From Okeania sp. SIO3I5 (GTDB lineage Bacteria; Cyanobacteriota; Cyanobacteriia; Cyanobacteriales; Microcoleaceae): DNA of 64,000 nt. Below, piece after piece: positions 1 to 64,000 of the stretch; position 1 is the stretch's first letter, and every line of letters starts with the position of its first letter. The stretch covers positions 27,837-91,836 of the forward strand of contig NZ_JAAHHT010000006.1 in NCBI RefSeq assembly GCF_010672085.1, written 5' to 3'. The translations under genes and the position numbers were made by a program. The notes below the pieces were generated by a model that worked only from the letters and a program-made list of their open reading frames with translations, ran no database searches and was not told the DNA's origin.

Positions 1-13
1 TTCTATTTATTTA

Positions 14-375
14 TTGTCCAATAGTTACAGTAGTTTCCGCGCGTTATTCTTGTACATATGGGTCCCAAGTGCGGCAGCTATATTTCATGCAACAAAGACT
101 TTACAAGGTTTGAATTTGGCTTATCTCCTGAAGCTTATTATGGTTTGCAAGATTTGGAAAAAGCTGTTTTTGCTGGTTGTTTGGGTATGTATCTTTTAGA
201 GCAAATTGGTAGTAATGAATGGGGAAAAACTGTTGGGTTGATGGTTGTATTGAAAGGTAAATTGGGAGAAGAGTTTAATGAAATTTCAGAGCATAAACTC
301 TCAGAAATTTTGCCTGTTATTGGAGTGGATAGTTATGATTATATCCCTGAAATTTTGGTGAAATATCAACAGTGA
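14..375 (+). pseudogene. decayed small hypothetical gene, copy 1
   Basis: This reading frame is related to the one at 3652-4014. The last ~70 residues align closely, with shared strings such as GMYLLE, LMVVLKG, ILPVIGVD and YDYIPE. The upstream half (14-130) continues the similarity only in another frame (GLNLAYL against RLNLAYL), so roughly one base has been lost near position 125. The first part is weakly conserved and starts from TTG, and there is no convincing ribosome binding site. I do not recognise the family. The product would be a soluble protein of ~120 residues. It is most likely a dead paralogue rather than a working short gene. Confidence 0.6.
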
Positions 376-522
376 CTTTAGTTTTTTGGGGAAACAGTAT
401 TTAGCATCAAGCTTTAAATAAAACTTAGAAATATTTAAGTTAGCCAACCCTAGTTGATTAACTTTCTACCTACTATTCCCTAAAGTCCTAAAAGTCGTAA
501 AAATTTTTATCTGTTAACTTCT

Positions 523-544
523 ATAACTAGATTTTTCTAGTTAT
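523..544 (-). terminator. hairpin downstream of the caspase-type gene
   Basis: A perfect 9-bp stem (ATAACTAGA / TCTAGTTAT) with a 4-nt loop lies 40 bp past the stop codon of the minus-strand gene ending at 584. It is AT-rich and has only a weak following T-run on the minus strand. It is a plausible but not certain transcription terminator. Confidence 0.4.
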
Positions 545-583
545 TTTCAATCCCTATTATTTATAAATTAGATTATCAGTTAG

Positions 584-2977
584 TTAATCGTACAACTCAG
601 GACAAAATTCTTTACCCCAGTCAGGTAAACCTACTTTTGAATATTCCAATGAACGCTTAAGTAAGTCAATTATATTAGGCATTTTATTTAACAGCTCGAA
701 TGCAAGAACGTTGCATGGTTTTGAGTTTTTATCTATAAAGGAATTCGCATTAGCATCAAGCATTAAATAAAACCTCGGGTTGTGATTAACATCACTACCA
801 AATCCAATAATCACAACTTTTAATTCATCTTGACTGTTAAGTTTGCCACAAGTTTCTTGAATATGGTTAACAAAAGCATGGTAATCGTCAAGTTCCCCAT
901 CTGTATAGATAATTATAAATCCTCCTTCATTTGGCATTCGCGTACCAAACCATTGTCCGACAATTTTTTGAAAAGTAGGAGCTAAAAAAGTGTTACTATC
1001 GGGTTGGTTTTCTTCAAATAAAGCAGGTACTTGAGAGTCATCTTGAATAGGACGAATTACTGTTGGAGGACGATTGGGACTGAAAAATGTTACGGTAATT
1101 TCATCGCAAATTTTTTCACCATTCATACCTTCCTCATTGAGAATATTATAAACATGACTTTCTATAACTTCTGCAATAGCTTTCCAACGACGCTCATTGT
1201 TGAATAAACGGTCTCTTTTCACCATTGAACCGCTTTGATCAATTAACATATAAACCTTGCGGTTATAAATTTTTTTGCTCTCCCTAATAATTCCCCTTTT
1301 TGTAACTATTTGCTTTGTTTCTTCTGTGGAAATATAAACTTCTGGGTTTATAGCTTCTTTAAATTCTATACGTGGAGGTTTCAAAACAGATGTTAATTGT
1401 TGATTTTTGGCACGACGTAAAACACGAATATATGTAGTAGGTCCTGGCAATTCTTGACAAATAATACTATCAGATCCGTTATCTTTTATGTACTCCTTAA
1501 ATACATCAAAACCACGACCAATTCCTTCAAATACTAATAAGTTTAAAAGATACAAAGCAATAGCTTCATCAACTGGATTTGATACAGGTGCTATACCATC
1601 AATTAGCTTATCCCAAGATAATTTTGGTGAGAATGTACCCGGACTATAAACTTCAAGTGCTTCTGGTGTGATGGTAACTTTTACTGTTCCTGATAATTGG
1701 TAATCTCTGTGAGCAATAGCATTAGAAATTAGTTCCCGCGCCACTTGAATATCAATGTCTTCTACTTCTCTCCTAAGTCCATTTTCTGCTATATATGATA
1801 TAGTTTCTGAATACTTTTTGACTCTTTCGACTAGAGCTTCAACTTGAAAACTTAAAGGACCAAATATATCTTGTCTAACAAAATTAGATTCTTTGGGTCT
1901 CCCAAAAACAAAAACAGACCTAGCCTGGGGGTATATCATTTCAGGTCTTTTATAAAAGCAGAGAACAGCAGATTTATGAAGTACATTTCTACCTCCATAT
2001 TGAATGGGGGAATAAAGCTTTAGTTTCGATAGGACTTCCTCTAAATTAGCTGTCTTGTAAAGTTCTGGTTCGACTTTATTAGCGTATTTCTGTAGAAGCT
2101 CTAAATCTATATCTTTAGTAGTAGCTTGTGGAGAAGGATGTCGATTAGGGTGAGTTTGTTCGTAGAGAATTTTTAGTTCTTCAGGTGTTCTAATAGAATG
2201 ACTTGATTTAACATTGTCCTGAGTAGAATATTCCATCTTTTTCCCTTGAGCAATCCAAATTTTTTTCTCAGCTCTATCCAGATGAAAAACTGAACGTTGT
2301 GGAAACTTTGAGTATCTTTCTTCTGTTTCCAATTTATAATTAATATAACTAACTATATCTTCAACATAAATTTTTCCATCATTTGTTCCTTTTTCATCAA
2401 GACTTGTTTCAATACCCATGCAAAAAATATCTGTGAATACTCCAGATGAACCATCTAATAGTTCTTGACTTGTTTGAGTCTTTCGAGACGAAGCGATAAT
2501 AGCAATTCCTTGAGGAATATCATCTTTTTTTATAGAGTTAAAAACATTATCATCTGAATTTCTACTCCCTTCAACAGCAGCTCCACTATGGCAAGCATCA
2601 AGAATAATAATTGCACGTTGAACTCCTGCTAAATCTAACTCATTCATTAAATTTTTGAAGGGATACCACTCAGAATTATCCAACCCCATTTTTAGACAAT
2701 ATTGATTATTTCCCCGAATATCTCCATGTCCTGAAAAGTAGAAAACTAACTGAGTTTTGATATCCCAACCTTGGAGAGTAGACCTCAATTTTTTTTCAAA
2801 ACTGTCTCTATTTTCACAATCATGTATTGGTTTAGATTTATTGGGAAGACACATCCCCTGCTGTGGATTAGTCAAAATAGAGTAAACTCTTGAAACATCT
2901 CGGTTTCCTCCCTTTAGCTCTTCACCAGTTGAGGAGTTCAAGACTAAAGCAATTCTTTTCGGTGAATCTTCTGACAT
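584..2977 (-). CDS. caspase-like peptidase / HATPase / VWA fusion protein (probable conflict-system effector)
   Basis: The 797-residue protein has three visible modules. Residues ~7-235 are a caspase/metacaspase (peptidase C14) domain with the catalytic His in FSGHGD (H84) and the Cys in DACHSGA (C129). Residues ~320-520 resemble the divergent ATPase region of AlbA_2/HATPase_c_4 proteins (COG2865 type), with an N-box-like ELISNAIAHRDY at 415-426 and SPG at 445-447. Residues ~572-770 are a von Willebrand A domain with an intact MIDAS, DQSGS (D580, S582, S584), and YTDGE at 691-695. There is no signal peptide or membrane segment. The gene starts 6 bp after the EACC1-like gene, so the two form an operon. 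The protein would be a cytoplasmic suicide-type protease whose activity is gated by nucleotide and a VWA adaptor; that role is inferred from related conflict systems. Both catalytic residues are present, so it looks functional. Confidence 0.85.
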   Translation of the reverse strand: MSEDSPKRIALVLNSSTGEELKGGNRDVSRVYSILTNPQQGMCLPNKSKPIHDCENRDSFEKKLRSTLQGWDIKTQLVFYFSGHGDIRGNNQYCLKMGLDNSEWYPFKNLMNELDLAGVQRAIIILDACHSGAAVEGSRNSDDNVFNSIKKDDIPQGIAIIASSRKTQTSQELLDGSSGVFTDIFCMGIETSLDEKGTNDGKIYVEDIVSYINYKLETEERYSKFPQRSVFHLDRAEKKIWIAQGKKMEYSTQDNVKSSHSIRTPEELKILYEQTHPNRHPSPQATTKDIDLELLQKYANKVEPELYKTANLEEVLSKLKLYSPIQYGGRNVLHKSAVLCFYKRPEMIYPQARSVFVFGRPKESNFVRQDIFGPLSFQVEALVERVKKYSETISYIAENGLRREVEDIDIQVARELISNAIAHRDYQLSGTVKVTITPEALEVYSPGTFSPKLSWDKLIDGIAPVSNPVDEAIALYLLNLLVFEGIGRGFDVFKEYIKDNGSDSIICQELPGPTTYIRVLRRAKNQQLTSVLKPPRIEFKEAINPEVYISTEETKQIVTKRGIIRESKKIYNRKVYMLIDQSGSMVKRDRLFNNERRWKAIAEVIESHVYNILNEEGMNGEKICDEITVTFFSPNRPPTVIRPIQDDSQVPALFEENQPDSNTFLAPTFQKIVGQWFGTRMPNEGGFIIIYTDGELDDYHAFVNHIQETCGKLNSQDELKVVIIGFGSDVNHNPRFYLMLDANANSFIDKNSKPCNVLAFELLNKMPNIIDLLKRSLEYSKVGLPDWGKEFCPELYD

Positions 2978-2983
2978 TAACCT

Positions 2984-3406
2984 TTACCTCTGCTTCAGTA
3001 TTTGAACTTCAATATATTCATCTTCAAGAGAAGGTTGAAGTTGATGCTGACGTATTATTTCTTGCAGTTCTATAACCTTTTCTGCCGACAAATTTTTAAG
3101 TAAAAGTCTTTCCTTAAAAGTCCGAGTGTAGACAACAACAAATACAGAATACTTCAGTTCTAATTCCCCATTTCGTTGTTTTGATTCCCAATATTGTAAA
3201 GTAGTGAACAAAGTTTGAATAGTAGTTAGAGTTAATGAAGCAATGTTTAAGACTATTGCTAAACTACCTTTCACCCCAGGTTGAGACTCTATTCCTTCAA
3301 TTTTTACAGATAAGTCACATTCTCTTTCTATAAGATTAGTAAGTTCTTTAAAATAAAAAGAATCCTCTCCTGTAACATCTCCCTCTAGCTTAATGTAAGC
3401 TTTCAT
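2984..3406 (-). CDS. EACC1-like effector-associated component
   Basis: This 140-residue protein is the first gene of the operon with the caspase/HATPase/VWA protein. Residues 1-40 form a short beta-rich unit, residues ~47-73 a hydrophobic stretch (GSLAIVLNIASLTL and following) that could be one membrane helix, and residues 80-140 a charged alpha/beta tail. This plan matches EACC1 (effector-associated constant component 1), a family known to sit next to caspase-like and other peptidase effectors in bacterial conflict systems. Its usual proposed role is sensing, or tethering the effector to the membrane. The assignment rests on length, hydrophobic pattern and context, not on a catalytic motif. 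The ATG start is followed by a clean reading frame, and the intergenic gap is 6 bp. Confidence 0.65.
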   Translation of the reverse strand: MKAYIKLEGDVTGEDSFYFKELTNLIERECDLSVKIEGIESQPGVKGSLAIVLNIASLTLTTIQTLFTTLQYWESKQRNGELELKYSVFVVVYTRTFKERLLLKNLSAEKVIELQEIIRQHQLQPSLEDEYIEVQILKQR

Positions 3407-3651
3407 AGCAATATTATTTAGTCAAATAAGCTGATTTTAGATAAATGATCATATTATAGCACCACAATTAAGACCACTGTCAATATTTGCGAAAGCTATC
3501 AATAGATTATCAAATATAGTTATAAAACTCTAGAGCGATCGCTCACCCAGAATAAAGATAATTTTTAACACCAACCTCTTTAATTTATGATTTTATACCC
3601 TCTGTCATCCACACTAAAAAAACCTGTTTTAGTAGTCTAGGAATTGCATTT

Positions 3652-4014
3652 ATGGTGTTAGAAAAACCTGAAGATGCACTGTTATATTTAGCCGGGGTTT
3701 GGCAAGCAGCTCAATATTCTGGAGATTTATATTTACAACGTTTAAATTTGGCTTATCTTGCTTAGGTTTACTATAATTTACAAAATTTAGAGAAAGCTGT
3801 TTTTGTAGGTTGTTTGGGTATGTATCTTTTAGAGAAAATTGGTGCTAATGAATGGCGAAAAACTGCTCGATTAATGGTTGTATTGAAAGGTCAATTGGGA
3901 GAAGATTTTTATCAAATTTTAGAGCAGAAACGGTCAGGAATTTTGCCAGTTATTGGAGTGGATGGTTATGATTATATCCCTGAACTTTTGGTGAAATATC
4001 AACAGTCACTTTAG
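3652..4014 (+). pseudogene. decayed small hypothetical gene, copy 2
   Basis: An ATG at 3652 opens a frame (MVLEKPEDALLYLAGVW...) that runs in phase to 4014 but is cut by TAG at 3763-3765 (codon 38). After the stop the frame continues with the same sequence as copy 1 at the left edge of the window (GMYLLEKIG, LMVVLKGQLG, VIGVDGYDYIPE). The undamaged gene would encode ~120 residues. The 3' flanks of the two copies also match (TTTTTTGGGGA). The family is not recognised. The two copies are in direct orientation and bracket the EACC1/caspase operon. Confidence 0.7.
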
Positions 4015-4128
4015 TTTTTTGGGGAGGAACACAGTTAAAGAAGTAGAGTATGTTTTTGTTTCTAAATTAAGCAATTTTTCTCAACTTCCAATTTAGATGT
4101 ATTAGTTTGAGTCAAGAGGAAACAAAAT

Positions 4129-5022
4129 TCACTCTGGTTTTCTCCACCCCTCAATAATGGCCTTTACAATATTGACATAGGGGTTGTCTATAAGTTTTTC
4201 AATAGGTGCCCTACCAGCAGCTTGTAACGCAACAACAAGCCGGCGTTTAAAGCTAGGTGTAGTTTCATCATTAACATAGGTAATTTTTTCACCGCCAGTA
4301 GCATTAGGGTTACTTTGCTCTAACTGATTTAGGAGTTTTTGAATTTCTTTTGCTGCCTCAGCTAAAGTCTGCTTTTGCTCAGATTGATAGAATGTATTGT
4401 TATCTAAACGAGGGTTTTTCCTGATAGCACCAGCTTGTTTAACATTGTAAGTATCTCCTATAATTTCCTCTCCTTTTACATTAACTAGTAACGGAATATC
4501 TTCATCACCAAAACTACAAACATTTTTCAACACAAAATTATTATTTTCTTTCACCAAATTACCCCTACATAACACCGGAAAACGTTCTTGATATGCCCTA
4601 ATAGCAGTCACATAATCCCGGTCAAATAATACCAATTTTATCCGCTCCAATTTATTCATAACTACTCCCATTAAATCAACCTCTCCACTCAATTTATCTC
4701 CTTCAGGAGACCTCACCCCCACAACTAATCCTTGTATCTCCACATTAGGAAAATTAGTAATTAAGTTTTGCAGAATTTCTGACTCAGTTTTCTCCTCAAA
4801 CTTAGCTAAATTTTCCACCAATAAATTCATAGTTACAGGAAAATCTGCTACTTCTGGATTCAAGGGTAAAACCAAAGTTAAATTAGACAATTCATTGCTC
4901 CAAATAATTGCCTCATTTTCAATCTGCCTTTGCTGTTGCTAACCTCGCTTTTCTAAATAATTAGCTACAACTTCCGGCTGAATATTTTTCAATAAATCAA
5001 TATCTTTAATAATTAAATTCAT
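4129..5022 (-). pseudogene. cyanobacterial DUF4365-partner protein, interrupted by one stop
   Basis: Starting at the ATG at 5022, the frame reads MNLIIKDIDLLKNIQPEVVA and continues in phase to 4129 except for a single TAG at 4941-4939 (codon 28), where relatives typically have Trp. Downstream of the stop the frame is intact for ~250 codons. The C-terminus has the pattern EAAKEIQKLLNQLEQ ... IIEGWRKPE, a tail shared by many cyanobacterial proteins of unknown function. The ATG overlaps the TGA of the upstream DUF4365 gene (ATGA), the usual sign of translational coupling. Translation might restart at the TTG at 4890, but that would lose the conserved N-terminus. Function is unknown, and the pairing with a nuclease-like gene suggests a two-gene system. 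Confidence 0.65.
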
Positions 5023-5522
5023 AACCCTTCTCCTTGCAAGATTTTCTGCATAATTATCTCCAAGGCTTCAGCAGTAAACATATTTTTTCTAGGAATTGAA
5101 ACTGTAATATTATCTTGATTTTCCGTAGCAACAGCTCCCGCTAAAGACAACCAATAACCACAATGTTGAAGACAAAGAGATACCTCAGATTGTTGTAGCC
5201 ATTCTTCTACTTTTTTCGGCACAACCACAACAATTAAAATTATCGGCGGATAACGATTAACTCGTCTCAATTCATTATAGTTTTTCACAGACAAAGGAAA
5301 GCGGACTAAATCATTATTAATCACCTCCCTAGAAGTACATTTTACCTGAGTATAAAGAATGGGAAAACTTTCTCGTGGTGATTACTTTAACCCAGTTAAA
5401 ATTAAATCAATTCCTAACCCATCTAAAGATGGAGTAGTTCTCTCACAAAGACAACCTGCAACAGTAGCAACTGCTCGAACATAAGCATAACTAAACTCCT
5501 CTTTTTGCAGATTGATTTTCAC
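5019..5522 (-). pseudogene. DUF4365 (PD-(D/E)XK-like) protein, interrupted by one stop
   Basis: From GTG at 5522 the frame reads VKINLQKEEFSYAYVRAVA, hits TAA at 5384-5382 (codon 47), then continues in phase through TQVKCTS, FPLSVKNYNELR, LCLQHCGYWLSL and the end at 5019. This is the DUF4365 pattern. The aspartate of GIDLIL (D39) and the later QVK form a plausible D...QxK nuclease core. Only one base change separates it from an intact gene. It overlaps the next gene by four bases (ATGA). The visible 101-residue open part (5019-5324) would lack the catalytic Asp, so the product is probably inactive unless the stop is read through. Confidence 0.7.
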
Positions 5523-5799
5523 TCAGTAACCTCTTTAATTTATCTAATACTGTTTGTAAGCATTTAGCTATCAGCTATCAGCTATAAATTATACCATTTA
5601 TATAGAATCCGGTTATATAATATATGTTCATAATTCTATCTACGCTTCAATATTCAATCTCCTCATCTCTCCATCTTTCCCAACTATATAACAACTATAT
5701 AATTTAAGTATTCAAGCAGATTTGTATTATTTGTCAGAAAAAAGGGTTGCTATTAACAACCCCTCTCTCTCACACTTTCAGAATGATTATTATTTTCAC

Positions 5800-7401
5800 T
5801 TATTGTGAATTTCGTTTCATAAATTGAGCTTTTAGCTGTGGTAACCAACTAAAATCAGCAGATAAATCTCCACCAAAAACTGGCACTTTTGTTGAATGAC
5901 CATTGGTATTTTTAGTTATATAACCAGTAGCAATACCAGCCGAGAAATGACACGCCATACAACTTTCTGTTCCAAAGACTTGAGTATTATCAAAAGGGAA
6001 ACCATTTTCTTGGAAATGGGCTTCTTGATTCCCAGTTTGGAAGTAGGTCTCCATGATACTGTTAGTTAAGTAAACAGGAGCAGGTGAACCAGTAGACTTT
6101 CTGGTAATTCCTTCAGGAAGATTATCAGGAGATGGATTCCCTGGGACAGCTGCGTAACAACTATCAGTAGGAAACCTACACTTATCAGTAGGAAGCGGTG
6201 CAGTTGGCCATTGGGTATCGATTAGTTCATAATATTGTAATGGGGAGCTAACTGCAGCTAATATTCCTTGGGCTTGTTCGTTTAATTGTTGTTTAGCTTT
6301 AGGAATAGGAATAGGACGAGATACCTGAGTTCTCTTCATTCCACTGATATCAGGTTTACCCGTTTTTATATCGCGAGGTATAGGTGGAACATTCACTGGT
6401 AAAGTCTGTCCTGCTGCACTGTAGTCGTGGAATAACGGATATAAAGGCCGACCATTTACACTTTCCAAATCATTAACATCGAGATTATCAACTTGCTCAA
6501 AGGTTGCCCAAATCCACTGGGGAGAAGATTTGGTTTTGTGAGAAATGTGCATTCCTACCAATCCCATTTGTTTCTCTTCACAATTCTTAAAGTTGCCATT
6601 ACGATCCAAAATCGGCTCCCCATTATCATCCAAATCAGGTAGTAAAACTGTTTCTGTATAGAAGCGACTAGGGATGTCTAGGTGGGGAAGGCTGCGATCG
6701 TCAATATTTAATTCCTTCCAAGCCAATTTCAATTCAATCACTCCTACTTCTCCTGTGGCATTATCCCCAGTCGGAAAATTTACAGGCAGATGGCTGTTTT
6801 GGGAATAGGCAATTTGACCATCAAGGTTATAGAGCTTATTGTCTACTATGTAGTTGTACTCCTCGTCATTGATGAAGATTTCGTAACGGACTTCTTTACC
6901 GTTTTGATCGTAGAGGGGAGAGGTAAAAGCTTGATCGACTTCATCGGCAATATTTTGATCGACGGTATTGGAAAAGATAGAACTGGTTACATAAAGCTCT
7001 CTCATATTTCCTGGGTTATTATCACAACGCCGAGGAGTATCCTGCATAGGATCGCCTCCATCAGGACGAAATACCTGAAGACTTTCCTTCCAAGTTTGCC
7101 ACTCGGGAGTTCCTGAATCAGTGATTTCTGGAAGAGGATTACCCTCAGAATCAACAGGCCAGTTGAAAGCAATAAAGGACTGCCAAGAAAATACATCAAA
7201 GATCCGCTGTAAAAGAGGAAAATTGTTATTTAGTAATTTTTTTTCTCTCTGCTGAGTAATAGGAATATCAATGGGAATATTTGGACTTAGAGATAAAGAT
7301 TGAGCTTGAGCAGTAGTAGTTCCCGCTTGAGCTGGAAACCCGTAAATTAACAAAACAAAACTGAGCAAACAAGCAGTACAAATTTTATTGATTCGATTCA
7401 T
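5800..7401 (-). CDS. secreted protein with one c-type haem motif
   Basis: The protein has 533 residues if the start is the ATG at 7401. A longer in-frame start at 7479 would put 26 extra residues in front of a clear signal peptide, so 7401 is preferred, and AGAGAAGA lies just upstream. The signal sequence is MNRINKI followed by a hydrophobic core and ends near FPAQA. The only recognisable motif is CMACH at ~481-485, a single CxxCH haem-attachment site near the C-terminus. The bulk of the chain resembles uncharacterised periplasmic proteins rather than a classical small cytochrome c. It is probably a periplasmic or outer-envelope redox protein. It lies ~400 bp downstream of the GH31 gene on the same strand, with no evidence of co-transcription. 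Confidence 0.65.
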   Translation of the reverse strand: MNRINKICTACLLSFVLLIYGFPAQAGTTTAQAQSLSLSPNIPIDIPITQQREKKLLNNNFPLLQRIFDVFSWQSFIAFNWPVDSEGNPLPEITDSGTPEWQTWKESLQVFRPDGGDPMQDTPRRCDNNPGNMRELYVTSSIFSNTVDQNIADEVDQAFTSPLYDQNGKEVRYEIFINDEEYNYIVDNKLYNLDGQIAYSQNSHLPVNFPTGDNATGEVGVIELKLAWKELNIDDRSLPHLDIPSRFYTETVLLPDLDDNGEPILDRNGNFKNCEEKQMGLVGMHISHKTKSSPQWIWATFEQVDNLDVNDLESVNGRPLYPLFHDYSAAGQTLPVNVPPIPRDIKTGKPDISGMKRTQVSRPIPIPKAKQQLNEQAQGILAAVSSPLQYYELIDTQWPTAPLPTDKCRFPTDSCYAAVPGNPSPDNLPEGITRKSTGSPAPVYLTNSIMETYFQTGNQEAHFQENGFPFDNTQVFGTESCMACHFSAGIATGYITKNTNGHSTKVPVFGGDLSADFSWLPQLKAQFMKRNSQ

Positions 7402-7797
7402 GTTCTTCTCTGAAATTAAGCTGATCAAGCTTATCAAGGTACAAATTTTACATCGTGTGCAACTTTTTCCAGCCAACAAGATTTAAGGACTTTTGAGCAG
7501 TATATTTTCTGCTAAAGACCTAGAAATGTTGATGATTCTGTAGAAAGTTGCACATCGCGTAAATTTTACAATTACCAAGCTGTGTGCAAATTTTTCCAAC
7601 CAACGAGATATAGCGATTTTTGAGGAGCATATTTTCCGCACCCAAGTCATTGCAACTGGAACGGAGTGGAAGGAAGCAATCTCAGGGGTTTAGAAGATTA
7701 CTTCCTAGAGATAGTTAGTTTGGAAACTAAAATTACTAACCTCCGGCAAAAGTTTCAAAAACTAACTTTAATCTCTACCATATATAAAATTGGTAAT
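7402..7797. repeat. intergenic, two diverged copies of an ~85-bp repeat
   Basis: No gene is visible. Two imperfect copies share TTTTTCCA(A/G)CCAAC and the downstream GAG(C/G)A...TATTTTC. A 23-bp string at ~7541-7563 (TAGAAAGTTGCACATCGCGT...) recurs in reverse orientation near 26534-26556, so it is part of a dispersed repeat. The remainder shows no recognisable signal. Confidence 0.4.
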
Positions 7798-10700
7798 TTA
7801 TTGTGCACCTGACACAAAAAGCCTCATCGTTGGTGTTGTATCAAAGACTTTGATATAGACAGTTTGGCTATTACTGTCATAGTAATAAGCATTAATATTT
7901 GAATCAGCTAATGCTTGGAGACTTCCTGCTGATGAATAGAGTTGACTACCATTAGCTGTAACTGAACTTGGTGCTTGTGTTTGTCCTAATAAAGCCACAT
8001 AATAAAACTCTTCAGGAGGTTGATAGTTATCATAAGTCCGAGTCAAGGTAATTTGCTTACCGCCATCTTTTTGCTGATGTTCAATCCGAGTAGTCCGATA
8101 AGCTTTATTTTTCTCAGCATCCGTACTGATGTGGTCATCTTGATACCAAGTATAGCTGGTATCCTTCGCTGGATCTTGACTATAGACTCTTTCCTTGCCT
8201 GGATAAATGTTGAAGGTAAGGTAATTTTTCTCCCATTGCCCAACATATAACTCTAGTTGACGCACTGGAATAATTGCCCCTTCCCGAATATAAACAGGAA
8301 CTAAATCTAGTGGTTGCTCCTCAAAAAACCACGTTATTGTGTAATTACCTGGAGTAGAAGGCTGTAATTTACCATCCAGTACAGTAGGTAAATTAGTATC
8401 TGAAATAGGAGAGGTTGCTTGGCTAGATGGGAAAGAAAAATTGCCGGTGAAGGTATACCAATTAGAACCACTAGGCAAATAAACAGGTCGGGAAGGTGCG
8501 CTATGCTTTTCTCCTGGACCGTAAGAATACTGTTCTTGCCAACGCTGAAGAACAAGAGGAGCTACCAGTATGTCACGTCCCACGAAGAATTGATCCTGGT
8601 TACGGTATGTTGGGGTTGTGTCATATGTCTTCTCATTGTCGTCGGGCCCGACATAGATTACGCCATTAACATCAGTTAGGGGGTAGAGGCTTGAATCTTG
8701 AGGATCGTTCACGAACATTGCCCGAGAAATAGGCATACCTGTTTGAGTACACTCATACATCGCATCATAGAACAATTGCAAAAGTGCATAGCGAATTCGG
8801 ATGTATTTAGCACAAGCTGGAAGGACTCGCGTGTCACGAGGATTAGGAGTCTGCTTCGTTATGTAATAGGTGTAGTTGTAAGGTTCCTGATAAGCTTTGG
8901 TATAACCATCATAATGGTTACGATACCAAGGCAAAAATGCACCCATGGTCATCCAACGAGCCAAGAGTGTTGGTTCTGTTTCACCTCCAGTAATGTATGG
9001 TGGGTTGTTTGGATCGGTGTTAAACTTATTATGAACTGTTACCCCATACTTGTCCTCACTACCAGAACCATTAGCAAATCCTCCAATATCACAGCCACTT
9101 AAAGGTTGAGCAGACATTCCCCAGTTTAGGACTTCAGGAATGTTGATCGATAAGAAATCCCATGAAGAAGCTGAATCTCCTGTCCAGTTTGCAGCATAGC
9201 GGTGTACTCCAGCATATCCACCCCGAGCTATAATAAAGTTACGCTTATTTTTGTTGTAGTGTCCCTCTGGTAATGCTTCCTTAATAGCAGTAAGACCGTG
9301 GTAAGTTGCATCGATCATGTTGAGAGCATAGGCATTGTGAATCTTGGCATTAGGAACTTGACTACCATCAAGATCGCTCATTAAAAGATCGCCAGGTAAA
9401 GTTTTGTAATGAGCAGCAGCTTCCGTACTTTGAGTCACAGCAGGACAAGTCATATCTTGCCAAATCATGTCTAGCCCATTGTTGATTAATTCATAATAAT
9501 TGCCAGTCCACCAAGCCTTGACCTCACCTCTAAGAAGATCCCCGTAGTGGCCGTAAGTTCCCAGAGGGATATTAGGACAACTACAACCAGGAACATTTTT
9601 GACATTTGGTATTGTAGATTCAGGATTAAAACCTGTATTACAGCCGTAGCTTTCGTTGGTGATGAATGGTCCTCCTTGCCCTTGTTTCTTTCCATTAGCA
9701 TCTAGATAGTAGTCGGTAATAAAATAGTTCTTTTCTGTACCTTCCTGAATCACATTTCTATTGTAAGGCTGCCCCACTGCAGAATAGCCATTTTCGTTGT
9801 AGCTAAGGTTGATAGCCTGCACAGAATATGGAGTATCTCGGTCGTAATCATCTTTCGTCACCATAGTCATGATGCCTGTGATGTTGGTGCTACACTTAAA
9901 TCCCATTTGGTGTAATTGGCTAAATAGGACTGTAGTACCATCAGGATTGCTAGGATCGGGCTGTGTTGCTTGGGGAAATCTTTTCTTGCTAGCAGTGAAA
10001 GTACGGTAGTTATCTTGAAAATCAACATCAATGTGTAAGCCGTCAATAGGAATATTGTACTTACGATAGGAGTTAGCAACCTCCATCAAACGCTCTGTGT
10101 CGTAATACCCATATCCTCCTTGTTGATAGCCCAGAGCATACATTGGTGGCATAGGGCATGGTCCAGTTAAGATTATATATTGCTGCAACACTGAAGGGAT
10201 ATCGTCTCCCGCCATGAAATAGTAATTCATCTCCCTATACAGCGCACCCAAGTAGTATTTGCCATCCATGTATTCGGAGTAGTCATTGCTCTGAACGTTA
10301 AAGAAGGTTTGACCAGGATTATCTAAAAAGATAGCGTAAGCGTAAGGATCTCCAGCAAAATATCCTGACGGGTTAGGATTCCACTCTACTAAAATCGGCA
10401 TCGAATTGTAGAGAGGCTCTTCTACATTGAGAGGACCTGGTCCTGATGGCACAACAGGATAACTATCACCTTGGATTGTATCAGGTCCCTCATAGGTAAA
10501 GTTGTCATAATTGAAAAAGGTCATGGTGCCGAAGTTTTTGTTGAGATTAACTCCCGCTTTTTCTCCAAAACCGTAGTATCCTGCACCAGGAGCAACTTTC
10601 ATAAAGCAGGCCGTTACTTCCGGCACTAAAGTAGACGGCTCTAAAAATTTTGGTATGTAAACTAAGTTATAGCTATAGCAAGTTTCATGGATGGTCTGAG

Positions 10701-11094
10701 AGCCACGCTTGACTTGAATACCATAGGGTTTTAAACCAACAAAGATTGTAATATTGTTGAGATCAATACGTATGACTGGATTGTTGGTCTCATTTACATC
10801 CTCCTTATAGGATACATTGACCGAACCCAAGTTACGGTTGACTACAGCACTAGATAAGTTATTCGAGTAGTCGGTAGAGTTGGGATTAAAACGGACCTGA
10901 AAAGCAGAAGGACCGAGAATATAAATCTTGATTTGAAGAGTATTACTGCTCTCGGCTGTTAGAAGAAAGCTTTTTTCCTGAGCATTGTAAGACCAATTAG
11001 CAATATTACCTATACTGCGCCAAGGATTATTTTCACCATTAGGCGCTGGGGTAAATTCGTTGACTTGAGTAAATCCATAGGGAACTTGAGACAT
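7798..11094 (-). CDS. GH31-family protein, probable alpha-1,4-glucan lyase
   Basis: The 1098-residue protein has a beta-sandwich N-terminal region (~1-310), a GH31 (beta/alpha)8 barrel (~315-790) and C-terminal beta domains. Several motifs read as red-algal/fungal alpha-1,4-glucan lyase rather than hydrolytic alpha-glucosidase: DGLHIDVDFQDNYRTFT (351-367), KCSTNIT (400-406), IWQDMT with the nucleophile Asp at 547 (hydrolases usually have WIDMNE), and ANWTGDSASSW with the presumed acid/base Asp at 640. FLPWYRNHY and YPGKE are also present. The length matches the ~1040-1090 residues of algal lyases. The expected reaction is non-hydrolytic release of 1,5-anhydro-D-fructose from starch or glycogen ends (EC 4.2.2.13). 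There is no signal peptide, so it would act on internal glycogen. An alternative is an unusual alpha-glucosidase or transglucosidase. The gene stands alone. Confidence 0.8.
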   Translation of the reverse strand: MSQVPYGFTQVNEFTPAPNGENNPWRSIGNIANWSYNAQEKSFLLTAESSNTLQIKIYILGPSAFQVRFNPNSTDYSNNLSSAVVNRNLGSVNVSYKEDVNETNNPVIRIDLNNITIFVGLKPYGIQVKRGSQTIHETCYSYNLVYIPKFLEPSTLVPEVTACFMKVAPGAGYYGFGEKAGVNLNKNFGTMTFFNYDNFTYEGPDTIQGDSYPVVPSGPGPLNVEEPLYNSMPILVEWNPNPSGYFAGDPYAYAIFLDNPGQTFFNVQSNDYSEYMDGKYYLGALYREMNYYFMAGDDIPSVLQQYIILTGPCPMPPMYALGYQQGGYGYYDTERLMEVANSYRKYNIPIDGLHIDVDFQDNYRTFTASKKRFPQATQPDPSNPDGTTVLFSQLHQMGFKCSTNITGIMTMVTKDDYDRDTPYSVQAINLSYNENGYSAVGQPYNRNVIQEGTEKNYFITDYYLDANGKKQGQGGPFITNESYGCNTGFNPESTIPNVKNVPGCSCPNIPLGTYGHYGDLLRGEVKAWWTGNYYELINNGLDMIWQDMTCPAVTQSTEAAAHYKTLPGDLLMSDLDGSQVPNAKIHNAYALNMIDATYHGLTAIKEALPEGHYNKNKRNFIIARGGYAGVHRYAANWTGDSASSWDFLSINIPEVLNWGMSAQPLSGCDIGGFANGSGSEDKYGVTVHNKFNTDPNNPPYITGGETEPTLLARWMTMGAFLPWYRNHYDGYTKAYQEPYNYTYYITKQTPNPRDTRVLPACAKYIRIRYALLQLFYDAMYECTQTGMPISRAMFVNDPQDSSLYPLTDVNGVIYVGPDDNEKTYDTTPTYRNQDQFFVGRDILVAPLVLQRWQEQYSYGPGEKHSAPSRPVYLPSGSNWYTFTGNFSFPSSQATSPISDTNLPTVLDGKLQPSTPGNYTITWFFEEQPLDLVPVYIREGAIIPVRQLELYVGQWEKNYLTFNIYPGKERVYSQDPAKDTSYTWYQDDHISTDAEKNKAYRTTRIEHQQKDGGKQITLTRTYDNYQPPEEFYYVALLGQTQAPSSVTANGSQLYSSAGSLQALADSNINAYYYDSNSQTVYIKVFDTTPTMRLFVSGAQ

Positions 11095-11600
11095 AATTTG
11101 CTACTAAATCTATAAAACTAATACAAAGCTTCGGATAATGTTGCAACCTGATGTTTACTTCCTGCTACGATCGCTGTTCATGGCAAGACCTCGACAGGGA
11201 TAAACAGTCAAGATTCACGTATCTTTGCCATGCATTTAATTTAAATATTACACAGTTTCGGATCAGAATTTTCCACATTAATAAAACTTAACTTTTTTTC
11301 CTGAAATTGAAACTGTATATAGTGATATTTATACCATTTCTAAAAAGTATTGCTACATCTCCTTAAGCAGAAAAAGTAGGAAGTATGGAGTAGAGAGTAT
11401 AGTTTAAAAATGTCTTAAATATTTATTTAATGGCAAAAAATTGTTAAAAACATTATTTTTACTGATTTATTAGTTAGTAACTGAAGTTTTGAGCAAGTAT
11501 AGCATTGTTTTGGGGAATTTGTATTACCTGGGAATGAAGATATTTTTGGTATTGCTCCTAGGAAAAATTCCTGAATACTTGGTTCTTTTACCAAGGAAAT
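11095..11600. other. intergenic stretch without recognisable gene
   Basis: The stretch is AT-rich, with one GC-richer part (11150-11230) just upstream of the GH31 gene that could hold its promoter, although no clear -10/-35 pair was identified. The segment GTTTTGAG(C/G)AAGTAT near 11491 also occurs near 22867, so part of it is dispersed repeat. Confidence 0.3.
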
Positions 11601-12640
11601 TTAATTGGATAAAAAGTCATGTGTATAGGCGAACAACCCCATTTAATCTTTAAGCTGATCACAAAAATTGTGAGAATAGAAGGGAAAATTCTTTGACGCG
11701 CGATTTTTTTCGGGAGCTTCAGACAATGAAAATGTTGAGAGTTTTCGACGCTAGGATGGATGGAAAAATTTGACGATGGGAAAAATCAGCACATAAGTTT
11801 ATCGGAAGCTTCAGAAGATGAAAATATTTCTGCTCTTGCTCCTGGGGAAAATTCTTGAATATTTGATTGTCTACGATCAAGAAAAATAGGTTGAATAAAA
11901 AGTCATGCGTATAGGCGAGTTACCCCAGTTAATCTTTATAATATCACAAAAATTGCGAGAATGGAGCCGAAAATTCTTTGACGCGCGATTTTTTCGGGAG
12001 CTTAAGGCAATGAAAATGTTGAGAGTTTTCCACCCTAAGATGGATGGCAAAATTTGACGATGGGAAAAATCAGCACATAAGTTTATCGGAAGCTCCAGAA
12101 GATGAAAATATTTCTGCTCTTGCTTTGCCAAAGAAAATTCCTGAATACTCGCTCCTCTACTACCAAGGAAAGTTGGTTGAATAAATAGTCATGCGTATAG
12201 GCGAGTTAGCCCATCTAATCTTTATAATATCACAAAAATTGCGAGAATGGAACCGAAAATTCTTTGACGCGCGATTTTTTCGGAAGCTTAAGGCAATGAA
12301 AATGTTGAGAGTTTTCCACGCTAGGATGGATGGCAAAATTTGACGATGGGAAAAATCAGCACATAAGTTTATCGGAAGCTCCAGAAGATGAAAATATTTC
12401 TGCTCTTGCTTTGCCAAAGAAAATTCCTGAATACTCGCTCGTCTATTACCAAGGAAATTTGGTTGAATAAAAAGTCATGCTTATAGGCGAGCGACCCCAG
12501 TTAATCTTTATAATATCACAAAAATTGCGAGAATGGAACCGAAAATTCTTTGACGCGCGAAATTTTCCAGGAGCTTCACAGAATGCAAAAGTTAGCACTA
12601 GCTAAAATGGCGATCTAACCGAATAAATCTTCTGATTCTA
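11601..12640. repeat. tandem array, exact 286-bp period (array A)
   Basis: The landmark GTCATGYRTATAGGCGA occurs at 11616, 11902, 12188 and 12474, spaced by exactly 286 bp each time. Each unit carries two copies of a core like AGCTTCAGAAAATGAAAAT, a CGCGCGATTTTTTCGG box and a TTCCT(A/T)GG-like box. The short open frames inside it (for example around 11877-12131 and 12160-12417) exist only because the unit is repeated and are not credible genes. The same sequence family occurs inverted at 41.7-43.4 kb. Confidence 0.85.
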
Positions 12641-12771
12641 ATCTTAAAAGTAGAGAAGTAGGGGAGTATTTTTCAATCTTTTTCCTGTATTGCCTCTATT
12701 CCACTCCCGAACTTTAACTCAAAAATTTAATCACAGACAAAGAGACGATCGGGGGTTCTATAAAGCATAGC

Positions 12772-14343
12772 TTAAAGAAATTCATTGAAGTTGCCAATGT
12801 TGACATTATTAATATTACTGCCAGGAGTTACATCAACAATTGGATCTACAGTAGTTTGAGAGAAACCAAATTTTTGCACTTCTCGAATTGTGTAAGTATT
12901 AGGAGGTAAATCCTCAAATGAATAGAAACCAAATTCATCAGTGATAGTTGCAGGTTCCCCAATATCTAAGAGACTATTGTTATTCAAATCTAGATACAAG
13001 GTGAAGTTATCTAAACCATTTTCTCCAGAGTCAAATATTCCATTTGCATTTTCATCATTAAATTTAATCCCATTAATTTCACCACGGTTACTTACATTCC
13101 CAATATCAACATTTGTGATGTTACTTCCGGAAGTTACGTTAATAATTGGATCGGGAGTAGTTTGGTCAAAATTTGCTGATTGAGTTTCCCTAATTATGTA
13201 AGTATCTGGCGGTAAATCTAGGAAAGAATATTCACCATTTACATCAGTAATAGTCGGAGGTTCCCCCTCATCCAAAAATCCATTTTGATTCAAGTCTAAA
13301 TATAGAGTAATATCTGCTAAACCCAATTCTCCAGAGTCAAATATTCCATTAGCATTCGTATCATTAAATTTAGTACCGCTAATTTCACCGCGATTATTTA
13401 CATTCCCAATATTGATATTTGTCAGATTACTTCCGGGAGTTACATCAATAATTTGGTCGGGAGTAGTTTGAGCAAAACCTGGTGGAGAAATTTCTCGCAA
13501 GATGTAAGTATTAGGAGGTAAATCTTGGAAAGAATATTCACCATTAACATCAGTAATAGTCGGAGGTTCTCCCTCATCTAAAAATCCATTTTGATTGATA
13601 TCTAAATATAGAGTAATATCTGCTAAACCATTTTCTCCAGGGTCGAATATTCCATTAGCATTCGTATCATTAAATTTAGTACCGCTAATTTCACCGCGAT
13701 TATTTACATTTCCAATATTGATATTTGTCAGATTACTTCCGGGAGTTACATTAATAATTTGGTCGGGAGTAGTTTGAGCAAAACCTGGTGGAGAAATTTC
13801 TCGCAAGATGTAAGTATTAGGAGGTAAATCTTGGAAAGAATATTCACCATTAACATCAGTAATAGTCGGAGGTTCTCCCTCATCTAAAAATCCATTTTGA
13901 TTGATATCTAAATATAGAGTAATATCTGCTAAACCATTTTCTCCAGAATCAAATATTCCATTAGTATTCGTATCATTAAATTTCGTACCGCTAATTTCGC
14001 CTCGATTATTTACATTCCCAATATTGATATTTGTCAGATTACTTCCGGGAGTTACATTTAAAATTTGGTCGGGAGTAGTTTGGTTAAAACCTGGTTGTTG
14101 AATTTCTCTAATTGTATAAGTATTAGGTGGTAGGTTATTGAATAAATAACCTCCGAAATTATTGGTAATATTAACAGGTTCATTAAAGTCTAGAGAACCA
14201 TTGTTATTAATATCCAAGTAAATTGTGAAATTAGGTAAGCCAAATTCGTTAGGATCTAACCTACCATTGGCGTTAATGTCATTAAATTTTAAACCACTAA
14301 TATTACCTGTAGGGTTAAACTGAGACGCTGTTAATGTCTCCAT
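12772..14343 (-). CDS. SdrD/Cna-B-type repeat protein, probable surface adhesin
   Basis: The protein has 523 residues made almost entirely of five 102-residue repeats. Each starts G(N/E)I(S/N)G(L/T/I)KFND and contains two Asp/Asn-rich segments (NANG-x2-D-x2-E and DxNxNGxLDxxEP), then YxFxxLPPxTYxIRE and ends NxxIGN. The pattern is that of SdrD-B/Cna-B beta-sandwich domains with calcium-binding-like loops. There is no signal peptide, anchor or membrane segment, so export, if any, would need a C-terminal type I signal or another route. The last repeat is nearly complete and the C-terminus is short. The middle three repeats are nearly identical, which suggests recent duplication or homogenisation. 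It is probably an extracellular structural or adhesive protein. Confidence 0.75.
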   Translation of the reverse strand: METLTASQFNPTGNISGLKFNDINANGRLDPNEFGLPNFTIYLDINNNGSLDFNEPVNITNNFGGYLFNNLPPNTYTIREIQQPGFNQTTPDQILNVTPGSNLTNINIGNVNNRGEISGTKFNDTNTNGIFDSGENGLADITLYLDINQNGFLDEGEPPTITDVNGEYSFQDLPPNTYILREISPPGFAQTTPDQIINVTPGSNLTNINIGNVNNRGEISGTKFNDTNANGIFDPGENGLADITLYLDINQNGFLDEGEPPTITDVNGEYSFQDLPPNTYILREISPPGFAQTTPDQIIDVTPGSNLTNINIGNVNNRGEISGTKFNDTNANGIFDSGELGLADITLYLDLNQNGFLDEGEPPTITDVNGEYSFLDLPPDTYIIRETQSANFDQTTPDPIINVTSGSNITNVDIGNVSNRGEINGIKFNDENANGIFDSGENGLDNFTLYLDLNNNSLLDIGEPATITDEFGFYSFEDLPPNTYTIREVQKFGFSQTTVDPIVDVTPGSNINNVNIGNFNEFL

Positions 14344-15181
14344 ATATTACTCCTTTGATTATAGATAAACTAATATTTTTGAATGTTAGAGATTGAAGGA
14401 TTGGGAAATATAAAAAAGAAATATCTAATACGGAGTAGGGAGGAGGGGAGTGGCAAGAATATACAACTATTGGTTACCAGAAAATATTCCTGAAATATTG
14501 ACAAAAATATAGCTAGTATTCTGTAGGAATATAGATACCAATACCCTACGTTTGCTCTTAGCGATTAATGTATATTTATCCCATCGGTTTCAGCGTTAAT
14601 ATTTTCTTGAAAAACACTCTCTTATTTTCGTGTTTAGTTAAAAATATTTATAAGTAGTTGTGCTTTTAGGAATTTCCTAGTTGAGAGATGGAACAAGGAA
14701 AACTTAACTGGGAAAAGGAAATCAATAAGATGTGTAATTAATTTTGCATATAGCAGTCGAAGCAAAGGTTAGGACAATTAATTATAAATCCCTTTGGTAA
14801 TCTGCTGTTCCCTGTTCCCTGTTCCCTATTCCCTAGTGCGTAGCGCTAACTTATTGAGGAAAATATTTTTGTCTTTTAAATCAAGTCAAAAAGAATTTCA
14901 TCTGTTAGTTTTAATTTAAAATTCTGAGCTATGTTGATAAATCCGGATAGATAACTGAGCTTTATTACTAACGCCTCAATAAATCTTAACTATCAAACAA
15001 ATGTTGAGGCATTTCCCATAACATTCCAGATTTTTGTAGGTTAATCTGTAGGATATGCCGACTTTTATGATTGGGATTGTAAATGCTGATTAACTGTGTC
15101 AAATTAATTACAATTGTTCTTATTTTTATTTCTCCCCTACTCCTCTACTCCCCCACTTCCCTGTTCCCTTACTCAAGAAAA
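14344..15181. other. intergenic, heptamer repeats only
   Basis: No gene is supported. A CTGTTCC-type heptamer repeat occurs near 14806-14833, and a polypyrimidine run (TTTCTCCCCTACTCC...) at 15128-15170. Upstream of the repeat protein there is an ATTACTCC segment that could be its ribosome binding region. Confidence 0.3.
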
Positions 15182-15658
15182 TTATATTGATGACCAGAAT
15201 AAATTAGGTGGTTGACGAGGAGAATAATTTCTTCTTTCAATCTCTATTTGATTTGGTATCCACTCCATAGAATGAGGTGGTAAACGATTTTTCTCTAGAG
15301 CATTTAAAAAATTCAAAACTTCCGGATTGTTAGGCTTAAGTTTGACTGCTTCTTGGGCAGCTTCTCTTGCTTTTTCAGAATTCCCATTACGATAAAAAGC
15401 TTCCCCTTTTCCCATACTTGCATCAGCCAAATCAGACTTTAATTGAATTGCCTTATTATAGACAGCGATCGCTTGTTCATCTTCTTGAAAATTTGTTGTT
15501 AAAATATTTCCTTTCAGATACAAAACTGCCAAATAATTTGGTTTATATCTAATTACTTGATTAAAAGATATTAATGCTTTTAATGGTCGCTCTAAATAAG
15601 CAAATAAAGAGCCTTGGTCTCGCCAAGCTAAATAAAAATATGGAAAAGATAACTTATA
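15182..15658 (-). pseudogene. 5'-truncated TPR-protein fragment
   Basis: The frame is open from 15658 (just after a TAG) down to 15182 and contains TPR-like sequence: YLAWRDQGSLFAYL, SFNQVIRYKPNYLAV, AIAVYNKAIQLKSD, AREAAQEAVKLKPN. It has no ATG or GTG start, and only a TTG mid-repeat at ~15532. The beginning overlaps by 31 bp, in another frame, the last codons of the histone-deacetylase-like gene. It looks like the 3' remainder of a larger TPR gene whose front was lost at a recombination junction near 15.65 kb. Two to three TPR units remain, followed by a Pro-rich tail. Confidence 0.6.
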
Positions 15659-16590
15659 CTATTTGCTATTAATTTATAACTTTGCTGAGTATATCCTCCA
15701 CTTAGTACCATTACCCAAGGAATATTGGCTTCTGTAAGATTTTTAAACACAAATTTATCTCGTTCTAAAACACCTTTTGCTGATATCTTTAACCCTCCTA
15801 AAAGATCTGATTTATAAATGTCTGTTCCAGCATTATAGAACGCTATTTTAGCTTCACTTGCTTCGTTTAAAAATGATGGTAATTTTTCCTTTAATAAACC
15901 TAGATATTGGTCATCTTGAGTTCCTAAATGTAAGGGAATATCATAGTTAATGCCTTCTCTAGCCAAAGTATCTTGAGGATATATGTCTTGATTATACATA
16001 TCAAAAATTAAAACATCTGGGTCATCATAGAAAATTCTTTCTAATCCGTTTCCCTGATGAGCATCTAAATCAATAATAATTACTTTTTCTCCTTTTTTTA
16101 TCTTATTTGATTTTTGTAATAAAGCAATGGAAATGGCAATGTCAGAATAAATACAGAACCCTTCACCTCTTTCCTGACTGGCGTGGTGATAACCTCCTGA
16201 AAGATTAATAGCAATGCCACTTTTTAAGGCTTCTTCAGCAGCTATTATTGTACCTTTCGTCGCCCAAAGCATGGGAGTTAATACAAATTTATTTTGTATC
16301 CAATTAGGTACAATGGCTAAGGGAAGAAGTTCTAAGGCTTGAGCAACATATTGAGAGGACTTAAGAAGGTTTAAATAGTAATCATTATGAACAGTTAATA
16401 ATTCACTTTTACTAGCTGTTTTTTGAGGCTGAGTAGTTATTTTTTTGAGAAGTTGGTAACCAAATTCTGCAATTAGTGTTTTCCATACACGACTATATTT
16501 ACAACTATCAAAAGGATGCAGTTTTTCAATGCCAAAGAAACGGATGTCATATTTGGGACTATATATAATTTTGGGTTGAATATTCATCAT
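15628..16590 (-). CDS. histone deacetylase / AcuC-like metal-dependent deacetylase
   Basis: The 320-residue protein has the arginase/deacetylase fold signature. Visible motifs are GGYHHAS (His pair 135-136), IDLDAHQGNG (zinc ligands D176 and H178), NAGTDIYKSD (third ligand D257) and LSGGY (Y300). This is the class I/II HDAC-like family that includes acetoin-utilisation AcuC and acetylpolyamine amidohydrolases; the substrate cannot be told from sequence. The start is MM at 16590 or 16587. The last ~8 residues overlap the TPR fragment and may be a replaced C-terminus, but all catalytic residues lie upstream, so the enzyme is probably active. It is a single-gene unit. Confidence 0.85.
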   Translation of the reverse strand: MMNIQPKIIYSPKYDIRFFGIEKLHPFDSCKYSRVWKTLIAEFGYQLLKKITTQPQKTASKSELLTVHNDYYLNLLKSSQYVAQALELLPLAIVPNWIQNKFVLTPMLWATKGTIIAAEEALKSGIAINLSGGYHHASQERGEGFCIYSDIAISIALLQKSNKIKKGEKVIIIDLDAHQGNGLERIFYDDPDVLIFDMYNQDIYPQDTLAREGINYDIPLHLGTQDDQYLGLLKEKLPSFLNEASEAKIAFYNAGTDIYKSDLLGGLKISAKGVLERDKFVFKNLTEANIPWVMVLSGGYTQQSYKLIANSISYLFHIFI

Positions 16591-17469
16591 AAAATAGTAT
16601 TTAATTTTTCTATTTTTACCTTAACAAAAAGAAGCGATAGTCATCTAAAAACGGAAACAATCGCCTTAATTGGATAACTACAAGTTAACATTTTGTTTGA
16701 TTATTTGACAGACTGAATGTATCAGGAAATATAAAAAGGAGATAGGGAACACTTAACTGGGAATAGGGAATAGGGAATAGGGAATAGGGAATAGGGAATA
16801 GGGAATAGGGAGGAAGAAATCAAGACAAGTATTGAAGAGTTAAAATAAAGGGAATATATATACCTTTACACCTAATCAATCTACCAAATTTCAATCTATT
16901 GAAGTACCTTTTACTTTTAGATTTTAGTCACTCAACAACTCTCTTAAGACTTATTTTACAAACAGTTTATTATTCAAAATGATTTTTAAGCTGTTGTGCG
17001 ATGATATATAAAGTTGTAGAGCTTTAGGCAATAGAAATTAGTATTAAAATAGTAAGCATTCAGCTATTAGCATTCAGCAATCAGCTTTTGAAGTAATCAA
17101 GCAACGACTAAAGCTAGTTGATAGGACTATTTGATTCATCAATTTTCATTTTTATTGAATACTAATTCATCCTGAAAAAATAATGATGAGTTAATAAATC
17201 ATAGCTGATAGCTGATAGCTGATAGCTAATGGCTGAATGCTTACTTAAAATATACCTCAGCATCCCGACAAAGTGCTGCAATTGAATCAGTTTCTTCAAT
17301 AAAAAATAAGTAAGGTAGAAGGAATAAATTAAGAGACGATACAAATTTTTTTTGATTTATACAATAGTAGCTAATTAGCTGACAAAACCTTGTTTTTTTA
17401 ATATATATTTGAGGTAGCTAAATTCGTGAAAATTCAATCAAAGCTGAGTGTTGAACGCTGAATGCTATA
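16591..17469. repeat. intergenic with two heptanucleotide tandem repeats
   Basis: The heptamer GGGAATA is repeated about seven times at ~16757-16810, and TAGCTGA about four times at ~17202-17228, next to AAGCATTCAGC-type dispersed repeats near 17055-17090 and 17230. No coding sequence is supported; a 60-codon minus-strand frame at 17162-17344 covers the repeats only. Confidence 0.6.
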
Positions 17470-17928
17470 TCAATCATTTTTATATTTTTTTTTCCAGTCA
17501 ATCCCCAGCTTTTTAAGATAATCCCAACCTCGTTGAGGCCAGACATGCTCCCGGCCAGTTTTGTTTGCTATCCAACGAGCTACTTTTGGGCCAGACCATG
17601 ATCCACCATCAGGAGCTGGCCCTTGTAAAGCCACCGATAGTTCCTGTTGTTGCTCGGGAGTCAATAAAGATCTGGCAGGTGGTGGTTGACGATCCTTGCT
17701 ACGATTCTTCACAGACTCTGGCCCTTCTCGGTTGTAACGCCCAAGAATTTCCTTAGCATAATCATAGTTAAGTCCAACAACTTCCGCTGCCTTTTTAATA
17801 GACCAATCTTGAGCAATTAGAAGCAGGAGATGCCACCGACGAGATTCGATGGCGTCTAAAGCTTGTCGGTAGCGAATTTTTAATTCTTCTATCGTCAGAT
17901 ATTCTTTCAAACGAGCTTTTGGTGGCAT
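17470..17928 (-). CDS. IS630-type helix-turn-helix transposase N-terminal protein (orphan)
   Basis: The 152-residue protein has two HTH-like segments: one around residues 38-70 (LLIAQDWSIKKAAEVVGLNYDYAKEIL) and a winged-helix unit at ~90-145 (GPKVARWIANKTG, WPQRGWDYLKKLG). This corresponds to the DNA-binding half of IS630-family transposases. The catalytic DDE half is absent: the frame ends KKKYKND and no DDE motif follows downstream. It is either a remnant of an insertion sequence or a domesticated DNA-binding protein; similar free-standing proteins are common in cyanobacteria. The flanks are repeat-rich. Confidence 0.7.
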   Translation of the reverse strand: MPPKARLKEYLTIEELKIRYRQALDAIESRRWHLLLLIAQDWSIKKAAEVVGLNYDYAKEILGRYNREGPESVKNRSKDRQPPPARSLLTPEQQQELSVALQGPAPDGGSWSGPKVARWIANKTGREHVWPQRGWDYLKKLGIDWKKKYKND

Positions 17929-19194
17929 AGCTCCTACTAGGAAATCATGGGATTTTCCTAGTTTCTCAAGCTATTTGTGTCATTTTCCGGATAAAAGTTA
18001 AATTTGGATCTAAAAAATTAGTATCAGAAAAATTCTTTGATTTAAACTTAAAGCTTAATGTTTATAGCAATTCCCAAGAAGCGCGAGGTACAAAATTCAT
18101 TAGTTATAGAGAACAGGGAATAGGAAATAGGTAATAGGTAATAGTGAATAACTAAATTTAGAATACAAAGGGGAAATTTTTATTATCTTTCCAGTTATAT
18201 CTCCCCATCTCTCCATTGCCCCGTCTATTTTGAAATACAGGGGATTCCACTTTTGTGAGATACACCAATCGCCGGCAAGATGCCCGCACTGATAGGATTT
18301 AACTGTTAATTTCTGTACTTATTATGCTGGGAATATGCTGTATATCCTTAATGGGTTCTATAGAAGCTATTTGGTATCTCTAGAAAAGAGGGAGTAGGCA
18401 TTGCTGATTCATTGTCGTCAGAGAATATTTACAACCTTACATTTTTTGAGTCCTTTACGGACTACACTTCCCACACCTCCCACACCTCTCACACCTCCTA
18501 CACCTGCCACACCTCCTACACCTCCCAATAATAGATCCTCAATGGGTTCTATAAACACTCATAAGATTTGTGGTATAATCCAGATTGCGATAATCCAGCT
18601 ATATTATACCAATTACCAAAAGTATTGCTATACTTGGGTGGGACTTCAATTATTAAGTAATTAACACGTTTCGGAATGACTTTTTCGATAATTATTAGCT
18701 ATTTAGTATTAATTATTCTTATGTTGACAACTCCCTTAGGGACTAAGGATGCTTAGTCCCTACCACTCCCGTACGGACGTTACTTGAGCATTAATGCGTT
18801 TTCCGTTCCGGAATGCTGCGCTTTCCATGTCGCTCCGCGTTAACGGAGTTATGCGCCAGCAAAACGTCCCTACTCAAGAAAATGTAGAGAATTTTTTGAG
18901 AAATGGTATTATGGGGAGTGGTTTTCTGACCCAACCCTTGAAAATTTAATGGTAACCTGGCTCGTTAGGATAAAAAACTCTCTAGCACAGCCAAAAAATA
19001 CTCCCAAATTAAATTTTTAAATCCTTTCGCTACCTGACAGTCGGTAGAAGTAAAAACAAGTGCTTGTGGAGAAAATGGACAGTAGCTCTTAATCAGCAAT
19101 GACTTCCATCTTAGACCAAGAATCTCCTGTAATATCAATAATTATTAACGGTGACTGTCAAAATCTCATAGCTAAACTTTAGGAATGATGGTAT
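17929..19194. repeat. intergenic repeats: CACACCTCC minisatellite, 11-bp hairpin, GC-rich dispersed repeat
   Basis: At ~18465-18526 there are about seven copies of a CACACCTCC nonamer. At 18737-18762 there is a hairpin with an 11-bp stem (TAGGGACTAAG / CTTAGTCCCTA, loop GATG). At ~18780-18870 there is a GC-rich dispersed repeat containing ATGTCGCTCCGCGTTAACG, also found near 56628. No gene is supported. The promoter of gatA must lie in the last few hundred bases but was not identified. Confidence 0.6.
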
Positions 19195-20652
19195 ATGGCA
19201 TCCATTAGCGAGCTGCATCAACAACTAATCAGTAAAGAACGCTCTGCAGTAGAAATTACCCAAGAAGCTCTGGAACGCATCAACCAGTTGGAGCCGAAGT
19301 TGAAAAGCTTTATCTGTGTTACGGCAGAAAAGGCAATCGAACAGGCCCGTCAGGTGGATGCCAAAATTGCTACAGGAGAGAAAATTGGACCACTAGCAGG
19401 GATTCCGATCGCTGTGAAGGATAATATGTGTACTAGAGGTATCCCTACTACTTGTGGCTCTAAGATTCTAGAAAATTTTATTCCGCCTTATGAATCTACA
19501 GTAACTCAAAAACTTGTAGATGCTGGGGCAGTAATTTTAGGTAAAACCAATTTAGATGAATTTGCTATGGGCAGTTCAACGGAAAATTCTGCCTATCAAG
19601 TTACATCTAATCCGTGGGATGTGGAAAGAGTGCCTGGGGGATCTTCGGGAGGATCGGCAGCAGCAGTAGCATCTGAAGAATGTGTAGTGGCATTAGGTTC
19701 AGATACAGGTGGCTCGATTCGTCAACCAGCATCTTTTTGTGGAGTGGTGGGAATGAAGCCTACTTATGGTCTGGTTTCTCGCTATGGGTTAGTAGCTTAT
19801 GCTTCTTCTTTGGACCAAATAGGTCCTTTTAGCAGAACTGTGAAAGATTCTGCAATTTTATTGCAGGCGATCGCTGGTTATGACCCTAAAGATTCTACCA
19901 GTCTTAATGTTTCTATCCCAGATTACACTAAAAATCTCAGACCTAATTTAAGACCTAAAGGGCAAATTAGAATTGGCCTAATTCAAGAGACTTTTGGTGA
20001 AGGTTTAGATTCATCTGTTCTTCAAGCTTTTACTAAAGCAGTGGAACTACTGCAGGAGTTGGGAGCAGAAATTCAGGTGGTTTCTTGTCCAAGATTTCGC
20101 TACGGTTTACCTACTTATTATATTATTGCTCCCTCGGAAGCTTCTGCAAATTTAGCCCGCTATGATGGGGTGAAATATGGTTTCCGTTCTCCTGAGTCGG
20201 AAAACCTCTTGAATATGTATGCTAAGACTCGCGCTGAAGGTTTCGGTTCAGAAGTTAAACGCCGAATTATGATTGGTACTTATGCTTTGTCGGCTGGATA
20301 TTATGATGCTTATTATCTGAAGGCTCAAAAAGTCCGTACTTTAATCAAGGAAGATTTTGATAAAGCTTTTGCTCAAGTAGATATTTTGGCTTGTCCCACT
20401 GCTCCAACTACAGCATTTAAGGTGGGTGAAAAAACTGATGATCCACTGAGTATGTATTTGTCTGACTTAATGACTATTCCAGTTAATTTGGCTGGTTTAC
20501 CTGCTTTGAGTTTACCCTGTGGTTTCGATCAGGAAGGATTACCTATTGGTATGCAATTAATTGGTAATGTTTTGAAAGAAGGTTTACTATTTGAAGTTGC
20601 TCATGTTTATGAACAATCTAATGATTGGAACAAATTCCAGCCTCAACTTTAA
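19195..20652 (+). CDS. gatA: glutamyl-tRNA(Gln) amidotransferase subunit A
   Basis: The 485-residue protein is an amidase-signature enzyme of normal GatA length. The Ser-cis-Ser-Lys catalytic triad is visible: K75 in [10 protein letters not shown]150 in the [11 protein letters not shown] segment and the nucleophile S174 in [11 protein letters not shown]. It is the glutaminase subunit of the GatCAB complex, which converts Glu-tRNA(Gln), and possibly Asp-tRNA(Asn), to the amidated form in the cytoplasm. The ATG at 19195 gives the conserved MASI(S)ELHQQL start. The gene is monocistronic here, as usual in cyanobacteria, with no gatB or gatC adjacent. Confidence 0.97.
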
Positions 20653-20693
20653 AAATTTAGTTTTTAGTTTTTAGTTTTTATTGATGAGGTATT

Positions 20694-21094
20694 ATATCAT
20701 GTCCGGTTGAATACTTACAATGCATGAGAAGGTAAGGCATTTATGCATCCTCCCTACCCCCCGATGATGCGCTATCCCTGATCAGGAACTCCTGAAACCC
20801 TTGTGGGAGGGTGGGGAAGATGGGGAGGAGGGGGAGGAGGGGGAGGAATAATTCTGTCTACAGTTATCAAAAAAATGTATTTTTCAACACATTTTTCTCC
20901 CAAAAAAAGCCTTTGAGGAGCTTGGGCATAACTTGTCTATGTTGTCAAGTTTTATGAAAAGAGAAAGATGTTTATAAAGCATAGCTTTGAAAGGGAGGAG
21001 AGGCAGAAGGAAAGAAAAGGTACTTACGGGAAAAGGTTTTTTGGTCGCGTAAGCGGAAGGTCGTTCTATCACTGATTATCCGGACATGATATTA
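20694..21094. mobile_element. miniature inverted-repeat element (~400 bp), no transposase
   Basis: A 13-bp terminal inverted repeat (ATATCATGTCCGG at 20694 and CCGGACATGATAT at ~21081) bounds a segment without a credible gene. Inside are a G-rich AGGAGGGGG tandem repeat (20820-20846) and a part (20875-21000) that has a diverged, inverted relative at ~60625-60757 sharing ATGCTTTATAAACATCTTTCT. This looks like a non-autonomous element. The rest of the 20653-21373 gap holds no recognised feature. Confidence 0.55.
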
Positions 21095-21373
21095 AGAGTC
21101 GATCAAGTTTATTGGTTAATAACTGCAACTAGAATTCAGAAGTCAGGGAGATAGAGTTAGTAGTCAAATCAATTAAAATTATAACCTCTACCTAAAGCTC
21201 AGAGACTTGAAATAAGGAAAATATTTTTGATTTTTTCGTGGTTGTACGAACGAGGTTTGAATCCTTAATTAAACAATTATTGAAATTCACTTAGAATCAA
21301 AATTTTTGAACTTTGAATGCGTAAATTTTGAATTCAAAAAGTGGATATGATATAATTATAAATTTTCTTTGTT

Positions 21374-22057
21374 ATGTGGCAATCTTATCTTTTTTCTCTT
21401 GTAAAGTTGCTTTTAATTTTTGGAATAGTTTTGGTTATCGCATATATTGCTATTTGTATATTTCTAGTATTAGTACAAAAGCAATTTATCTTTTTCCCTA
21501 GTTCAGTTATAGAAATAACACCAGAAAATGTAAATCTCCCATATCAAGATGTTTGGTTACCTGTCTCTGAGAAAAAAGGCAAGTTGGAACAAATACATGG
21601 GTGGTGGATACCTGCTAGTTCTTACAGGTCAGATTTTGAAGGTGTGGTTTTATATTTCCATGGTAATGGTGTCAATATAGGAGCGAATGTTGAACAAGCT
21701 TATAAATTTCATAAATTAGGTTTTGATGTCTTGTTAATAGATTACCGAGGTTATGGACTTAGTACAGGGAATTTTCCTAGTGAAGCGCAGATTTATCAAG
21801 ATATAGAAATTGTCTGGAATTATTTAGTTAATCAACGCCAGATTAATCCGCAAAGTATATTAGTTTATGGTCATTCTTTAGGTGGAGCTATTGCTATTGA
21901 GTTAGCTACAAGACACCCAGAAATGGCAAATCAAATACAAGAGTTAACTTTTTGGGAAAAGGAACGAAAAAAAACGGCGCTTTGGGTTTCGATAGATAGA
22001 TTTAAGTCTGGAGAATTGAAAATAGTTCCAGAAAATTTTTTAGAATACTGTGATTAG
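21374..22057 (+). pseudogene. truncated alpha/beta hydrolase fused to a Nudix C-terminus
   Basis: Residues 1-~187 are the N-terminal part of an alpha/beta hydrolase (BEM46/YqiA-like): a membrane anchor (residues 10-36), YFHGNGVNIG (oxyanion region), IDYRGYGLSTG and the nucleophile elbow YGHSLGGA. The frame then switches without a stop to a sequence ending ENFLEYCD, which is identical to the end of the neighbouring Nudix fragment. The hydrolase acid and His of the triad are therefore lost and the product should be inactive. The junction coincides with the start of a 126-bp perfect direct repeat at 21931. Confidence 0.75.
21931..22056 (+). repeat. 126-bp perfect direct repeat, copy 1
   Basis: It is identical to 22220-22345 (offset 289 bp). 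It encodes the last 41 residues of a Nudix-type protein and ends at its stop codon. The sequences diverge one base after GTGATTA. Confidence 0.85.
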
Positions 22058-22346
22058 GAGGATAATTAAATTAGAAAGAGAATTTAAAGAGGAGATTGAA
22101 GCTGAGTTGATTAATATTAAATATTTGGGATGTATGGAAAATATTTTTATGTTTAATGGAGAGGAAAGACATGAATTAATTCAATTATATAAATGTGATT
22201 TTGCTGACTCAAAGTTTTATCAAATACAAGAGTTAACTTTTTGGGAAAAGGAACGAAAAAAAACGGCGCTTTGGGTTTCGATAGATAGATTTAAGTCTGG
22301 AGAATTGAAAATAGTTCCAGAAAATTTTTTAGAATACTGTGATTAA
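22050..22346 (+). pseudogene. 5'-truncated Nudix hydrolase fragment
   Basis: The 98-codon frame begins at the tail of the upstream gene and reads ...REFKEEIEAEL, which is the second half of a Nudix box (REx2EEx4), then NIFMFNGEERHELIQLYKCDF and ELTFWEKERKKTALWVSID, typical of small Nudix (NUDT/MutT-like) proteins. The first ~50 residues, including the GG(H/K)xE part of the box, are missing, so catalysis is unlikely. It shares its final 41 codons with the hydrolase fusion just upstream. Confidence 0.7.
22220..22345 (+). repeat. 126-bp perfect direct repeat, copy 2
   Basis: It is the second copy of the segment at 21931-22056 and forms the natural 3' end of the Nudix fragment. It is probably the source copy, because here the reading frame continues a coherent Nudix protein. 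Confidence 0.85.
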
Positions 22347-22359
22347 GAGGATAATAAAA

Positions 22360-22731
22360 ATGGAGATTAATATTCCTAATGTCGTTGCGGAGGTAACAGC
22401 AGCATTTGAAAAATATGAAGCTGCTTTGATTAGCAATAATGTGGATATTTTAGATGAATTATTTTGGGATAGTCCCCACACTATCCGTTATGGAGTCAAT
22501 GAAAATCTTTATGGATATGAGGCAATATCAGCTTTTAGAAAAGCACGTGGAAAAGTTAATTTAGAGCGAATATTAATGAATACTGTGATTACAACTTATG
22601 GTCAAGATTTTGCCACAGCAAATACTGAATTTCAGCGTCAAGAAACTGGAAAAATTGGTAGGCAAAGTCAAACTTGGATACGTACTTCTATTGGTTGGCG
22701 AGTTGCGAGCGCTCATGTTTCTTTTTTATAA
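22360..22731 (+). CDS. HpxZ/AtzH-like (SnoaL-fold) protein
   Basis: The protein has 123 residues from the ATG at 22360; AAGAGG lies ~12 bp upstream, and an in-frame GTG at 22339 is less likely. The sequence ([65 protein letters not shown]) is characteristic of the DUF3225/HpxZ family, an NTF2/SnoaL-like fold linked elsewhere to oxalurate/allantoin catabolism and to AtzH. The exact role is unknown. Length is normal for the family. It follows the broken hydrolase/Nudix locus on the same strand. Confidence 0.8.
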
Positions 22732-22968
22732 TACTAAACTCCCTCATTCTTGCTACATTTTTTTAAGAGTAGGGAGTAGGGTTAAACCCAATAAAATATC
22801 CTCGCTCTTTTCCTAAAATTATTAAAAACATTACTCTTACTTACTTATTACTTAATAACTGAAGTTTTGAGGAAGTATCGCATTATTTTTGGGAATTGGT
22901 ATAAAGAAGAAAAAATGAAGTCAAGAATAAATCAAAAGGAAACGCTTGAGATAGATAGCTTCTAGAAT

Positions 22969-23562
22969 ATGAATCAAAATTTACAAGATAAAAAAACTTT
23001 TCAGCAGAATAATAAATCTCAAAATTATACTGAATTAAGTCAAGTAAAAAGTCATTATTCAGAGTTATGGAAATCTGAACAAGATGATGTTGATACTATT
23101 AACAAATTAGCCGAGACTTATTACAATCAAGGAAATTTTACTGAAGCGATCGCTCTTTGTCACAAAGTCTTAAAAGAACAAGCAAATTTTGCTCCTGTCT
23201 ACAAAACTTTGGGAAATATTCTGCAAGCACAAAATAAAATTGATGCTGCTATTCGTGCTTATTCATTGGCAATAAAAATCAACCCGAATTTTATTGAAGC
23301 TATTGTTAATTTGGCGAGTATGTTTTATAAAAAAGGGCAAATTGATGCAGCAATGATTAATTATAGAAAAGCAATTAAAATGAAACCGGATCTAGCAGAA
23401 GCTTATTGGAATTTAGGCAAAGTTTTAGAACAAGAGGGTAGATTTTATGAGGCATTTTTTTTTCAAGAAAAAGCTTTAGAACTTCAGCCTAATTTAGTTT
23501 ATAATACTCAAAAGAATAATCAAGATAGTCATTTTCAAAAGTGGCAGAATCTAGAAAATTAA
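22969..23562 (+). CDS. tetratricopeptide-repeat protein
   Basis: The 197-residue protein has at least three TPR units at ~45-165: LAETYYNQGNFTEAIALCHKVL, LGNILQAQNKIDAAIRAYSLAI, LASMFYKKGQIDAAMINYRKAI and LGKVLEQEGRFYEAFFFQEKAL. There is no signal peptide. It is a protein-protein interaction scaffold of unknown partner. Cyanobacteria often carry such TPR modules fused to glycosyltransferases, as in the 36-38 kb gene of this window, which has similar repeats. A HIP1 site lies within the gene. Confidence 0.8.
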   Translation: MNQNLQDKKTFQQNNKSQNYTELSQVKSHYSELWKSEQDDVDTINKLAETYYNQGNFTEAIALCHKVLKEQANFAPVYKTLGNILQAQNKIDAAIRAYSLAIKINPNFIEAIVNLASMFYKKGQIDAAMINYRKAIKMKPDLAEAYWNLGKVLEQEGRFYEAFFFQEKALELQPNLVYNTQKNNQDSHFQKWQNLEN

Positions 23563-23713
23563 ACCTATAAGCATTTAGGTATTAGCTGTCAGCTATCAGC
23601 AATAAAATCCAACTTTCGTAGTAAGGTTTAATTATCCTTCAATTAATCAAACTTTTATCTAATAGCAAAAACAATAGCTGATAGCTGACGGCTAAATACT
23701 TACCCTTAGTTTT

Positions 23714-23995
23714 ATGAAATCAGAAGAACAACAGCATCCTCAATATCGTAAAGATAGGGAAATAGTTGATAACCTATTAAAAGAAGAAGATACTGACTAT
23801 AACTTAGCAGAATTGGCAAGGTTGAAAATTCGCTATCGAGGTTTTCCTGGGGCAAAAGATATTCAGGAAGACTTAGAGAAAGTCTTGCAAAAGTGGGAGC
23901 TAACTGAAGAAAAACTCTATGAAAAAACTCGTCAAATTCATCGGAATGGTAAGGTTTATAAAAAACACAATAACGACCAAGAAGATTGGTTTTAA
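23714..23995 (+). CDS. DUF3288 family conserved cyanobacterial protein
   Basis: The 93-residue protein has the pattern QQHPQYRKDREIVDNLL, YNLAELARLKIRYRGFPGA, DLEKVLQKWELTEEKL and a terminal EDWF, all typical of DUF3288, a small soluble family restricted to cyanobacteria. Function is unknown. Full length is preserved. It stands alone between repeat-rich flanks (AAGCATT...GCTATCAGC repeats on both sides). Confidence 0.85.
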   Translation: MKSEEQQHPQYRKDREIVDNLLKEEDTDYNLAELARLKIRYRGFPGAKDIQEDLEKVLQKWELTEEKLYEKTRQIHRNGKVYKKHNNDQEDWF

Positions 23996-24037
23996 GTAAG
24001 CATTCAACCGTCAACTATCAACTTCAAACCCTATTCC

Positions 24038-24565
24038 CTATTCCCTATTATTAACATTAACCTGTTTAGTAATAATATTAATAGGAGGGGAACAATAAAC
24101 GCATAATTCATTAGCAATTTCTACAGCTTCTTGAGGATTTTTATCTAAATACATTGCTGTTAAAGCAAAATGTTCTCCAGCTCCAATAGCTGCAAATTCA
24201 TTAATTTTTTCCACTAAATAACTATCGCAAATACGGAAAATTTCTCCCTCTATTCCAATTACATAATCATTCCTCTTAGAAAAAGAATCATCTTTAGATT
24301 TAGCCCAACTATAAAACTCAACAATGAAATCTAAAACAGCTTCTACAGTTGGTGCTGCTGGTTTATGATTTCTGGCAAAAATCTGCATAAAGCTTAATTC
24401 CATAATTAAACCAACACCACCAATAACTAAACCATTAACTTCAAAAAGTTTACCTTGTTCGTCTCCAGTAATACGATAATTTTCTTTTAAATGACCAGAT
24501 ACTCGAATACTATCAGAAGCAAATATTAAGCGATCTGAATATTTTCTAGCTGCAACAACACTCAT
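24038..24565 (-). CDS. proteasome-like Ntn-hydrolase family protein
   Basis: The 175-residue protein starts MSVVAARKYSDRLIFASDS, the beta-strand pattern of proteasome-subunit/HslV-like N-terminal nucleophile hydrolases, and ends with FAAIGAGEHFALTAM, EAVEIANELCVYC and INIITKQV, the typical late helix pair. If Met is removed, Ser2 would be the nucleophile. This is a small stand-alone bacterial proteasome-homologue-type protein. Whether it is proteolytic is unknown, and no ATPase partner lies next to it. Confidence 0.6.
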   Translation of the reverse strand: MSVVAARKYSDRLIFASDSIRVSGHLKENYRITGDEQGKLFEVNGLVIGGVGLIMELSFMQIFARNHKPAAPTVEAVLDFIVEFYSWAKSKDDSFSKRNDYVIGIEGEIFRICDSYLVEKINEFAAIGAGEHFALTAMYLDKNPQEAVEIANELCVYCSPPINIITKQVNVNNRE

Positions 24566-25302
24566 AATATTTAATGAAATTTCCTCAAATTAATCTCTAC
24601 TATAGCAGGGAACGGGGAACAGTTGAAAAAAGATTTCTTAGTCTAAGATTCATTAGAAATCTATGTCCTAACAAATGTAAGCATTCAGCAGTCAGCTATT
24701 AGCTATTAGCTATTAGCTATTAGCTATTAGCTTTATTACTTTTCATGATTCAAATCAAGCTTATTGTTCTGGTGCTTCAATTCTCTATTTGAAAATGTAG
24801 TAGAAGTTAAGGGAATGTTTGCTTCATTTATTAAAAAGCTGAGAGATGATTGCTAATAGCTGAATGCTTACTAAGAAATTCTTTCTTATATCAAATTCTT
24901 TGGCAACAGAAGTGTTATAAGAAACTGGGTTTATGGGAGGTAGATGTTAATGAAAGTGAGGCATTAATATAAACCTGGTTTCTGCTTTTTTGCACCGATA
25001 CTACCGGATTTGATATTAGCTATATATTAACACAAGTATGGTAGTTCATTAATGGATAATTACCTCTCCCTAAAAGGAAGAGGATTGACTCAAAGGAAAA
25101 GATTTATTTTCTTCCCCTTTCAAGGGGAGGATTTTAACCTGAATCATTTAATTAATAATTATTAATTATTCGGTCAGTTTGAAGTAAGGATTTCAGCTAT
25201 CAGATATCAGTCATCAGTTATTAACTCATTATTTTGAAAAGAGAAATTAATCTCCAACCAATCTTCCCTACTCCCTACTCCCTATTCCCTACTCCCTATT
25301 CC
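24566..25302. repeat. intergenic: heptamer repeats and a two-hairpin REP-like element
   Basis: The heptamer TTAGCTA is repeated ~5-6 times at ~24690-24732. A REP-like element with CTCTCCCTAAAAGGAAGAGG and CCCCTTTCAAGGGGAGG hairpins lies at ~25058-25175, followed by TAATTATTAATTATTCGG. A CCCTACT heptamer run lies at 25266-25305 and reaches the stop codon of the methyltransferase. No gene was seen. Confidence 0.55.
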
Positions 25303-26043
25303 CTATTTTTTGCGATAAACATGAAACTTTTGGCTTTCATCGACACTAACAAAATTAAATCCAGCTTGTTCCATAATTTCTTCTTTTTTCCATTGCTTAA
25401 TGTAATTCAAGTTAAGTGTTTGTTGAACTAATATTTCTCCGTCTTTCTTAAAAAAATAACTTTTCTGAATGGATTCAATTTCATCATTTTCGGCAATTTT
25501 TTTTATCTCCTGAGAATAAACAATTCCTGTAGGAAGATTTTGTTGATGACTTTTATGTTCTCCTTGAACACTCAACAGAAATAATCCATCTTGACGCAGA
25601 TGTTTAGCAACATTAATTAATCCCTTAATATCCTCATCAATATCCTTAGTATGATTTCTTAAGTCAGTCCGATCGCCTCGTTTACTTATTACCCAAACTC
25701 CTCTATTAGAAACAGCAATATCAAAGGTTTCTTGGAGGTTCATATTATAGATATCTGCTTCTATTAATTTTCCCCATTCTCCCAATCTTTTTCTGGCAAT
25801 ATTGAGCATTGATGAGGTAATATCCACACCTGTAAATTTAGCTTCGGGAGCAAGTGCTAATAATTTTTCGGCAAATAATCCTGTTCCTACACCTAATTCT
25901 AGTATTTTTTTCCGGTTATTTTTCATCAAAGAATAGACTGCATTAGCCATTCCTTGATAATCATAATTGCCTTGAGTCATCAAAAGATCGTAATAATCAG
26001 TAAAACTATCGTAATAATCAGCGATATTGGTATATTTATTCAT
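25303..26043 (-). CDS. class I SAM-dependent methyltransferase
   Basis: The 246-residue protein has motif I as ILELGVGTGLFAEKLL (~50-65), an acidic post-I residue in FTGVDIT and FDIAVSNRGVWVIS as motif II/III. It resembles small-molecule methyltransferases of the Methyltransf_25/11 type; the acceptor is unknown. The stop codon region is made of repeat DNA, but the C-terminus (FHVYRKK) looks natural. A decayed partial copy of the same gene lies 630 bp upstream, at 26678-26850. Confidence 0.8.
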   Translation of the reverse strand: MNKYTNIADYYDSFTDYYDLLMTQGNYDYQGMANAVYSLMKNNRKKILELGVGTGLFAEKLLALAPEAKFTGVDITSSMLNIARKRLGEWGKLIEADIYNMNLQETFDIAVSNRGVWVISKRGDRTDLRNHTKDIDEDIKGLINVAKHLRQDGLFLLSVQGEHKSHQQNLPTGIVYSQEIKKIAENDEIESIQKSYFFKKDGEILVQQTLNLNYIKQWKKEEIMEQAGFNFVSVDESQKFHVYRKK

Positions 26044-26677
26044 AGTTAATTTTGCAGAAGTAAAGTACCGTACCTAATAAATAATTTGGCTTTTAGTAAC
26101 TATACCACGATAATTTGATTGTAAGCATTCAGGACTTAGCAGTCAGCTAGAACGCCAAGAATGAATAATTATTTCTAAGGTTAAAGGAGTTTAATTTTTC
26201 AGTTATTAGTTATCAGTAACAATGGGTTTGGAGACCAAACCTCTACAGTTTTTTTTCAGCAATAGCTGATAGCTGAATGCTTACATTTTATTTAAAAATC
26301 CGGATCAATAAATCAGCTATTTCTTTTCTCAATTTGAGGCAACTATTAAACTAAAAATTCATGGGAGGGGTAAATATTTCCAATATCCTCAAACTAAATG
26401 CAAATTTTCTAGATCGTAATACAGTTTTTCCTTAATAATGGAGATAATTACTCTTTGCCAAAAGAGAGTTAGCGGAAATAAACTTAGATGCAACTTCACA
26501 GAGAATTTGTATTAGATTGAATTTGGATACAATTATTTACGCGATGTGCAACTTTCTACGGAAAAATGGTGATTTACTTGCTATGAGGTTAAAAATTTTA
26601 TTTCCAAAATCCCTAAACTCAGAACCCATAGATTTAAAAAAATTTGCACATCAGGTTTATTTGATTATCTGTTTCAC

Positions 26678-26850
26678 TTTTTGCGATAAATATGAAACTT
26701 TTCGCTTTCATGGATACTAAGAAAGCTAAATCCAGCTTGTTCCATAATTTATGCTTTTTTCAATTGCTTAATGTAATTCAACTTAAGTTTTTGTTCAGCT
26801 AATATTTCATAGTTAATTTTCTAGAAGAAAGTGCGCTCCTAAATAAATAG
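26678..26850 (-). pseudogene. remnant of a second copy of the methyltransferase gene
   Basis: Positions 26678-26805 match the 3' coding end of the gene at 25303-26043 (for example AAATCCAGCTTGTTCCATAA, and CAATTGCTTAATGTAATTCAA versus CATTGCTTAATGTAATTCAA). At ~26808 the match jumps to the sequence just upstream of the gene start (CATAGTTAATTTT then AGAAG). The middle ~600 bp, about 85% of the gene, is deleted, apparently between short ATTT motifs. It contains stops and frame changes and is clearly non-functional. Confidence 0.75.
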
Positions 26851-27156
26851 GTTACCTATGTGTAATTACAAATACCTGTAAATAAACTATTAATTTAATA
26901 TTTGGAAAAAGTACCTAGAGGCAAAAATAATATCGTTGATTAGTAAATGCACAAATAATTTTATCAATCTACTTAGCACAATAATTTGATTGAGAAATAA
27001 GAGACTGTTTAGCAAATAAGTATTAAGGGACTTGTATAATAACTAAATCTTAAAGCTTGAATAATGCCGGGATTAAAATCAGTCTACAGTTAGCGGGTAT
27101 CAGTATTCATATTCCCAAAATTATGGTGAATTTCTTGATGGCAAATAATTTTTTAT

Positions 27157-27309
27157 TTACCGAAAAATAAAGGTTGAAAGCCTCTCCTTTCAAGGAGAAA
27201 AGAAAAAACAAAAAAATTCCTTTTAACCAATCCTCTTCTTTTTAAGAAGAGGTAATTATTAATTATTAATTATTAATTATTAATTATTAATTATTAATTA
27301 TTAATTATT
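27157..27309. repeat. two-hairpin REP-like element followed by TTATTAA heptamers
   Basis: After TTACCGAAAAATAAAG come CTCCTTTCAAGGAG and, at 27232-27252, a perfect 9-bp stem (CCTCTTCTT / AAGAAGAGG, loop TTT), then at least seven TTATTAA heptamers to 27309. Relatives occur near 25.1, 49.8-50.9, 53.0-53.2, 54.9 and 56.5 kb. The rest of the 26044-27374 gap, beyond the methyltransferase remnant, shows no gene. Confidence 0.7.
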
Positions 27310-27374
27310 GAACTATTCCCTGTTCCCTGCTCCCTATTTGATTTTTTATATTTCCCGATCTATTCAATCTCTAA

Positions 27375-30300
27375 TTATTCATTTCCCGCAAATTTTTGAT
27401 AATCTGCAAGTAACCAATGAGGCAGTTTATCCATATCTTCTATCTGCAATTGTTGTGGGCGACAATATAACATTGCAGCTAATAAATAATTAATAGCTTT
27501 CGGCGCTTCTATTCCTTGAGAAAGTTGGGTAGCTAACTCTTGTAAAAATTCCTGTTCGTACTCTATTAAAGATTCATTTTGAATCTGACTATTGAGTAAT
27601 TCTTGATAACCTTTACCCATCTCACCCAAGTAGAAAGTTTCGAGTTTTTGCGGTTCTAAATTTATCCAAAAATCAGCCGTTTGTTTTCTCAGTTGACGCA
27701 ACTCTTTAACAACAGATTCATCAGACGGATCTATATAATAAAGATTCACACTACCTAATAATTGATTCAGAAATTTTTGGTTGGCAGAATCTAAATTATC
27801 TGCCTTATTTTCTGTTAAAACTACATTAACTTGTAGGGGTTTGGTTTCCAAACCCTTGGTTTCCAAACCCTTGGTTTCCAAACCCTTGGTTTCCAAACCC
27901 TTGGTTTCCAAACCCCTACCAATAGAATCTTCTGATAAATGAGGTGACTTAGTTTGAAAAGCTTTTTCTAATTTCTGTGCAACTTCTCTACTTTCAAATA
28001 CCTGTTTATAATCATTAATCAACCACTGAGGCAAACGATTTTTAGCATCTCGGACTAACATTTTACCAGGTGGAAAATATAACATTCCCCCTAAAAGTGC
28101 ATTAATACCTTTCGGATTAGTTAGACCTATACTTGTATCTGCTAATTCTTTGAGAAATTTTTCTTCTTCTTCTGTTTGAGGTTCGTTTTGAATTCCACTT
28201 GCTAATAATGCTAGATATGCTTGTCGAACTTTACCTTGATAAATAGTTTCTAATTCTTTTGGTGATACATCTAACCAAAAATCAGCTATTTGTTTACGAA
28301 GTTGACGTAATTCTTCAATTAAAGATTGGTCAGTCGGGTCAATTTTGTACAGATTTACACAACCTACTAAACGATTGATAAATTCAGAAGTTAGAGAATT
28401 ATTATCTTGAGATTCTATAGTTTTTGGCAGATGAACATTTTGCCATTCTTGGAATAATTCTTGGAACAATTCACCTATCTGTGCAGAGTAACTACGACTA
28501 TCTAAAAATGAAGGATTTTCCTGCATTTTTTCTTGAATTTCTTGTTGCTTTTGTTGGCGAAACTCTGAATTATTAGCAAGCTTAATAGCTAGATTAATAT
28601 ACTCTGCTTCGCTGTCAGCTATTAGGTCAGGAATAGAAAGCGATCGCAACAATGCACTACCCATTAAAGAGCGGAATGAATTCCCATCTTTTGTAACTAT
28701 TGGGATCTGTATTTCTAAAGGTTCTATCAGAGAATTTACTCCAGCAAATGGATAAGAATCTAAATAGACATCACATAATTTCAAGCACTCTTTAATATCA
28801 GCTCGACTTGGTAATGTCTTAATCACAATTAATCGTTTTTGATCGATACCGTATTTTTTAAATATGGAACGCATATCATTAACAAAAATAGTGCTAACTT
28901 GATAATTATTACTCCAATTAGGATTAAAGGGATATAAAACCAGAATAGAATTTGGCACGGCAGCAATAATTTTTGCCCAAGTTTCTCTTAGTTCGGGAAT
29001 AATTTTATAAAAGTTAGCTCCGGAAACAAATACAATATTTTTATCGTTTACTCCCCAACTTTCTCGACTTGGTTTAACAACTGCTTTTTCTGGTTCAGTT
29101 GCATAGTAATTAAAACAATGAGCTGCCCCTTTTAAGGTAATTAATTTTTCCTGATATTGTTGTTGAGCTTCCTCTGGAGGTTCTGTTAATTTTCCAGAAA
29201 TATAGTAATCAATATGTCTCATTCCTGTTGTGACGCAAGAAGAGGTTGAAGTTACTTGAATTCGTGCTAGTCGATGCAAAGCAAGTAAGGTAATAGGATT
29301 AGTAATAGCAGTAACATTAGTGCCAATTAAAAGTATATCTAAATCATCATTACGAATAGTTTCTACTTCGCTAATCAAGTTATCTGGTAATTTGATAAAT
29401 CTCTCTGTACAACTTTGACAATATTTTTCTAGGGGATATTCACTGGTACTTTTAGCATATAAAATAATTTCAAATTTAGTTTTATCTAAATGTTCAAAAA
29501 ATGGCAGAGTAGAAAAAGTTTCTGTTTGAGGAATAAAGTGACTACTGAGAATTCCTAAACGAATTTTATTTCGATTAGCTGCTCGCTCTGGAAATACATA
29601 ATCAAGATTAAAGCCTCGACTTTGCAATCCTAGTTCCATTATTTCTGCACGTTTTATATATATATCTTTGAGATTTTCGTTATTAAAGTAGAGAGGAATA
29701 AAGTTAGATTTCTGGGTGACAAACCAAGCCATATCTTGCCAGATTTTTGAGTCGGAGTTACTGAAGATTCTTTGATGTAAATAGTTAATCCAGTCGAAAG
29801 TATAACGGTAATATTTATCCGCTTCTCCTATTTCTTGAAAGTAGTTAGGAGCATCAATCATAAATTTGATGTAGTCATTGACAAACCACTTAGGAATAGG
29901 AGCTTCTACAAACCATTTTGGCGAGAGTTGATGGGGGTAATAATAGAGAGTTGCAGCTAAAAGATATTGAATAGAATTTTGTCGAGCTAATCCTTGAGAA
30001 ATATAAGTTGCTATTTGTTCAACAAAATATTTTTCTGTCTCTGAAATTTGTTCATATTTAATATTACTGCTAATTAACTTTTGATTAGCTCTACCAACAT
30101 CCCCTAAATAAACACTTTCTAATTTTTCTGTGGGTAAGTTTAGCCAATAATTAGCAATTTGTTGACGGACTTGACGTAACTTATTTAAAGCTGACTTATT
30201 AGAATTATCTTTTTGATATTCCTGCACATATTTAGAAACTTCAGATAAAAGTTGATTTACATCTATTTGTGGAGTGGCATCTGAAGTAACAAACAGAGAA

Positions 30301-33300
30301 ATTATCCCCTCTTTTACTTGGGAAGAATTACTACATTTTAAAGCTTCCTGAATTTGAGCGATCGCTACTTCTGCTTTTCCCACGCTCAACATTTGTTGTG
30401 CTGTTTTAGTAGCAGAAAGAGCATAATGTTCTCTAGCTAGATCGGACAATTTTTTAGATATTTCTTTTGGTAGATAAGACTCAGAAATTTCGATAGCTTT
30501 ACGAGTATCAGAAATATTTCCGCCAAACTCAATTAATCGCGAAGTTTCCGAGGTTGAATGTAAACGATAACAAGCCAGAATTTGAGGTTCATAACTAACA
30601 GGATAATAAGCAGCAATACGTTTCCAAATTTCCCAATCTGCCGCCGACTTTGCTTCTAAACAAAATCCTCCTAATTTTTCATAAACGCTACGTTTTACCA
30701 CCATTGAAGCGCATTGTATTCTCTGCATAACAACAATTTTTTCTAACCAGTTAGGAATAATACCCGGAGTTTCTTTTTCCAATGGGGAGACCATCTTTTG
30801 ATTGTTATTTTCATCTATATAAGAATGACGACAAAATGCTGCTCCAACTGTTGTATTTCTTTCTATTACTTGACGTAGCTTTTCATAAAATCCAGGCAAA
30901 ACAAAATCATCATCATGGAGTAGATGAATCCAATATCCTTGAGCGCGTTGTAGACAGATATTAAAAATTGGAGCTTGACCAATATCTTGTGGAAAATGTC
31001 GATAAAAATTAACTCTTTCTCCCCCAACTTTTCGGACAATAGCTTCTATTTCAGATTGAATTTTAACATCAGGACAATCATTAACTACTTCTATTTGCAT
31101 TTCCTCTGGAGAAGGAGCTTGTTGCAAAACACTTTTCAGAGTTTGTTCTAAATATTTGACCTTTTTGTAGGTAGGAATCATTACGGAAAAAAACGGTCTC
31201 TTGCTACTAACAGACAAAGAAGTAATAGCTGGAAATTCATCTATAATTTCAGTAAAATTAGAATTATTCATATCTGGATTATCTATATTTTTATTTCTGT
31301 TTTGCCGTTGAGTTTGATAATAAACTTTCTCTGTTTTTTGATGAATATTACCCACAGTATGATGAGCAAATTGAGTTAACTCTAATTGTAACTGCCTGGG
31401 ATTAGTAACCAATATTTCCTGAAATTTTTGACTCAGGTTTATGTTAAAAAAATCAGCAAAATGAATTCCCATTGTTTGCCAAAAATCGTTACTGTAATTT
31501 ATCTTATGCTTCAAATGGTAAACAACTGGAGTCACCAAATATTTACTATTCAAACCTTTTTTTATTGCCATACTAGGAATCCATAAATCCCACCAAGGCA
31601 GACCCAAACAAAATTTAGAAATAGGAAACTCTTCTAGTAAAAGTTTATCAAAAAAGAAAATATCAAAACCTCTTTCATAAATCTTACCTCCTGTTAATTC
31701 AAAACTATCAATATCTACTCTGGAACCAAAAATTACAGAATTTTCTGCCTGTTGAGAGATAAAAGATAGAAAATTTTCCCCTGCTTCTAAACGAATATCG
31801 GAATTAATAATCCCACAAATTTTTGTGCCGTATTGTTTGAGATAAAGTAGTAGATCGTCAACATAAATCAGAGGTCTTCCTACTATTGCTTTAGCATCAC
31901 GTTTAACTGGATAAAAAGTCACATCTTTATATATATATTCAAGCCGATTAATTTCTGCTTCATTATTTAATGAGACAACATTAAATCCAGATTTTTGCCA
32001 ACTTTCAATCGCAGATAGCTGATTTTTTTCATTACCAGCTGCAATACTTGTAACTATTACTAAATTCTTTTTGATTGGTATTTGCTGTTTAATTAAATTA
32101 ATTTCTGCTGATGTAATTTGCAAAGGTTGAGGTGCTGGTTTTGAAGTAGATAATCTTTTTACTTTAATCTGATTAAAAGTCTGAATAAACATATCAGTCA
32201 TAATCTTAGCCATTTGAGACCAAGAAAACTTTTGAGCTTGTGCTAAACCAGCACTAATTAATTGTTGCCGAACCTCAGATTTTTGCACTTCACCCAAAGC
32301 ATTTACTAACCCATTAATATCATTATCATCTATATATAAAGCTGCTGTTCCTGCCACTTCTGGAATCGAAGCATTTTTACAAGTAATAACCGGACAACCA
32401 CAAGCCATTGCCTCCAAAATAGGCAATCCAAAACCCTCATATTTTGAAGGATAAATTAAAGCGATCGCTCCAGAGTAAGCCAATATTAATTCTTGGTCAT
32501 TCAGTTGTAATAAATGAATTTTACTACCTGAAATATATTTGCTTAACTCTGGCTCTAATTTTTTATTTCCTCCGATACAAACAATCTCAAATTCTGGATA
32601 TTTTTCCAATTTAGCAAAAGCTTGAAAAAATAAAATAGTATTTTTATAATCCAGGCAACCTATTCTGTCACCCACCATCAAAAAATATGGTCGATTAATC
32701 TGATATTTTTGTTTAAAATTAGCAACTTCTTGAGGAGTCGCTATCGAAAATTTAGATTCAATTCCACAGTAAGCTACCGTGACAGAATTTATAGAAATTT
32801 GAGGAAAATATTTTATTAAATCCCGAGCTGTATTTTCTGAAATTACAATATAAGAAACTGCCTGTCGAATACTACGATGTTTTTCTTGCCATGCAGGATC
32901 GTCAATATTTTTAGCAAAAATTTCTGGAATCATATCATAACCCATAAATATAGATGGCGTTGAAATAGGAGTTGTGTAATAAGTAGAAATGAAAATATCG
33001 GCATTTTCTTCATCACATATTTGCTGCAACATTTGACGATCTGCATCTATTTTTTCATAGTTATATCCAGGTACAACACGATAGTTTATGCCAGGAATTT
33101 TAGGTGCGGTTTTTGCTCTATCAAGCACTAAGATATTTTTACAAAAACTATCTTTTGACCATACTTCTAACAAAGATTTCCAGAGACGAGCGATACCTGT
33201 ATTATTTAGTTGGAAAAATACACCATCGACCATAACCTTTAAATCCAATTGCTGCTGATTTTTGCGTTGCTTTTTTATAACTTTTTGATAGTCTAGTTGA

Positions 33301-34916
33301 GTTAAAGAATCTTTCCTTTTCTCAGGTTTATTTCTAGTCACCATAAATATGCTTTGAAGCTCGCGATTTGATAATCTTTTCTCTGTTAATAGATGCAAAT
33401 GTTCTCCATTTGAACATAAATTAAGTTTAAACTTTTGAGCAATTATAGATAATGCCTTTCTCGTAAATATAGAAATATGTTGACCTTCTTCCAGAGCATA
33501 ATACCACCAATCATTAGGACGAGGATTATGAGACGGCAATAGCTGTGTACTAAATAAAATATTTCTCGTTCTTTGCAAAATCTTCTCAATCTCAGCCAGA
33601 GGATTTATAAAATGTTCAAACACCTCAAAAGCCGTCACTAACTCATATTTTTCCTCCCCATTTATTCCCCCTTCCCATCCTTCATAAAAAATATTTTCAC
33701 AATACTTATCATACCCATAAAAATCTAATCCCAAATCGCGCATCATCCTGACAAACAAACCATATCCACAACCATAATCCAAAAACTTATCATCAGCATT
33801 AAAAAAATTAAGAATCAAATTTTCTGTAATCAAAGAAAAACTCTGATTTCTAGACACCAAACCCACATCACTACCAGCTATTGCTGACCTATAAGCTTCA
33901 TCTAACCAATAAGGATTTTCCGTTTGTATAAACCCGCAATTAGAACATTGAAAATAATCAACATTATATTTATTTAAAACCTTAGCAGTATCAAATTTAT
34001 GAGACATTGAACCGCAAACTTGGCAACGAACATCTTGAAACTGTAAACTCCCACTAAACATTATTTTCTCTGTAAAATTGTCAGCTTGAATATTACGAAT
34101 AATAGAATAAGGATGATTCATAGGAAAAATCATTTCCTCCACAGAAATATTGGCAAACTTACTATTTACATCTTTAGTATTAGTAGCTGTTGGACTAAAA
34201 CCAATATTAGAAACCAAATTTATCTGAGGCAGAATTGTTAATTTACCATGACTCCAACCAGAAAATAACCAAGCATAATCCCAAGCTAAATAACTTTGAT
34301 AACTCTTTTCAAAAATATTTGACCAATATCTAACTGCCAGAGTATTTTGAAGAATACTTTTTAACCTATTACTGTCTCGAAGTTGAGGCCAAGATTTTAT
34401 TTCAGCATCAAAATTTTGCCATGCTCGTCGCCAAGTTGCCCAACCCCAACCATGAAAATAATGAGAAAAATAATAACTATATTCTGTATATTTTTGACCA
34501 AACAAAAAATTATCTCCAGAAATCGCCATTACCTTTTCATTATGATAATATCTGTCTAATAATTCTTGGCAAAACTGAAAAAAACTCAGATGTGGTAAAC
34601 AGTCATCCTCCAATATAATTGCTGATTCAACCATACTAAAAACCCAATTCAAGCCACTAGGAATTCTTCTTTTACCAGTTAAATTAACTTCAGCATAATT
34701 AGTCAAAACTTCACACTTCCAATCAACCAGATTAATTATCTTTCTTGCTGCCATACACTTCTCAATTTCTCCTGGTTTATTGTGGCGAGGAGCATCAGCT
34801 ATTACAAATAATTGAGGAGGTTTTACTTGACGAATTGCCTGAAATACTTTTGCCGTTGTATCTGGTCGATTAAATATAATTAAAACCACAGAAGTTGTTA
34901 ATTTAAATTGAGTCAT
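27375..34916 (-). CDS. giant multi-domain glycosyltransferase/methyltransferase (2513 residues)
   Basis: Modules in order: residues 1-270, a GT-A glycosyltransferase ([19 protein letters not shown]); 298-520, a Zn-ribbon (C298, C301, C324, C327) plus SAM methyltransferase (FLDYGCGYG at 378-386); ~560-930, a GT4-type glycosyltransferase ([20 protein letters not shown] at 825-844); ~950-1180, another sugar-transferase-like segment; 1240-1480, a GT2 domain ([17 protein letters not shown]); ~1560-1680, a helical repeat unit; 1780-2160, an O-GlcNAc-transferase/SPINDLY-like GT41 domain; and two further helical repeat units at 2183-2308 and 2384-2510 (LRQLRKQ-ADFW, LETxYxG). Residues 2335-2359 are five GLETK repeats from inserted repeat DNA. 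It probably builds a complex surface glycan or glycosylates proteins in the cytoplasm. No signal peptide. The frame is open throughout, so it appears to be one gene. Confidence 0.85.
27841..27915. repeat. in-frame 5 x 15-bp palindromic repeat inside the giant gene
   Basis: Five exact copies of TTGGTTTCCAAACCC start at 27841, 27856, 27871, 27886 and 27901, bounded by GTAGGGG and CCCCTAC. The same motif occurs singly in intergenic DNA (near 26222-26250, 38370 and 44182). It encodes (GLETK)5 in the minus-strand protein. Confidence 0.95.
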
Positions 34917-35260
34917 TTTAGTTATTTAGTTGATTTTTAGTTATCAGTTATCAGCTATTATGGCTGAACTCAGAGAATTGAAATACTGAAGTTTATCTTT
35001 TTCATCTCCTTAAAAATGGAGTTTTGATACCTGAGTTTTCAGTTGTCAATTATCAGTTTCTTTACCTGAACTCAGAGAATTGAAATACTGAAGTTTATCT
35101 TTTTCATTTCCTTAAAAATGAAGTTTTGAAACCTGAATTTTCAGTTATCAATTTCTCTGGCTAAACTAAGAGGCTTGAAATACTGAAATTTATCTTTTTC
35201 ATTTCCTTAAAAATTGAGTATTGAGAGCTGAATTTTTGGTTAACTAATTTTAGCAAGATG
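34917..35260. repeat. three imperfect ~100-bp repeats upstream of the giant gene
   Basis: The string CTGAACTCAGAGAATTGAAA (diverged in the third copy) occurs near 34964, 35066 and 35161, each followed by TACTGAA(G/A)TTTATCTTTTTCAT and a TTTTCAGTT(A/G)TCA heptamer-like string. The copies lie immediately 5' of the 2513-residue gene and may include its promoter. Confidence 0.65.
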
Positions 35261-35330
35261 TAGGAGATTTTAAAGAATAAAGTTTTTCTAAATGTGACAA
35301 TAAATTGCCCTGTACCCTAACTTTTAGGAG

Positions 35331-36320
35331 CTTAAGAAAATGAAACGACTTTTTCCCCATCCGCAATAATCAGAGGTGCTTCCCAAAATGAAACGACTGT
35401 TTCTCCATCCACAATACTCAGAAATTCAAACCGGACTCCCACTCGCCGGTGCTTGAGAAAATGAAACGACTATTTCCCCATCCGCAATAATCAGAAATTC
35501 AAACCGGACTCCCACTTGCGGGTGCTTGAGAAAATGAAACGACTATTTCCTCATCCGCAATAATCAGAGGTGCTTGAGAAAATGAAACGACTATTTCCCC
35601 ATCCGCAATAATCAGAAATTCAAACCGGACTCCCACTTGTGGGTGCTTGAGAAAATGAAACGACTATTTCCCCATCCGCAATAATCAGAAATTCAAACCG
35701 GACTCCCACTTGCGGGTGCTTGAGAAAATGAAATGACTATTTCCTCATCCGCAATAATCAGAGGTGCTTCCCAAAATGAAACGACTATTTCCCCATCCGC
35801 AATAATCAGAAATTCAAACCGGACTCCCACTTGCGGGTGCTTGAGAAAATGAAATGACTATTTCCCCATCCGCAATAATCAGAGGTGCTTCCCAAAATGA
35901 AACGACTATTTCCCCATCCGCAATAATCAGAAATTCAAACCGGACTCCCACTCGCCGGTGCTTAAGAAAATGAAACGACTATTTCCTCATCCGCAATAAT
36001 CAGAGGTGCTTGAGAAAATGAAACGACTATTTCCCCATCCGCAATACTCAGAAATTCAAACCGGACTCCGACTCGCCGGCGCTTGAGAAAATGAAACGAC
36101 TATTTCCCCATCCGCAATAATCAGAAATTCAAACCGGACTCCCACTTGCGGGTGCTTAAGAAAATGAAACGACTATTTCCTCATCCGCAATAATCAGAGG
36201 TGCTTCCCAAAATGACACTACTATTTCCCCATCCGCAATAATCAGAAATTCAAAGAGCACTCCGACTCGCCGGCGCTTGAGAAAATGACACTACCATTTC
36301 CTCATCCACAATACTCATAA
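35331..36320. repeat. composite tandem array of 48-bp and 73-bp units (array B)
   Basis: The landmark GCTT(G/C/A)...AAAATGA occurs 16 times, at 35331, 35378, 35451, 35524, 35572, 35645, 35718, 35766, 35839, 35887, 35960, 36008, 36081, 36154, 36202 and 36275. Spacings are only 73 or 48 (first one 47). The 73-bp unit is the 48-bp unit plus a 25-bp insert (AAATTCAAACCGGACTCC...). No open frame of coding character runs through it. It fills the gap between two glycan-related genes on the minus strand. Confidence 0.95.
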
Positions 36321-36378
36321 ATTTACTTGAGAAAAAAAGAATTTTGCTCCTGAGAACTGACAACTAATAGCTAAATAC

Positions 36379-38076
36379 TTACCCCGCTTTTTTATATAAA
36401 ATATCCTGATAAGACCGTTCCGGTAAAGTCTCATTTATAGAATTAGATAGTGCTGCAATAGGTTCATATAAAGGCTTCAAAAAAGAATCAACTGCTTTTC
36501 TATCTGCATAACGTACCTCTATCAACATAAATTTTGGTTGGTACTTATCAAAATCAATACCCTGCAAAACATCTAATTCAAAACCTTCAACATCCAACGA
36601 AAATAAATCTATATTTTTAACTCCATGCTTATCAAGAATTGCAGTTAATGTTGTTGCTCGTACATTTATTTCATAACTATGATTAATATTTTGAACTTGG
36701 CAACCCCTTTCTAAATGAACTTTTTTTTCCTCCTCTGACTTCATAGCTCCATCAACAAAAGACATGAGATTACAATAATAAATTTTTATATAATCCAGAC
36801 CATAATCAAAAGGAACCAAAGCATAATTTTCTACCACAGACTTAGAGCGATTAATTCTACACTTTTCCGCTAAATCTGGTATTGCTTCTATCAAAATACC
36901 TTGCCAGTTTTTGTACTTCTCAAAATATAAAGAATTACTTTGACGTATTCCATCATTCGCTCCAACTTCAACAAAAAAACCATATTCCCAAGTTAAATAA
37001 GGAGTAAGTTTAAGATCCAGCTTATTCAAAGCATAATATTTTGTAGTTATATCAGGTTTTATTTCCAATGCTTTTAGCTGATAAACATTAGCTTCAAATA
37101 GCCTGCCTTGTTGCTGTAAAATCTCACTAATACTCCAATATGTCGCTGCCAAACTAGGTTCAAATTTAATAACTTTTTGATAGTAAGCGATCGCCTGTTC
37201 TAATTTACCTTTTTGCGAATAAATTCCACCTAACCTTGCATAAACTCTTGCCAAATCTGGTTGTAATTCTATAGCTTTCTGGTAAGAACGAATAGACTTT
37301 TCAATTTGACCTTGGGAATAATAGATATCCCCCAATCTCTGGTAAGCGTCAGCAGCATAAGGTTGACTTTTAATAGCTTCATAACAAGCCAAAATCTGAT
37401 TATTATGACTACCTTGATTTTGATTTTGTCTTTTAGTTATTGCTTCACCTTGCCCCAGAGAAATTCCCAAACAATATTTTTTTTTACTAGGTAAACTACC
37501 CCGATTAAATACTTCCTCATTCTGCAAAAAAATCGAAGTACAAATCTTATATTTTTGAGTAGGAAGTAATCCGTAAAAATCTAACCGTTTAAATTTTTTT
37601 TCTTGCAGAAACTCTAAAGCTACATCATTTTCTTCTCGAGCCGAATTATCAAAAATTATCAAGCCATTTGCTGTTAATTTCCGATAACAGACCTCGGCAC
37701 AACCTACCCTATTAATTCCATCAATTGCAATTATATCAAAATAACCATCATTATATTTGTTAATTTCGGCAGCATATTTTTCTCTATCCTCCAATAAAGA
37801 AAGTATGACATTTTCTGGCGTATAACTTTTAATTTTGAGAAAATAATCAGGATTATGTTCTACAGAAATTACTTCTTTAACTCTTTGAGCATACCACAAA
37901 GTTGATTGTCCACTCCCATATTCAAATACTCGAAAATCACTCTTTAATTTATCCTCAATAAATTCAATAGCAGGATAAGAATACCAAGGTAGAGGATTAT
38001 AATTGTAATCTATTGACTTTCCCTCTGTTAACGACTTCAGCCATCCTGAAGTTTCTAGATAGTTAAAATTAATCAT
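36379..38076 (-). CDS. methyltransferase - TPR - FkbM methyltransferase fusion
   Basis: The 565-residue protein has three parts. Residues ~1-190 are a class I SAM-binding domain (FEYGSGQST at 51-59, IAIDG at 116-120, IIFDNS at 140-145). Residues ~235-345 hold three TPR units (AYQRLGDIYYSQGQIEKSI and similar). Residues ~360-560 are an FkbM-family methyltransferase (FFVEVGANDG at 367-376, FSLDVEGFELDVLQG at 492-506). FkbM proteins often O-methylate sugars or peptidic products, and together with the neighbouring giant glycosyltransferase this suggests surface-polysaccharide modification. No membrane segment. The first eight codons (MINFNYLE) belong to a repeat unit found three more times upstream. 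Confidence 0.85.
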   Translation of the reverse strand: MINFNYLETSGWLKSLTEGKSIDYNYNPLPWYSYPAIEFIEDKLKSDFRVFEYGSGQSTLWYAQRVKEVISVEHNPDYFLKIKSYTPENVILSLLEDREKYAAEINKYNDGYFDIIAIDGINRVGCAEVCYRKLTANGLIIFDNSAREENDVALEFLQEKKFKRLDFYGLLPTQKYKICTSIFLQNEEVFNRGSLPSKKKYCLGISLGQGEAITKRQNQNQGSHNNQILACYEAIKSQPYAADAYQRLGDIYYSQGQIEKSIRSYQKAIELQPDLARVYARLGGIYSQKGKLEQAIAYYQKVIKFEPSLAATYWSISEILQQQGRLFEANVYQLKALEIKPDITTKYYALNKLDLKLTPYLTWEYGFFVEVGANDGIRQSNSLYFEKYKNWQGILIEAIPDLAEKCRINRSKSVVENYALVPFDYGLDYIKIYYCNLMSFVDGAMKSEEEKKVHLERGCQVQNINHSYEINVRATTLTAILDKHGVKNIDLFSLDVEGFELDVLQGIDFDKYQPKFMLIEVRYADRKAVDSFLKPLYEPIAALSNSINETLPERSYQDILYKKAG

Positions 38077-38690
38077 TTCAGTTATTAGTTATTAGTTATG
38101 ACAGATGAAGTGAAAATCAGGAAACTTATATTTATAACAATAGCCATCAGAAAATATTTGCTAAAAAAACTGTAGAAATTTAGTTTCCCCACCACATTTT
38201 TGCCAGAGGATTGTTTCATTTTCCTCCCTCAAATTTCCCGTAAATTTTCTAGATAGTTAAAATTCATCATTTCAGTTATCAGTTATTAGTTATAACAGGT
38301 GAAGTCAAAATTAGGAAACTTATATTTATCAACAATAACCATCAGAAATTATTTGTGAAAAAAACTGTAGGGGTTTGGTTTCCAAATCCAATTGTTGTCG
38401 TCGGATTGTTTCATTTTCCTACCTCAAATTTCCCGTAAATTTTCTAGATAGTTAAAATTCATCATTTCAGTTATCAGTTATTAGTTATAACAGGTGAAGT
38501 CAAAATTAGGAAACTTATATTTATCAACAATAACCATCAGAAATTATTTGTGAAAAAAATTGTAGAAGTTGAGTTTCCCCACCACATTTTTGCCAGAGGA
38601 TTGTTTCATTTTTCCACCTCAAATTTCCCGTAAATTTTCTAGATAGTTAAAATTCATCATTTCAGTTATCAGTTATCAGTTATGACAGAT
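38050..38690 (-). repeat. 195-bp tandem repeats of the gene's 5' region
   Basis: The landmark TTTCCCGTAAATTTTCTAGA occurs at 38234, 38429 and 38624, exactly 195 bp apart. The incomplete fourth member is the true gene start at 38052-38076. Each upstream unit carries, on the minus strand, ATGATGAATTTTAACTATC, which reads MMNFNYLENLREI then TGA. The array is thus upstream leader plus start codon, multiplied three times. Confidence 0.9.
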
Positions 38691-38875
38691 GAAGTGAAAA
38701 TCAGGAAACTTATATCTATAAAAATAGCCATCAGAAAATATTTCTGAAAAAAATTGTAGAAGTTGAGTTTCCCCACCACATTTTTACCAGATAATTGTTT
38801 CATTTTCCTATACTTGAAAAAAGGGTAGTCCTGCATAGTAATGGCGAAGACTAAATACATAAGTTTTGTAATTTC

Positions 38876-39001
38876 TTCCCACACCTCCCACACCTCCCAC
38901 ACCTCCCACACCTCCCACACTTCCCACACCCCCCACACCTCCCACACTTCCCACACCCCCCACACCTCCCACACCTCCCACACCCCCCACACTTCCCCAC
39001 C
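38876..39001. repeat. CACACCTCC nonamer minisatellite
   Basis: About 13 copies of CACACCTCC and variants (CACACTTCC, CACACCCCC) form a strand-asymmetric polypyrimidine/purine tract. Several reading frames across it stay open only because of the repeat. A shorter relative lies at ~18465-18526. Confidence 0.9.
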
Positions 39002-39156
39002 CTCTCCACCCATCCATATATCCGTGGCCCAATCCCCGTGTGCTGAATTCTTACTTCCTAGCACCATAGCCAACAATGTGATATTATATGAGAAATAAAT
39101 TAACATAAGTTAATATACCAGGATTAAATAACAAAGTCCCCATACCATAAAAAATT

Positions 39157-39175
39157 AGGAGGAGCAAACCTAGTG
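39157..39175 (+). promoter_or_regulatory. ribosome binding site supporting a GTG start of ftsH
   Basis: AGGAGG at 39157-39162 lies 10 nt before GTG at 39173. No ATG in this frame lies nearby upstream, and [12 protein letters not shown] matches the conserved N-terminus of cyanobacterial FtsH, so GTG is the start. Confidence 0.8.
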
Positions 39176-41014
39176 AATAATAAAAAGTGGAGAAATGCCG
39201 GTCTGTATGCCCTACTAGCAATAGTAGTCATCGCCCTAGCAACAGCATTCTTCGATCAACAACCCCAAACTCGCGAAACCTGGAAATACAGTAAATTCAT
39301 TCAGGAAGTAGAAAGCAATAACGTAGAAAAAGTCTTTATAAGTGCTGACCGGACAATAGCTAGAGTCAAAGCAGCAGATGGCACTGACTTCCAAGTTAAT
39401 TTACCCAACGACCCTGACCTAATAAACATCCTCACTGACAAAAAGGTAGATATTTCCGTACTACCTCAGAACGAAGAAGGATTCTGGGTCAGAGCATTAA
39501 GCAGTTTATTCTTCCCCATCCTATTATTAGTCGGACTATTCTTCCTACTACGTCGCGCTCAAAGTGGACCAGGTAGCCAAGCAATGAACTTTGGTAAATC
39601 CAAAGCCAGAGTCCAAATGGAACCCCAAACCCAAGTCACATTTGGGGATGTAGCAGGTATCGAACAAGCCAAACTAGAACTAACCGAAGTAGTAGACTTC
39701 CTCAAAAATGCCGATCGCTTCACAGCAATAGGAGCCAAAATACCCAAAGGCGTACTATTAGTAGGTCCTCCCGGAACAGGTAAAACCCTATTAGCAAAAG
39801 CAGTTGCTGGAGAAGCAGGAGTACCATTCTTCTCCATCTCCGGTTCAGAATTTGTCGAAATGTTCGTAGGTGTAGGTGCTTCCCGCGTCCGCGACCTATT
39901 TGAACAAGCCAAATCTAACGCTCCCTGTATCGTATTTATAGATGAAATAGATGCAGTGGGTCGTCAAAGAGGCGCCGGTTTAGGTGGTGGTAATGACGAA
40001 AGAGAACAAACTCTCAACCAACTACTCACCGAAATGGATGGTTTTGAAGGCAACACAGGCATCATTATTATTGCTGCAACTAACCGCCCCGACGTTTTAG
40101 ACGCTGCTCTACTTCGTCCTGGTCGTTTTGACCGTCAAGTAGTAGTAGACCGCCCCGACTATGCAGGTCGTCTAGAAATTCTCAACGTTCATGCTCGTGG
40201 CAAGAGTCTTTCCAAAGATGTAGACTTAGAAAAAATTGCCCGTCGGACACCTGGATTTACTGGAGCAGATTTATCTAATCTATTAAATGAAGCAGCTATT
40301 CTGGCAGCTCGTCGCAACTTAACAGAAATCTCTATGGACGAAGTTAATGATGCTATTGATCGGGTATTAGCTGGTCCAGAGAAGAAAGACCGAGTAATGA
40401 GCGAGAAGCGTAAGGAATTAGTCGCATATCACGAAGCTGGTCATGCTTTGGTTGGAGCTTTAATGCCTGATTATGACCCAGTACAGAAGATTAGTATTAT
40501 TCCTCGTGGTGGAGCTGGTGGTTTAACTTGGTTTACTCCTAGTGAAGACCGGATGGATTCTGGTTTGTATTCCCGTGCTTATTTACAAAATCAAATGGCA
40601 GTTGCTTTGGGTGGTCGTATTGCTGAAGAGATTATTTTTGGTGATGAAGAGGTAACAACTGGTGCTTCTAATGATTTGCAGCAGGTTGCCCGTGTTGCTC
40701 GTCAGATGGTGACTCGCTTTGGAATGAGCGATCGCCTCGGTCCTGTGGCTCTCGGTCGTCAGAATGGTAATATGTTCTTGGGTAGAGATATTATGGCAGA
40801 ACGTGATTTTTCTGAGGAAACTGCTGCTGCTATTGATGATGAGGTACGCAGTTTGGTAGACGAAGCTTATCGTCGTGCGAAGGAGGTTTTAGTAGGCAAC
40901 CGTCATGTTTTGGATAAGTTGGCTGAGATGTTGGTTGACAAGGAGACTGTAGATTCTGATGAGTTACAGGAGTTATTGGCAACTAATGATGTGAAGATGG
41001 CTGCTTTAATTTAG
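39173..41014 (+). CDS. ftsH: ATP-dependent zinc metalloprotease FtsH
   Basis: The 613-residue protein has full family length. It has two membrane helices (~9-27 and ~107-127) with a lumenal/periplasmic domain between them. The AAA+ domain has Walker A GPPGTGKT (198-205), Walker B FIDE (255-258) and the second region of homology around [15 protein letters not shown] (304-318). The zinc-protease domain has HEAGH (420-424). It is a hexameric membrane protease, and cyanobacterial paralogues carry out quality control of photosystem II D1 and other membrane proteins. The sequence around the linker ([20 protein letters not shown]) is closest to the slr1604-type (FtsH3-like) paralogue; that subtype call is from memory of the family. 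Confidence 0.96.
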
Positions 41015-41074
41015 TAATAAGCCATCATTCTCAACTGATAACTGATAACTGATAACTGATAACTGAAAAAGTAG

Positions 41075-41100
41075 GGTGCGTTAATGAAATGTAACGCACC
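41075..41100 (+). terminator. hairpin 60 bp after ftsH
   Basis: A perfect 9-bp stem (GGTGCGTTA / TAACGCACC) with an 8-nt loop is followed by a related half-palindrome near 41139. It is preceded by ACTGATA heptamers (41034-41062). There is no T-run, so it may be a dispersed cyanobacterial repeat acting as terminator rather than a classical one. Confidence 0.45.
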
Positions 41101-41179
41101 ACCTCTGCCAAATATTTCTATTCCAAATATTTTGTTTGGTGCGTTACGCTTCCCTAGCTATCTATCTACTCTGGTAGGG

Positions 41180-41640
41180 TGCTTCAGAAAATTAATTAAT
41201 TATCATCTCCATCTTGTGAAGGCTTCATAAAATGCAATTATTGCTGTATAAGCAACAGAAGGAATTTTTTACTACCCATCTTTTCTGGGGGGTGCTTCAG
41301 CAAATGAATTGACTATTGCTCTCTACGCAACAGAAGGAAAATTTCACTAACCAACTCCTCAGTCCGGGTGCTTCACAAAATGAATTGACTATTGCTCTAT
41401 ACGCAACAGAAGGAAAATTTCACTACCCAACTCCTCAGTCCGGGTGCTTCACAAAATGAATTGACTATTGCTCTATACGCAATAAAAGGAAAATTTCACT
41501 ATCCATCTCCTCTAGCGGGGTGCTTCATAAAATGAATTGACTATTGCTCTATACGCAATAAAAGGAAAATTTCACTACCCAACTCCTCTGACTGGGTGCT
41601 TCATAAAATGAATTGACTATTGCTCTAGGCGATCGCTATT
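41180..41640. repeat. tandem array, exact 76-bp period (array C)
   Basis: TGCTTCA(G/C/T)(A/C)AAATGAATTGACTATTGC occurs at 41293, 41369, 41445, 41521 and 41597, each 76 bp apart, with two more diverged units at 41182 and 41219. The unit head resembles array B (TGCTTGAGAAAATGAAACGACTATT). No coding sequence. Confidence 0.9.
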
Positions 41641-41659
41641 GAAACACAATCATAGGCAA

Positions 41660-43380
41660 AACCACCAACCGCCAATACCAGAAATATCTTCATCTTATGA
41701 AGATCCCAGAAATGTTTTTTCCCTCATCAAATCTTTCCATCCATTCCTGCTGAGTGGAAAGCGAACGACATTGTCATTCTCTGAAGCCCCCGAAAAAAAT
41801 CGCGGGTCAAAAGATTTTCCCTTGCATCCTCACAAAAATTCTGATACTATAAAATTTAGCTGGACTCGTTCGTCTATACGCATGACTTTTTATTCAACCA
41901 AAATTCCTTGGTAAAAGACAATCAAATATTCAGGAATTTTTCTGAGGAGCAATAGCAGAAATATTTTCATTTTCTGAAGCTGCGCAAAGATTTTTTCCCT
42001 CATCAAATCTTTCTATCCATTCCTGCTGAGTGGAAAGCGATCGACATTTTCATTTTCTGAAGCACCCGAAAAAAATCGCGGGTCAAAAGATTTTCCCTTG
42101 CATCCTCACAAAAATTCTGATACTATAAAATTTAGTTGGGGTCGTTCGCCTATACGCATGACTTTTTATTCAATCAAGAAAAATTCACTACTCATCTTGT
42201 CTGATCTAGTGCTTCCGAAAATGAACTAACTCTGGCTTTAGACGATCGCTACTAAAACACGATCATAGCTAAAATCACCAACCGCCAAAACCAGAAATAT
42301 TTTCATTTTCTGAAGCTCCGCAAAGATTTTTTCCCTCGTCAAATCTTTCTATGCATTTCTGCTGAGTGGAAAGCGATCGACATTTTCATTTTCTGAAGCT
42401 CCCGAAAAAAAATCGCGGGTCAAAAGATTTTCCCTTGCATCCTCACAAAAATTCTGATACTATAAAACTTAGTTGGAGTCTTTCGCCTATGCGCATGACT
42501 TTTTATTCAACTAAATTTCCTGGGTAAAGGACAATCAAATATTCAGGAATTTTTCTGAGAAGCAATAGCAGAAATATTTTCATTTTCTGAAGCTCCGCAA
42601 AGATTTTTTCCCTCGTCAAATCTTTCTATTCATTCCTTCTGAGTAGAAAGCGATCGACATTTTCATTTTCTGAAGCTCCCGAAAAAAATCGCGGGTCAAA
42701 AGATTTTCCCTTGCATCCTCACAAAAATTCTGATATTATAAAACTTAACTGGGGTTGTTCGCCTATACACATGACTTTTTATTCAATCAAATATTTATAC
42801 TAAAAAGCCATCAAAACATTCAAGAGTTTTTCTATAGAGCTATGTTCAAGGAAATATTATCATTTGTTAAAGCACCCCGGCCGACTTATTTATCTAACCC
42901 TGATCAAATATTTCCATCAACCTCATAGCATTAGGAAAGCATCAACATTGTCATTCTCTGAAGCTCCTGAAAAAATCGCGCCTCAAAGAAATTTCCCTTC
43001 CATTTTCACCCCAATTCTGATATTATGGAAGTTAAGTGGGGTTGCTCGCCTATACACATGACTTTTTATTCAATCAAATATTTATACTAAAAAGCCATCA
43101 AAACATTCAAGAGTTTTTCTATAGAGCTATGTTCAAGGAAATATTATCATTTGTTAAAGCACCCCGGCCGACTTATTTATCTAACCCTGATCAAATATTT
43201 CCATCAACCTCATAGCATTAGGAAAGCATCAATATTGTCATTCTCTGAAGCTCCTGAAAAAATCGCGCCTCAAAGAAATTTCCCTTCCATTTTCACCCCA
43301 ATTCTGATATTATAAAACTTAAATGGGCTCTTTTGTCTATACGCATGACTTTTTATTCAACTAAGTTTTCTTGCTAAGTA
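41660..43380. repeat. array of 276-337-bp repeats, inverted relative to array A (array D)
   Basis: The landmark ATGACTTTTTATTCAA occurs at 41882, 42158, 42495, 42771, 43058 and 43345 (spacings 276, 337, 276, 287, 287). Units contain CATTTTCTGAAGCTCCCGAA and TTGACCCGCG-type boxes on the opposite strand to those of the 11.6-kb array. The last two units are nearly identical to each other, and copies of CACCCCGGCCGACTTATTTA occur near 42873 and 43160. Short open frames within it (41639-41914, 42864-43061) are by-products of the repeats. Confidence 0.85.
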
Positions 43381-43656
43381 GTAAATGAACTCTCATCTCC
43401 ATCTTCAAAAAGTGCCTCTAAATCTCAGTATCCACTCACTACTCATACAATTTCAATTCTTTTTTGAACCTAAAAATAAAAGATAAGATAATCATCCACA
43501 GAAAAAGTTCTTAATCCTGAAGCTAGCTCTTCACGATTACCGAAAAATCAAAGTATAAAGCCTTCTATTTCAAGAAAAAATCAAGAAATAATATTTCCTT
43601 ATATTCTATTATGTTTCAGTTTTAACCAGAAGTAATTATCAATTATCAATTATCCA
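43381..43656. other. intergenic, nothing recognised
   Basis: AT-rich sequence between array D and the parE remnant, with a TTATCAATTATC heptamer-like stretch at its right end. No gene or structure could be supported. Confidence 0.3.
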
Positions 43657-43815
43657 TTAACAAAGTCTCATTCCTAGAAAATCTGCTAATTATCTGCACT
43701 TTTCTCTAATTTTTGCTTGTAGTTTTCTTGCTGCTTGTGGATTTTTTTGAGCTAGATAAGTATTAATTTATTTTAAATCTAATCGTGCTGGAGAAACAAA
43801 AACATACCTACCCAT
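43657..43815 (-). pseudogene. decayed ParE/RelE-type toxin
   Basis: The frame starts directly after the ParD stop codon and reads MGRYVFVSPARLDLK then a stop, INTYLAQKNPQAARKLQAKIREKCR then a stop, LADFLGMRLC then a stop (stops at codons 16, 42 and 53). The pattern of ParE/RelE toxins (SPxAxxDLxEI..Y..Q.NPxAA) is clear. Two internal stops plus loss of the C-terminal half make it non-functional. Confidence 0.75.
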
Positions 43816-44109
43816 TTAATTTTCACCTCTATTTTCCATGGAAACTTCTATTTGCCTAATATCTTCTTCTAATTCATCAAATACTGCTTCACCATCAAAT
43901 ATTTCACCACGCTTTAGTGCTTCAACACCAATTTCCACCTCCTGTTTAAGTTCCTGAAATTTTCCCTTATAAATTCTTTCTCTCTCTGCCAATAATTCTA
44001 ATCCTTCCCGAATAACTGCTAGTGCATCCTGATAGTTTCCACTCTCAATTTGCTCTTTCACAAATTTTTCTATATCTGGAGTTAAGACAACATTCATAGT
44101 TTTACTCAT
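43816..44109 (-). CDS. parD: ParD-type (CopG/RHH) antitoxin
   Basis: The 97-residue protein has the N-terminal ribbon-helix-helix pattern of ParD antitoxins (NVVLTPDIEKFVKEQIESGNY, then ALAVIREGLELLAERE). Such proteins bind their operator as dimers and neutralise a ParE toxin with the C-terminal part. The stop codon abuts the ATG of the parE remnant. The toxin is dead, so the antitoxin is an orphan that may repress only its own promoter or antagonise other ParE toxins. The coding sequence itself is undamaged. Confidence 0.8.
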   Translation of the reverse strand: MSKTMNVVLTPDIEKFVKEQIESGNYQDALAVIREGLELLAERERIYKGKFQELKQEVEIGVEALKRGEIFDGEAVFDELEEDIRQIEVSMENRGEN

Positions 44110-44269
44110 TAGCTAAATAATTTTTTGATACTAATTATAAATTATAGCAATTCTAATAAGTTGTAATATTTTATCATAGTGGTTTAGTCTCCAAACCCAA
44201 GTAAAAATTGGATAAGGAGATCAAAGCTACCCTTAATTGAAATTTTGGAATAGTCATTGTAGTAATTAC

Positions 44270-44893
44270 ATGAGCAATCTTTCTTACAGTAAATTTACAT
44301 TAGAAAACGCCAAGACAAATTTTGAATTAACCCTGGAAGAAAATCAAAATTTATTTGAAGAAATTAAACCAGTTCAACCTTCTGAAATTCTCACAACTAT
44401 TTTACGAGAATATATTCCATTAGCAACTGCTATTAATACAGAAAAAGCTCGTTCTGAATTATTAATTTCTCAAATTTTAGCCGATGTTAGACGACAATTA
44501 AATTATCAAATTAGTCTTTTTTCAGGAACAGAATTTAATGTAGAAGCAGAATTAGGATTACAAGGATATTGTGATTTTTTGCTCAGTTGTTCTCCCGAAC
44601 AATATTTCATTACAGCTCCAGTTATTACCATCGTTGAAGCTAAAAATGAAAATATTATTCGAGGCTTAGGACAATGCGTTTCTAGTATGGTAGGAGCGCA
44701 ATTATTTAATCAGCGATCAGGTAATCAAGTTAAGGTTATTTATGGTGCAGTTACAACTGGAACAAATTGGAAGTTTTTAACACTTGAAGAAAAAATTGTA
44801 CGTATAGATGCAGGGGAATATTATGTCAAAGAAGTTGATAAAATTTTAGGAATTATTTTGGAACCATTTCAAGAATATCGAGAAAATTCTTAA
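44270..44893 (+). CDS. PD-(D/E)XK nuclease-like cyanobacterial protein
   Basis: The protein has 207 residues from the ATG at 44270; a longer in-frame TTG start at 44237 adds an unlikely leader. GYCDFLLS (Asp) followed ~25 residues later by TIVEAKNEN (ExK) forms a D...ExK core typical of restriction-endonuclease-like folds, and a later GAQLF...VIYGAVTTGTNWKFL segment is shared by a family of cyanobacterial proteins of unknown function. It could be a solitary nuclease, possibly linked to mobile DNA. Its 3' end is duplicated at ~48455-48514. Confidence 0.6.
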   Translation: MSNLSYSKFTLENAKTNFELTLEENQNLFEEIKPVQPSEILTTILREYIPLATAINTEKARSELLISQILADVRRQLNYQISLFSGTEFNVEAELGLQGYCDFLLSCSPEQYFITAPVITIVEAKNENIIRGLGQCVSSMVGAQLFNQRSGNQVKVIYGAVTTGTNWKFLTLEEKIVRIDAGEYYVKEVDKILGIILEPFQEYRENS

Positions 44894-44902
44894 ATCCATG
44901 TG

Positions 44903-45010
44903 AGAAGAAGCACTTTAGCGCAGTTGCCAAATAAACCAAAGTCAAGTTTATCCTTGGTTATTGAAGGAATTTCAAGAAATAAATCCTCAATAATTTTCAT
45001 TGTGTATAGC
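44903..45010 (+). pseudogene. duplicated 3' end of the Uma2-family gene
   Basis: The segment nearly repeats the last ~90 coding bases and flank of the gene ending at 48060 (CCTTGGTTATTGAAGGAATT and neighbours). It has neither start nor frame integrity. It was joined directly behind the PD-(D/E)XK-like gene. Confidence 0.8.
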
Positions 45011-45234
45011 TACCTAAAAATTGCACCGAAGGGGTTGCCTGCTACCAAAAACTCCGATCATCTAAAAATAAGAAATGTTATTGTGCTAGTGCCGCTACGC
45101 GGAAGTCAAAATTCAAAATTCAAAAGTCAAAAGTATTGATTAGTAAGGCTTTTAGGATTTTGTAACTGGTCAGTTATTTCCGCCATTCTGCACTAGGTTC
45201 GTCTACACACATAATTTTTTATTCAATAAAAAAA

Positions 45235-45361
45235 TAGGTAATAATGTAGGTTGGGTAGAACAAAGTGAAACCCAACATACAGTATTATTGTTTATTGTTG
45301 GGTTTTGTTTTCGTTATTATATTATTGGTTGGGTTGAGGAACCCGAAATCCAACCTACTAG
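45235..45361. repeat. dispersed GTAGGTTGGGTT inverted repeats
   Basis: GTAGGTTGGGT at 45246 pairs with ACCCAACATAC (~45279), and GGTTGGGTTGAGGAACCCG with ATCCAACCTAC follows to 45360. This is a palindromic intergenic repeat type widespread in cyanobacteria. ACTGATAAC heptamers lie between it and the kinase gene. Confidence 0.6.
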
Positions 45362-45391
45362 ACTGATAACTGAAAAAGCTGATAACTGAAA

Positions 45392-47281
45392 ATGACTCAA
45401 TGTTTAAATCCTAACTGTTTAAAACCTAATCCATCACAAACAAAATTCTGTTACAGTTGTGGTGAAAAATTAGTTTTAAAAGAACGTTACCGCCCTCTAA
45501 AAATTATCGGACAAGGAAGTTTTGGTAGAACTTTTCAAGCTGTAGATGAAGACAAACCTTCAAAACATTTCTGCGTAATTAAACAATTTTTTCCTCAAGC
45601 ACAAGGAACTAAAAGTTTGGAAAAAGCTGCGGAATTATTTGCTCAAGAAGCTCAACGTTTGGATGGTTTAGGTAGACATTCACAAATTCCCGAACTTTTC
45701 GCATATTTTACTCAAGATAATCGACAGTATTTAGTACAAGAGTTTATCGACGGGCAAAATTTACAACAGGAATTAGAAGAGTCGGGAGCGTTTGATGAAA
45801 GTCAAATTTTAGAGTTGTTAAAAAGTTTATTGCCGGTGTTGGAATTTATTCATTCTCAACAGGTAATTCATCGAGATATTAAACCAGAGAATATTATTAG
45901 GAGAAAGAATAATAATCAATATCCAATGCAAGCTCCAGTGCGAGCTTCTAGCTCGCCAGATAATATTATATTGGTAGATTTTGGTGCAGCTAAATATGCC
46001 ACAAAGACTGCTTTAGCTGTGACAGGAACCATTATTGGTTCTGCGGGATATGCTGCACCGGAACAAGCAATAGGAAAAGCAACTTTTGCTAGCGATATTT
46101 ATAGTTTGGGTGTAACTTGTATTCATTTATTAACTCAAGTAGAACCTTTTGATTTATTTGATGTGAGTGAAAATGACTGGGTATGGCGAGATTATTTAAA
46201 GTCGAGTGTGAGTGATGAACTTGGAGAAATATTGGATAAAATGATTGTTGCAGGAACTAAGAAAAGGTTTAAAAATGTAGGAGAAATTTTGTCTATTATT
46301 CTGCCTAACTATCAAAGAAAAACAGAATCTACTTTTCCATCGGAAATATCTCGACAATCAATTATTCAGCCTACCTCTCAACCACAAAAACAGTTGACTT
46401 CTCCACGAAAAATATCTCAATCATCAATGCCCTGTGTTTTATCTTCAACAGAATCAGAAAAAGGAGAGCTATTTACTTTTGAAGTTCCAACTGTCAATAT
46501 ATCCGGCTATATTACTCACCGTACCCAGGGAAGTGCTAGGCAAAAAATAGAAGATTTAGGTAATGGTATTAAGTTAGAAATAGTTTATATTCCTGGAGGA
46601 AGTTTTATCATGGGTTCCCCAGACAATGAAGAGGGAAGAGAGGAAAATGAAAGTCCGCAACATGAAGTTACTCTCCAACCTTTTTATATGAGTAAATATC
46701 CTATTACTCAAGAACAATATCAAGTTTTGATGGGTCAAAATCCTTCGCATTTTCAAGGAGAAAACCGCCCAGTAGAAAGTGTTAGTTGGTATGACGCTAT
46801 AGAGTTTTGCAAAAAGCTTTCTAGGAAAACTGGGAAAATTTATAGGTTGCCCAGTGAGAGTCAGTGGGAATATGCTTGTCGAGCAGGAACAACAACACCT
46901 TTTTATTTTGGAGAAACTATAACGTCTTCTGAGTTAGTTAACTACGACGGTAACTATCCTTATGCTTATGCTCCTAAAGAAGAATTTCGACAAGAAACAA
47001 CCGATGTGGGAAGTTTTCCTCCCAATGCTTTTGGTTTATACGATATGCACGGCAATGTGTTGGAATGGTGTCAGGATGTTTGGCATAATAATTATGATGG
47101 AGTGCCTACCGACGGAAGTGCTTGGGAAACTGGAGGAGATAGTAATAAAAGACTGCTCCGTGGCGGTTGCTGGAACTACTATTCTTGGAATTGCCGTTGT
47201 GCCTGGCGTATCTATTACGGTGCGGGCATCCCCTACATCAATGGGGGTTTTCGTGTCGTCTCGTCTGTCTCTCGTTCCTAG
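45392..47281 (+). CDS. Ser/Thr protein kinase with C-terminal FGE-sulfatase/C-type-lectin domain; probable DGR target
   Basis: The 629-residue protein has three parts. Residues 1-25 are a zinc ribbon (C4, C9, C20, C23). Residues ~33-310 are a Hanks-type kinase with GQGSFGRTF (40-48), K64, HRDIKPEN (160-167) and DFG (196-198), so it should be active. A Ser/Gln-rich linker (~310-385) follows, then from ~393 to the end a formylglycine-generating-enzyme-like domain (YIPGGSFIMGS, PVESVSWYDAIEFC, RLPSESQWEYACRAG, GNVLEWCQDVW). The last 40 residues (RGGCWN...GGFRVV) have the form of the variable region of diversity-generating retroelement targets. The protein would phosphorylate targets after ligand recognition by a diversified lectin-type domain; that is inference. 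No reverse transcriptase or template lies within the window. Confidence 0.88.
   Translation: MTQCLNPNCLKPNPSQTKFCYSCGEKLVLKERYRPLKIIGQGSFGRTFQAVDEDKPSKHFCVIKQFFPQAQGTKSLEKAAELFAQEAQRLDGLGRHSQIPELFAYFTQDNRQYLVQEFIDGQNLQQELEESGAFDESQILELLKSLLPVLEFIHSQQVIHRDIKPENIIRRKNNNQYPMQAPVRASSSPDNIILVDFGAAKYATKTALAVTGTIIGSAGYAAPEQAIGKATFASDIYSLGVTCIHLLTQVEPFDLFDVSENDWVWRDYLKSSVSDELGEILDKMIVAGTKKRFKNVGEILSIILPNYQRKTESTFPSEISRQSIIQPTSQPQKQLTSPRKISQSSMPCVLSSTESEKGELFTFEVPTVNISGYITHRTQGSARQKIEDLGNGIKLEIVYIPGGSFIMGSPDNEEGREENESPQHEVTLQPFYMSKYPITQEQYQVLMGQNPSHFQGENRPVESVSWYDAIEFCKKLSRKTGKIYRLPSESQWEYACRAGTTTPFYFGETITSSELVNYDGNYPYAYAPKEEFRQETTDVGSFPPNAFGLYDMHGNVLEWCQDVWHNNYDGVPTDGSAWETGGDSNKRLLRGGCWNYYSWNCRCAWRIYYGAGIPYINGGFRVVSSVSRS
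47159..47280 (+). other. DGR-type variable region at the 3' end of the kinase gene
   Basis: It codes for residues 590-629. Between the invariant RGG and GGFRVV, the positions that are Asn (AAC/AAT) in the usual DGR template of this family are here Tyr, Ser, Cys, Ile, Gly and others, with unchanged third bases (TAC, TAT, ATC, GGC, GGT). That is what adenine-specific mutagenesis produces. The segment is markedly richer in G+C than the rest of the gene. The GGTTTTCGTGTCGTCTCG stretch at the end would be the initiation-of-mutagenic-homology site. Confidence 0.65.
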
Positions 47282-47406
47282 GATTCTTCCCCTCTTTTCT
47301 TTTCCCCTTTTTCCCTTTCTCGTTTTTTCTATAAGCTACACTAACAATAAAATATGCTGTAACTGACAGACTAATAGACATCTCCCAAAATTAAAATTAT
47401 TTGACA

Positions 47407-48060
47407 ATGAACAAAACTCAAACCCAACTAACCACAAATACCTGGGTAACAGCAACTTGGCAAGAATATATCCAAACGATTCAAGACCCAACTTACGAAA
47501 AAGCTAAAAGTTACTATCACAAAGGAAAACTTAGAATCGAAATGTCACCATTAGGAAATGACCATGCTAATGACCATGCAGTTATCACTATTGCAGTTGG
47601 CCTCTTTGCTGCTACTAGAAATATTAACCTCAACTTTAAAGATAACTGCACTTATCGCAAAACTGGGTTTCGAGAAGCTCAACCTGATGTCTCCTGTTAC
47701 ATTGGTGAAAATGCAAATGTTATTCCTAGGGGAACTTCTATTATCAATCTAGATATTTATCCTCCACCAAATCTTGTTATTGAAGTTGCTAATACCTCTC
47801 TTCCTGATGATAAAGGTGAAAAACGTTTGTTGTATGAAGCAATGAATGTTTCTGAATATTGGATAGTTGACGTACAGAATCTAGAAATTATTGCTTTTGC
47901 AGTTACGAATGGAGGAAGTAGAAAAATCGATCAGTCTCAAGTTTTGTCTGGTTTACCTATTTCTTTGTTAGAAGAAGCACTTCAGCGCAGTTGCCAAACA
48001 AACCAAGGTCAAGTTTATCCTTGGTTATTGAAGGAATTTCAAGAAATAAATGCTCAATAA
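47407..48060 (+). CDS. Uma2 family (DUF820) PD-(D/E)XK-like protein
   Basis: The protein has 217 residues from the ATG at 47407; an in-frame TTG two codons earlier is less likely. The Uma2 pattern is clear: PDVSCYIGE (catalytic Asp), PPNLVIEVANTS (Glu), GEKRLLYEAMNVSEYWIVD. Uma2 is a restriction-endonuclease-like fold greatly expanded in cyanobacteria and often associated with mobile DNA; substrates are unknown. Fragments of this gene occur on both sides (44903-45010 and 48113-48450), evidence of local duplication. Confidence 0.85.
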   Translation: MNKTQTQLTTNTWVTATWQEYIQTIQDPTYEKAKSYYHKGKLRIEMSPLGNDHANDHAVITIAVGLFAATRNINLNFKDNCTYRKTGFREAQPDVSCYIGENANVIPRGTSIINLDIYPPPNLVIEVANTSLPDDKGEKRLLYEAMNVSEYWIVDVQNLEIIAFAVTNGGSRKIDQSQVLSGLPISLLEEALQRSCQTNQGQVYPWLLKEFQEINAQ

Positions 48061-48112
48061 TTCTTATTTTGTATAGTAATGCTAAATGATTTGTGAAAAA
48101 AAATACGATAAA

Positions 48113-48514
48113 ATGAACCACACTCAAATTCAACTAACTACAGATACCTAAGTAGCTTGCTGATTAAATATCAAAGCATTGACTGATATTGGTTTGTTGC
48201 CTTTTTTGGTCGAAAAAAATGCAAGCTTTTCGGTCTAAAAAGCTCAAAAAGCTAGTATCTTGGGATAATTATGGCAGAAAAATCTTGGGACAATTTTTAC
48301 GACTACCTCGTCTATAATTTCCATTTCTCCTGTCTCCTGTCTCCTGTCTCCTACCCCTACCAAAAGACTTTATTCAGCAAACCCTAAGTAACAGCAACTT
48401 GGCAAGAATATATCCAAACTATTCAAGACCCAACTTACAAAAAAGCTAAAAGAAGTTGATAAAATTTTAGGAATTATTTTACAACCATTTCAAGAATATC
48501 AAAAAAATTATTGA
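48113..48514 (+). pseudogene. chimeric Uma2 5' end / PD-(D/E)XK 3' end, interrupted by a MITE
   Basis: 48113-48150 matches the 5' end of the Uma2 gene (ATGAACCACACTCAAATTCA). A 234-bp element follows. 48385-48453 resumes the same gene (GTAACAGCAACTTGGCAAGA), and from ~48454 the sequence switches to the 3' end of the gene at 44270-44893 (AAGTTGATAAAATTTTAGGA), ending TGA at 48514. It is non-functional: it has an in-frame TAA at the element junction. Confidence 0.8.
48151..48384. mobile_element. 234-bp MITE, TA-flanked
   Basis: The ends are TAGCTTGCTGATTAAA on the left and TTTATTCAGCAAACCC on the right (imperfect inverted repeats), flanked by TA on both sides. Removing the element restores the Uma2-like sequence, so the insertion is well defined. 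Inside are a CTCCTGT heptamer repeat (48330-48352) and CTACCAAAAGACTTTATTCAG. It has a relative at 56973-57208. It has no coding capacity and was presumably mobilised by an IS630/Tc1-type transposase. Confidence 0.8.
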
Positions 48515-48535
48515 ATGCTTCATTGCTAGATTTTC

Positions 48536-49345
48536 TTACCAATATTTTTGAGATGTTTCTATAAAATAACTAAAAAACTCCCTAGCATTCGGACTTAATT
48601 TTTCTAACAAGTATAACTGCTCAAAACAAGTAATAAGCGGTATACAATAATCACAATGATGACCCCAACTATAGATAATATCTAAAGTACGTCTAGGTTT
48701 ATTAAAATCATAAACTCCCCGATGAATTCCCCAAGCATGAAATAATAAAGCATCTCCTTTATTCAGGAAAATTTTCTGTTTACCCGGCATATTATCATCT
48801 GTATTTAATTTCCCATTTTCTGATTTTATAATTGATAATTCTTCTGGAGTATCCCACCTTTTTTCAGAACCAGGTACATATTCCAAATAATCATCCGCCA
48901 GAAAAGCTACTCGGAAATGTACACCAGTATTATATTTAATTCTTTGTTTTTCTAGTTCAGCTTTTGGAGCTAAAAATTGTGTGTCACGATGCCAAATACC
49001 TTTCCAAGATTTATCAGCAGGATTAAAAAAATATTGGGTATTATGGAAAAGAATTTTTTCACCAGAAATAAATTCTAATATATCGATAATTTTTCGATCG
49101 GCAATAAATTCTAATAGTTCTATTAACCAACTAGAGTTTTTGTAAAAGTAGTTAGGCTTAGTTAAATATGCCATATTTGTTGTATTTGCAGCTTCTTCAA
49201 TATTGGGTGATGCTGCTAGCCATTGTTGGAAAATATCATCACAGATAAGTTGTAATTTTTCTAGTTTTTTTGGTTCTAGGAAGTTGGGAAAAATGCAAAA
49301 ACCTTGGTTTTCCCATTGATGTTTAATATTAATTAGATTAGACAT
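48536..49345 (-). CDS. phytanoyl-CoA dioxygenase (PhyH) family protein
   Basis: The protein has 269 residues from the ATG at 49345; an in-frame upstream start at 49396 adds 17 unlikely residues. It is an Fe(II)/2-oxoglutarate oxygenase with HxD in WHRDTQF (H119, D121), a distal histidine in HAWGIHRG (H208) and 2-oxoglutarate-binding Arg in KPRRTLDI. The substrate is unknown; cyanobacterial members act in secondary metabolism and fatty-acid or osmolyte hydroxylation. Length is normal. It is a single-gene unit with no secondary-metabolite cluster nearby. Confidence 0.8.
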   Translation of the reverse strand: MSNLINIKHQWENQGFCIFPNFLEPKKLEKLQLICDDIFQQWLAASPNIEEAANTTNMAYLTKPNYFYKNSSWLIELLEFIADRKIIDILEFISGEKILFHNTQYFFNPADKSWKGIWHRDTQFLAPKAELEKQRIKYNTGVHFRVAFLADDYLEYVPGSEKRWDTPEELSIIKSENGKLNTDDNMPGKQKIFLNKGDALLFHAWGIHRGVYDFNKPRRTLDIIYSWGHHCDYCIPLITCFEQLYLLEKLSPNAREFFSYFIETSQKYW

Positions 49346-49639
49346 TTGGATGACACAAATTTTGAGGTGAATTTTAGGATATACACCAATTAACAATATA
49401 GTAATCCTAAATAGGTTGTGAAAAATTCAAAAGTAGATAAAAAAACTGAAACTTCTACCTGTTCCTTATTGCCTGTTCTCTAAAAGCAACTAAATTTTTG
49501 ATACGAATAATAGGGTTACTATATATAGCAGTTAAACCAAAGATTAGGACATTTATAAATACTGTTTGCGGAGCATTTCCGTAGGAAAAACTCAGTCACA
49601 GATTACTTTTGACTTTTGAATTTTGAATTTATAACCCTA

Positions 49640-51040
49640 CTCCATTCTTCAAAATACAATTAGTATCCAAAACAAATAAACTATCATTCTGAAAAACAGT
49701 ACAAGAAGGAAAGTTAATATTTCTACCTAGAGGAATATTCTACAATCCTATTTACCGAAAAATTAAGATTTAAAGTCTCTCCTTTGCTGTTACCTTATAG
49801 GGAGAAAAAGCAAAAATTTACTTTCAACCAATCCTCTTATTTTTAAGAAGAAGTAATTATTAATTGTTAATTGCTAATTATTAATTTCTTCTCCCTCCCT
49901 CAAAACACAATTAGCATCCAAAACAAATAAACTATCATTCTAAAAAACAGTACAAGAAGGAAAGTTAATATTTCTACCTAGAGGAATATTCTACAATCCT
50001 ATTTACCGAAAAATTAAGATTTAAAGTCTCTCCTTTGCTGTTGCCTTACAGGGAGAAAAAAAACAAAATTTACTTTCAACCAATCCTCTTATTTTTCAAA
50101 ATAAGTAATTATTAATTGTTAATTTCTAATTATTAATTTCTTCTCCCTCCCTCAAAACACAATTAGCATCCAAAACAAATAAACTATCATTCTGAAAAAC
50201 AGTACAAGAAAGAAAGTTAATATTTTTACCTAGAGGAATATTCTACTAGCATCCAAAACAAATAAACTATCATTCTGAAAAACAGTACAAGAAAGAAAGT
50301 GAATATTTCTAGCTAGAGGAATATTCTACAATCCTAATTTAGCGAAAAATAAAGATTTAAAGTCTCTCCTTTGCTGTTGCCTTACAGGGAGAAGAAAAGA
50401 AAAAATTTACTTTTAACCAATCCTCTTATTTTTCAAAATAAGTAATTATTAATTGTTAATTTCTAATTATTAACTTCTTCTCCCTCCCTCAAAACACAAT
50501 TAACATCCAAAACAAATAAATTATCACTCTGAAAAACAGTACAAGAAAGAAAGTGAATATTTCTAGCTAGAGGAATATTCTACAATCCTATTTACCGAAA
50601 AATGAAGATTTAAAGTCTCTCCTTTGCTGTTGCCCTATAGGGAGAAGAAAAGAAAAAATTTACTTTTAACAAATCCTCTTATTTTTCAAAATAAGTAATT
50701 ATTAATTGTTAATTGTTAATGGTTAATTGTTAATTTATAATTATTAATTTCTTCTCCCTCCCTCAAAACACAATTAACATCCAAAACAAATAAATTATCA
50801 CTCTGAAAAACAGTACAAGAAAGAAAGTGAATATTTCTAGCTAGAGGAATATTCTACAATTATATTTACCGAAAAATAAAGATTTAAAGTCTCTCCTTTG
50901 CTGTTGCCCTATAGGGAGAAAAAAGAAAAAATTTACTTTTAACAAATCCTCTTATTTTTCAAAATAAGTAATTATTAATTGTTAATTTCTTCTCCCTCCC
51001 TCAAAATACAATTAGCATCCAAAACAAATAAACTATCATT
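49640..51040 (-). repeat. ~250-bp repeats derived from the 3' end of the membrane-protein gene
   Basis: The landmark AACAAATAAA(C/T)TATCA occurs at 49671, 49922, 50174, 50257, 50511, 50785 and 51023. The last is inside the gene. Each copy preserves the minus-strand coding for CTVFQNDSLFVLDANC(I/V)LREGEEI (with variation), followed by a two-hairpin REP-like segment (CTCTCCTTTGCTG..., AATCCTCTTATTTTT...) and TTAATTG heptamers. Confidence 0.9.
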
Positions 51041-52723
51041 CTGAAAAACAGTACAAGTAGATATAGTTGTTGCCAAAGCAGGAATATATCCCAACTGCAA
51101 AAAAGTAACCGCATCCTGTGCAGATTCATATTGCATTAACCAACTATTATCCTCAACATATTCCGGCGTAAAACCACCACGATGTACCATCCAAAAATCA
51201 ACTCCATACTTTTGAATAAAATTTTTCACATCCATTAAATCTGAACTATATTGAGCAAAAATTAAATCTATAGTTCGTTGACGAAACTGACTATAATAAC
51301 CAACCTGATAAGGAATAGCATATTCCCTCCCCAACAAAATAGAACGTTGAGCAAATGTCGGTAATAAATTTGCCTCCTCCTCCAAAGAAGCAATCAAAAT
51401 ATCTTCAGGTTGTTCTTGAAAAAATTCATATAAATCTATAGCCCTTCCTACCTTATATTTAACCAGAGGAAAACCTTTAACAAAAGCAGGATATAAAACC
51501 AGAGATGCCAGAATTAAACCAGTTAAAAACAAAGAAATAATAGGGCGAAATTTAATAGGAAACTTTTCTCTATTTTCTGCCCAATTAAACAAACCATCAA
51601 TAATCAAAGTAAGAGCGATCGCCGTCGCCAAAGCAATAATAATACGGAAACTTAATCCTGTATATCTACTGGGAAGATGTAGTCGAAAAAGTAAAGCATG
51701 AGCAATAAAAAACATTCCCAAAGATGACATTAATAAATGCACTAACAACCAAATACGACTCGTAATATTTTCAATTAAACGAAAAGCAGAACCAAAAGAC
51801 AATAAAAACGGTAAAACTAATCCCGCACATTGAGTAGCAGGAGTAAATAAAGACTTAGGAAACATCCCACTACGTTTACCAGTTAACCAAAAATCTTTAG
51901 GATGAACATGAAAAAATGTACTCCTCCCATTCGGATAAAACTCCCTTAACTTCATCGCTGCTTCTCGACTTATAGCAGGTCCGAATTCCGAAGAACTTAA
52001 AGCATAAGGCAATAAAACAAAAAATGCTGTACTTAAACCAATTCCACAAAGTAAAAAATCTAGTTTTTCTGATGATAATTCAAACCTGCCATCTCTCCAG
52101 CAAATTAACCTCAAAATTAACATTCCAGAAGCCACAAAAACATACTGCGGATAAAATAATCCCACCAGAGCGATCGCTATCCCCATTCTGACTAAAGAAC
52201 CACGAATTAAATAATATAAAAAAGCCAAAAAAAATGGATAAACAAAAGCTCTAGGAGTAGCAGAAGCCACATCATCTTTCATCCAAATAGCCTGATTCAT
52301 TACCAAAGCTGCAATAAATCCCGCCATGGGAACTGGTAAAATTTCCAAACAGATTCTAAAAATATAATAGGTGCAAATTAAACCCAAAATAAAAGGAATA
52401 ATTTTTGCTAAAATAAACGGATTAACTCCTATAAATGCTGCACTTTTATAAAGCCAAGTATATCCTCCAGGAGCAACTGATTGAAAATAGTCAGCAATTA
52501 AATCATTAGGAAATAAATCAGGATTAAAAAAACGTTGCATCCAAAAAATATGTTGTCTGGCATCATCTTGAACACTCAGACTACTAGCAAAAGCTTTTTT
52601 TAGTGCCAAAAAACCATAAACTATAGCAAAAGTCATACTAAGACTCAACCAAAATATTACCCCTCGATCCGATTTTTTATTAATAGGATAAGTCAAAAAT
52701 TTATGTAAATTTGAAATTAACAT
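50975..52723 (-). CDS. polytopic membrane protein, GT-C glycosyltransferase-like
   Basis: The 582-residue protein has about ten hydrophobic segments (first at ~22-40, last near ~405-425), an early acidic loop motif VQDDARQHIFWMQRF (~50-64) in the position of the GT-C active-site Asp pair, and a large soluble C-terminal domain (~430-582). This is the architecture of lipid-phosphate-sugar-dependent glycosyltransferases. The family is not firmly recognised. It probably works at the cytoplasmic membrane in glycan assembly. The last ~25 codons are the source of the repeat array just downstream. Confidence 0.65.
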   Translation of the reverse strand: MLISNLHKFLTYPINKKSDRGVIFWLSLSMTFAIVYGFLALKKAFASSLSVQDDARQHIFWMQRFFNPDLFPNDLIADYFQSVAPGGYTWLYKSAAFIGVNPFILAKIIPFILGLICTYYIFRICLEILPVPMAGFIAALVMNQAIWMKDDVASATPRAFVYPFFLAFLYYLIRGSLVRMGIAIALVGLFYPQYVFVASGMLILRLICWRDGRFELSSEKLDFLLCGIGLSTAFFVLLPYALSSSEFGPAISREAAMKLREFYPNGRSTFFHVHPKDFWLTGKRSGMFPKSLFTPATQCAGLVLPFLLSFGSAFRLIENITSRIWLLVHLLMSSLGMFFIAHALLFRLHLPSRYTGLSFRIIIALATAIALTLIIDGLFNWAENREKFPIKFRPIISLFLTGLILASLVLYPAFVKGFPLVKYKVGRAIDLYEFFQEQPEDILIASLEEEANLLPTFAQRSILLGREYAIPYQVGYYSQFRQRTIDLIFAQYSSDLMDVKNFIQKYGVDFWMVHRGGFTPEYVEDNSWLMQYESAQDAVTFLQLGYIPALATTISTCTVFQNDSLFVLDANCILREGEEINN

Positions 52724-52817
52724 CTACCATGAAAAATTTATTGATTTTGCTGATTTTAACAGATATAGCAATAATTAATAATTAATAATTATTCATTGTT
52801 AATTATTAATTACCCAG

Positions 52818-52945
52818 GGCTATTTCGTTCTAATGTCTGACTTTTTGTGCATTAACCAAAATATGGCTTTTCAAGGATTGAAGTTTATATCAACCAATCC
52901 CTAAAAGCTAGTAAAATTGTCACTTTATTCTAGAATGAAATAGCC
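52818..52945. mobile_element. 128-bp miniature inverted-repeat element
   Basis: The ends GGCTATTTCGTTCTA (52818-52832) and TAGAATGAAATAGCC (52931-52945) are inverted repeats matching at 14 of 15 positions. There is no coding content. Adjacent TAATAATTA-type heptamers flank the left end. Confidence 0.6.
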
Positions 52946-52954
52946 GCGATAATT

Positions 52955-53215
52955 ACCTCTTCTTATTTTAAGGGGAGCATTCCCTATACGAAAAAGCTCC
53001 GCTTTGCCTCAGCAAAACGTTTTTCATGTCGGCGACAGCCGAAGTGCCTTTGCGTAAGCATTCCGATAGGAAAGTTATGCATAGCAAAACGACCGCTCTC
53101 TTGGTCTATTGGATATGGCGAGGTCTCCTCGGCATCCCATCCTGTAGCAAAACGACCGCTTTTTTCTCCTTGAAAGGAAAGGCTTTCAAGCTTTTTTTTC
53201 GGTGAATCATTCTCA
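52955..53215. repeat. REP-like element split by a GC-rich nested repeat
   Basis: The outer parts (AATTACCTCTTCTTATTTTAAG on the left, TCTCCTTGAAAGGAAAGGCTTTCAAGC on the right) form the two-hairpin REP-like element in minus orientation. Between them (52980-53160) lies a GC-rich sequence with repeated (T)AGCAAAACGACCGCT and TTTTTCATGTCGGCGACAGC. The 90-codon frame over this region (52984-53256) is not a credible gene. The remaining part of 53216-53860 holds no recognised feature. Confidence 0.6.
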
Positions 53216-53860
53216 GCCATATAGCCCAGTGATTTCGAGGATTTAAACCCAGGCATTTAAACAATCGGACATATATTTTTTTGGCTTTCTACTGACTGCT
53301 AAAAGTTGATAGTAAATTTACCATAATACTTAATTTGTTACAAAATTTTATGATTAATAGATTAAGTTTGGGTTATTCTTAAAGATATGTAGTTGTAAAG
53401 AATTTTAGGTATAAATAAAGACCTACTAAATTTTAAATTGTATCAATAGTCTCTAAAGATATTTTTAGTAAATATCAGCTCAACAACTTATTGAAGGCAT
53501 CTAATAAACATAGTAAGTTTTATATATTGACTGATTTTGAGATGAAGTAATAGGCAATAGTCAAGGAATTAATAGAACATTTTGCTGATCAAATCAAACT
53601 TAATTAAAAAGGGTGCATCTCATATTTGCTATTTGCCAAAATACTTTTTTCCTATTCCCAAATCTGCTGTTCCCAGTTAAGTGTTCCCTGTTCCCTATGC
53701 ATCAATAAATTTTTGGCTTTCTTCTTGCATTGAGATGCACCCATTAAAAAGTGTTTGACCAGAATTCCCAATAGATTATCAAGGAGAGAATAATAGATTA
53801 AAGCAACTGAAAAAAATCTAATATCATCCCCATCACCCATAGCTATATCTCATACCTTTT

Positions 53861-54247
53861 ATGGAACCACCAATTGAAAGAATACGACTTTCTCAAGTAG
53901 CCAAAGAACAGTTAACCAAACTTAAACGTAATACTAAAATTGACCAGTGGAATATCCTTTGCCGTTGGGCATTCTGTTACTCTTTGGCAGAATCAAGTAT
54001 TCCCTCTCCAATTCCAATTCCTGCTGATAGCAACTTAGAATTAACATGGAGAATTTTTGGAGGTAAATTTTCTGATATTCTATTAGTAGCTCTTAAACAA
54101 CGTTGCTATAATGATGGAATAGGTATAGATAGAGAAACCTTGGCCAGTCAATTTCGTCTACACTTACATCGGGGTATTGGATATTTAGCTGGTAACCAAA
54201 ATATAAAAGGGATAGAAGACTTAATTATAACTGTTATTTCCTCATAA
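53861..54247 (+). CDS. dndE: DndE-like protein (orphan)
   Basis: The 128-residue protein matches DndE of the DNA phosphorothioation system: IRLSQVAKEQLTKLKRNT, WNILCRWAFCYSLAE, DSNLELTWRIFGG, ALKQRC and QFRLHLHRGIGYLAG are the family blocks. DndE is a small helical DNA-binding (nicked-DNA-preferring) partner of DndCD in sulfur modification of the DNA backbone. No dndA, B, C or D and no DndFGH lies within the window, so it is either an orphan with its partners elsewhere or a cyanobacterial DndE-fold protein with another task. ATG start; the coding frame is complete and undamaged. Confidence 0.8.
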   Translation: MEPPIERIRLSQVAKEQLTKLKRNTKIDQWNILCRWAFCYSLAESSIPSPIPIPADSNLELTWRIFGGKFSDILLVALKQRCYNDGIGIDRETLASQFRLHLHRGIGYLAGNQNIKGIEDLIITVISS

Positions 54248-54398
54248 ATTAAATCAAATACCTATCAGTTAATTAATAACAGTTATTAGAATCAAATAAA
54301 TTAATCAGTAGAAGTATTTTTATCCTAAATTTGAGGTTAACAGAGTTAGATAAGTTCAAAAAAATATTTGTACTTGAGTGGGAGATCCGAAAATAATT

Positions 54399-54806
54399 AT
54401 GATAGTTAATTCTCAAAATCAAAAGAAATATATAAATATCATGGAAAAGATGGTGGCAGAGGAAGTAAATCGTCAAATTACCTTACTTCCTCAAAAGTTG
54501 GCAAAATATATTAAGCTAGCTGATGTAGAAACTTATGCCCTAAATCGTCTTCCACCCTTATATGCTTCAAGTCAGGAAGGTTGGCAATTTCAAACAAAAA
54601 AAGCAGAAGAAGATTATAAAAAGCAGATTACCGTAGGAGTACGTCATGCTTTTGCAGCAGTACAAAGAGATCTTCTGAAAAACTCAACTCCTTTATTCAT
54701 AGAAGAAACTAAAAAAGTATCTTCTTCAGATTCTCAAGAAGACCAAAGTAAAAAATATAGCTGGCATCACGATCGCTATTATCGCCTAGGGAGTGCAAGA
54801 AGATAA
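54399..54806 (+). CDS. late competence ComFB-like protein
   Basis: The protein has 135 residues from the ATG at 54399; in-frame GTG/ATG starts slightly upstream at 54378 are less likely. KKYINIMEKMVAEEVNRQI, LPQKLAKYIKLADVETYALNRLPPLYA and GWQFQ are the ComFB-domain pattern; in cyanobacteria such proteins are often long and accompany signalling genes. Some ComFB proteins have been described as second-messenger binders in cyanobacteria, so a regulatory role is possible. The C-terminal ~30 residues are Ser/Lys/Asp-rich and probably disordered. It follows the dndE-like gene by ~150 bp and could be co-transcribed. Confidence 0.75.
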   Translation: MIVNSQNQKKYINIMEKMVAEEVNRQITLLPQKLAKYIKLADVETYALNRLPPLYASSQEGWQFQTKKAEEDYKKQITVGVRHAFAAVQRDLLKNSTPLFIEETKKVSSSDSQEDQSKKYSWHHDRYYRLGSARR

Positions 54807-55324
54807 ATATATTTTATTGTGTTATTTTGCTTGAAATGGCTGATAGTTAGTAATTTACTACTAGCCATTTTCAGTAAATTCTAGAATATTTTTCATTAAT
54901 TGACAATTGATAATTACCTCTCGCTAAAAGGGAGAGGATTGACTAAAAGGAAAAAATAAATTTTTTCCCCTTGCAAGGGAAGGCTAATAAAGCTGAATTA
55001 TTTAATTATTAATTATTCGGTAAATTAGAATAACTTTGATTAATAACTAATAATATTAACTATTATTTGACTACTTTTCTTTTACCCATCAAAAACGGCT
55101 ATTTTGATGAATTAAAGTTTTCAGTTTGATGAAATTAAGCTATCTTAAAATAACGGTCTATCTAAAGTTCTTAATATTCCCTATTATCCCAAAATTCTCC
55201 ATCTCAAATTCTCCATCTCATCAATGCAAACCCGTGCAAGTATTTAATAGACATAAGCGTTAAAATTAAAAATCAAATCAATTCTCCCATAAGAAATTAT
55301 CTCTTATTCCCCTCCCAGGAGGGG
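54807..55324. repeat. intergenic: REP-like element and dispersed repeat ends
   Basis: 54910-55025 contains a REP-like element (CCTCTCGCTAAAAGGGAGAGG and CCCCTTGCAAGGG stems, then TTAATTATTAATTATTCGG). GAGGGAATA-type strings lie before the thiD stop. No gene is supported. Confidence 0.55.
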
Positions 55325-56191
55325 TTAGGGGTGGGTTAAGTGTTCCCAGTTAAGTGTTCCCTCTTTTCTGGAGATGTCTAATAACAAAGGAAAAAAATGT
55401 CCCACTGGGCCTTGGCCTTGACCAACTTCCAAAGCATACTTTAAAGCATTTGTGACATAATCCTTTGCCAATTTAACCGCAGAAAATAAATCTTGTCCTT
55501 GAGCTAAATTTGCAGCGATCGCTGCTGAGAGAGTACAACCAGTACCATGAGTATTAGTAGTCTCAACTATCGTAGTTCTCAAAATTTCAAAGCACTCCCC
55601 ATCAAACCAAACATCTGCTCCTCGCAAATTACTCTTCAAAGCTCCCCCCTTTACCAAAACAGTCTTCACCCCTAATTTGTGAATTTTCTCAGCTGCCAGT
55701 CGCATATCATTAATATCATTAATATCTAAACCAGTAAAAATCTCGGCTTCATAAATATTAGGAGTAACAATACTGGCCTTTGGTAACAAAAAATCCCGTA
55801 AAGCTGCCACTGCCGAATCATCAATCAACTGAACACCTGCACGAGATACCATTACTGGATCTACCACCAATTGTTTTAAACTTAAAGCTTCCACTGCCTC
55901 AGCTACAGCCAAAATAATCTCTTGGTTGAGTAACATTCCTGTTTTAGTAGCATGGACACCTATATCTTTAACAACCGCTTCAATTTGTGCTTTAACCGCC
56001 TCTGGCAACAAAGCATCAACCCTATTCACTCCCAAAGTATTTTGAGCAGTGATACAAGTCAAAGCACTTGTACCATGAACACAGTGAAAAGCAAAAGTAC
56101 GCAAGTCTGCCTGAATACCTGCTCCACCGCCACTATCAGAACCAGCAATAGTCAAAGCAACAGGAATACTTGATGCCATCAAATTAGTCAT
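55325..56191 (-). CDS. thiD: hydroxymethylpyrimidine/phosphomethylpyrimidine kinase
   Basis: The 288-residue protein is a ribokinase-fold enzyme of thiamine biosynthesis that phosphorylates HMP and HMP-P. Characteristic blocks are ALTIAGSDSGGGAGIQADL (12-30), TGMLL, VVDPVMVSRAG, TPNIYEAE and the catalytic-site loop THGTGCTLSAAIA. The natural domain ends around VGHFFPLLLD. The last ~16 residues (SRKEGTLNWEHLTHP) are encoded by the dispersed AGTTAAGTGTTCCCT repeat and are foreign to the family, so the stop codon appears to have been replaced by repeat DNA. It is a single-gene unit, with no other thiamine gene adjacent. Confidence 0.93.
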   Translation of the reverse strand: MTNLMASSIPVALTIAGSDSGGGAGIQADLRTFAFHCVHGTSALTCITAQNTLGVNRVDALLPEAVKAQIEAVVKDIGVHATKTGMLLNQEIILAVAEAVEALSLKQLVVDPVMVSRAGVQLIDDSAVAALRDFLLPKASIVTPNIYEAEIFTGLDINDINDMRLAAEKIHKLGVKTVLVKGGALKSNLRGADVWFDGECFEILRTTIVETTNTHGTGCTLSAAIAANLAQGQDLFSAVKLAKDYVTNALKYALEVGQGQGPVGHFFPLLLDISRKEGTLNWEHLTHP

Positions 56192-56519
56192 AACAATTGA
56201 TATAATAAGTAGTCGTACTTTTAGGAATTTCCTAGCTGAGAGAGGGAACAGGTCAGAGGCAATAGGAAGTTAATAGAATGGATAATTAATGTATGCTTAT
56301 GAACTTAGATTTCTTGGAAAAGTTTTAACCTACATTCGGCACTTCAGAATTCAGAATATAGTATTAAACTAGGAGTCAGTCCTCAGTCCTCAGTCCTCAG
56401 AATTCAGGAATAAATCATAGTGGTAACTTATAAGTAAACAATTAAGTAAGTGTTTATGCTTAATATTTTCTCATAATTTGACAAATTAGAAAGGTCAATG
56501 AATACGAGCTATATAGTAT

Positions 56520-56830
56520 AAATACTTACCGAATAATTAATAATTATTAATTAAATAATTCACCTTTAAAGTCTCTCCAGTAAAGGGGAAAAAGCGGTCG
56601 TTTTGCTACGCATAACTACGTTTTTCATGTCGCTCCGCGTTAACGCGCGTTGTGCCCTAGCTAAACGGCTGTCGCAGACTTAAATTGCGGAGTTGTCCGT
56701 AGGATGGGATGGATAGGTTACCGGCGCCAGATCCAATCACCAATGCGAGAAATAAATTTTTTTCCTTCTTGGTCAATCCGAGCCCTAAAAGGGAGAGCTA
56801 ATTAGGGTTTGCTGAACAAGCTACTCATTT
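56520..56830. repeat. REP-like element with nested GC-rich insert and an isolated MITE end
   Basis: The outer parts are TTACCGAATAATTAATAATT...AGTCTCTCC (56528-56590) and CCCTAAAAGGGAGAGCTAATT (56786-56806). Between them lies a GC-rich sequence (GCGGTCGTTTTGCTACGC, ATGTCGCTCCGCGTTAACGC). It is the counterpart of the nested copy at 53.0 kb. At ~56807 AGGGTTTGCTGAACAAG looks like a single MITE end without its partner. The rest of the 56192-56972 gap shows a CAGTCCT heptamer run (56377-56400) and no gene. Confidence 0.55.
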
Positions 56831-56972
56831 TGATACTATTTTTAATGTTACAGGTTGACGTGCAGGATGTTGGTTTCATATTAAAACCAACAATTTTATC
56901 CCCCTATTCCCTATTCCTTTGCTATATCAAGAAATTTCCTTTGCTGTAATCTTTCTTTTCTGATCTATCTAG

Positions 56973-57208
56973 GGCTTGCTCATTAAATCTTAATGCCTTG
57001 ACATATAAAGGTTTTAGCTTTTTGAGAGTCAAAAAAAGTGCTACTTTTTCAGCTTGAGCAAGAAAAAAGTTAGGATTTTGGGGTGACTATGGTAGAAAAA
57101 TCAAAGGATAAAATATTCAACTACCTCCTCTAAATCGCCCATTTTTCCTGACTCCTGACTCCTGAATCCTGACTCCTACTTCTACCAAAAGACTTTTTCA
57201 GCAAACCC
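56973..57208. mobile_element. 236-bp MITE inserted at the ftsZ stop codon
   Basis: The left end GGGCTTGCTCATTAAA and right end CTTTTTCAGCAAACCC are flanked by TA (56971-56972 and 57209-57210). It resembles the element at 48151-48384 in length, ends and internal heptamers (GACTCCT at ~57150-57178), with CTACCAAAAGACTTT in common. The right TA plus the first element base form the TAG stop of ftsZ. No coding capacity. Confidence 0.8.
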
Positions 57209-58476
57209 TATTTAGGTGGATTTCGTCGCCTTTGCAGAAAGTCAGGAATATCTAACCCTGATAATTTTTTCTGTGGTTCAGTAGTTTGAGTAGGAGTATG
57301 AGTAGGATTAGGAACTGGCCGTCTTGGTTGTACCACCTTTTCCTGGGTAGGTTGAGTTTGTACTTCCCCACTAAAACCAGTAGCTATGACAGTAATTTTG
57401 ATTTCTCCCTGAAGTTTATCGTCAATTACAGCTCCAAAAATAATATTGGCATTAGGATCGACAACCTCATAGATAATCTCAGCAGCAGCATTAACCTCAT
57501 GTAAGGTTAGATCGGTACCACCAGTAATATTAAATACAACTCCTCTTGCTCCTTCAATAGAAGACTCAAGCAAAGGAGAAGAAATTGCCATATTTGCTGC
57601 TTCCCTTGCCCTAGACTTACCAGATCCCATACCAATTCCCATCAACGCCGAACCAGCATCGGCCATAACTGCTCTAACATCAGCAAAGTCAACATTTACT
57701 AATCCCGGCACAGTAATAATATCTGAAATCCCTTGTATACCTTGACGTAAAATATCATCTGCAATTCTAAAAGCTTCTTGTACAGGAGTTTGGTCATTAA
57801 TAACAGATAGTAAGCGATTATTAGGGATCACGATTAAAGTATCAACTCTAGTTTGTAGAGCAGTAATTCCTTCATCAGCTTGAGTAATTCGGCGTCGTCC
57901 CTCAAAAGTAAAAGGACGAGTTACAACACCCACCGTTAGAGATCCTGCCTCTTTAGCAATTTCAGCTATAACTGGAGCAGCACCAGTACCTGTACCGCCT
58001 CCCATTCCAGCAGTAATAAATACTAGATCGGGATGATCTAAAGCATTAGCTATTTCATCTCTAGATTCTTCCGCTGCTTTTTGCCCAATAGCAGGATTAC
58101 CCCCTGCCCCCAAGCCTCTTGTAAGCTTTTGTCCAAGTTGTAGGCGTTTAGGAGCATGGGACAAAGTTAATGCTTGGGCATCGGTATTAACAGTCCAAAA
58201 TTCTATACCAGATACCTCACTAGCAATCATTCGGTTAACAGCATTGCCGCCACCCCCTCCTACACCAATTACTTTGATTTTGGCCGCATTACTTGGCACG
58301 ATATCATCACTCCTAGATTCTTCCTTTGTTATACCTTTGGGGTCATAATTTTGTTCTCCATACAATCCTGAGCTATTACGAAATGGGTTAGAGACATTTT
58401 TTGGCAATGGAAAACTTCCTTGTCCTTGAGATTGGGGACTTTCATAGTTGACCCCTTGTTGATTATTCACTATCAT
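57208..58476 (-). CDS. ftsZ: cell division protein FtsZ
   Basis: The 422-residue tubulin-like GTPase forms the Z ring. Visible are the N-terminal nucleotide-binding [14 protein letters not shown] (~70-83), the tubulin signature GGGTGTG (159-165) and the T7-loop region [11 protein letters not shown]. The C-terminal conserved peptide LDIPDFLQ, which binds ZipN/SepF/FtsA-type partners, is followed by a basic tail. The ~60-residue N-terminal extension is typical of cyanobacterial FtsZ. The start ATG at 58476 gives MIVNNQQ. The stop codon lies on the TA junction of a MITE. ftsQ lies upstream on the same strand, 860 bp away. Confidence 0.97.
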
Positions 58477-59339
58477 TATTGGGGATGGTAGATATACAGT
58501 TTTTTGACTTTAAGTTAGTTAGTTTTTGATACTCTCACCGTTAAATCAAAGATTACAATGGGAGATTATTGTTGAGCGCTATTCTTAAGAAGCTTTTACC
58601 CAGAGATTTCATTTTCTAAAATCCCCTCCTGTCTAATTGTTTTAAAGTTGGCTGTAAAACTTCAGCATTTACAGATTTTAATCTGAAATTGTTTTTTTGA
58701 GCTATTCTTAAGTTTTTAGCTTGACAATTGTAATTAGGATAAGGGGGATTAATAGGGATAATATATTCAGAAAATTTTGGAGCAACTATTGATTGCTGAC
58801 TTTCTGGAACTTAACCAGTTTTTACAGTCTGTTAAAGTGTAGTTGTAAACACTTTTACCCTCCATCAAGAATTTGATTAATTTTTGCTTATTAGTGTCAA
58901 GTTAGTTTGAGCTTCTACTGGTAAGTTATTTCGGGATTTTATACAATTACAGTTATAATGCCAAAAAATGCGCCCGCGTATTGCTCAATTAATTGGCTGG
59001 TTGAAATTCATCTTATTGCTAAATCATAGATTATGGAGGGAGTCCTCTTTCAAAATTTTCTTAATGAATCATATTCTAAAATATGTTGCATTATAATCCA
59101 AGAACCTCAGTATTTTTATTCATTTTTCCTATTTAGGAACTTTCTTGATGCTGAAGCGTCTCATAAGTATCTAATTTAATTTTTATAGCAATCCTAAATA
59201 GGTTGCGGGTAATCAAAAAGTAGATAAAAAAGCTGAAACTCTCACCTGTTGCCTGTTCCCTTTTCCCTTTTCCCTAAAAGCGGTAATATTTTTATACACA
59301 AATATATTAGAGGATTGCTATATAGATTTTTACAAATTT
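58477..59339. other. long gap between ftsQ and ftsZ, nothing recognised
   Basis: It probably holds the ftsZ promoter(s), but no clear -10/-35 pair, operator or hairpin was identified. A TTCCCTTTTCCC heptamer-like run lies at 59256-59272 near the ftsQ end. No coding sequence is supported. Confidence 0.3.
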
Positions 59340-60185
59340 TTACAGTTTTTTGGATATTCCGATTTTAATTGCTCTAGATTTATTAGGTAACTGAATCAAA
59401 GGAGAGTCTGGATTTTTCAGATTAATATAGGCCATTTGGCGAACATCAATTTTATTGGGCAATTCTCGCATACGGTCTAGGACATTTAATTGTTCGCTAA
59501 ATCTAGAGCTGTATGGTCCGAGATGTACTATTCCTAATTCAGTTGTCAGAATTAAATTTCCTGGATCTTGCCAATTAATCTCAAATACTTTCACAGGACT
59601 ACGACTTAAACTTTGGTACAAAGGATGCCAATATTCACGATACTGTTCGGTAAAACCAATTACTTTTAGAGTAGGTAAAGATCCTGTTCTTTCTAGAGCA
59701 GAAAAGCTTTCTAGAGGTATCCAGTTGCCATGAGCATCTAACCATCCCATTTTTTGTGAGTTACCAGTACCTACCTTACTTTTAAATTGAGTAATTGCTA
59801 CAGGACGTCTTTCTGTAATCTCAATCCTTAAACTTGGGGGAAATAAATGACGACTAATTTTTGCCTTAGCAATTGGGTTATGTGACTCTAAATTCTGAGC
59901 TAATATTTGTGGTTGAATTCCCCAAAGAGATTGAGGATAATCTAAAGAAATTAGAGACAATATTGCTCTGTCTGAAAGCAATTGATTACCCTCTACAATG
60001 AATTGTTCTTGTTTAGTTATTAGCCAAATTGGCTGAGTAATTGCCCACACTAGAGCTGATGCTAAACCACCAACTGCTACTATTTGCCAGATTATTACTA
60101 CTAATTTTAAACGTCGTTGACGGCGTAATTTTTGTCGCCGACTTACCAAATCTGATTGAGAAACCGATCCAATACTATTAGCCAT
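59340..60185 (-). CDS. ftsQ: cell division protein FtsQ/DivIB
   Basis: The 281-residue protein has a basic cytoplasmic N-terminus (RRQKLRRQRRLK), a single membrane helix at ~27-50 (VVIIWQIVAVGGLASALVW), then a POTRA domain (FIVEGNQLLSDRAILSLI) and the beta-rich FtsQ domain (IEITERRPVAITQ, MGWLDAHGNWIPL). It is the bitopic division protein that links FtsZ-associated proteins to septal wall synthesis. The order ftsQ-ftsZ is the usual cyanobacterial arrangement. No murC/murB gene is seen upstream within the window. Confidence 0.92.
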   Translation of the reverse strand: MANSIGSVSQSDLVSRRQKLRRQRRLKLVVIIWQIVAVGGLASALVWAITQPIWLITKQEQFIVEGNQLLSDRAILSLISLDYPQSLWGIQPQILAQNLESHNPIAKAKISRHLFPPSLRIEITERRPVAITQFKSKVGTGNSQKMGWLDAHGNWIPLESFSALERTGSLPTLKVIGFTEQYREYWHPLYQSLSRSPVKVFEINWQDPGNLILTTELGIVHLGPYSSRFSEQLNVLDRMRELPNKIDVRQMAYINLKNPDSPLIQLPNKSRAIKIGISKKL

Positions 60186-61005
60186 TTACTTAATTTATAC
60201 CAAAGATAAAAAAGTTTCCTACATATCCTGAAAAAACTTATTAGGTGTTATTTTAAACATGAAAAAAGAATGTTACAAAACTCTGGTTATTGGGAATAGG
60301 AAATAAATAGGTATGGAGGCAATAGGTAATATCAAGTAACATTAATTAACCTCAGTGTAGGGAAGTTGTATGCAACGTCCATACAAGGTTGCGAAAAGAT
60401 TTTTTATTACAGTTATTTAATGAGACATCATATAACAGAGATTCGTAGCAAACATTTATCAAACTTATGTTAATGTTTAAATGTTAGAGAAAAATACAGC
60501 AAACATTTTCTGCGGAATGTGGAGCAACCTCCTAGGTCGTAACTGCCTTTTTCAGATCGCAAACGCGTTAATTCGAGTTTTGCGGTAGCAAAACAGCTAT
60601 TGCTCTATGTGCCCAATCAAAGCTTTATTTCAACCCTGCCTTTAAGTACTATGCTTTATAAACATCTTTCTTAAGATAAAACCTAGACATTATAGACAAG
60701 TTATTTATAATTTTCTGAGAAAAGTGTATTGATAAATACATTTTGCCGAGAATAATTTATTGACAGTAATAGTATTCGAGCAGACTGACGAATAATAATT
60801 TTACCAGAGCTAGTCGCACCGAAAAAGAGTTATTGGAGATAATTAAAAAGTGTAATAGTGGGATAGCTTCATTTATATAGATAATCGTATGTTTCGCACG
60901 AAAGGAATACAGGGCACTCTTGCCTTTCATGTCGCGCAGCGAAACGCTCAGATCAGCTTTTTGAGACTTTATTCAAGCATTCCCAACAATGTTGAAATGT
61001 ACGTG
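60186..61005. repeat. intergenic repeats, including an inverted relative of the 20.9-kb element
   Basis: 60625-60757 is similar, in reverse orientation, to 20875-21000 (ATGCTTTATAAACATCTTTCT, TAGACAAGTTAT). GC-rich dispersed repeats lie at 60530-60610 and 60895-60960 (CATGTCGCGCAGCG). No gene is supported. Confidence 0.5.
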
Positions 61006-61023
61006 ACTTCCCGTCGGGGAAGT
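61006..61023. terminator. hairpin ACTTCCC-GTCG-GGGAAGT
   Basis: A perfect 7-bp stem with a 4-nt loop lies exactly at the end of the broken hypothetical gene on the minus strand. It could be a terminator or an IS605-type end hairpin. Confidence 0.45.
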
Positions 61024-61356
61024 TAAGATTTTGATTTTATCGAACGTTTCTTCTTTGAAGACTTTTGATTTTCCCTGTTTCTTTTAAGTTTTTGCCTCTG
61101 TTGAGTAACTTCTGGAGGCGGACCATAATCTCCATTTGAAAAATATAGCCGCTCTACTCGGTATTTTGGCTCAACCTGAATCCACAGACGGGCACCGCCT
61201 GCTTGACTTCTGTTAGGCTAGTGTGGCTGATAAACTATTTGGCAAGGTCCCTTAATTTTTAGAGCGTGGCAATAATCTTTCTTATCTCCTACTTTCACAG
61301 CAATTGCTGGATAAGAAGTTTCATTATCTCGGTTATAGTCAATCTTGACTTCTCCC
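61023..61356 (-). pseudogene. fragment of an unrecognised gene interrupted by an IS605-type element
   Basis: On the minus strand the frame reads KIDYNRDNETSYPAIAVKVG, CHALKIKGPCQIVYQPH then TAG, PNRSQAGGARLWIQVEPKYR, VERLYFSNGDYGPPPEV and a Lys-rich tail ending SKS. It has no start: it begins right after the right end of the tnpB element (stem CCCCG...CGGGG then TCAA). The family was not identified. One internal stop plus loss of the 5' part make it non-functional. Confidence 0.55.
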
Positions 61357-61376
61357 CGCGAATCGAGCGACGGGGA
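61355..61376 (-). other. right-end hairpin of the IS605-type element
   Basis: On the minus strand CCCCGTCGCTCGATTCGCGGGG forms a stem of at least 5 bp ~4 bp after the tnpB end, followed by GAGAAGTCAA. In this family the right end carries such a hairpin, doubles as the omega-RNA 3' part, and is cut after TCAA-like tetramers. The boundary is inferred. Confidence 0.5.
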
Positions 61377-61380
61377 TTAT

Positions 61381-62737
61381 TTAAGAAGCAGTCCAAAAAT
61401 GAACTCTTAAGGGCGTAGTCAAAGCGCCTCTAGTTAGTTGACTCAAGTTAAGCTTAAGTCTTCCAGATACTTTGCGGAGGATATTTGCTGCACCATTGCA
61501 ATCAGCATTAATTAAATAGCCCGCAACAGATTGATACAAACCTCGTTGTCTTGATGCAGTCGCTCATGGGGGAAACCCCCAAGACCGCGCTGCATCGCTT
61601 AATACGTTTTCCTGTTAGCGAAGCTTGTCTGAAAGACTTAGGCTCCCAGTTGTCGGGTTTTTCACGCCCTGATTGGGAGAACATCATTATCTAAAAACGA
61701 TGATGCATGAGGTATAAGATTCCTCAGTTTCTACAAATTGCAATCCATATAAATTGCATAGTTGTTCGATTCTGTCTTTTAGTCTTGCAGTAGGAATTTG
61801 TACAAACTTTTGATTAGTTTTAGTTCCTAATTCAATGGATTGTTTTTGACCTTTATTCCAACCAAAAACCACTGTACCAATTCTATGTTTAAGACAGTAA
61901 TTTATAACTAATCGCGCTGTTTTATTTACGGCATCCCGCATTTGGCGATTACGTTTTTCTGTGATGCGAGCCAATCTTTTAGACCAAAATCCTTGAGGTT
62001 TATTTTCTTTAATTGTAGCAATTTGTTTATTGTACCACTGATTTTTTGACTTTATATGTTTCCCGTCAATAATAAAGCTATGACCTTGAGTATCTACACA
62101 AGTTAACCAGTTGTCTAAACCGTGGTCAATAGAAAGTGCCTGACCAGCATCTAGCTTAACTGACTGAGTTTTTATTTCATAAACAAACTCGGTATAAAAG
62201 CAACCGTGACGGGGTAAAATCCTAATTTCTTTAATCGAGTCCCAATCTAAGTTACTTGCCATCGGAATGTAGAATGCCTCCAATCCAAACCATGCTTTAA
62301 CCTGGCGTCAATCATGGAACTCTAATTCCGACTTCCGTGAGTTTCAACCATTTCTTAGGATAAGAAACAGTAAATAAACCCGGTTTTCGATAGTTAGGTG
62401 GTTTAAGTTTATCTGTCAGTTCACCTTTCCAAAACAGTTTTAATAACTCTTTAAAACTACTGAAAGATTCAACAACACCGTTACATATTTGTTGAGCGCT
62501 AGAGGCATACATCGCATTAAAGTGTCTGTTCCATTTCATCTGCCCACAAAGTTCAGCTTTTTTGACAAATCTATTTTCTTTAAACCAAACTTGTCGAGCA
62601 TAATAAACAGAGCAATTAAACACTTTGTTGGCCTCACCGCACAAATATTCTAATACGGCCCGTAGGTCTTGATCTGGATGCAATAAAACCTGTTGGCATC
62701 CATAACTTTTTGCTTGTTTCTTAGTTTTTTTGGTCAT
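61381..62737 (-). pseudogene. tnpB: decayed IS605-family tnpB
   Basis: The start is ATG at 62737 (MTKKTKKQAKSYGCQQVLLHP). It reads to 62312, shifts frame there, continues from ~62300 to ~61715 (ALSIDHGLDNWLTCVDT is RuvC-I; VVFGWNKGQKQ; TARLKDRIEQLCNLYGLQFVETEESYTS), then needs at least three more frame changes to reach INADCNGAANILRKVS (RuvC-III Asp) and the end at 61381. A 51-bp GC-rich palindromic repeat (61550-61600) is inserted near the end. The usual RuvC-II Glu (E-D/N-L) is replaced by GWN, and a Glu-rich ETEESY follows later, as in TnpBs with a rearranged active site. TnpB is the RNA-guided nuclease of IS200/IS605 elements; this copy is dead. No tnpA was seen. Confidence 0.85.
61550..61600. 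repeat. 51-bp GC-rich palindromic dispersed repeat inside tnpB
   Basis: The arms are GATGCAG (61553-61559) and CTGCATC (61590-61596), with a central TGGGGG-AAA-CCCCCA hairpin (61567-61581). This repeat type is widespread in filamentous cyanobacteria. Here it interrupts the tnpB reading frame between the GKRI segment and RGLYQS. Confidence 0.75.
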
Positions 62738-63083
62738 GTTTCTATTATCATCAAATTGTAGATAAATATCAACATTAAAAATCAGCAAAAAATATATCAA
62801 CATGGCAACCATTCAGTAGGTTTGGCTCATGTCCACTTAGTTTAGTATTGATTTGTAATATCTATTATTTTGATATGTTGAATATTTTTTATCCCATCAT
62901 AAAAGTTTACATGAAAATGACTTATGGTTAAAATTTCTCAAAGGCTTATTTTTATGGCGTTGGTGAATCAAGCTATGAAACCTAAATTTGGCCAAATATA
63001 AAGTTCCTTTCAGTTAATAGTTAGGCATTTTACTATGCAACATGATATAACAAACATTGATAGCGCTTGGTATAACAAGTGAA

Positions 63084-63848
63084 ATGGATAATAATAGAGA
63101 AATTTTGCCAGAGATGAATTCTGTTTGGCAAGAAACATTAAATTGGCAACCAACAGCACAACAAAAAGAACAATTTCAGAAACTTTATGAGTTGATTATT
63201 GTTGGAAATAAAAAGTTAAACTTAACTAGAATTACTAACCCCGAAGAATTTTGGGAAAAACATCTTTGGGATTCCCTCAGAGGTATTAAGTTTATCTTAG
63301 AAAATCAAATAAATTGGCAAGAGGAAAAAAAGGTTATTGATATTGGTACAGGTGCTGGTTTTCCCGGATTACCAGTTGCAATTACCTTGCCTCAATATGC
63401 TGTTACTTTACTAGATTCAACTCGCAAAAAAATTAGTTTTCTAGAAAATATTTTAACAGATTTGGCTATAAAAAATTGTTTTCCTTTAGCTAACAGGATT
63501 GAACAAATTGGTCAGATATTTCAATATAGAGAAATTTACGATATTGCTCTTTTGAGAGCTGTTGCACCTACAGTAGTCTGTGCTGAATATGCTTTGCCAA
63601 TGTTAAAAATAGGTGGGATTGCAATTTTATATCGAGGAAATTTCACAAATGATGAACAGGTTAATTTACCAGAAGTTGTCAAAATTTTAGGAGGCAAAAT
63701 AGAGACTATTGAAGAATTTAAAACTCCCTTAAGTAACAGTATTCGTAATTGTATATATTTGCGGAAATTAAGTAACACTCCAATAAATTATCCGCGTTCG
63801 GTTGGTGTACCTAGTCAAAAACCTTTGCTTGGTGTCAAAAAAATCTAA
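63084..63848 (+). CDS. rsmG: 16S rRNA (guanine-527 N7) methyltransferase RsmG
   Basis: The protein has 254 residues from the ATG at 63084; an in-frame TTG at 63057 would add nine residues with no support. The SAM-binding motif VIDIGTGAGFPGLP follows the family block LNLTRITNPEEFWEKHLWDSL. Later come LLDSTRKKISFLENI and LLRAVAPTVVCAEYALPML. It methylates G527 of 16S rRNA; loss gives low-level streptomycin resistance in other bacteria. The C-terminal ~25 residues (PRSVGVPSQKPL) resemble the usual PRxxGxPxKxPL ending. It is a single-gene unit in this window. Confidence 0.95.
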   Translation: MDNNREILPEMNSVWQETLNWQPTAQQKEQFQKLYELIIVGNKKLNLTRITNPEEFWEKHLWDSLRGIKFILENQINWQEEKKVIDIGTGAGFPGLPVAITLPQYAVTLLDSTRKKISFLENILTDLAIKNCFPLANRIEQIGQIFQYREIYDIALLRAVAPTVVCAEYALPMLKIGGIAILYRGNFTNDEQVNLPEVVKILGGKIETIEEFKTPLSNSIRNCIYLRKLSNTPINYPRSVGVPSQKPLLGVKKI

Positions 63849-63878
63849 AAAGTCGCTGATATTATGTCTGTCTAAATA

Positions 63879-64000
63879 GGGTTTGCTGAAAAAGTATTTT
63901 TGCTGTGTCTAGTAGTCAGTAGTCAGTAGTTATACCAAATTCAAAAAAGGCTGTTACATTGCAACTTGTGATTTATTCCTACATTTTAATAATTTATGGC
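63879..64000. mobile_element. end of a MITE of the same family, running off the window
   Basis: After TA at 63877-63878 comes GGGTTTGCTGAAAAAGT, the same terminal sequence as the 57.2-kb element in the opposite orientation, then AGTCAGT heptamers (63901-63921). The other end is not in the window or is missing. Confidence 0.5.

Follow-up and report, generated by a model that had tools for sequence, protein, structure and literature searches.

Does the GH31 gene of an Okeania locus encode a hydrolase or an α-1,4-glucan lyase, and what do its neighbours suggest about the fate of the product? The available part of PMC12441222 describes α-1,4-glucan lyases from red algae and fungi. Our literature search, which covered some texts only in part and had the GH31 subfamily classification outside its scope, returned no paper on a bacterial α-1,4-glucan lyase. 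In the accessible portions, an endosymbiont-genome paper contains the term "glucan lyase" in its reference list only, and PMC10916295 mentions glucan lyase as a structural match only.

We analysed a window of 64,000 nucleotides (the whole stretch of DNA under study) from Okeania sp. SIO3I5. With a probability of about 0.8, the gene is predicted to encode a bacterial GH31 α-1,4-glucan lyase that would act by elimination on glycogen or starch, with an exported haem protein perhaps taking part in the same process. A lyase-like rather than hydrolase-like nature is well supported by the tree, the active-site residues and the neighbouring genes, and the lyase reaction with glycogen or starch as substrate is the best reading of these data.

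An intact GH31 gene in a cyanobacterial genome

7798..11094, minus strand: GH31 enzyme, predicted α-1,4-glucan lyase of 1098 residues (open reading frame, Pfam GH31 domains, clade with 2x2h at 100/100)

The reading frame starts with ATG, contains zero internal stop codons and represents an intact gene. Its N-terminus aligns with the N-termini of most relatives, which supports the ATG as the start codon. All four parts of the GH31 architecture (PF13802, PF01055, PF21365 and PF17137) score above the Pfam cut-offs, PF01055 with an E value of 5e-70 and 236.8 bits (cut-off 23.5). These domains, together with the catalytic Asp pair, place the product in family GH31, and the NCBIfam scan gave sub-threshold matches to hydrolase models only. 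No signal peptide is evident in the N-terminus as judged by eye, so the predicted lyase probably acts in the cytoplasm.

The host genome (10.5 Mb, 99.98% complete) contains psaA/psaB and thus belongs to a cyanobacterium; the control for this protein family matches Synechococcus only. An earlier note on this DNA had proposed that a cyanobacterium carries a lyase-like member of GH31, which agrees with the intact gene, its four domains and its host. The three motifs named there, IWQDMT, HIDVDFQDNYRTFT and ANWTGDSASSW, are all present in the reading frame. Their counterparts in the algal lyase 2x2h are VWQDMT, AVDVDMQDNLRVFT and MWVGDNSTTS, similar and non-identical. The third block is undiagnostic, because WTGDN is also found in many hydrolases. 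WQDMT together with the block CSTNIT, which the note had not named, is diagnostic for lyase-like enzymes.

Active-site residues

9454..9456, minus strand: codon of D547 in WQDMT, equivalent to the nucleophile/base D553 of the algal lyase GLase (alignments; Asp in 39/39 WQDMT rows)
9883..9885, minus strand: codon of N404 in CSTNIT, equivalent to GLase N459 (alignments; Asn in 38/39 WQDMT rows and 0/45 others)
9445..9447, minus strand: codon of C550, where hydrolases have the Glu that comes after WxDMN (Val in GLase; alignment counts)
9175..9177, minus strand: codon of D640 in WTGD, equivalent to GLase D665, which we take to be the catalytic acid (Asp in 39/39 and 45/45 rows)

Residue counts are based on 84 aligned GH31 rows, 39 with WQDMT (query and 2x2h included) and 45 others. 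The presence of WQDMT in the 33 relatives is partly search-driven, since DMIWQDMT was among the six peptide patterns used; searches lacking this pattern yielded the G312 and G320 rows as well as the second G397 copy. Asn occupies the N459 site in all WQDMT rows except L050, which has Asp, and in none of the other GH31 rows, 35 of which have Ile. The Glu following the nucleophile block is present in 42 of the 45 other rows (Asp in 3) and absent from all 39 WQDMT rows, which have Cys (24), Asp (10), Thr (4) or Val (1) instead. Both catalytic Asp residues, corresponding to D547 and D640, are kept in 84/84 rows. The query carries the Asn (N404) and lacks the Glu (C550), and thus shows both lyase-linked features. 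A Glu to Val replacement in the α-glucosidase SsoMalA reportedly led to lyase activity, in the GLase structure paper of Rozeboom in 2013. The 2x2h chain is numbered with an offset of 11, giving D542 in WQDMT and N448 in QTNIT as counted on the alignment.

According to the available part of PMC12441222, D553 of the algal lyase serves as nucleophile and base and N459 assists it through a hydrogen bond that promotes elimination. The same portion states that hydrolases have Ile at the latter site, and that GH31 lyases are without the water-activating residues.

GLase of Gracilariopsis lemaneiformis (GH31, EC 4.2.2.13, 2x2h) shares with the query WQDMTxPA, the Asn of TNIT, the acid Asp, the missing Glu after the nucleophile, the LPWxRNHYD block and the four-part GH31 architecture, in addition to the fully supported clade. 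The query differs from it in having Cys rather than Val after WQDMT and WTGDS rather than WVGDN, in its low barrel identity, and in being bacterial and linked to a haem-protein gene. The α-glucosidases SsoMalA (2g3m), BT_3299 (5djw), MGAM (9kz6) and the ~780-residue cyanobacterial GH31 proteins possess the same fold and catalytic Asp pair, whereas their Asn site is occupied by Ile or some other residue; they retain Glu after the nucleophile block and lie on the opposite side of the tree.

Phylogeny of the lyase-like clade

The main tree (54 rows, LG+C20, 887 columns) contains 38 lyase-like rows including 2x2h and 16 hydrolases, and omits from the 84-row alignment seven very divergent GH31 rows, the fragment L063 and 22 further hydrolases. 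Lyase-like rows and hydrolases are split with 100/100 support, and the same split is recovered at 100/100 in the tree used for the topology tests (23 of the 54 rows, LG+G4). The note had suggested a GH31 phylogeny as a check; the enzyme falls outside the hydrolytic α-glucosidases, and the firm grouping inside them that had been named as refuting did not occur. Joining 2x2h with MGAM is rejected (p-AU 3e-5, 23 rows). 2x2h is the only characterised lyase in either tree, and we know of no assayed bacterial member of this clade, nor did the literature search return one.

The position of 2x2h inside the clade is unsure because of its long branch. Within the 23 rows, a clade of 2x2h, the query and the Okeania relative is mildly rejected (p-AU 0.031), and one clade of all seven cyanobacterial rows is rejected (p-AU 0.0004). 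A grouping of 2x2h with a divergent cyanobacterial group (L005, L006, L062 and L084) is not rejected (p-AU 0.136). Derivation of the algal lyase from the cyanobacterial lineage of the query is thus mildly rejected, and the proposed link between this gene and the origin of algal lyases is weak.

Over the barrel, the query is on average 53% identical to the 37 other rows of the bacterial clade and 33% to 38 hydrolases, and its identity to 2x2h is 31%; the query is no closer to 2x2h than to hydrolases because the 2x2h branch is very long. 2x2h itself shows on average 32% identity to lyase-like rows (n=38) versus 25% to hydrolases (n=38). The earlier claim of long blocks shared with the algal lyase therefore holds only in part. 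In a search with a lyase-family profile, 2x2h was the top match at nearly full length (422 bits), almost equalled by MGAM with 421.8 bits over two domains.

Fold comparison and a hydrolase-type alternative

The AlphaFold2 model of the enzyme (pLDDT 71, pTM 0.83) matches GH31 chains throughout; among the 50 rows, the structural alignment with 2x2h extends furthest (851 residues, 3.1 Å, Z 29.4). Fold comparison was rejected as a means of discriminating lyases from hydrolases, as neither Z nor Foldseek rank separates them: in VIA six hydrolase or transferase chains are ranked above 2x2h, and in Foldseek the Flavobacterium johnsoniae dextranase FjDex31A (6jr6) stands just above it. By Foldseek no hydrolase is closer than FjDex31A, which is 26% identical to the query when the structures are aligned, and differs from it by GFWTDMGEPA, by Ser at the Asn site and by its position outside the lyase clade.

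Since neither fold nor raw identity sets the query apart from hydrolases, it may be asked whether the enzyme is a hydrolase or transglucosylase of GH31 whose active site is unusual, the missing Glu and the acquired Asn altering its specificity and anhydrofructose being at most a side product. Counting against a lyase in the same way, Cys, Asp or Thr rather than Val replaces the hydrolase Glu, and L050 has Asp for Asn; the Asp found at the Glu place in 10/39 rows could restore a carboxylate. The available part of PMC12441222 also notes traces of anhydrofructose made by GH31 hydrolases. We nevertheless consider this alternative unlikely, given that the query and 2x2h have both lyase-linked positions in common, that the Asn occurs in no hydrolase of the set and that the clade is firmly apart from the hydrolases.

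Under the preferred lyase reading, the enzyme would bind the non-reducing end of an α-glucan, D640 would protonate the leaving glucan and D547 would become covalently linked to the glucosyl residue. The latter Asp, held by N404, would then take the C2 proton, with the hydrolase Glu replaced by C550, and 1,5-anhydrofructose would be released while water remains unused. These roles of D547, N404 and D640 are drawn by analogy with the algal enzyme. The exported haem protein may participate in the same process, perhaps by handling or oxidising the product.

Distribution of the relatives

Relatives were found by searching named genomes with six peptide patterns of the query. The 33 relatives (L034-L066) are distributed over seven phyla: Bacteroidota (12), Pseudomonadota (6), Verrucomicrobiota (6), Cyanobacteriota (3), Acidobacteriota (3), Planctomycetota (2) and Myxococcota (1). 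The closest is that of Okeania sp. SIO3B5, with 64% identity over 654 columns. Among 386 sampled genomes of the host's phylum, GH31 matches at E 1e-10 occur in 46, and a lyase-like GH31 in three (the host G000, G312 and G320). The lyase-like enzyme is no cyanobacterial peculiarity, as six other phyla hold 30 of the 33 relatives, and its distribution is sporadic, in the way that horizontal transfer would lead one to expect.

Two further observations concern gene copies. The host genome contains a second, broken lyase-like copy (L002/L003, G000:C131, about 10054-12091), consisting of two pieces in different frames that share 64-66% identity with the lyase of L005, from the divergent cyanobacterial group; its N-terminal third had no match in the DNA searched. 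The verrucomicrobial locus L051 has two lyase-like genes in tandem (4895-7906 and 7941-10868) behind one haem-partner gene, and the two are placed in different parts of the tree.

A haem-protein gene adjoining the lyase gene

5800..7401, minus strand: partner gene, predicted exported c-type haem protein of about 533 residues, located 3′ to the lyase gene and encoded by the same strand
5947..5961, minus strand: CMACH haem-attachment motif of the partner (aligned members)

Clustering of neighbouring genes at the loci of the relatives, followed by a search with the family profile A2, revealed a family of proteins of about 500-600 residues, to which the partner in the window belongs; the longest reading frame of the latter starts at 7479 with TTG. 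In 25 of the 33 relatives a same-strand member is found on the 5′ side of the lyase gene; it directly adjoins the lyase gene in 24, and in L060 an isoamylase gene lies between the two. Contig ends cut L053 and L063, and L064 is truncated at its 3′ side. The linkage spans five phyla, with gaps mostly below 250 bases. The window shows the opposite order, the partner being 3′ of the lyase gene across a gap of 0.3-0.4 kb, so the linkage survives a change of order. What this analysis adds is a conserved family of predicted exported haem proteins encoded beside the lyase gene.

All 24 aligned members contain exactly one CxxCH, and most N-termini resemble signal peptides or lipoprotein signals, as judged by eye. 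The family has no Pfam or NCBIfam match, and comparison with PDB sequences gave nothing beyond chance level. The partner model (pLDDT 70) found nothing significant in Foldseek, with a best E value of 0.11 to a fold other than P460. In VIA the top 12 rows consist entirely of cytochromes P460 and c′-β, at Z 4.4-5.5, which is below the trust level of the tool. The model may thus indicate a weak resemblance of the family to cytochrome P460/c′-β folds. These cytochromes also have a single CxxCH near the C-terminus, and differ in size (about 150 residues versus about 530) and in showing no Pfam or PDB sequence match to the partner.

Any match to the partner family occurs in 11 of the 386 genomes of the phylum, the close kind being the host's own only. 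More distant homologues exist without a lyase, and four of them from cyanobacteria (L125, L126, L127 and L129) carry CxxCH too. In addition, a gene for a LodA-like protein (lysine ε-oxidase family) was observed adjoining the lyase gene in Reichenbachiella (L039, 11186-13318), and another (L129, 10844-12880) near a distant haem-partner homologue in the Okeania genome.

The two genes might adjoin through shared transfer only, with no common function. The reversed order in the window, the absence of the partner from the flanking DNA shown of five relatives (L040, L043, L050, L054 and L062) and the signal peptide predicted for the partner and not seen in the lyase would fit such a history, which the same-strand linkage at 25 of 33 loci in five phyla, mostly with short gaps, makes improbable.

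With a shared role of lyase and haem protein as the preferred reading, we tentatively envisage, as a possibility somewhat short of an even chance, a so far unrecognised anhydrofructose system of bacteria from several phyla. Its parts would be an eliminating GH31 lyase, an exported haem protein that resembles P460 and belongs to a family not yet described, and in many cases a DUF6209 protein. Together they would degrade α-glucan by way of 1,5-anhydrofructose, this reactive sugar being dealt with in a haem-dependent step outside the cytoplasm, and the algal lyases would be one branch of the clade. With bacterial enzymes that share the active-site pattern of the known lyases, an anhydrofructose route of glycogen breakdown would become testable in tractable bacteria, new enzymes for 1,5-anhydrofructose production would be at hand, and there would be relatives that help to date and root the algal lyase genes. 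The haem-protein family travelling with the lyase offers a concrete lead to the fate of the product.

Other neighbouring genes

A DUF6209 gene follows the lyase gene in 16 of the 33 loci; one member has a sub-threshold CBM_21 match, and our literature search found no paper on DUF6209. The Nostoc locus L043 has the gene row alpha-amylase, multicopper oxidase, lyase, DUF6209. This alpha-amylase and the isoamylase of L060 fit an α-glucan substrate; other loci have unrelated neighbours.

These neighbours bear on the question whether an eliminating GH31 enzyme might act on another substrate, such as an α-1,3- or α-1,6-glucan or an exported oligosaccharide, in coupling with the exported haem protein. 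A dextranase is among the nearest folds, and the conserved partner together with the DUF6209 gene fits no familiar starch pathway; we know of none with such a combination. Set against this are the amylase and isoamylase neighbours at two loci and the action on α-1,4-glucan of 2x2h, the only characterised clade member, and we regard a different substrate as having a low probability.

At 3/3 loci of the divergent cyanobacterial group, the lyase gene has a cupin gene (about 240 residues) just upstream, whole in G320 and G397 and represented by a C-terminal stretch only in G312. In G278 it directly precedes a remnant of the lyase C-terminus. The gene (L131 in G312, L132 in G320, L133 in G397, L138 in G278) thus lies beside a lyase gene or its remnant in 4/4 genomes; it is found in 3 of the 386 genomes of the phylum sample and in none of the viral contigs searched. 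One of the two members scanned matches the AUDH cupin domain with 18.3 bits (E 0.0017), below the cut-off of 25, and the second gave no AUDH match. Searches of the PDB with the cupin returned no match. AUDH_Cupin gave one weak match (E 0.015, below cut-off) in 22 lyase-bearing genomes and no match in the host genome. AUDH (aldos-2-ulose dehydratase) acts on 1,5-anhydrofructose in fungi, and the weak sequence likeness of the cupin to it may serve as a lead on anhydrofructose processing. In the accessible part of PMC11650716, on a pyranose oxidase of Oscillatoria princeps, AUDH is named in the references only.

Other genes of the window were observed as well. A protein with SdrD_B repeats is encoded upstream of the lyase gene (12772-14343, minus strand), and a longer homologue lies at the same place in the Okeania locus L064; the two cyanobacteria thus have this side of the locus in common. 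The gene at 584-2977 (minus strand) encodes a metacaspase-like protein that has a caspase domain and, below threshold, matches a von Willebrand A domain. That at 27375-34916 (minus strand) encodes a protein of 2513 residues containing several glycosyltransferase domains and one methyltransferase domain.

Follow-up and report, generated by a model that had tools for sequence, protein, structure and literature searches.

A kinase-FGE fusion gene of Okeania sp. SIO3I5 as a likely remote target of a diversity-generating retroelement that is broken in the genome assembly

Copying of a template RNA by a reverse transcriptase (RT) with Avd, homing in trans, and ligand recognition by a lectin surface are established steps in the biology of diversity-generating retroelements (DGRs). 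For cyanobacteria, remote variable proteins with an N-terminal Ser/Thr kinase, a C-terminal CLec domain and the variable region (VR) at the 3' end of the gene are already published, as are their many dispersed paralogs, paralogs with no RT close by, and degraded cassettes (Vallota-Eastman et al. 2020, PMC7517822); the output of such proteins may be signalling (PMC7517822) or conflict sensing (PMC10907252). Trichodesmium erythraeum IMS101 (Tery_1035, Tery_1728), a near relative of the organism studied here, is reported to have two DGR-RTs and 18 template repeat (TR)/VR loci, at least 11 of which are hypervariable in ocean metagenomes (PMC8867640). For Nostoc punctiforme, DGR targets mutated at adenines can be detected in cultured material (PMC12691664). 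TvpA of Treponema denticola (PDB 2y3c), itself a DGR variable protein, has a C-type-lectin sequence of the formylglycine-generating enzyme (FGE) type. In the DGR of Bordetella phage BPP-1, the VR at the 3' end of the target gene undergoes adenine-directed replacement, and a recipient-side element is located beyond VR/TR identity; this DGR uses IMH plus a hairpin/cruciform, the hairpin is required, and the stems in phage DGRs are of 7–10 bp and lie 4–34 bp from the VR (PMC3240598).

The gene described here, from a filamentous cyanobacterium of the sea, occupies positions 45392–47281 (+) of the window, that is, the whole 64-kb stretch of DNA that was analyzed, and it has the same layout as the cyanobacterial kinase-CLec proteins. 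Its 629-aa product matches PF00069 (Pkinase, E 1.9e-37) over residues 33–293 (45488–46270, +) and PF03781 (FGE-sulfatase, E 1.4e-56) over residues 396–623 (46577–47260, +), and residues 3–27 match NF045510, a 4-Cys kinase prefix. The Hanks-type catalytic motifs were all found (VIK, with the Lys, at residues 62–64, HRD at 160, DFG at 196, and APE at 222), and by these motifs the N-terminal domain is a candidate active Ser/Thr kinase. The kinase-FGE fusion claimed in a preliminary description of this DNA is therefore real. No membrane segment is evident in the protein, hydrophobicity being too low along all 629 residues. The C-terminal domain matches, by sequence, both human FGE and TvpA, with which it shares the RGG...GFR end (E 5.4e-25); the TvpA structure, a chain of 294 aa, includes no kinase, unlike the window protein. 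Judged by sequence, then, the VR sits close to the C-terminus in a fold of the C-type-lectin type; the structure predicted from 11 close homologs (mean pLDDT 45) was too poor for use. The downstream neighbour (47401–48060) encodes a putative endonuclease of the Uma2 family (PF05685), with no evident link to DGRs.

The terminal codons of the gene show the RGG...GFRVV frame and the local jump in base composition that had been claimed for them: G+C is 0.54 in 47154–47281, as compared with 0.37 in the gene and 0.35 in the window, and only 0.3% of the 128-bp tiles of the 64 kb reach that value. The VR spans 47155–47281 (+), within a few bases of the proposed boundary of 47150–47285, and is co-linear with two template repeats, TR1 and TR2, of a related genome (G027); its core (47155–47263) aligns with both, and identity resumes up to the stop codon. 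Because the SIO3I5 assembly contains neither a template nor a full RT, the adenine columns were taken from the template of G027. Relative to TR1, 16 of the 30 adenine positions are changed in the window VR, against 7 of the 79 others, these seven differences remaining in a comparison with the template of another genome (odds ratio 11.8, p = 2e-6). This strongly supports the view that template Asn codons were changed at adenines in a gene fused to a kinase, and it supplies the excess of adenine-position differences on which the preliminary description had staked its reading. The template core is GSWNNNSRNCRCARRNNNNADNFNNNRGFR, in which each Asn codon can yield 15 residues and zero stops.

The same directionality was observed across the genome. 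A search with the last 146 bases of the gene recovered 13 VR copies, the window gene included (10.5 Mb, 562 contigs), in which template-adenine columns have a mean entropy of 1.36 bits, as against 0.34 for all remaining columns (p = 1e-14). The bias relative to TR1 of G027 is significant in 12 of the 13, the exception being the copy on contig C335 (p = 0.09). Between the window gene and its ortholog in Okeania SIO2C9, template-adenine columns differ by 63%, whereas the kinase part differs by 8% and the FGE part by 7%. Among the bases that replace template adenines in the 13 VRs, T (105) outnumbers G (61) and C (16); A-to-C changes seem under-represented, perhaps by mutagenesis or by selection. 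Among plasmid records, the VR DNA matched only one, an FGE gene of Anabaena sp. 90, over 47% of the query.

All 13 copies form the 3' ends of FGE-domain genes that are dispersed in the genome and differ in their N-termini. Two copies, both on C35, share the zinc-ribbon kinase layout of the window gene, and other kinases are found at the copies on C38, C150, C117, C335 and C526; the VR genes on C2 and C218 look, from their sequence, to have a trypsin-like N-terminus, and that on C201 appears to encode TPR-like repeats. The VR gene on C92 is interrupted by internal stops, and that on C133 is cut by the contig end. The comparison of C526 with C133 revealed block transfer. Their upstream flanks differ at 40 of 260 bases (15%), but from GCTCCGTGG onward none of the 78 non-adenine columns differ, silent ones included, while 15 of the 31 adenine columns do (Fisher test, flank versus VR non-adenine columns, p = 2.7e-5; adenine versus non-adenine, p = 3e-10). 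Since the non-adenine columns are identical, the adenine columns differ and the flanks have diverged, these two VRs were written by mutagenic retrohoming from one shared template. The genome also carries a second, related FGE set with a different RGG...GFR consensus, on C111 (L230), C539 (L235), C92:8583 (L243), C161 (L231) and C1 (L250/L253).

The relative G027 shows what an intact cassette looks like. On its contig C2, an FGE target with a VR is accompanied by TR1, avd, the RT gene and TR2, and the TR1-avd-RT-TR2 part spans about 2.4 kb. Its Avd matches NF033474 at 137 bits (cut-off 80), its RT carries YVDD, and TR2 lies directly 3' of the RT gene. In the VR of this cassette, 10 of the 30 adenines of TR1 and none of its 79 other sites are changed; TR1 and TR2 differ from each other at 1 of 30 adenines and 8 of 79 other sites, with no adenine excess between templates.

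In contrast to T. erythraeum IMS101, for which RTs are reported present, the SIO3I5 assembly contains only an RT fragment, and the cassette lies in ruins. The sole DGR RT sequence, at C526:36248–36604, consists of the 118 C-terminal residues starting at the DD of YVDD and is 87–90% identical to the RT of G027. It is preceded by a CTGATAACTGAAAAG repeat and, before that, by a template stub of 42 bases (C526:36191–36232) that matches the very start of TR1 and the flank 5' of it; the core of TR1, avd and the N-terminal portion of the RT are thus missing. No TR2-like sequence was detected after the fragment. In the assembled genome, no intact DGR RT was found, no match to the Avd of G027 was obtained (the best NF033474 match genome-wide was 26.5 bits, below the cut-off of 80), and no template copy was detected, every TR-start pattern being a VR inside a gene. 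Relative to the published cyanobacterial proteins (PMC7517822), this locus therefore differs in having a remnant truncated at YVDD with a template stub and 13 targets without an assembled template. Pfam RVT_1 gave 31 matches in the genome; DGR-level identity to the DGR RT was seen for the C526 remnant alone. By reading of their ORFs, the matches at C312, C468 and C112 resemble maturases of group II introns, and that at C3 looks retron-like.

The preliminary description had placed the retroelement outside the window, had proposed a search of the genome for a template next to a DGR RT, and had held that the lack of both would count against it. The first statement stands for the RT fragment and template stub on C526 but not for a full RT, Avd or template, and the search returned a remnant RT with a 5' template stub but no template copy. 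Taken literally, the lack is real for a working system; even so, the identification stands, because the remnant, the intact cassette in the relative and the adenine pattern agree.

Damage to the cassette was also seen in related genomes. Four of the same genus (G001, G002, G003 and G004; L092–L096) have cassettes with frameshifts, in-frame stops or truncations, and no DGR-level RT was found in G005 and G006, also of this genus. All sampled congeners with an RT thus show damage, suggesting that the DGR machine decayed repeatedly in the genus, with the reservation that single lesions may be assembly errors since the genomes are drafts. Three Okeania-like genomes (G012, G018 and G030) have many VRs without a DGR-level RT. 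G004 has a second RT (C237), 61% identical, which may belong with the second VR-like FGE set.

We consider it likely that the window gene encodes a remote DGR variable protein whose VR was written by adenine-specific retrohoming, and that the cassette was broken later, leaving a frozen repertoire. According to this model, RT and Avd would have made cDNA from the template RNA, inserting random bases wherever an adenine was copied. This cDNA would have been exchanged in trans for the 3' ends of many genes, so that the recognition surface would vary from one protein to the next. The kinase output, in signalling or in phage/conflict sensing, could then be set by binding of a ligand, and the later break of the cassette in this lineage would have fixed the repertoire. 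That duplicated FGE-domain genes simply diverged under diversifying selection, with no retroelement involved, is hardly credible. FGE paralogs are indeed numerous and a recognition surface may evolve fast, but the changes follow template adenines and not surface codons generally; the block-transfer pattern of C526 and C133, identical at silent non-adenine sites between diverged flanks, in effect refutes it, and G027 has a template together with Avd and RT, the present genome a remnant. Formylglycine-generating activity of the FGE domain, coupled to the kinase, is equally improbable despite the strong PF03781 match. In the alignment with human FGE, with the motif read by eye, the first catalytic Cys falls on a variable site, which is Tyr in the window protein and Asn in the template, and only the second is kept; we rejected this reading because the first Cys is missing. 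Moreover, a separate FGE with both cysteines exists in the genome (C213), the one canonical enzyme among its 25 PF03781 matches.

Loss of the cassette was weighed against the alternative that the DGR is alive, with an intact cassette present in the organism but lost from the assembly and C526 representing one dead copy. Absence from an assembly of 562 contigs is not proof, given its draft status; the cassette could have been dropped because templates resemble the 13 VRs and break contigs. The two DGR-RTs and the targets hypervariable in the ocean reported for T. erythraeum (PMC8867640) and the template-fresh VRs at C526 and C133 also favor a live element. Nevertheless, we regard it as rather unlikely, as completeness is 99.98%, no RT, Avd or TR fragment occurs on contigs other than C526, the break on C526 lies inside the contig with no adjoining N run, and the cassettes of four congeners are damaged too. 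The targets look orphaned in this genome, as far as the assembly represents it. Under the favored reading, in which the cassette is broken, a family of DGR-written, kinase-coupled receptors is tied to a template in a relative, and written genes that persist in the assembly without the writing machine offer a natural case for asking whether a frozen receptor repertoire is useful.

A polypyrimidine tract, a candidate recipient signal, lies directly after the stop codon of the window gene (47282–47330, +) and overlaps the most pyrimidine-rich 55-mer of the entire 64 kb. A GATTCTTCCCCTYTWTTCTTTTCC-like tract follows the TTCCTAG end at all 13 VRs (at least 77% pyrimidine over 40 nt in 12 of them), whereas the templates continue after the same TTCCTAG with CACTCTTCATTGCC or alike, without a tract. 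The motif, with up to three mismatches, gave 10 matches in the genome, all at VRs, and the reversed control gave 0. CCCTTTT-type tracts were also observed 3' of many, though not all, RGG...GFR genes of Nostoc, Microcystis, Microcoleus, Anabaena, Leptolyngbya and others. Among cyanobacteria, the tract is found more often after VRs in which every residue can be reached from an Asn template (21/33 versus 13/41, p = 0.0096) and correlates with fewer K/E/Q/M residues (rho −0.40 for their number, p = 5e-4); no correlation was seen with NNY codon content, taken as an indicator of DGR-likeness (rho 0.18, p = 0.12). We infer that the tract marks recipients, and recipient sites are probably defined jointly by the tract and by the point upstream of it where VR/TR identity ends on the 3' side.

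Nonetheless, we are evenly divided over whether the tract is instead a terminator or was simply carried along when genes were duplicated. C526 and C133 share sequence downstream of the stop, so paralogs may inherit the tract; the correlation across cyanobacteria is moderate; and within the genome the presence of the tract in VR genes versus other FGE genes gave only p = 0.07, a value due in part to three VR-like genes of the second FGE set, which carry a CCCTTTT-type tract as well. Its presence after every VR of the family and after no template, the restriction of all motif matches to VR loci, its recurrence in many genera and its absence from the canonical FGE gene on C213 argue the other way. 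A BPP-1-type hairpin/cruciform 4–34 bp 3' of the VR, a criterion established for phage DGRs and not a shown defining feature of cyanobacterial ones, was not found: from −40 to +60 of the stop, perfect stems did not exceed 4 bp at any VR (longest 3–4). The polypyrimidine tract stands in the place that the hairpin occupies in BPP-1. As a tentative and doubtful extension, cyanobacterial DGRs might recognize their targets by a homopurine-homopyrimidine tract right after the VR, replacing the phage hairpin/cruciform, so that any gene 3' end gaining the module would become a target, with the repertoire frozen here on loss of the retroelement. A limited literature search returned no description of a VR-specific tract, which is possibly new; it is not mentioned in PMC7517822. 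The tract provides a concrete feature, open to deletion, that may explain how cyanobacterial DGRs reach many scattered targets, and its simple motif could help to locate such targets even where no retroelement survives.

Two further arrangements were recorded. In Okeania sp. SIO2B3 (NZ_JAAHGH010000008.1, L187), RGG...GFR lectin ends recur five times in a single open frame, at a spacing of about 310 residues, so that the protein has five tandem VR-like modules. Directly 5' of the ATG of the window gene lie two TAACTGA-type repeats (CTGATAACTGAAA; 45363–45391, +), whose link to the gene is only a candidate one. This class of repeats is already known (PMC4679880) and occurs 16 times in the window against 0.16 expected, there also at 34935–35151, 38076–38679 and 41035–41068; a site was noted at L029:10234–10249 as well. 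One repeat of this type sits where the DGR remnant on C526 is broken, and TR2 in G002 is cut by a similar one.
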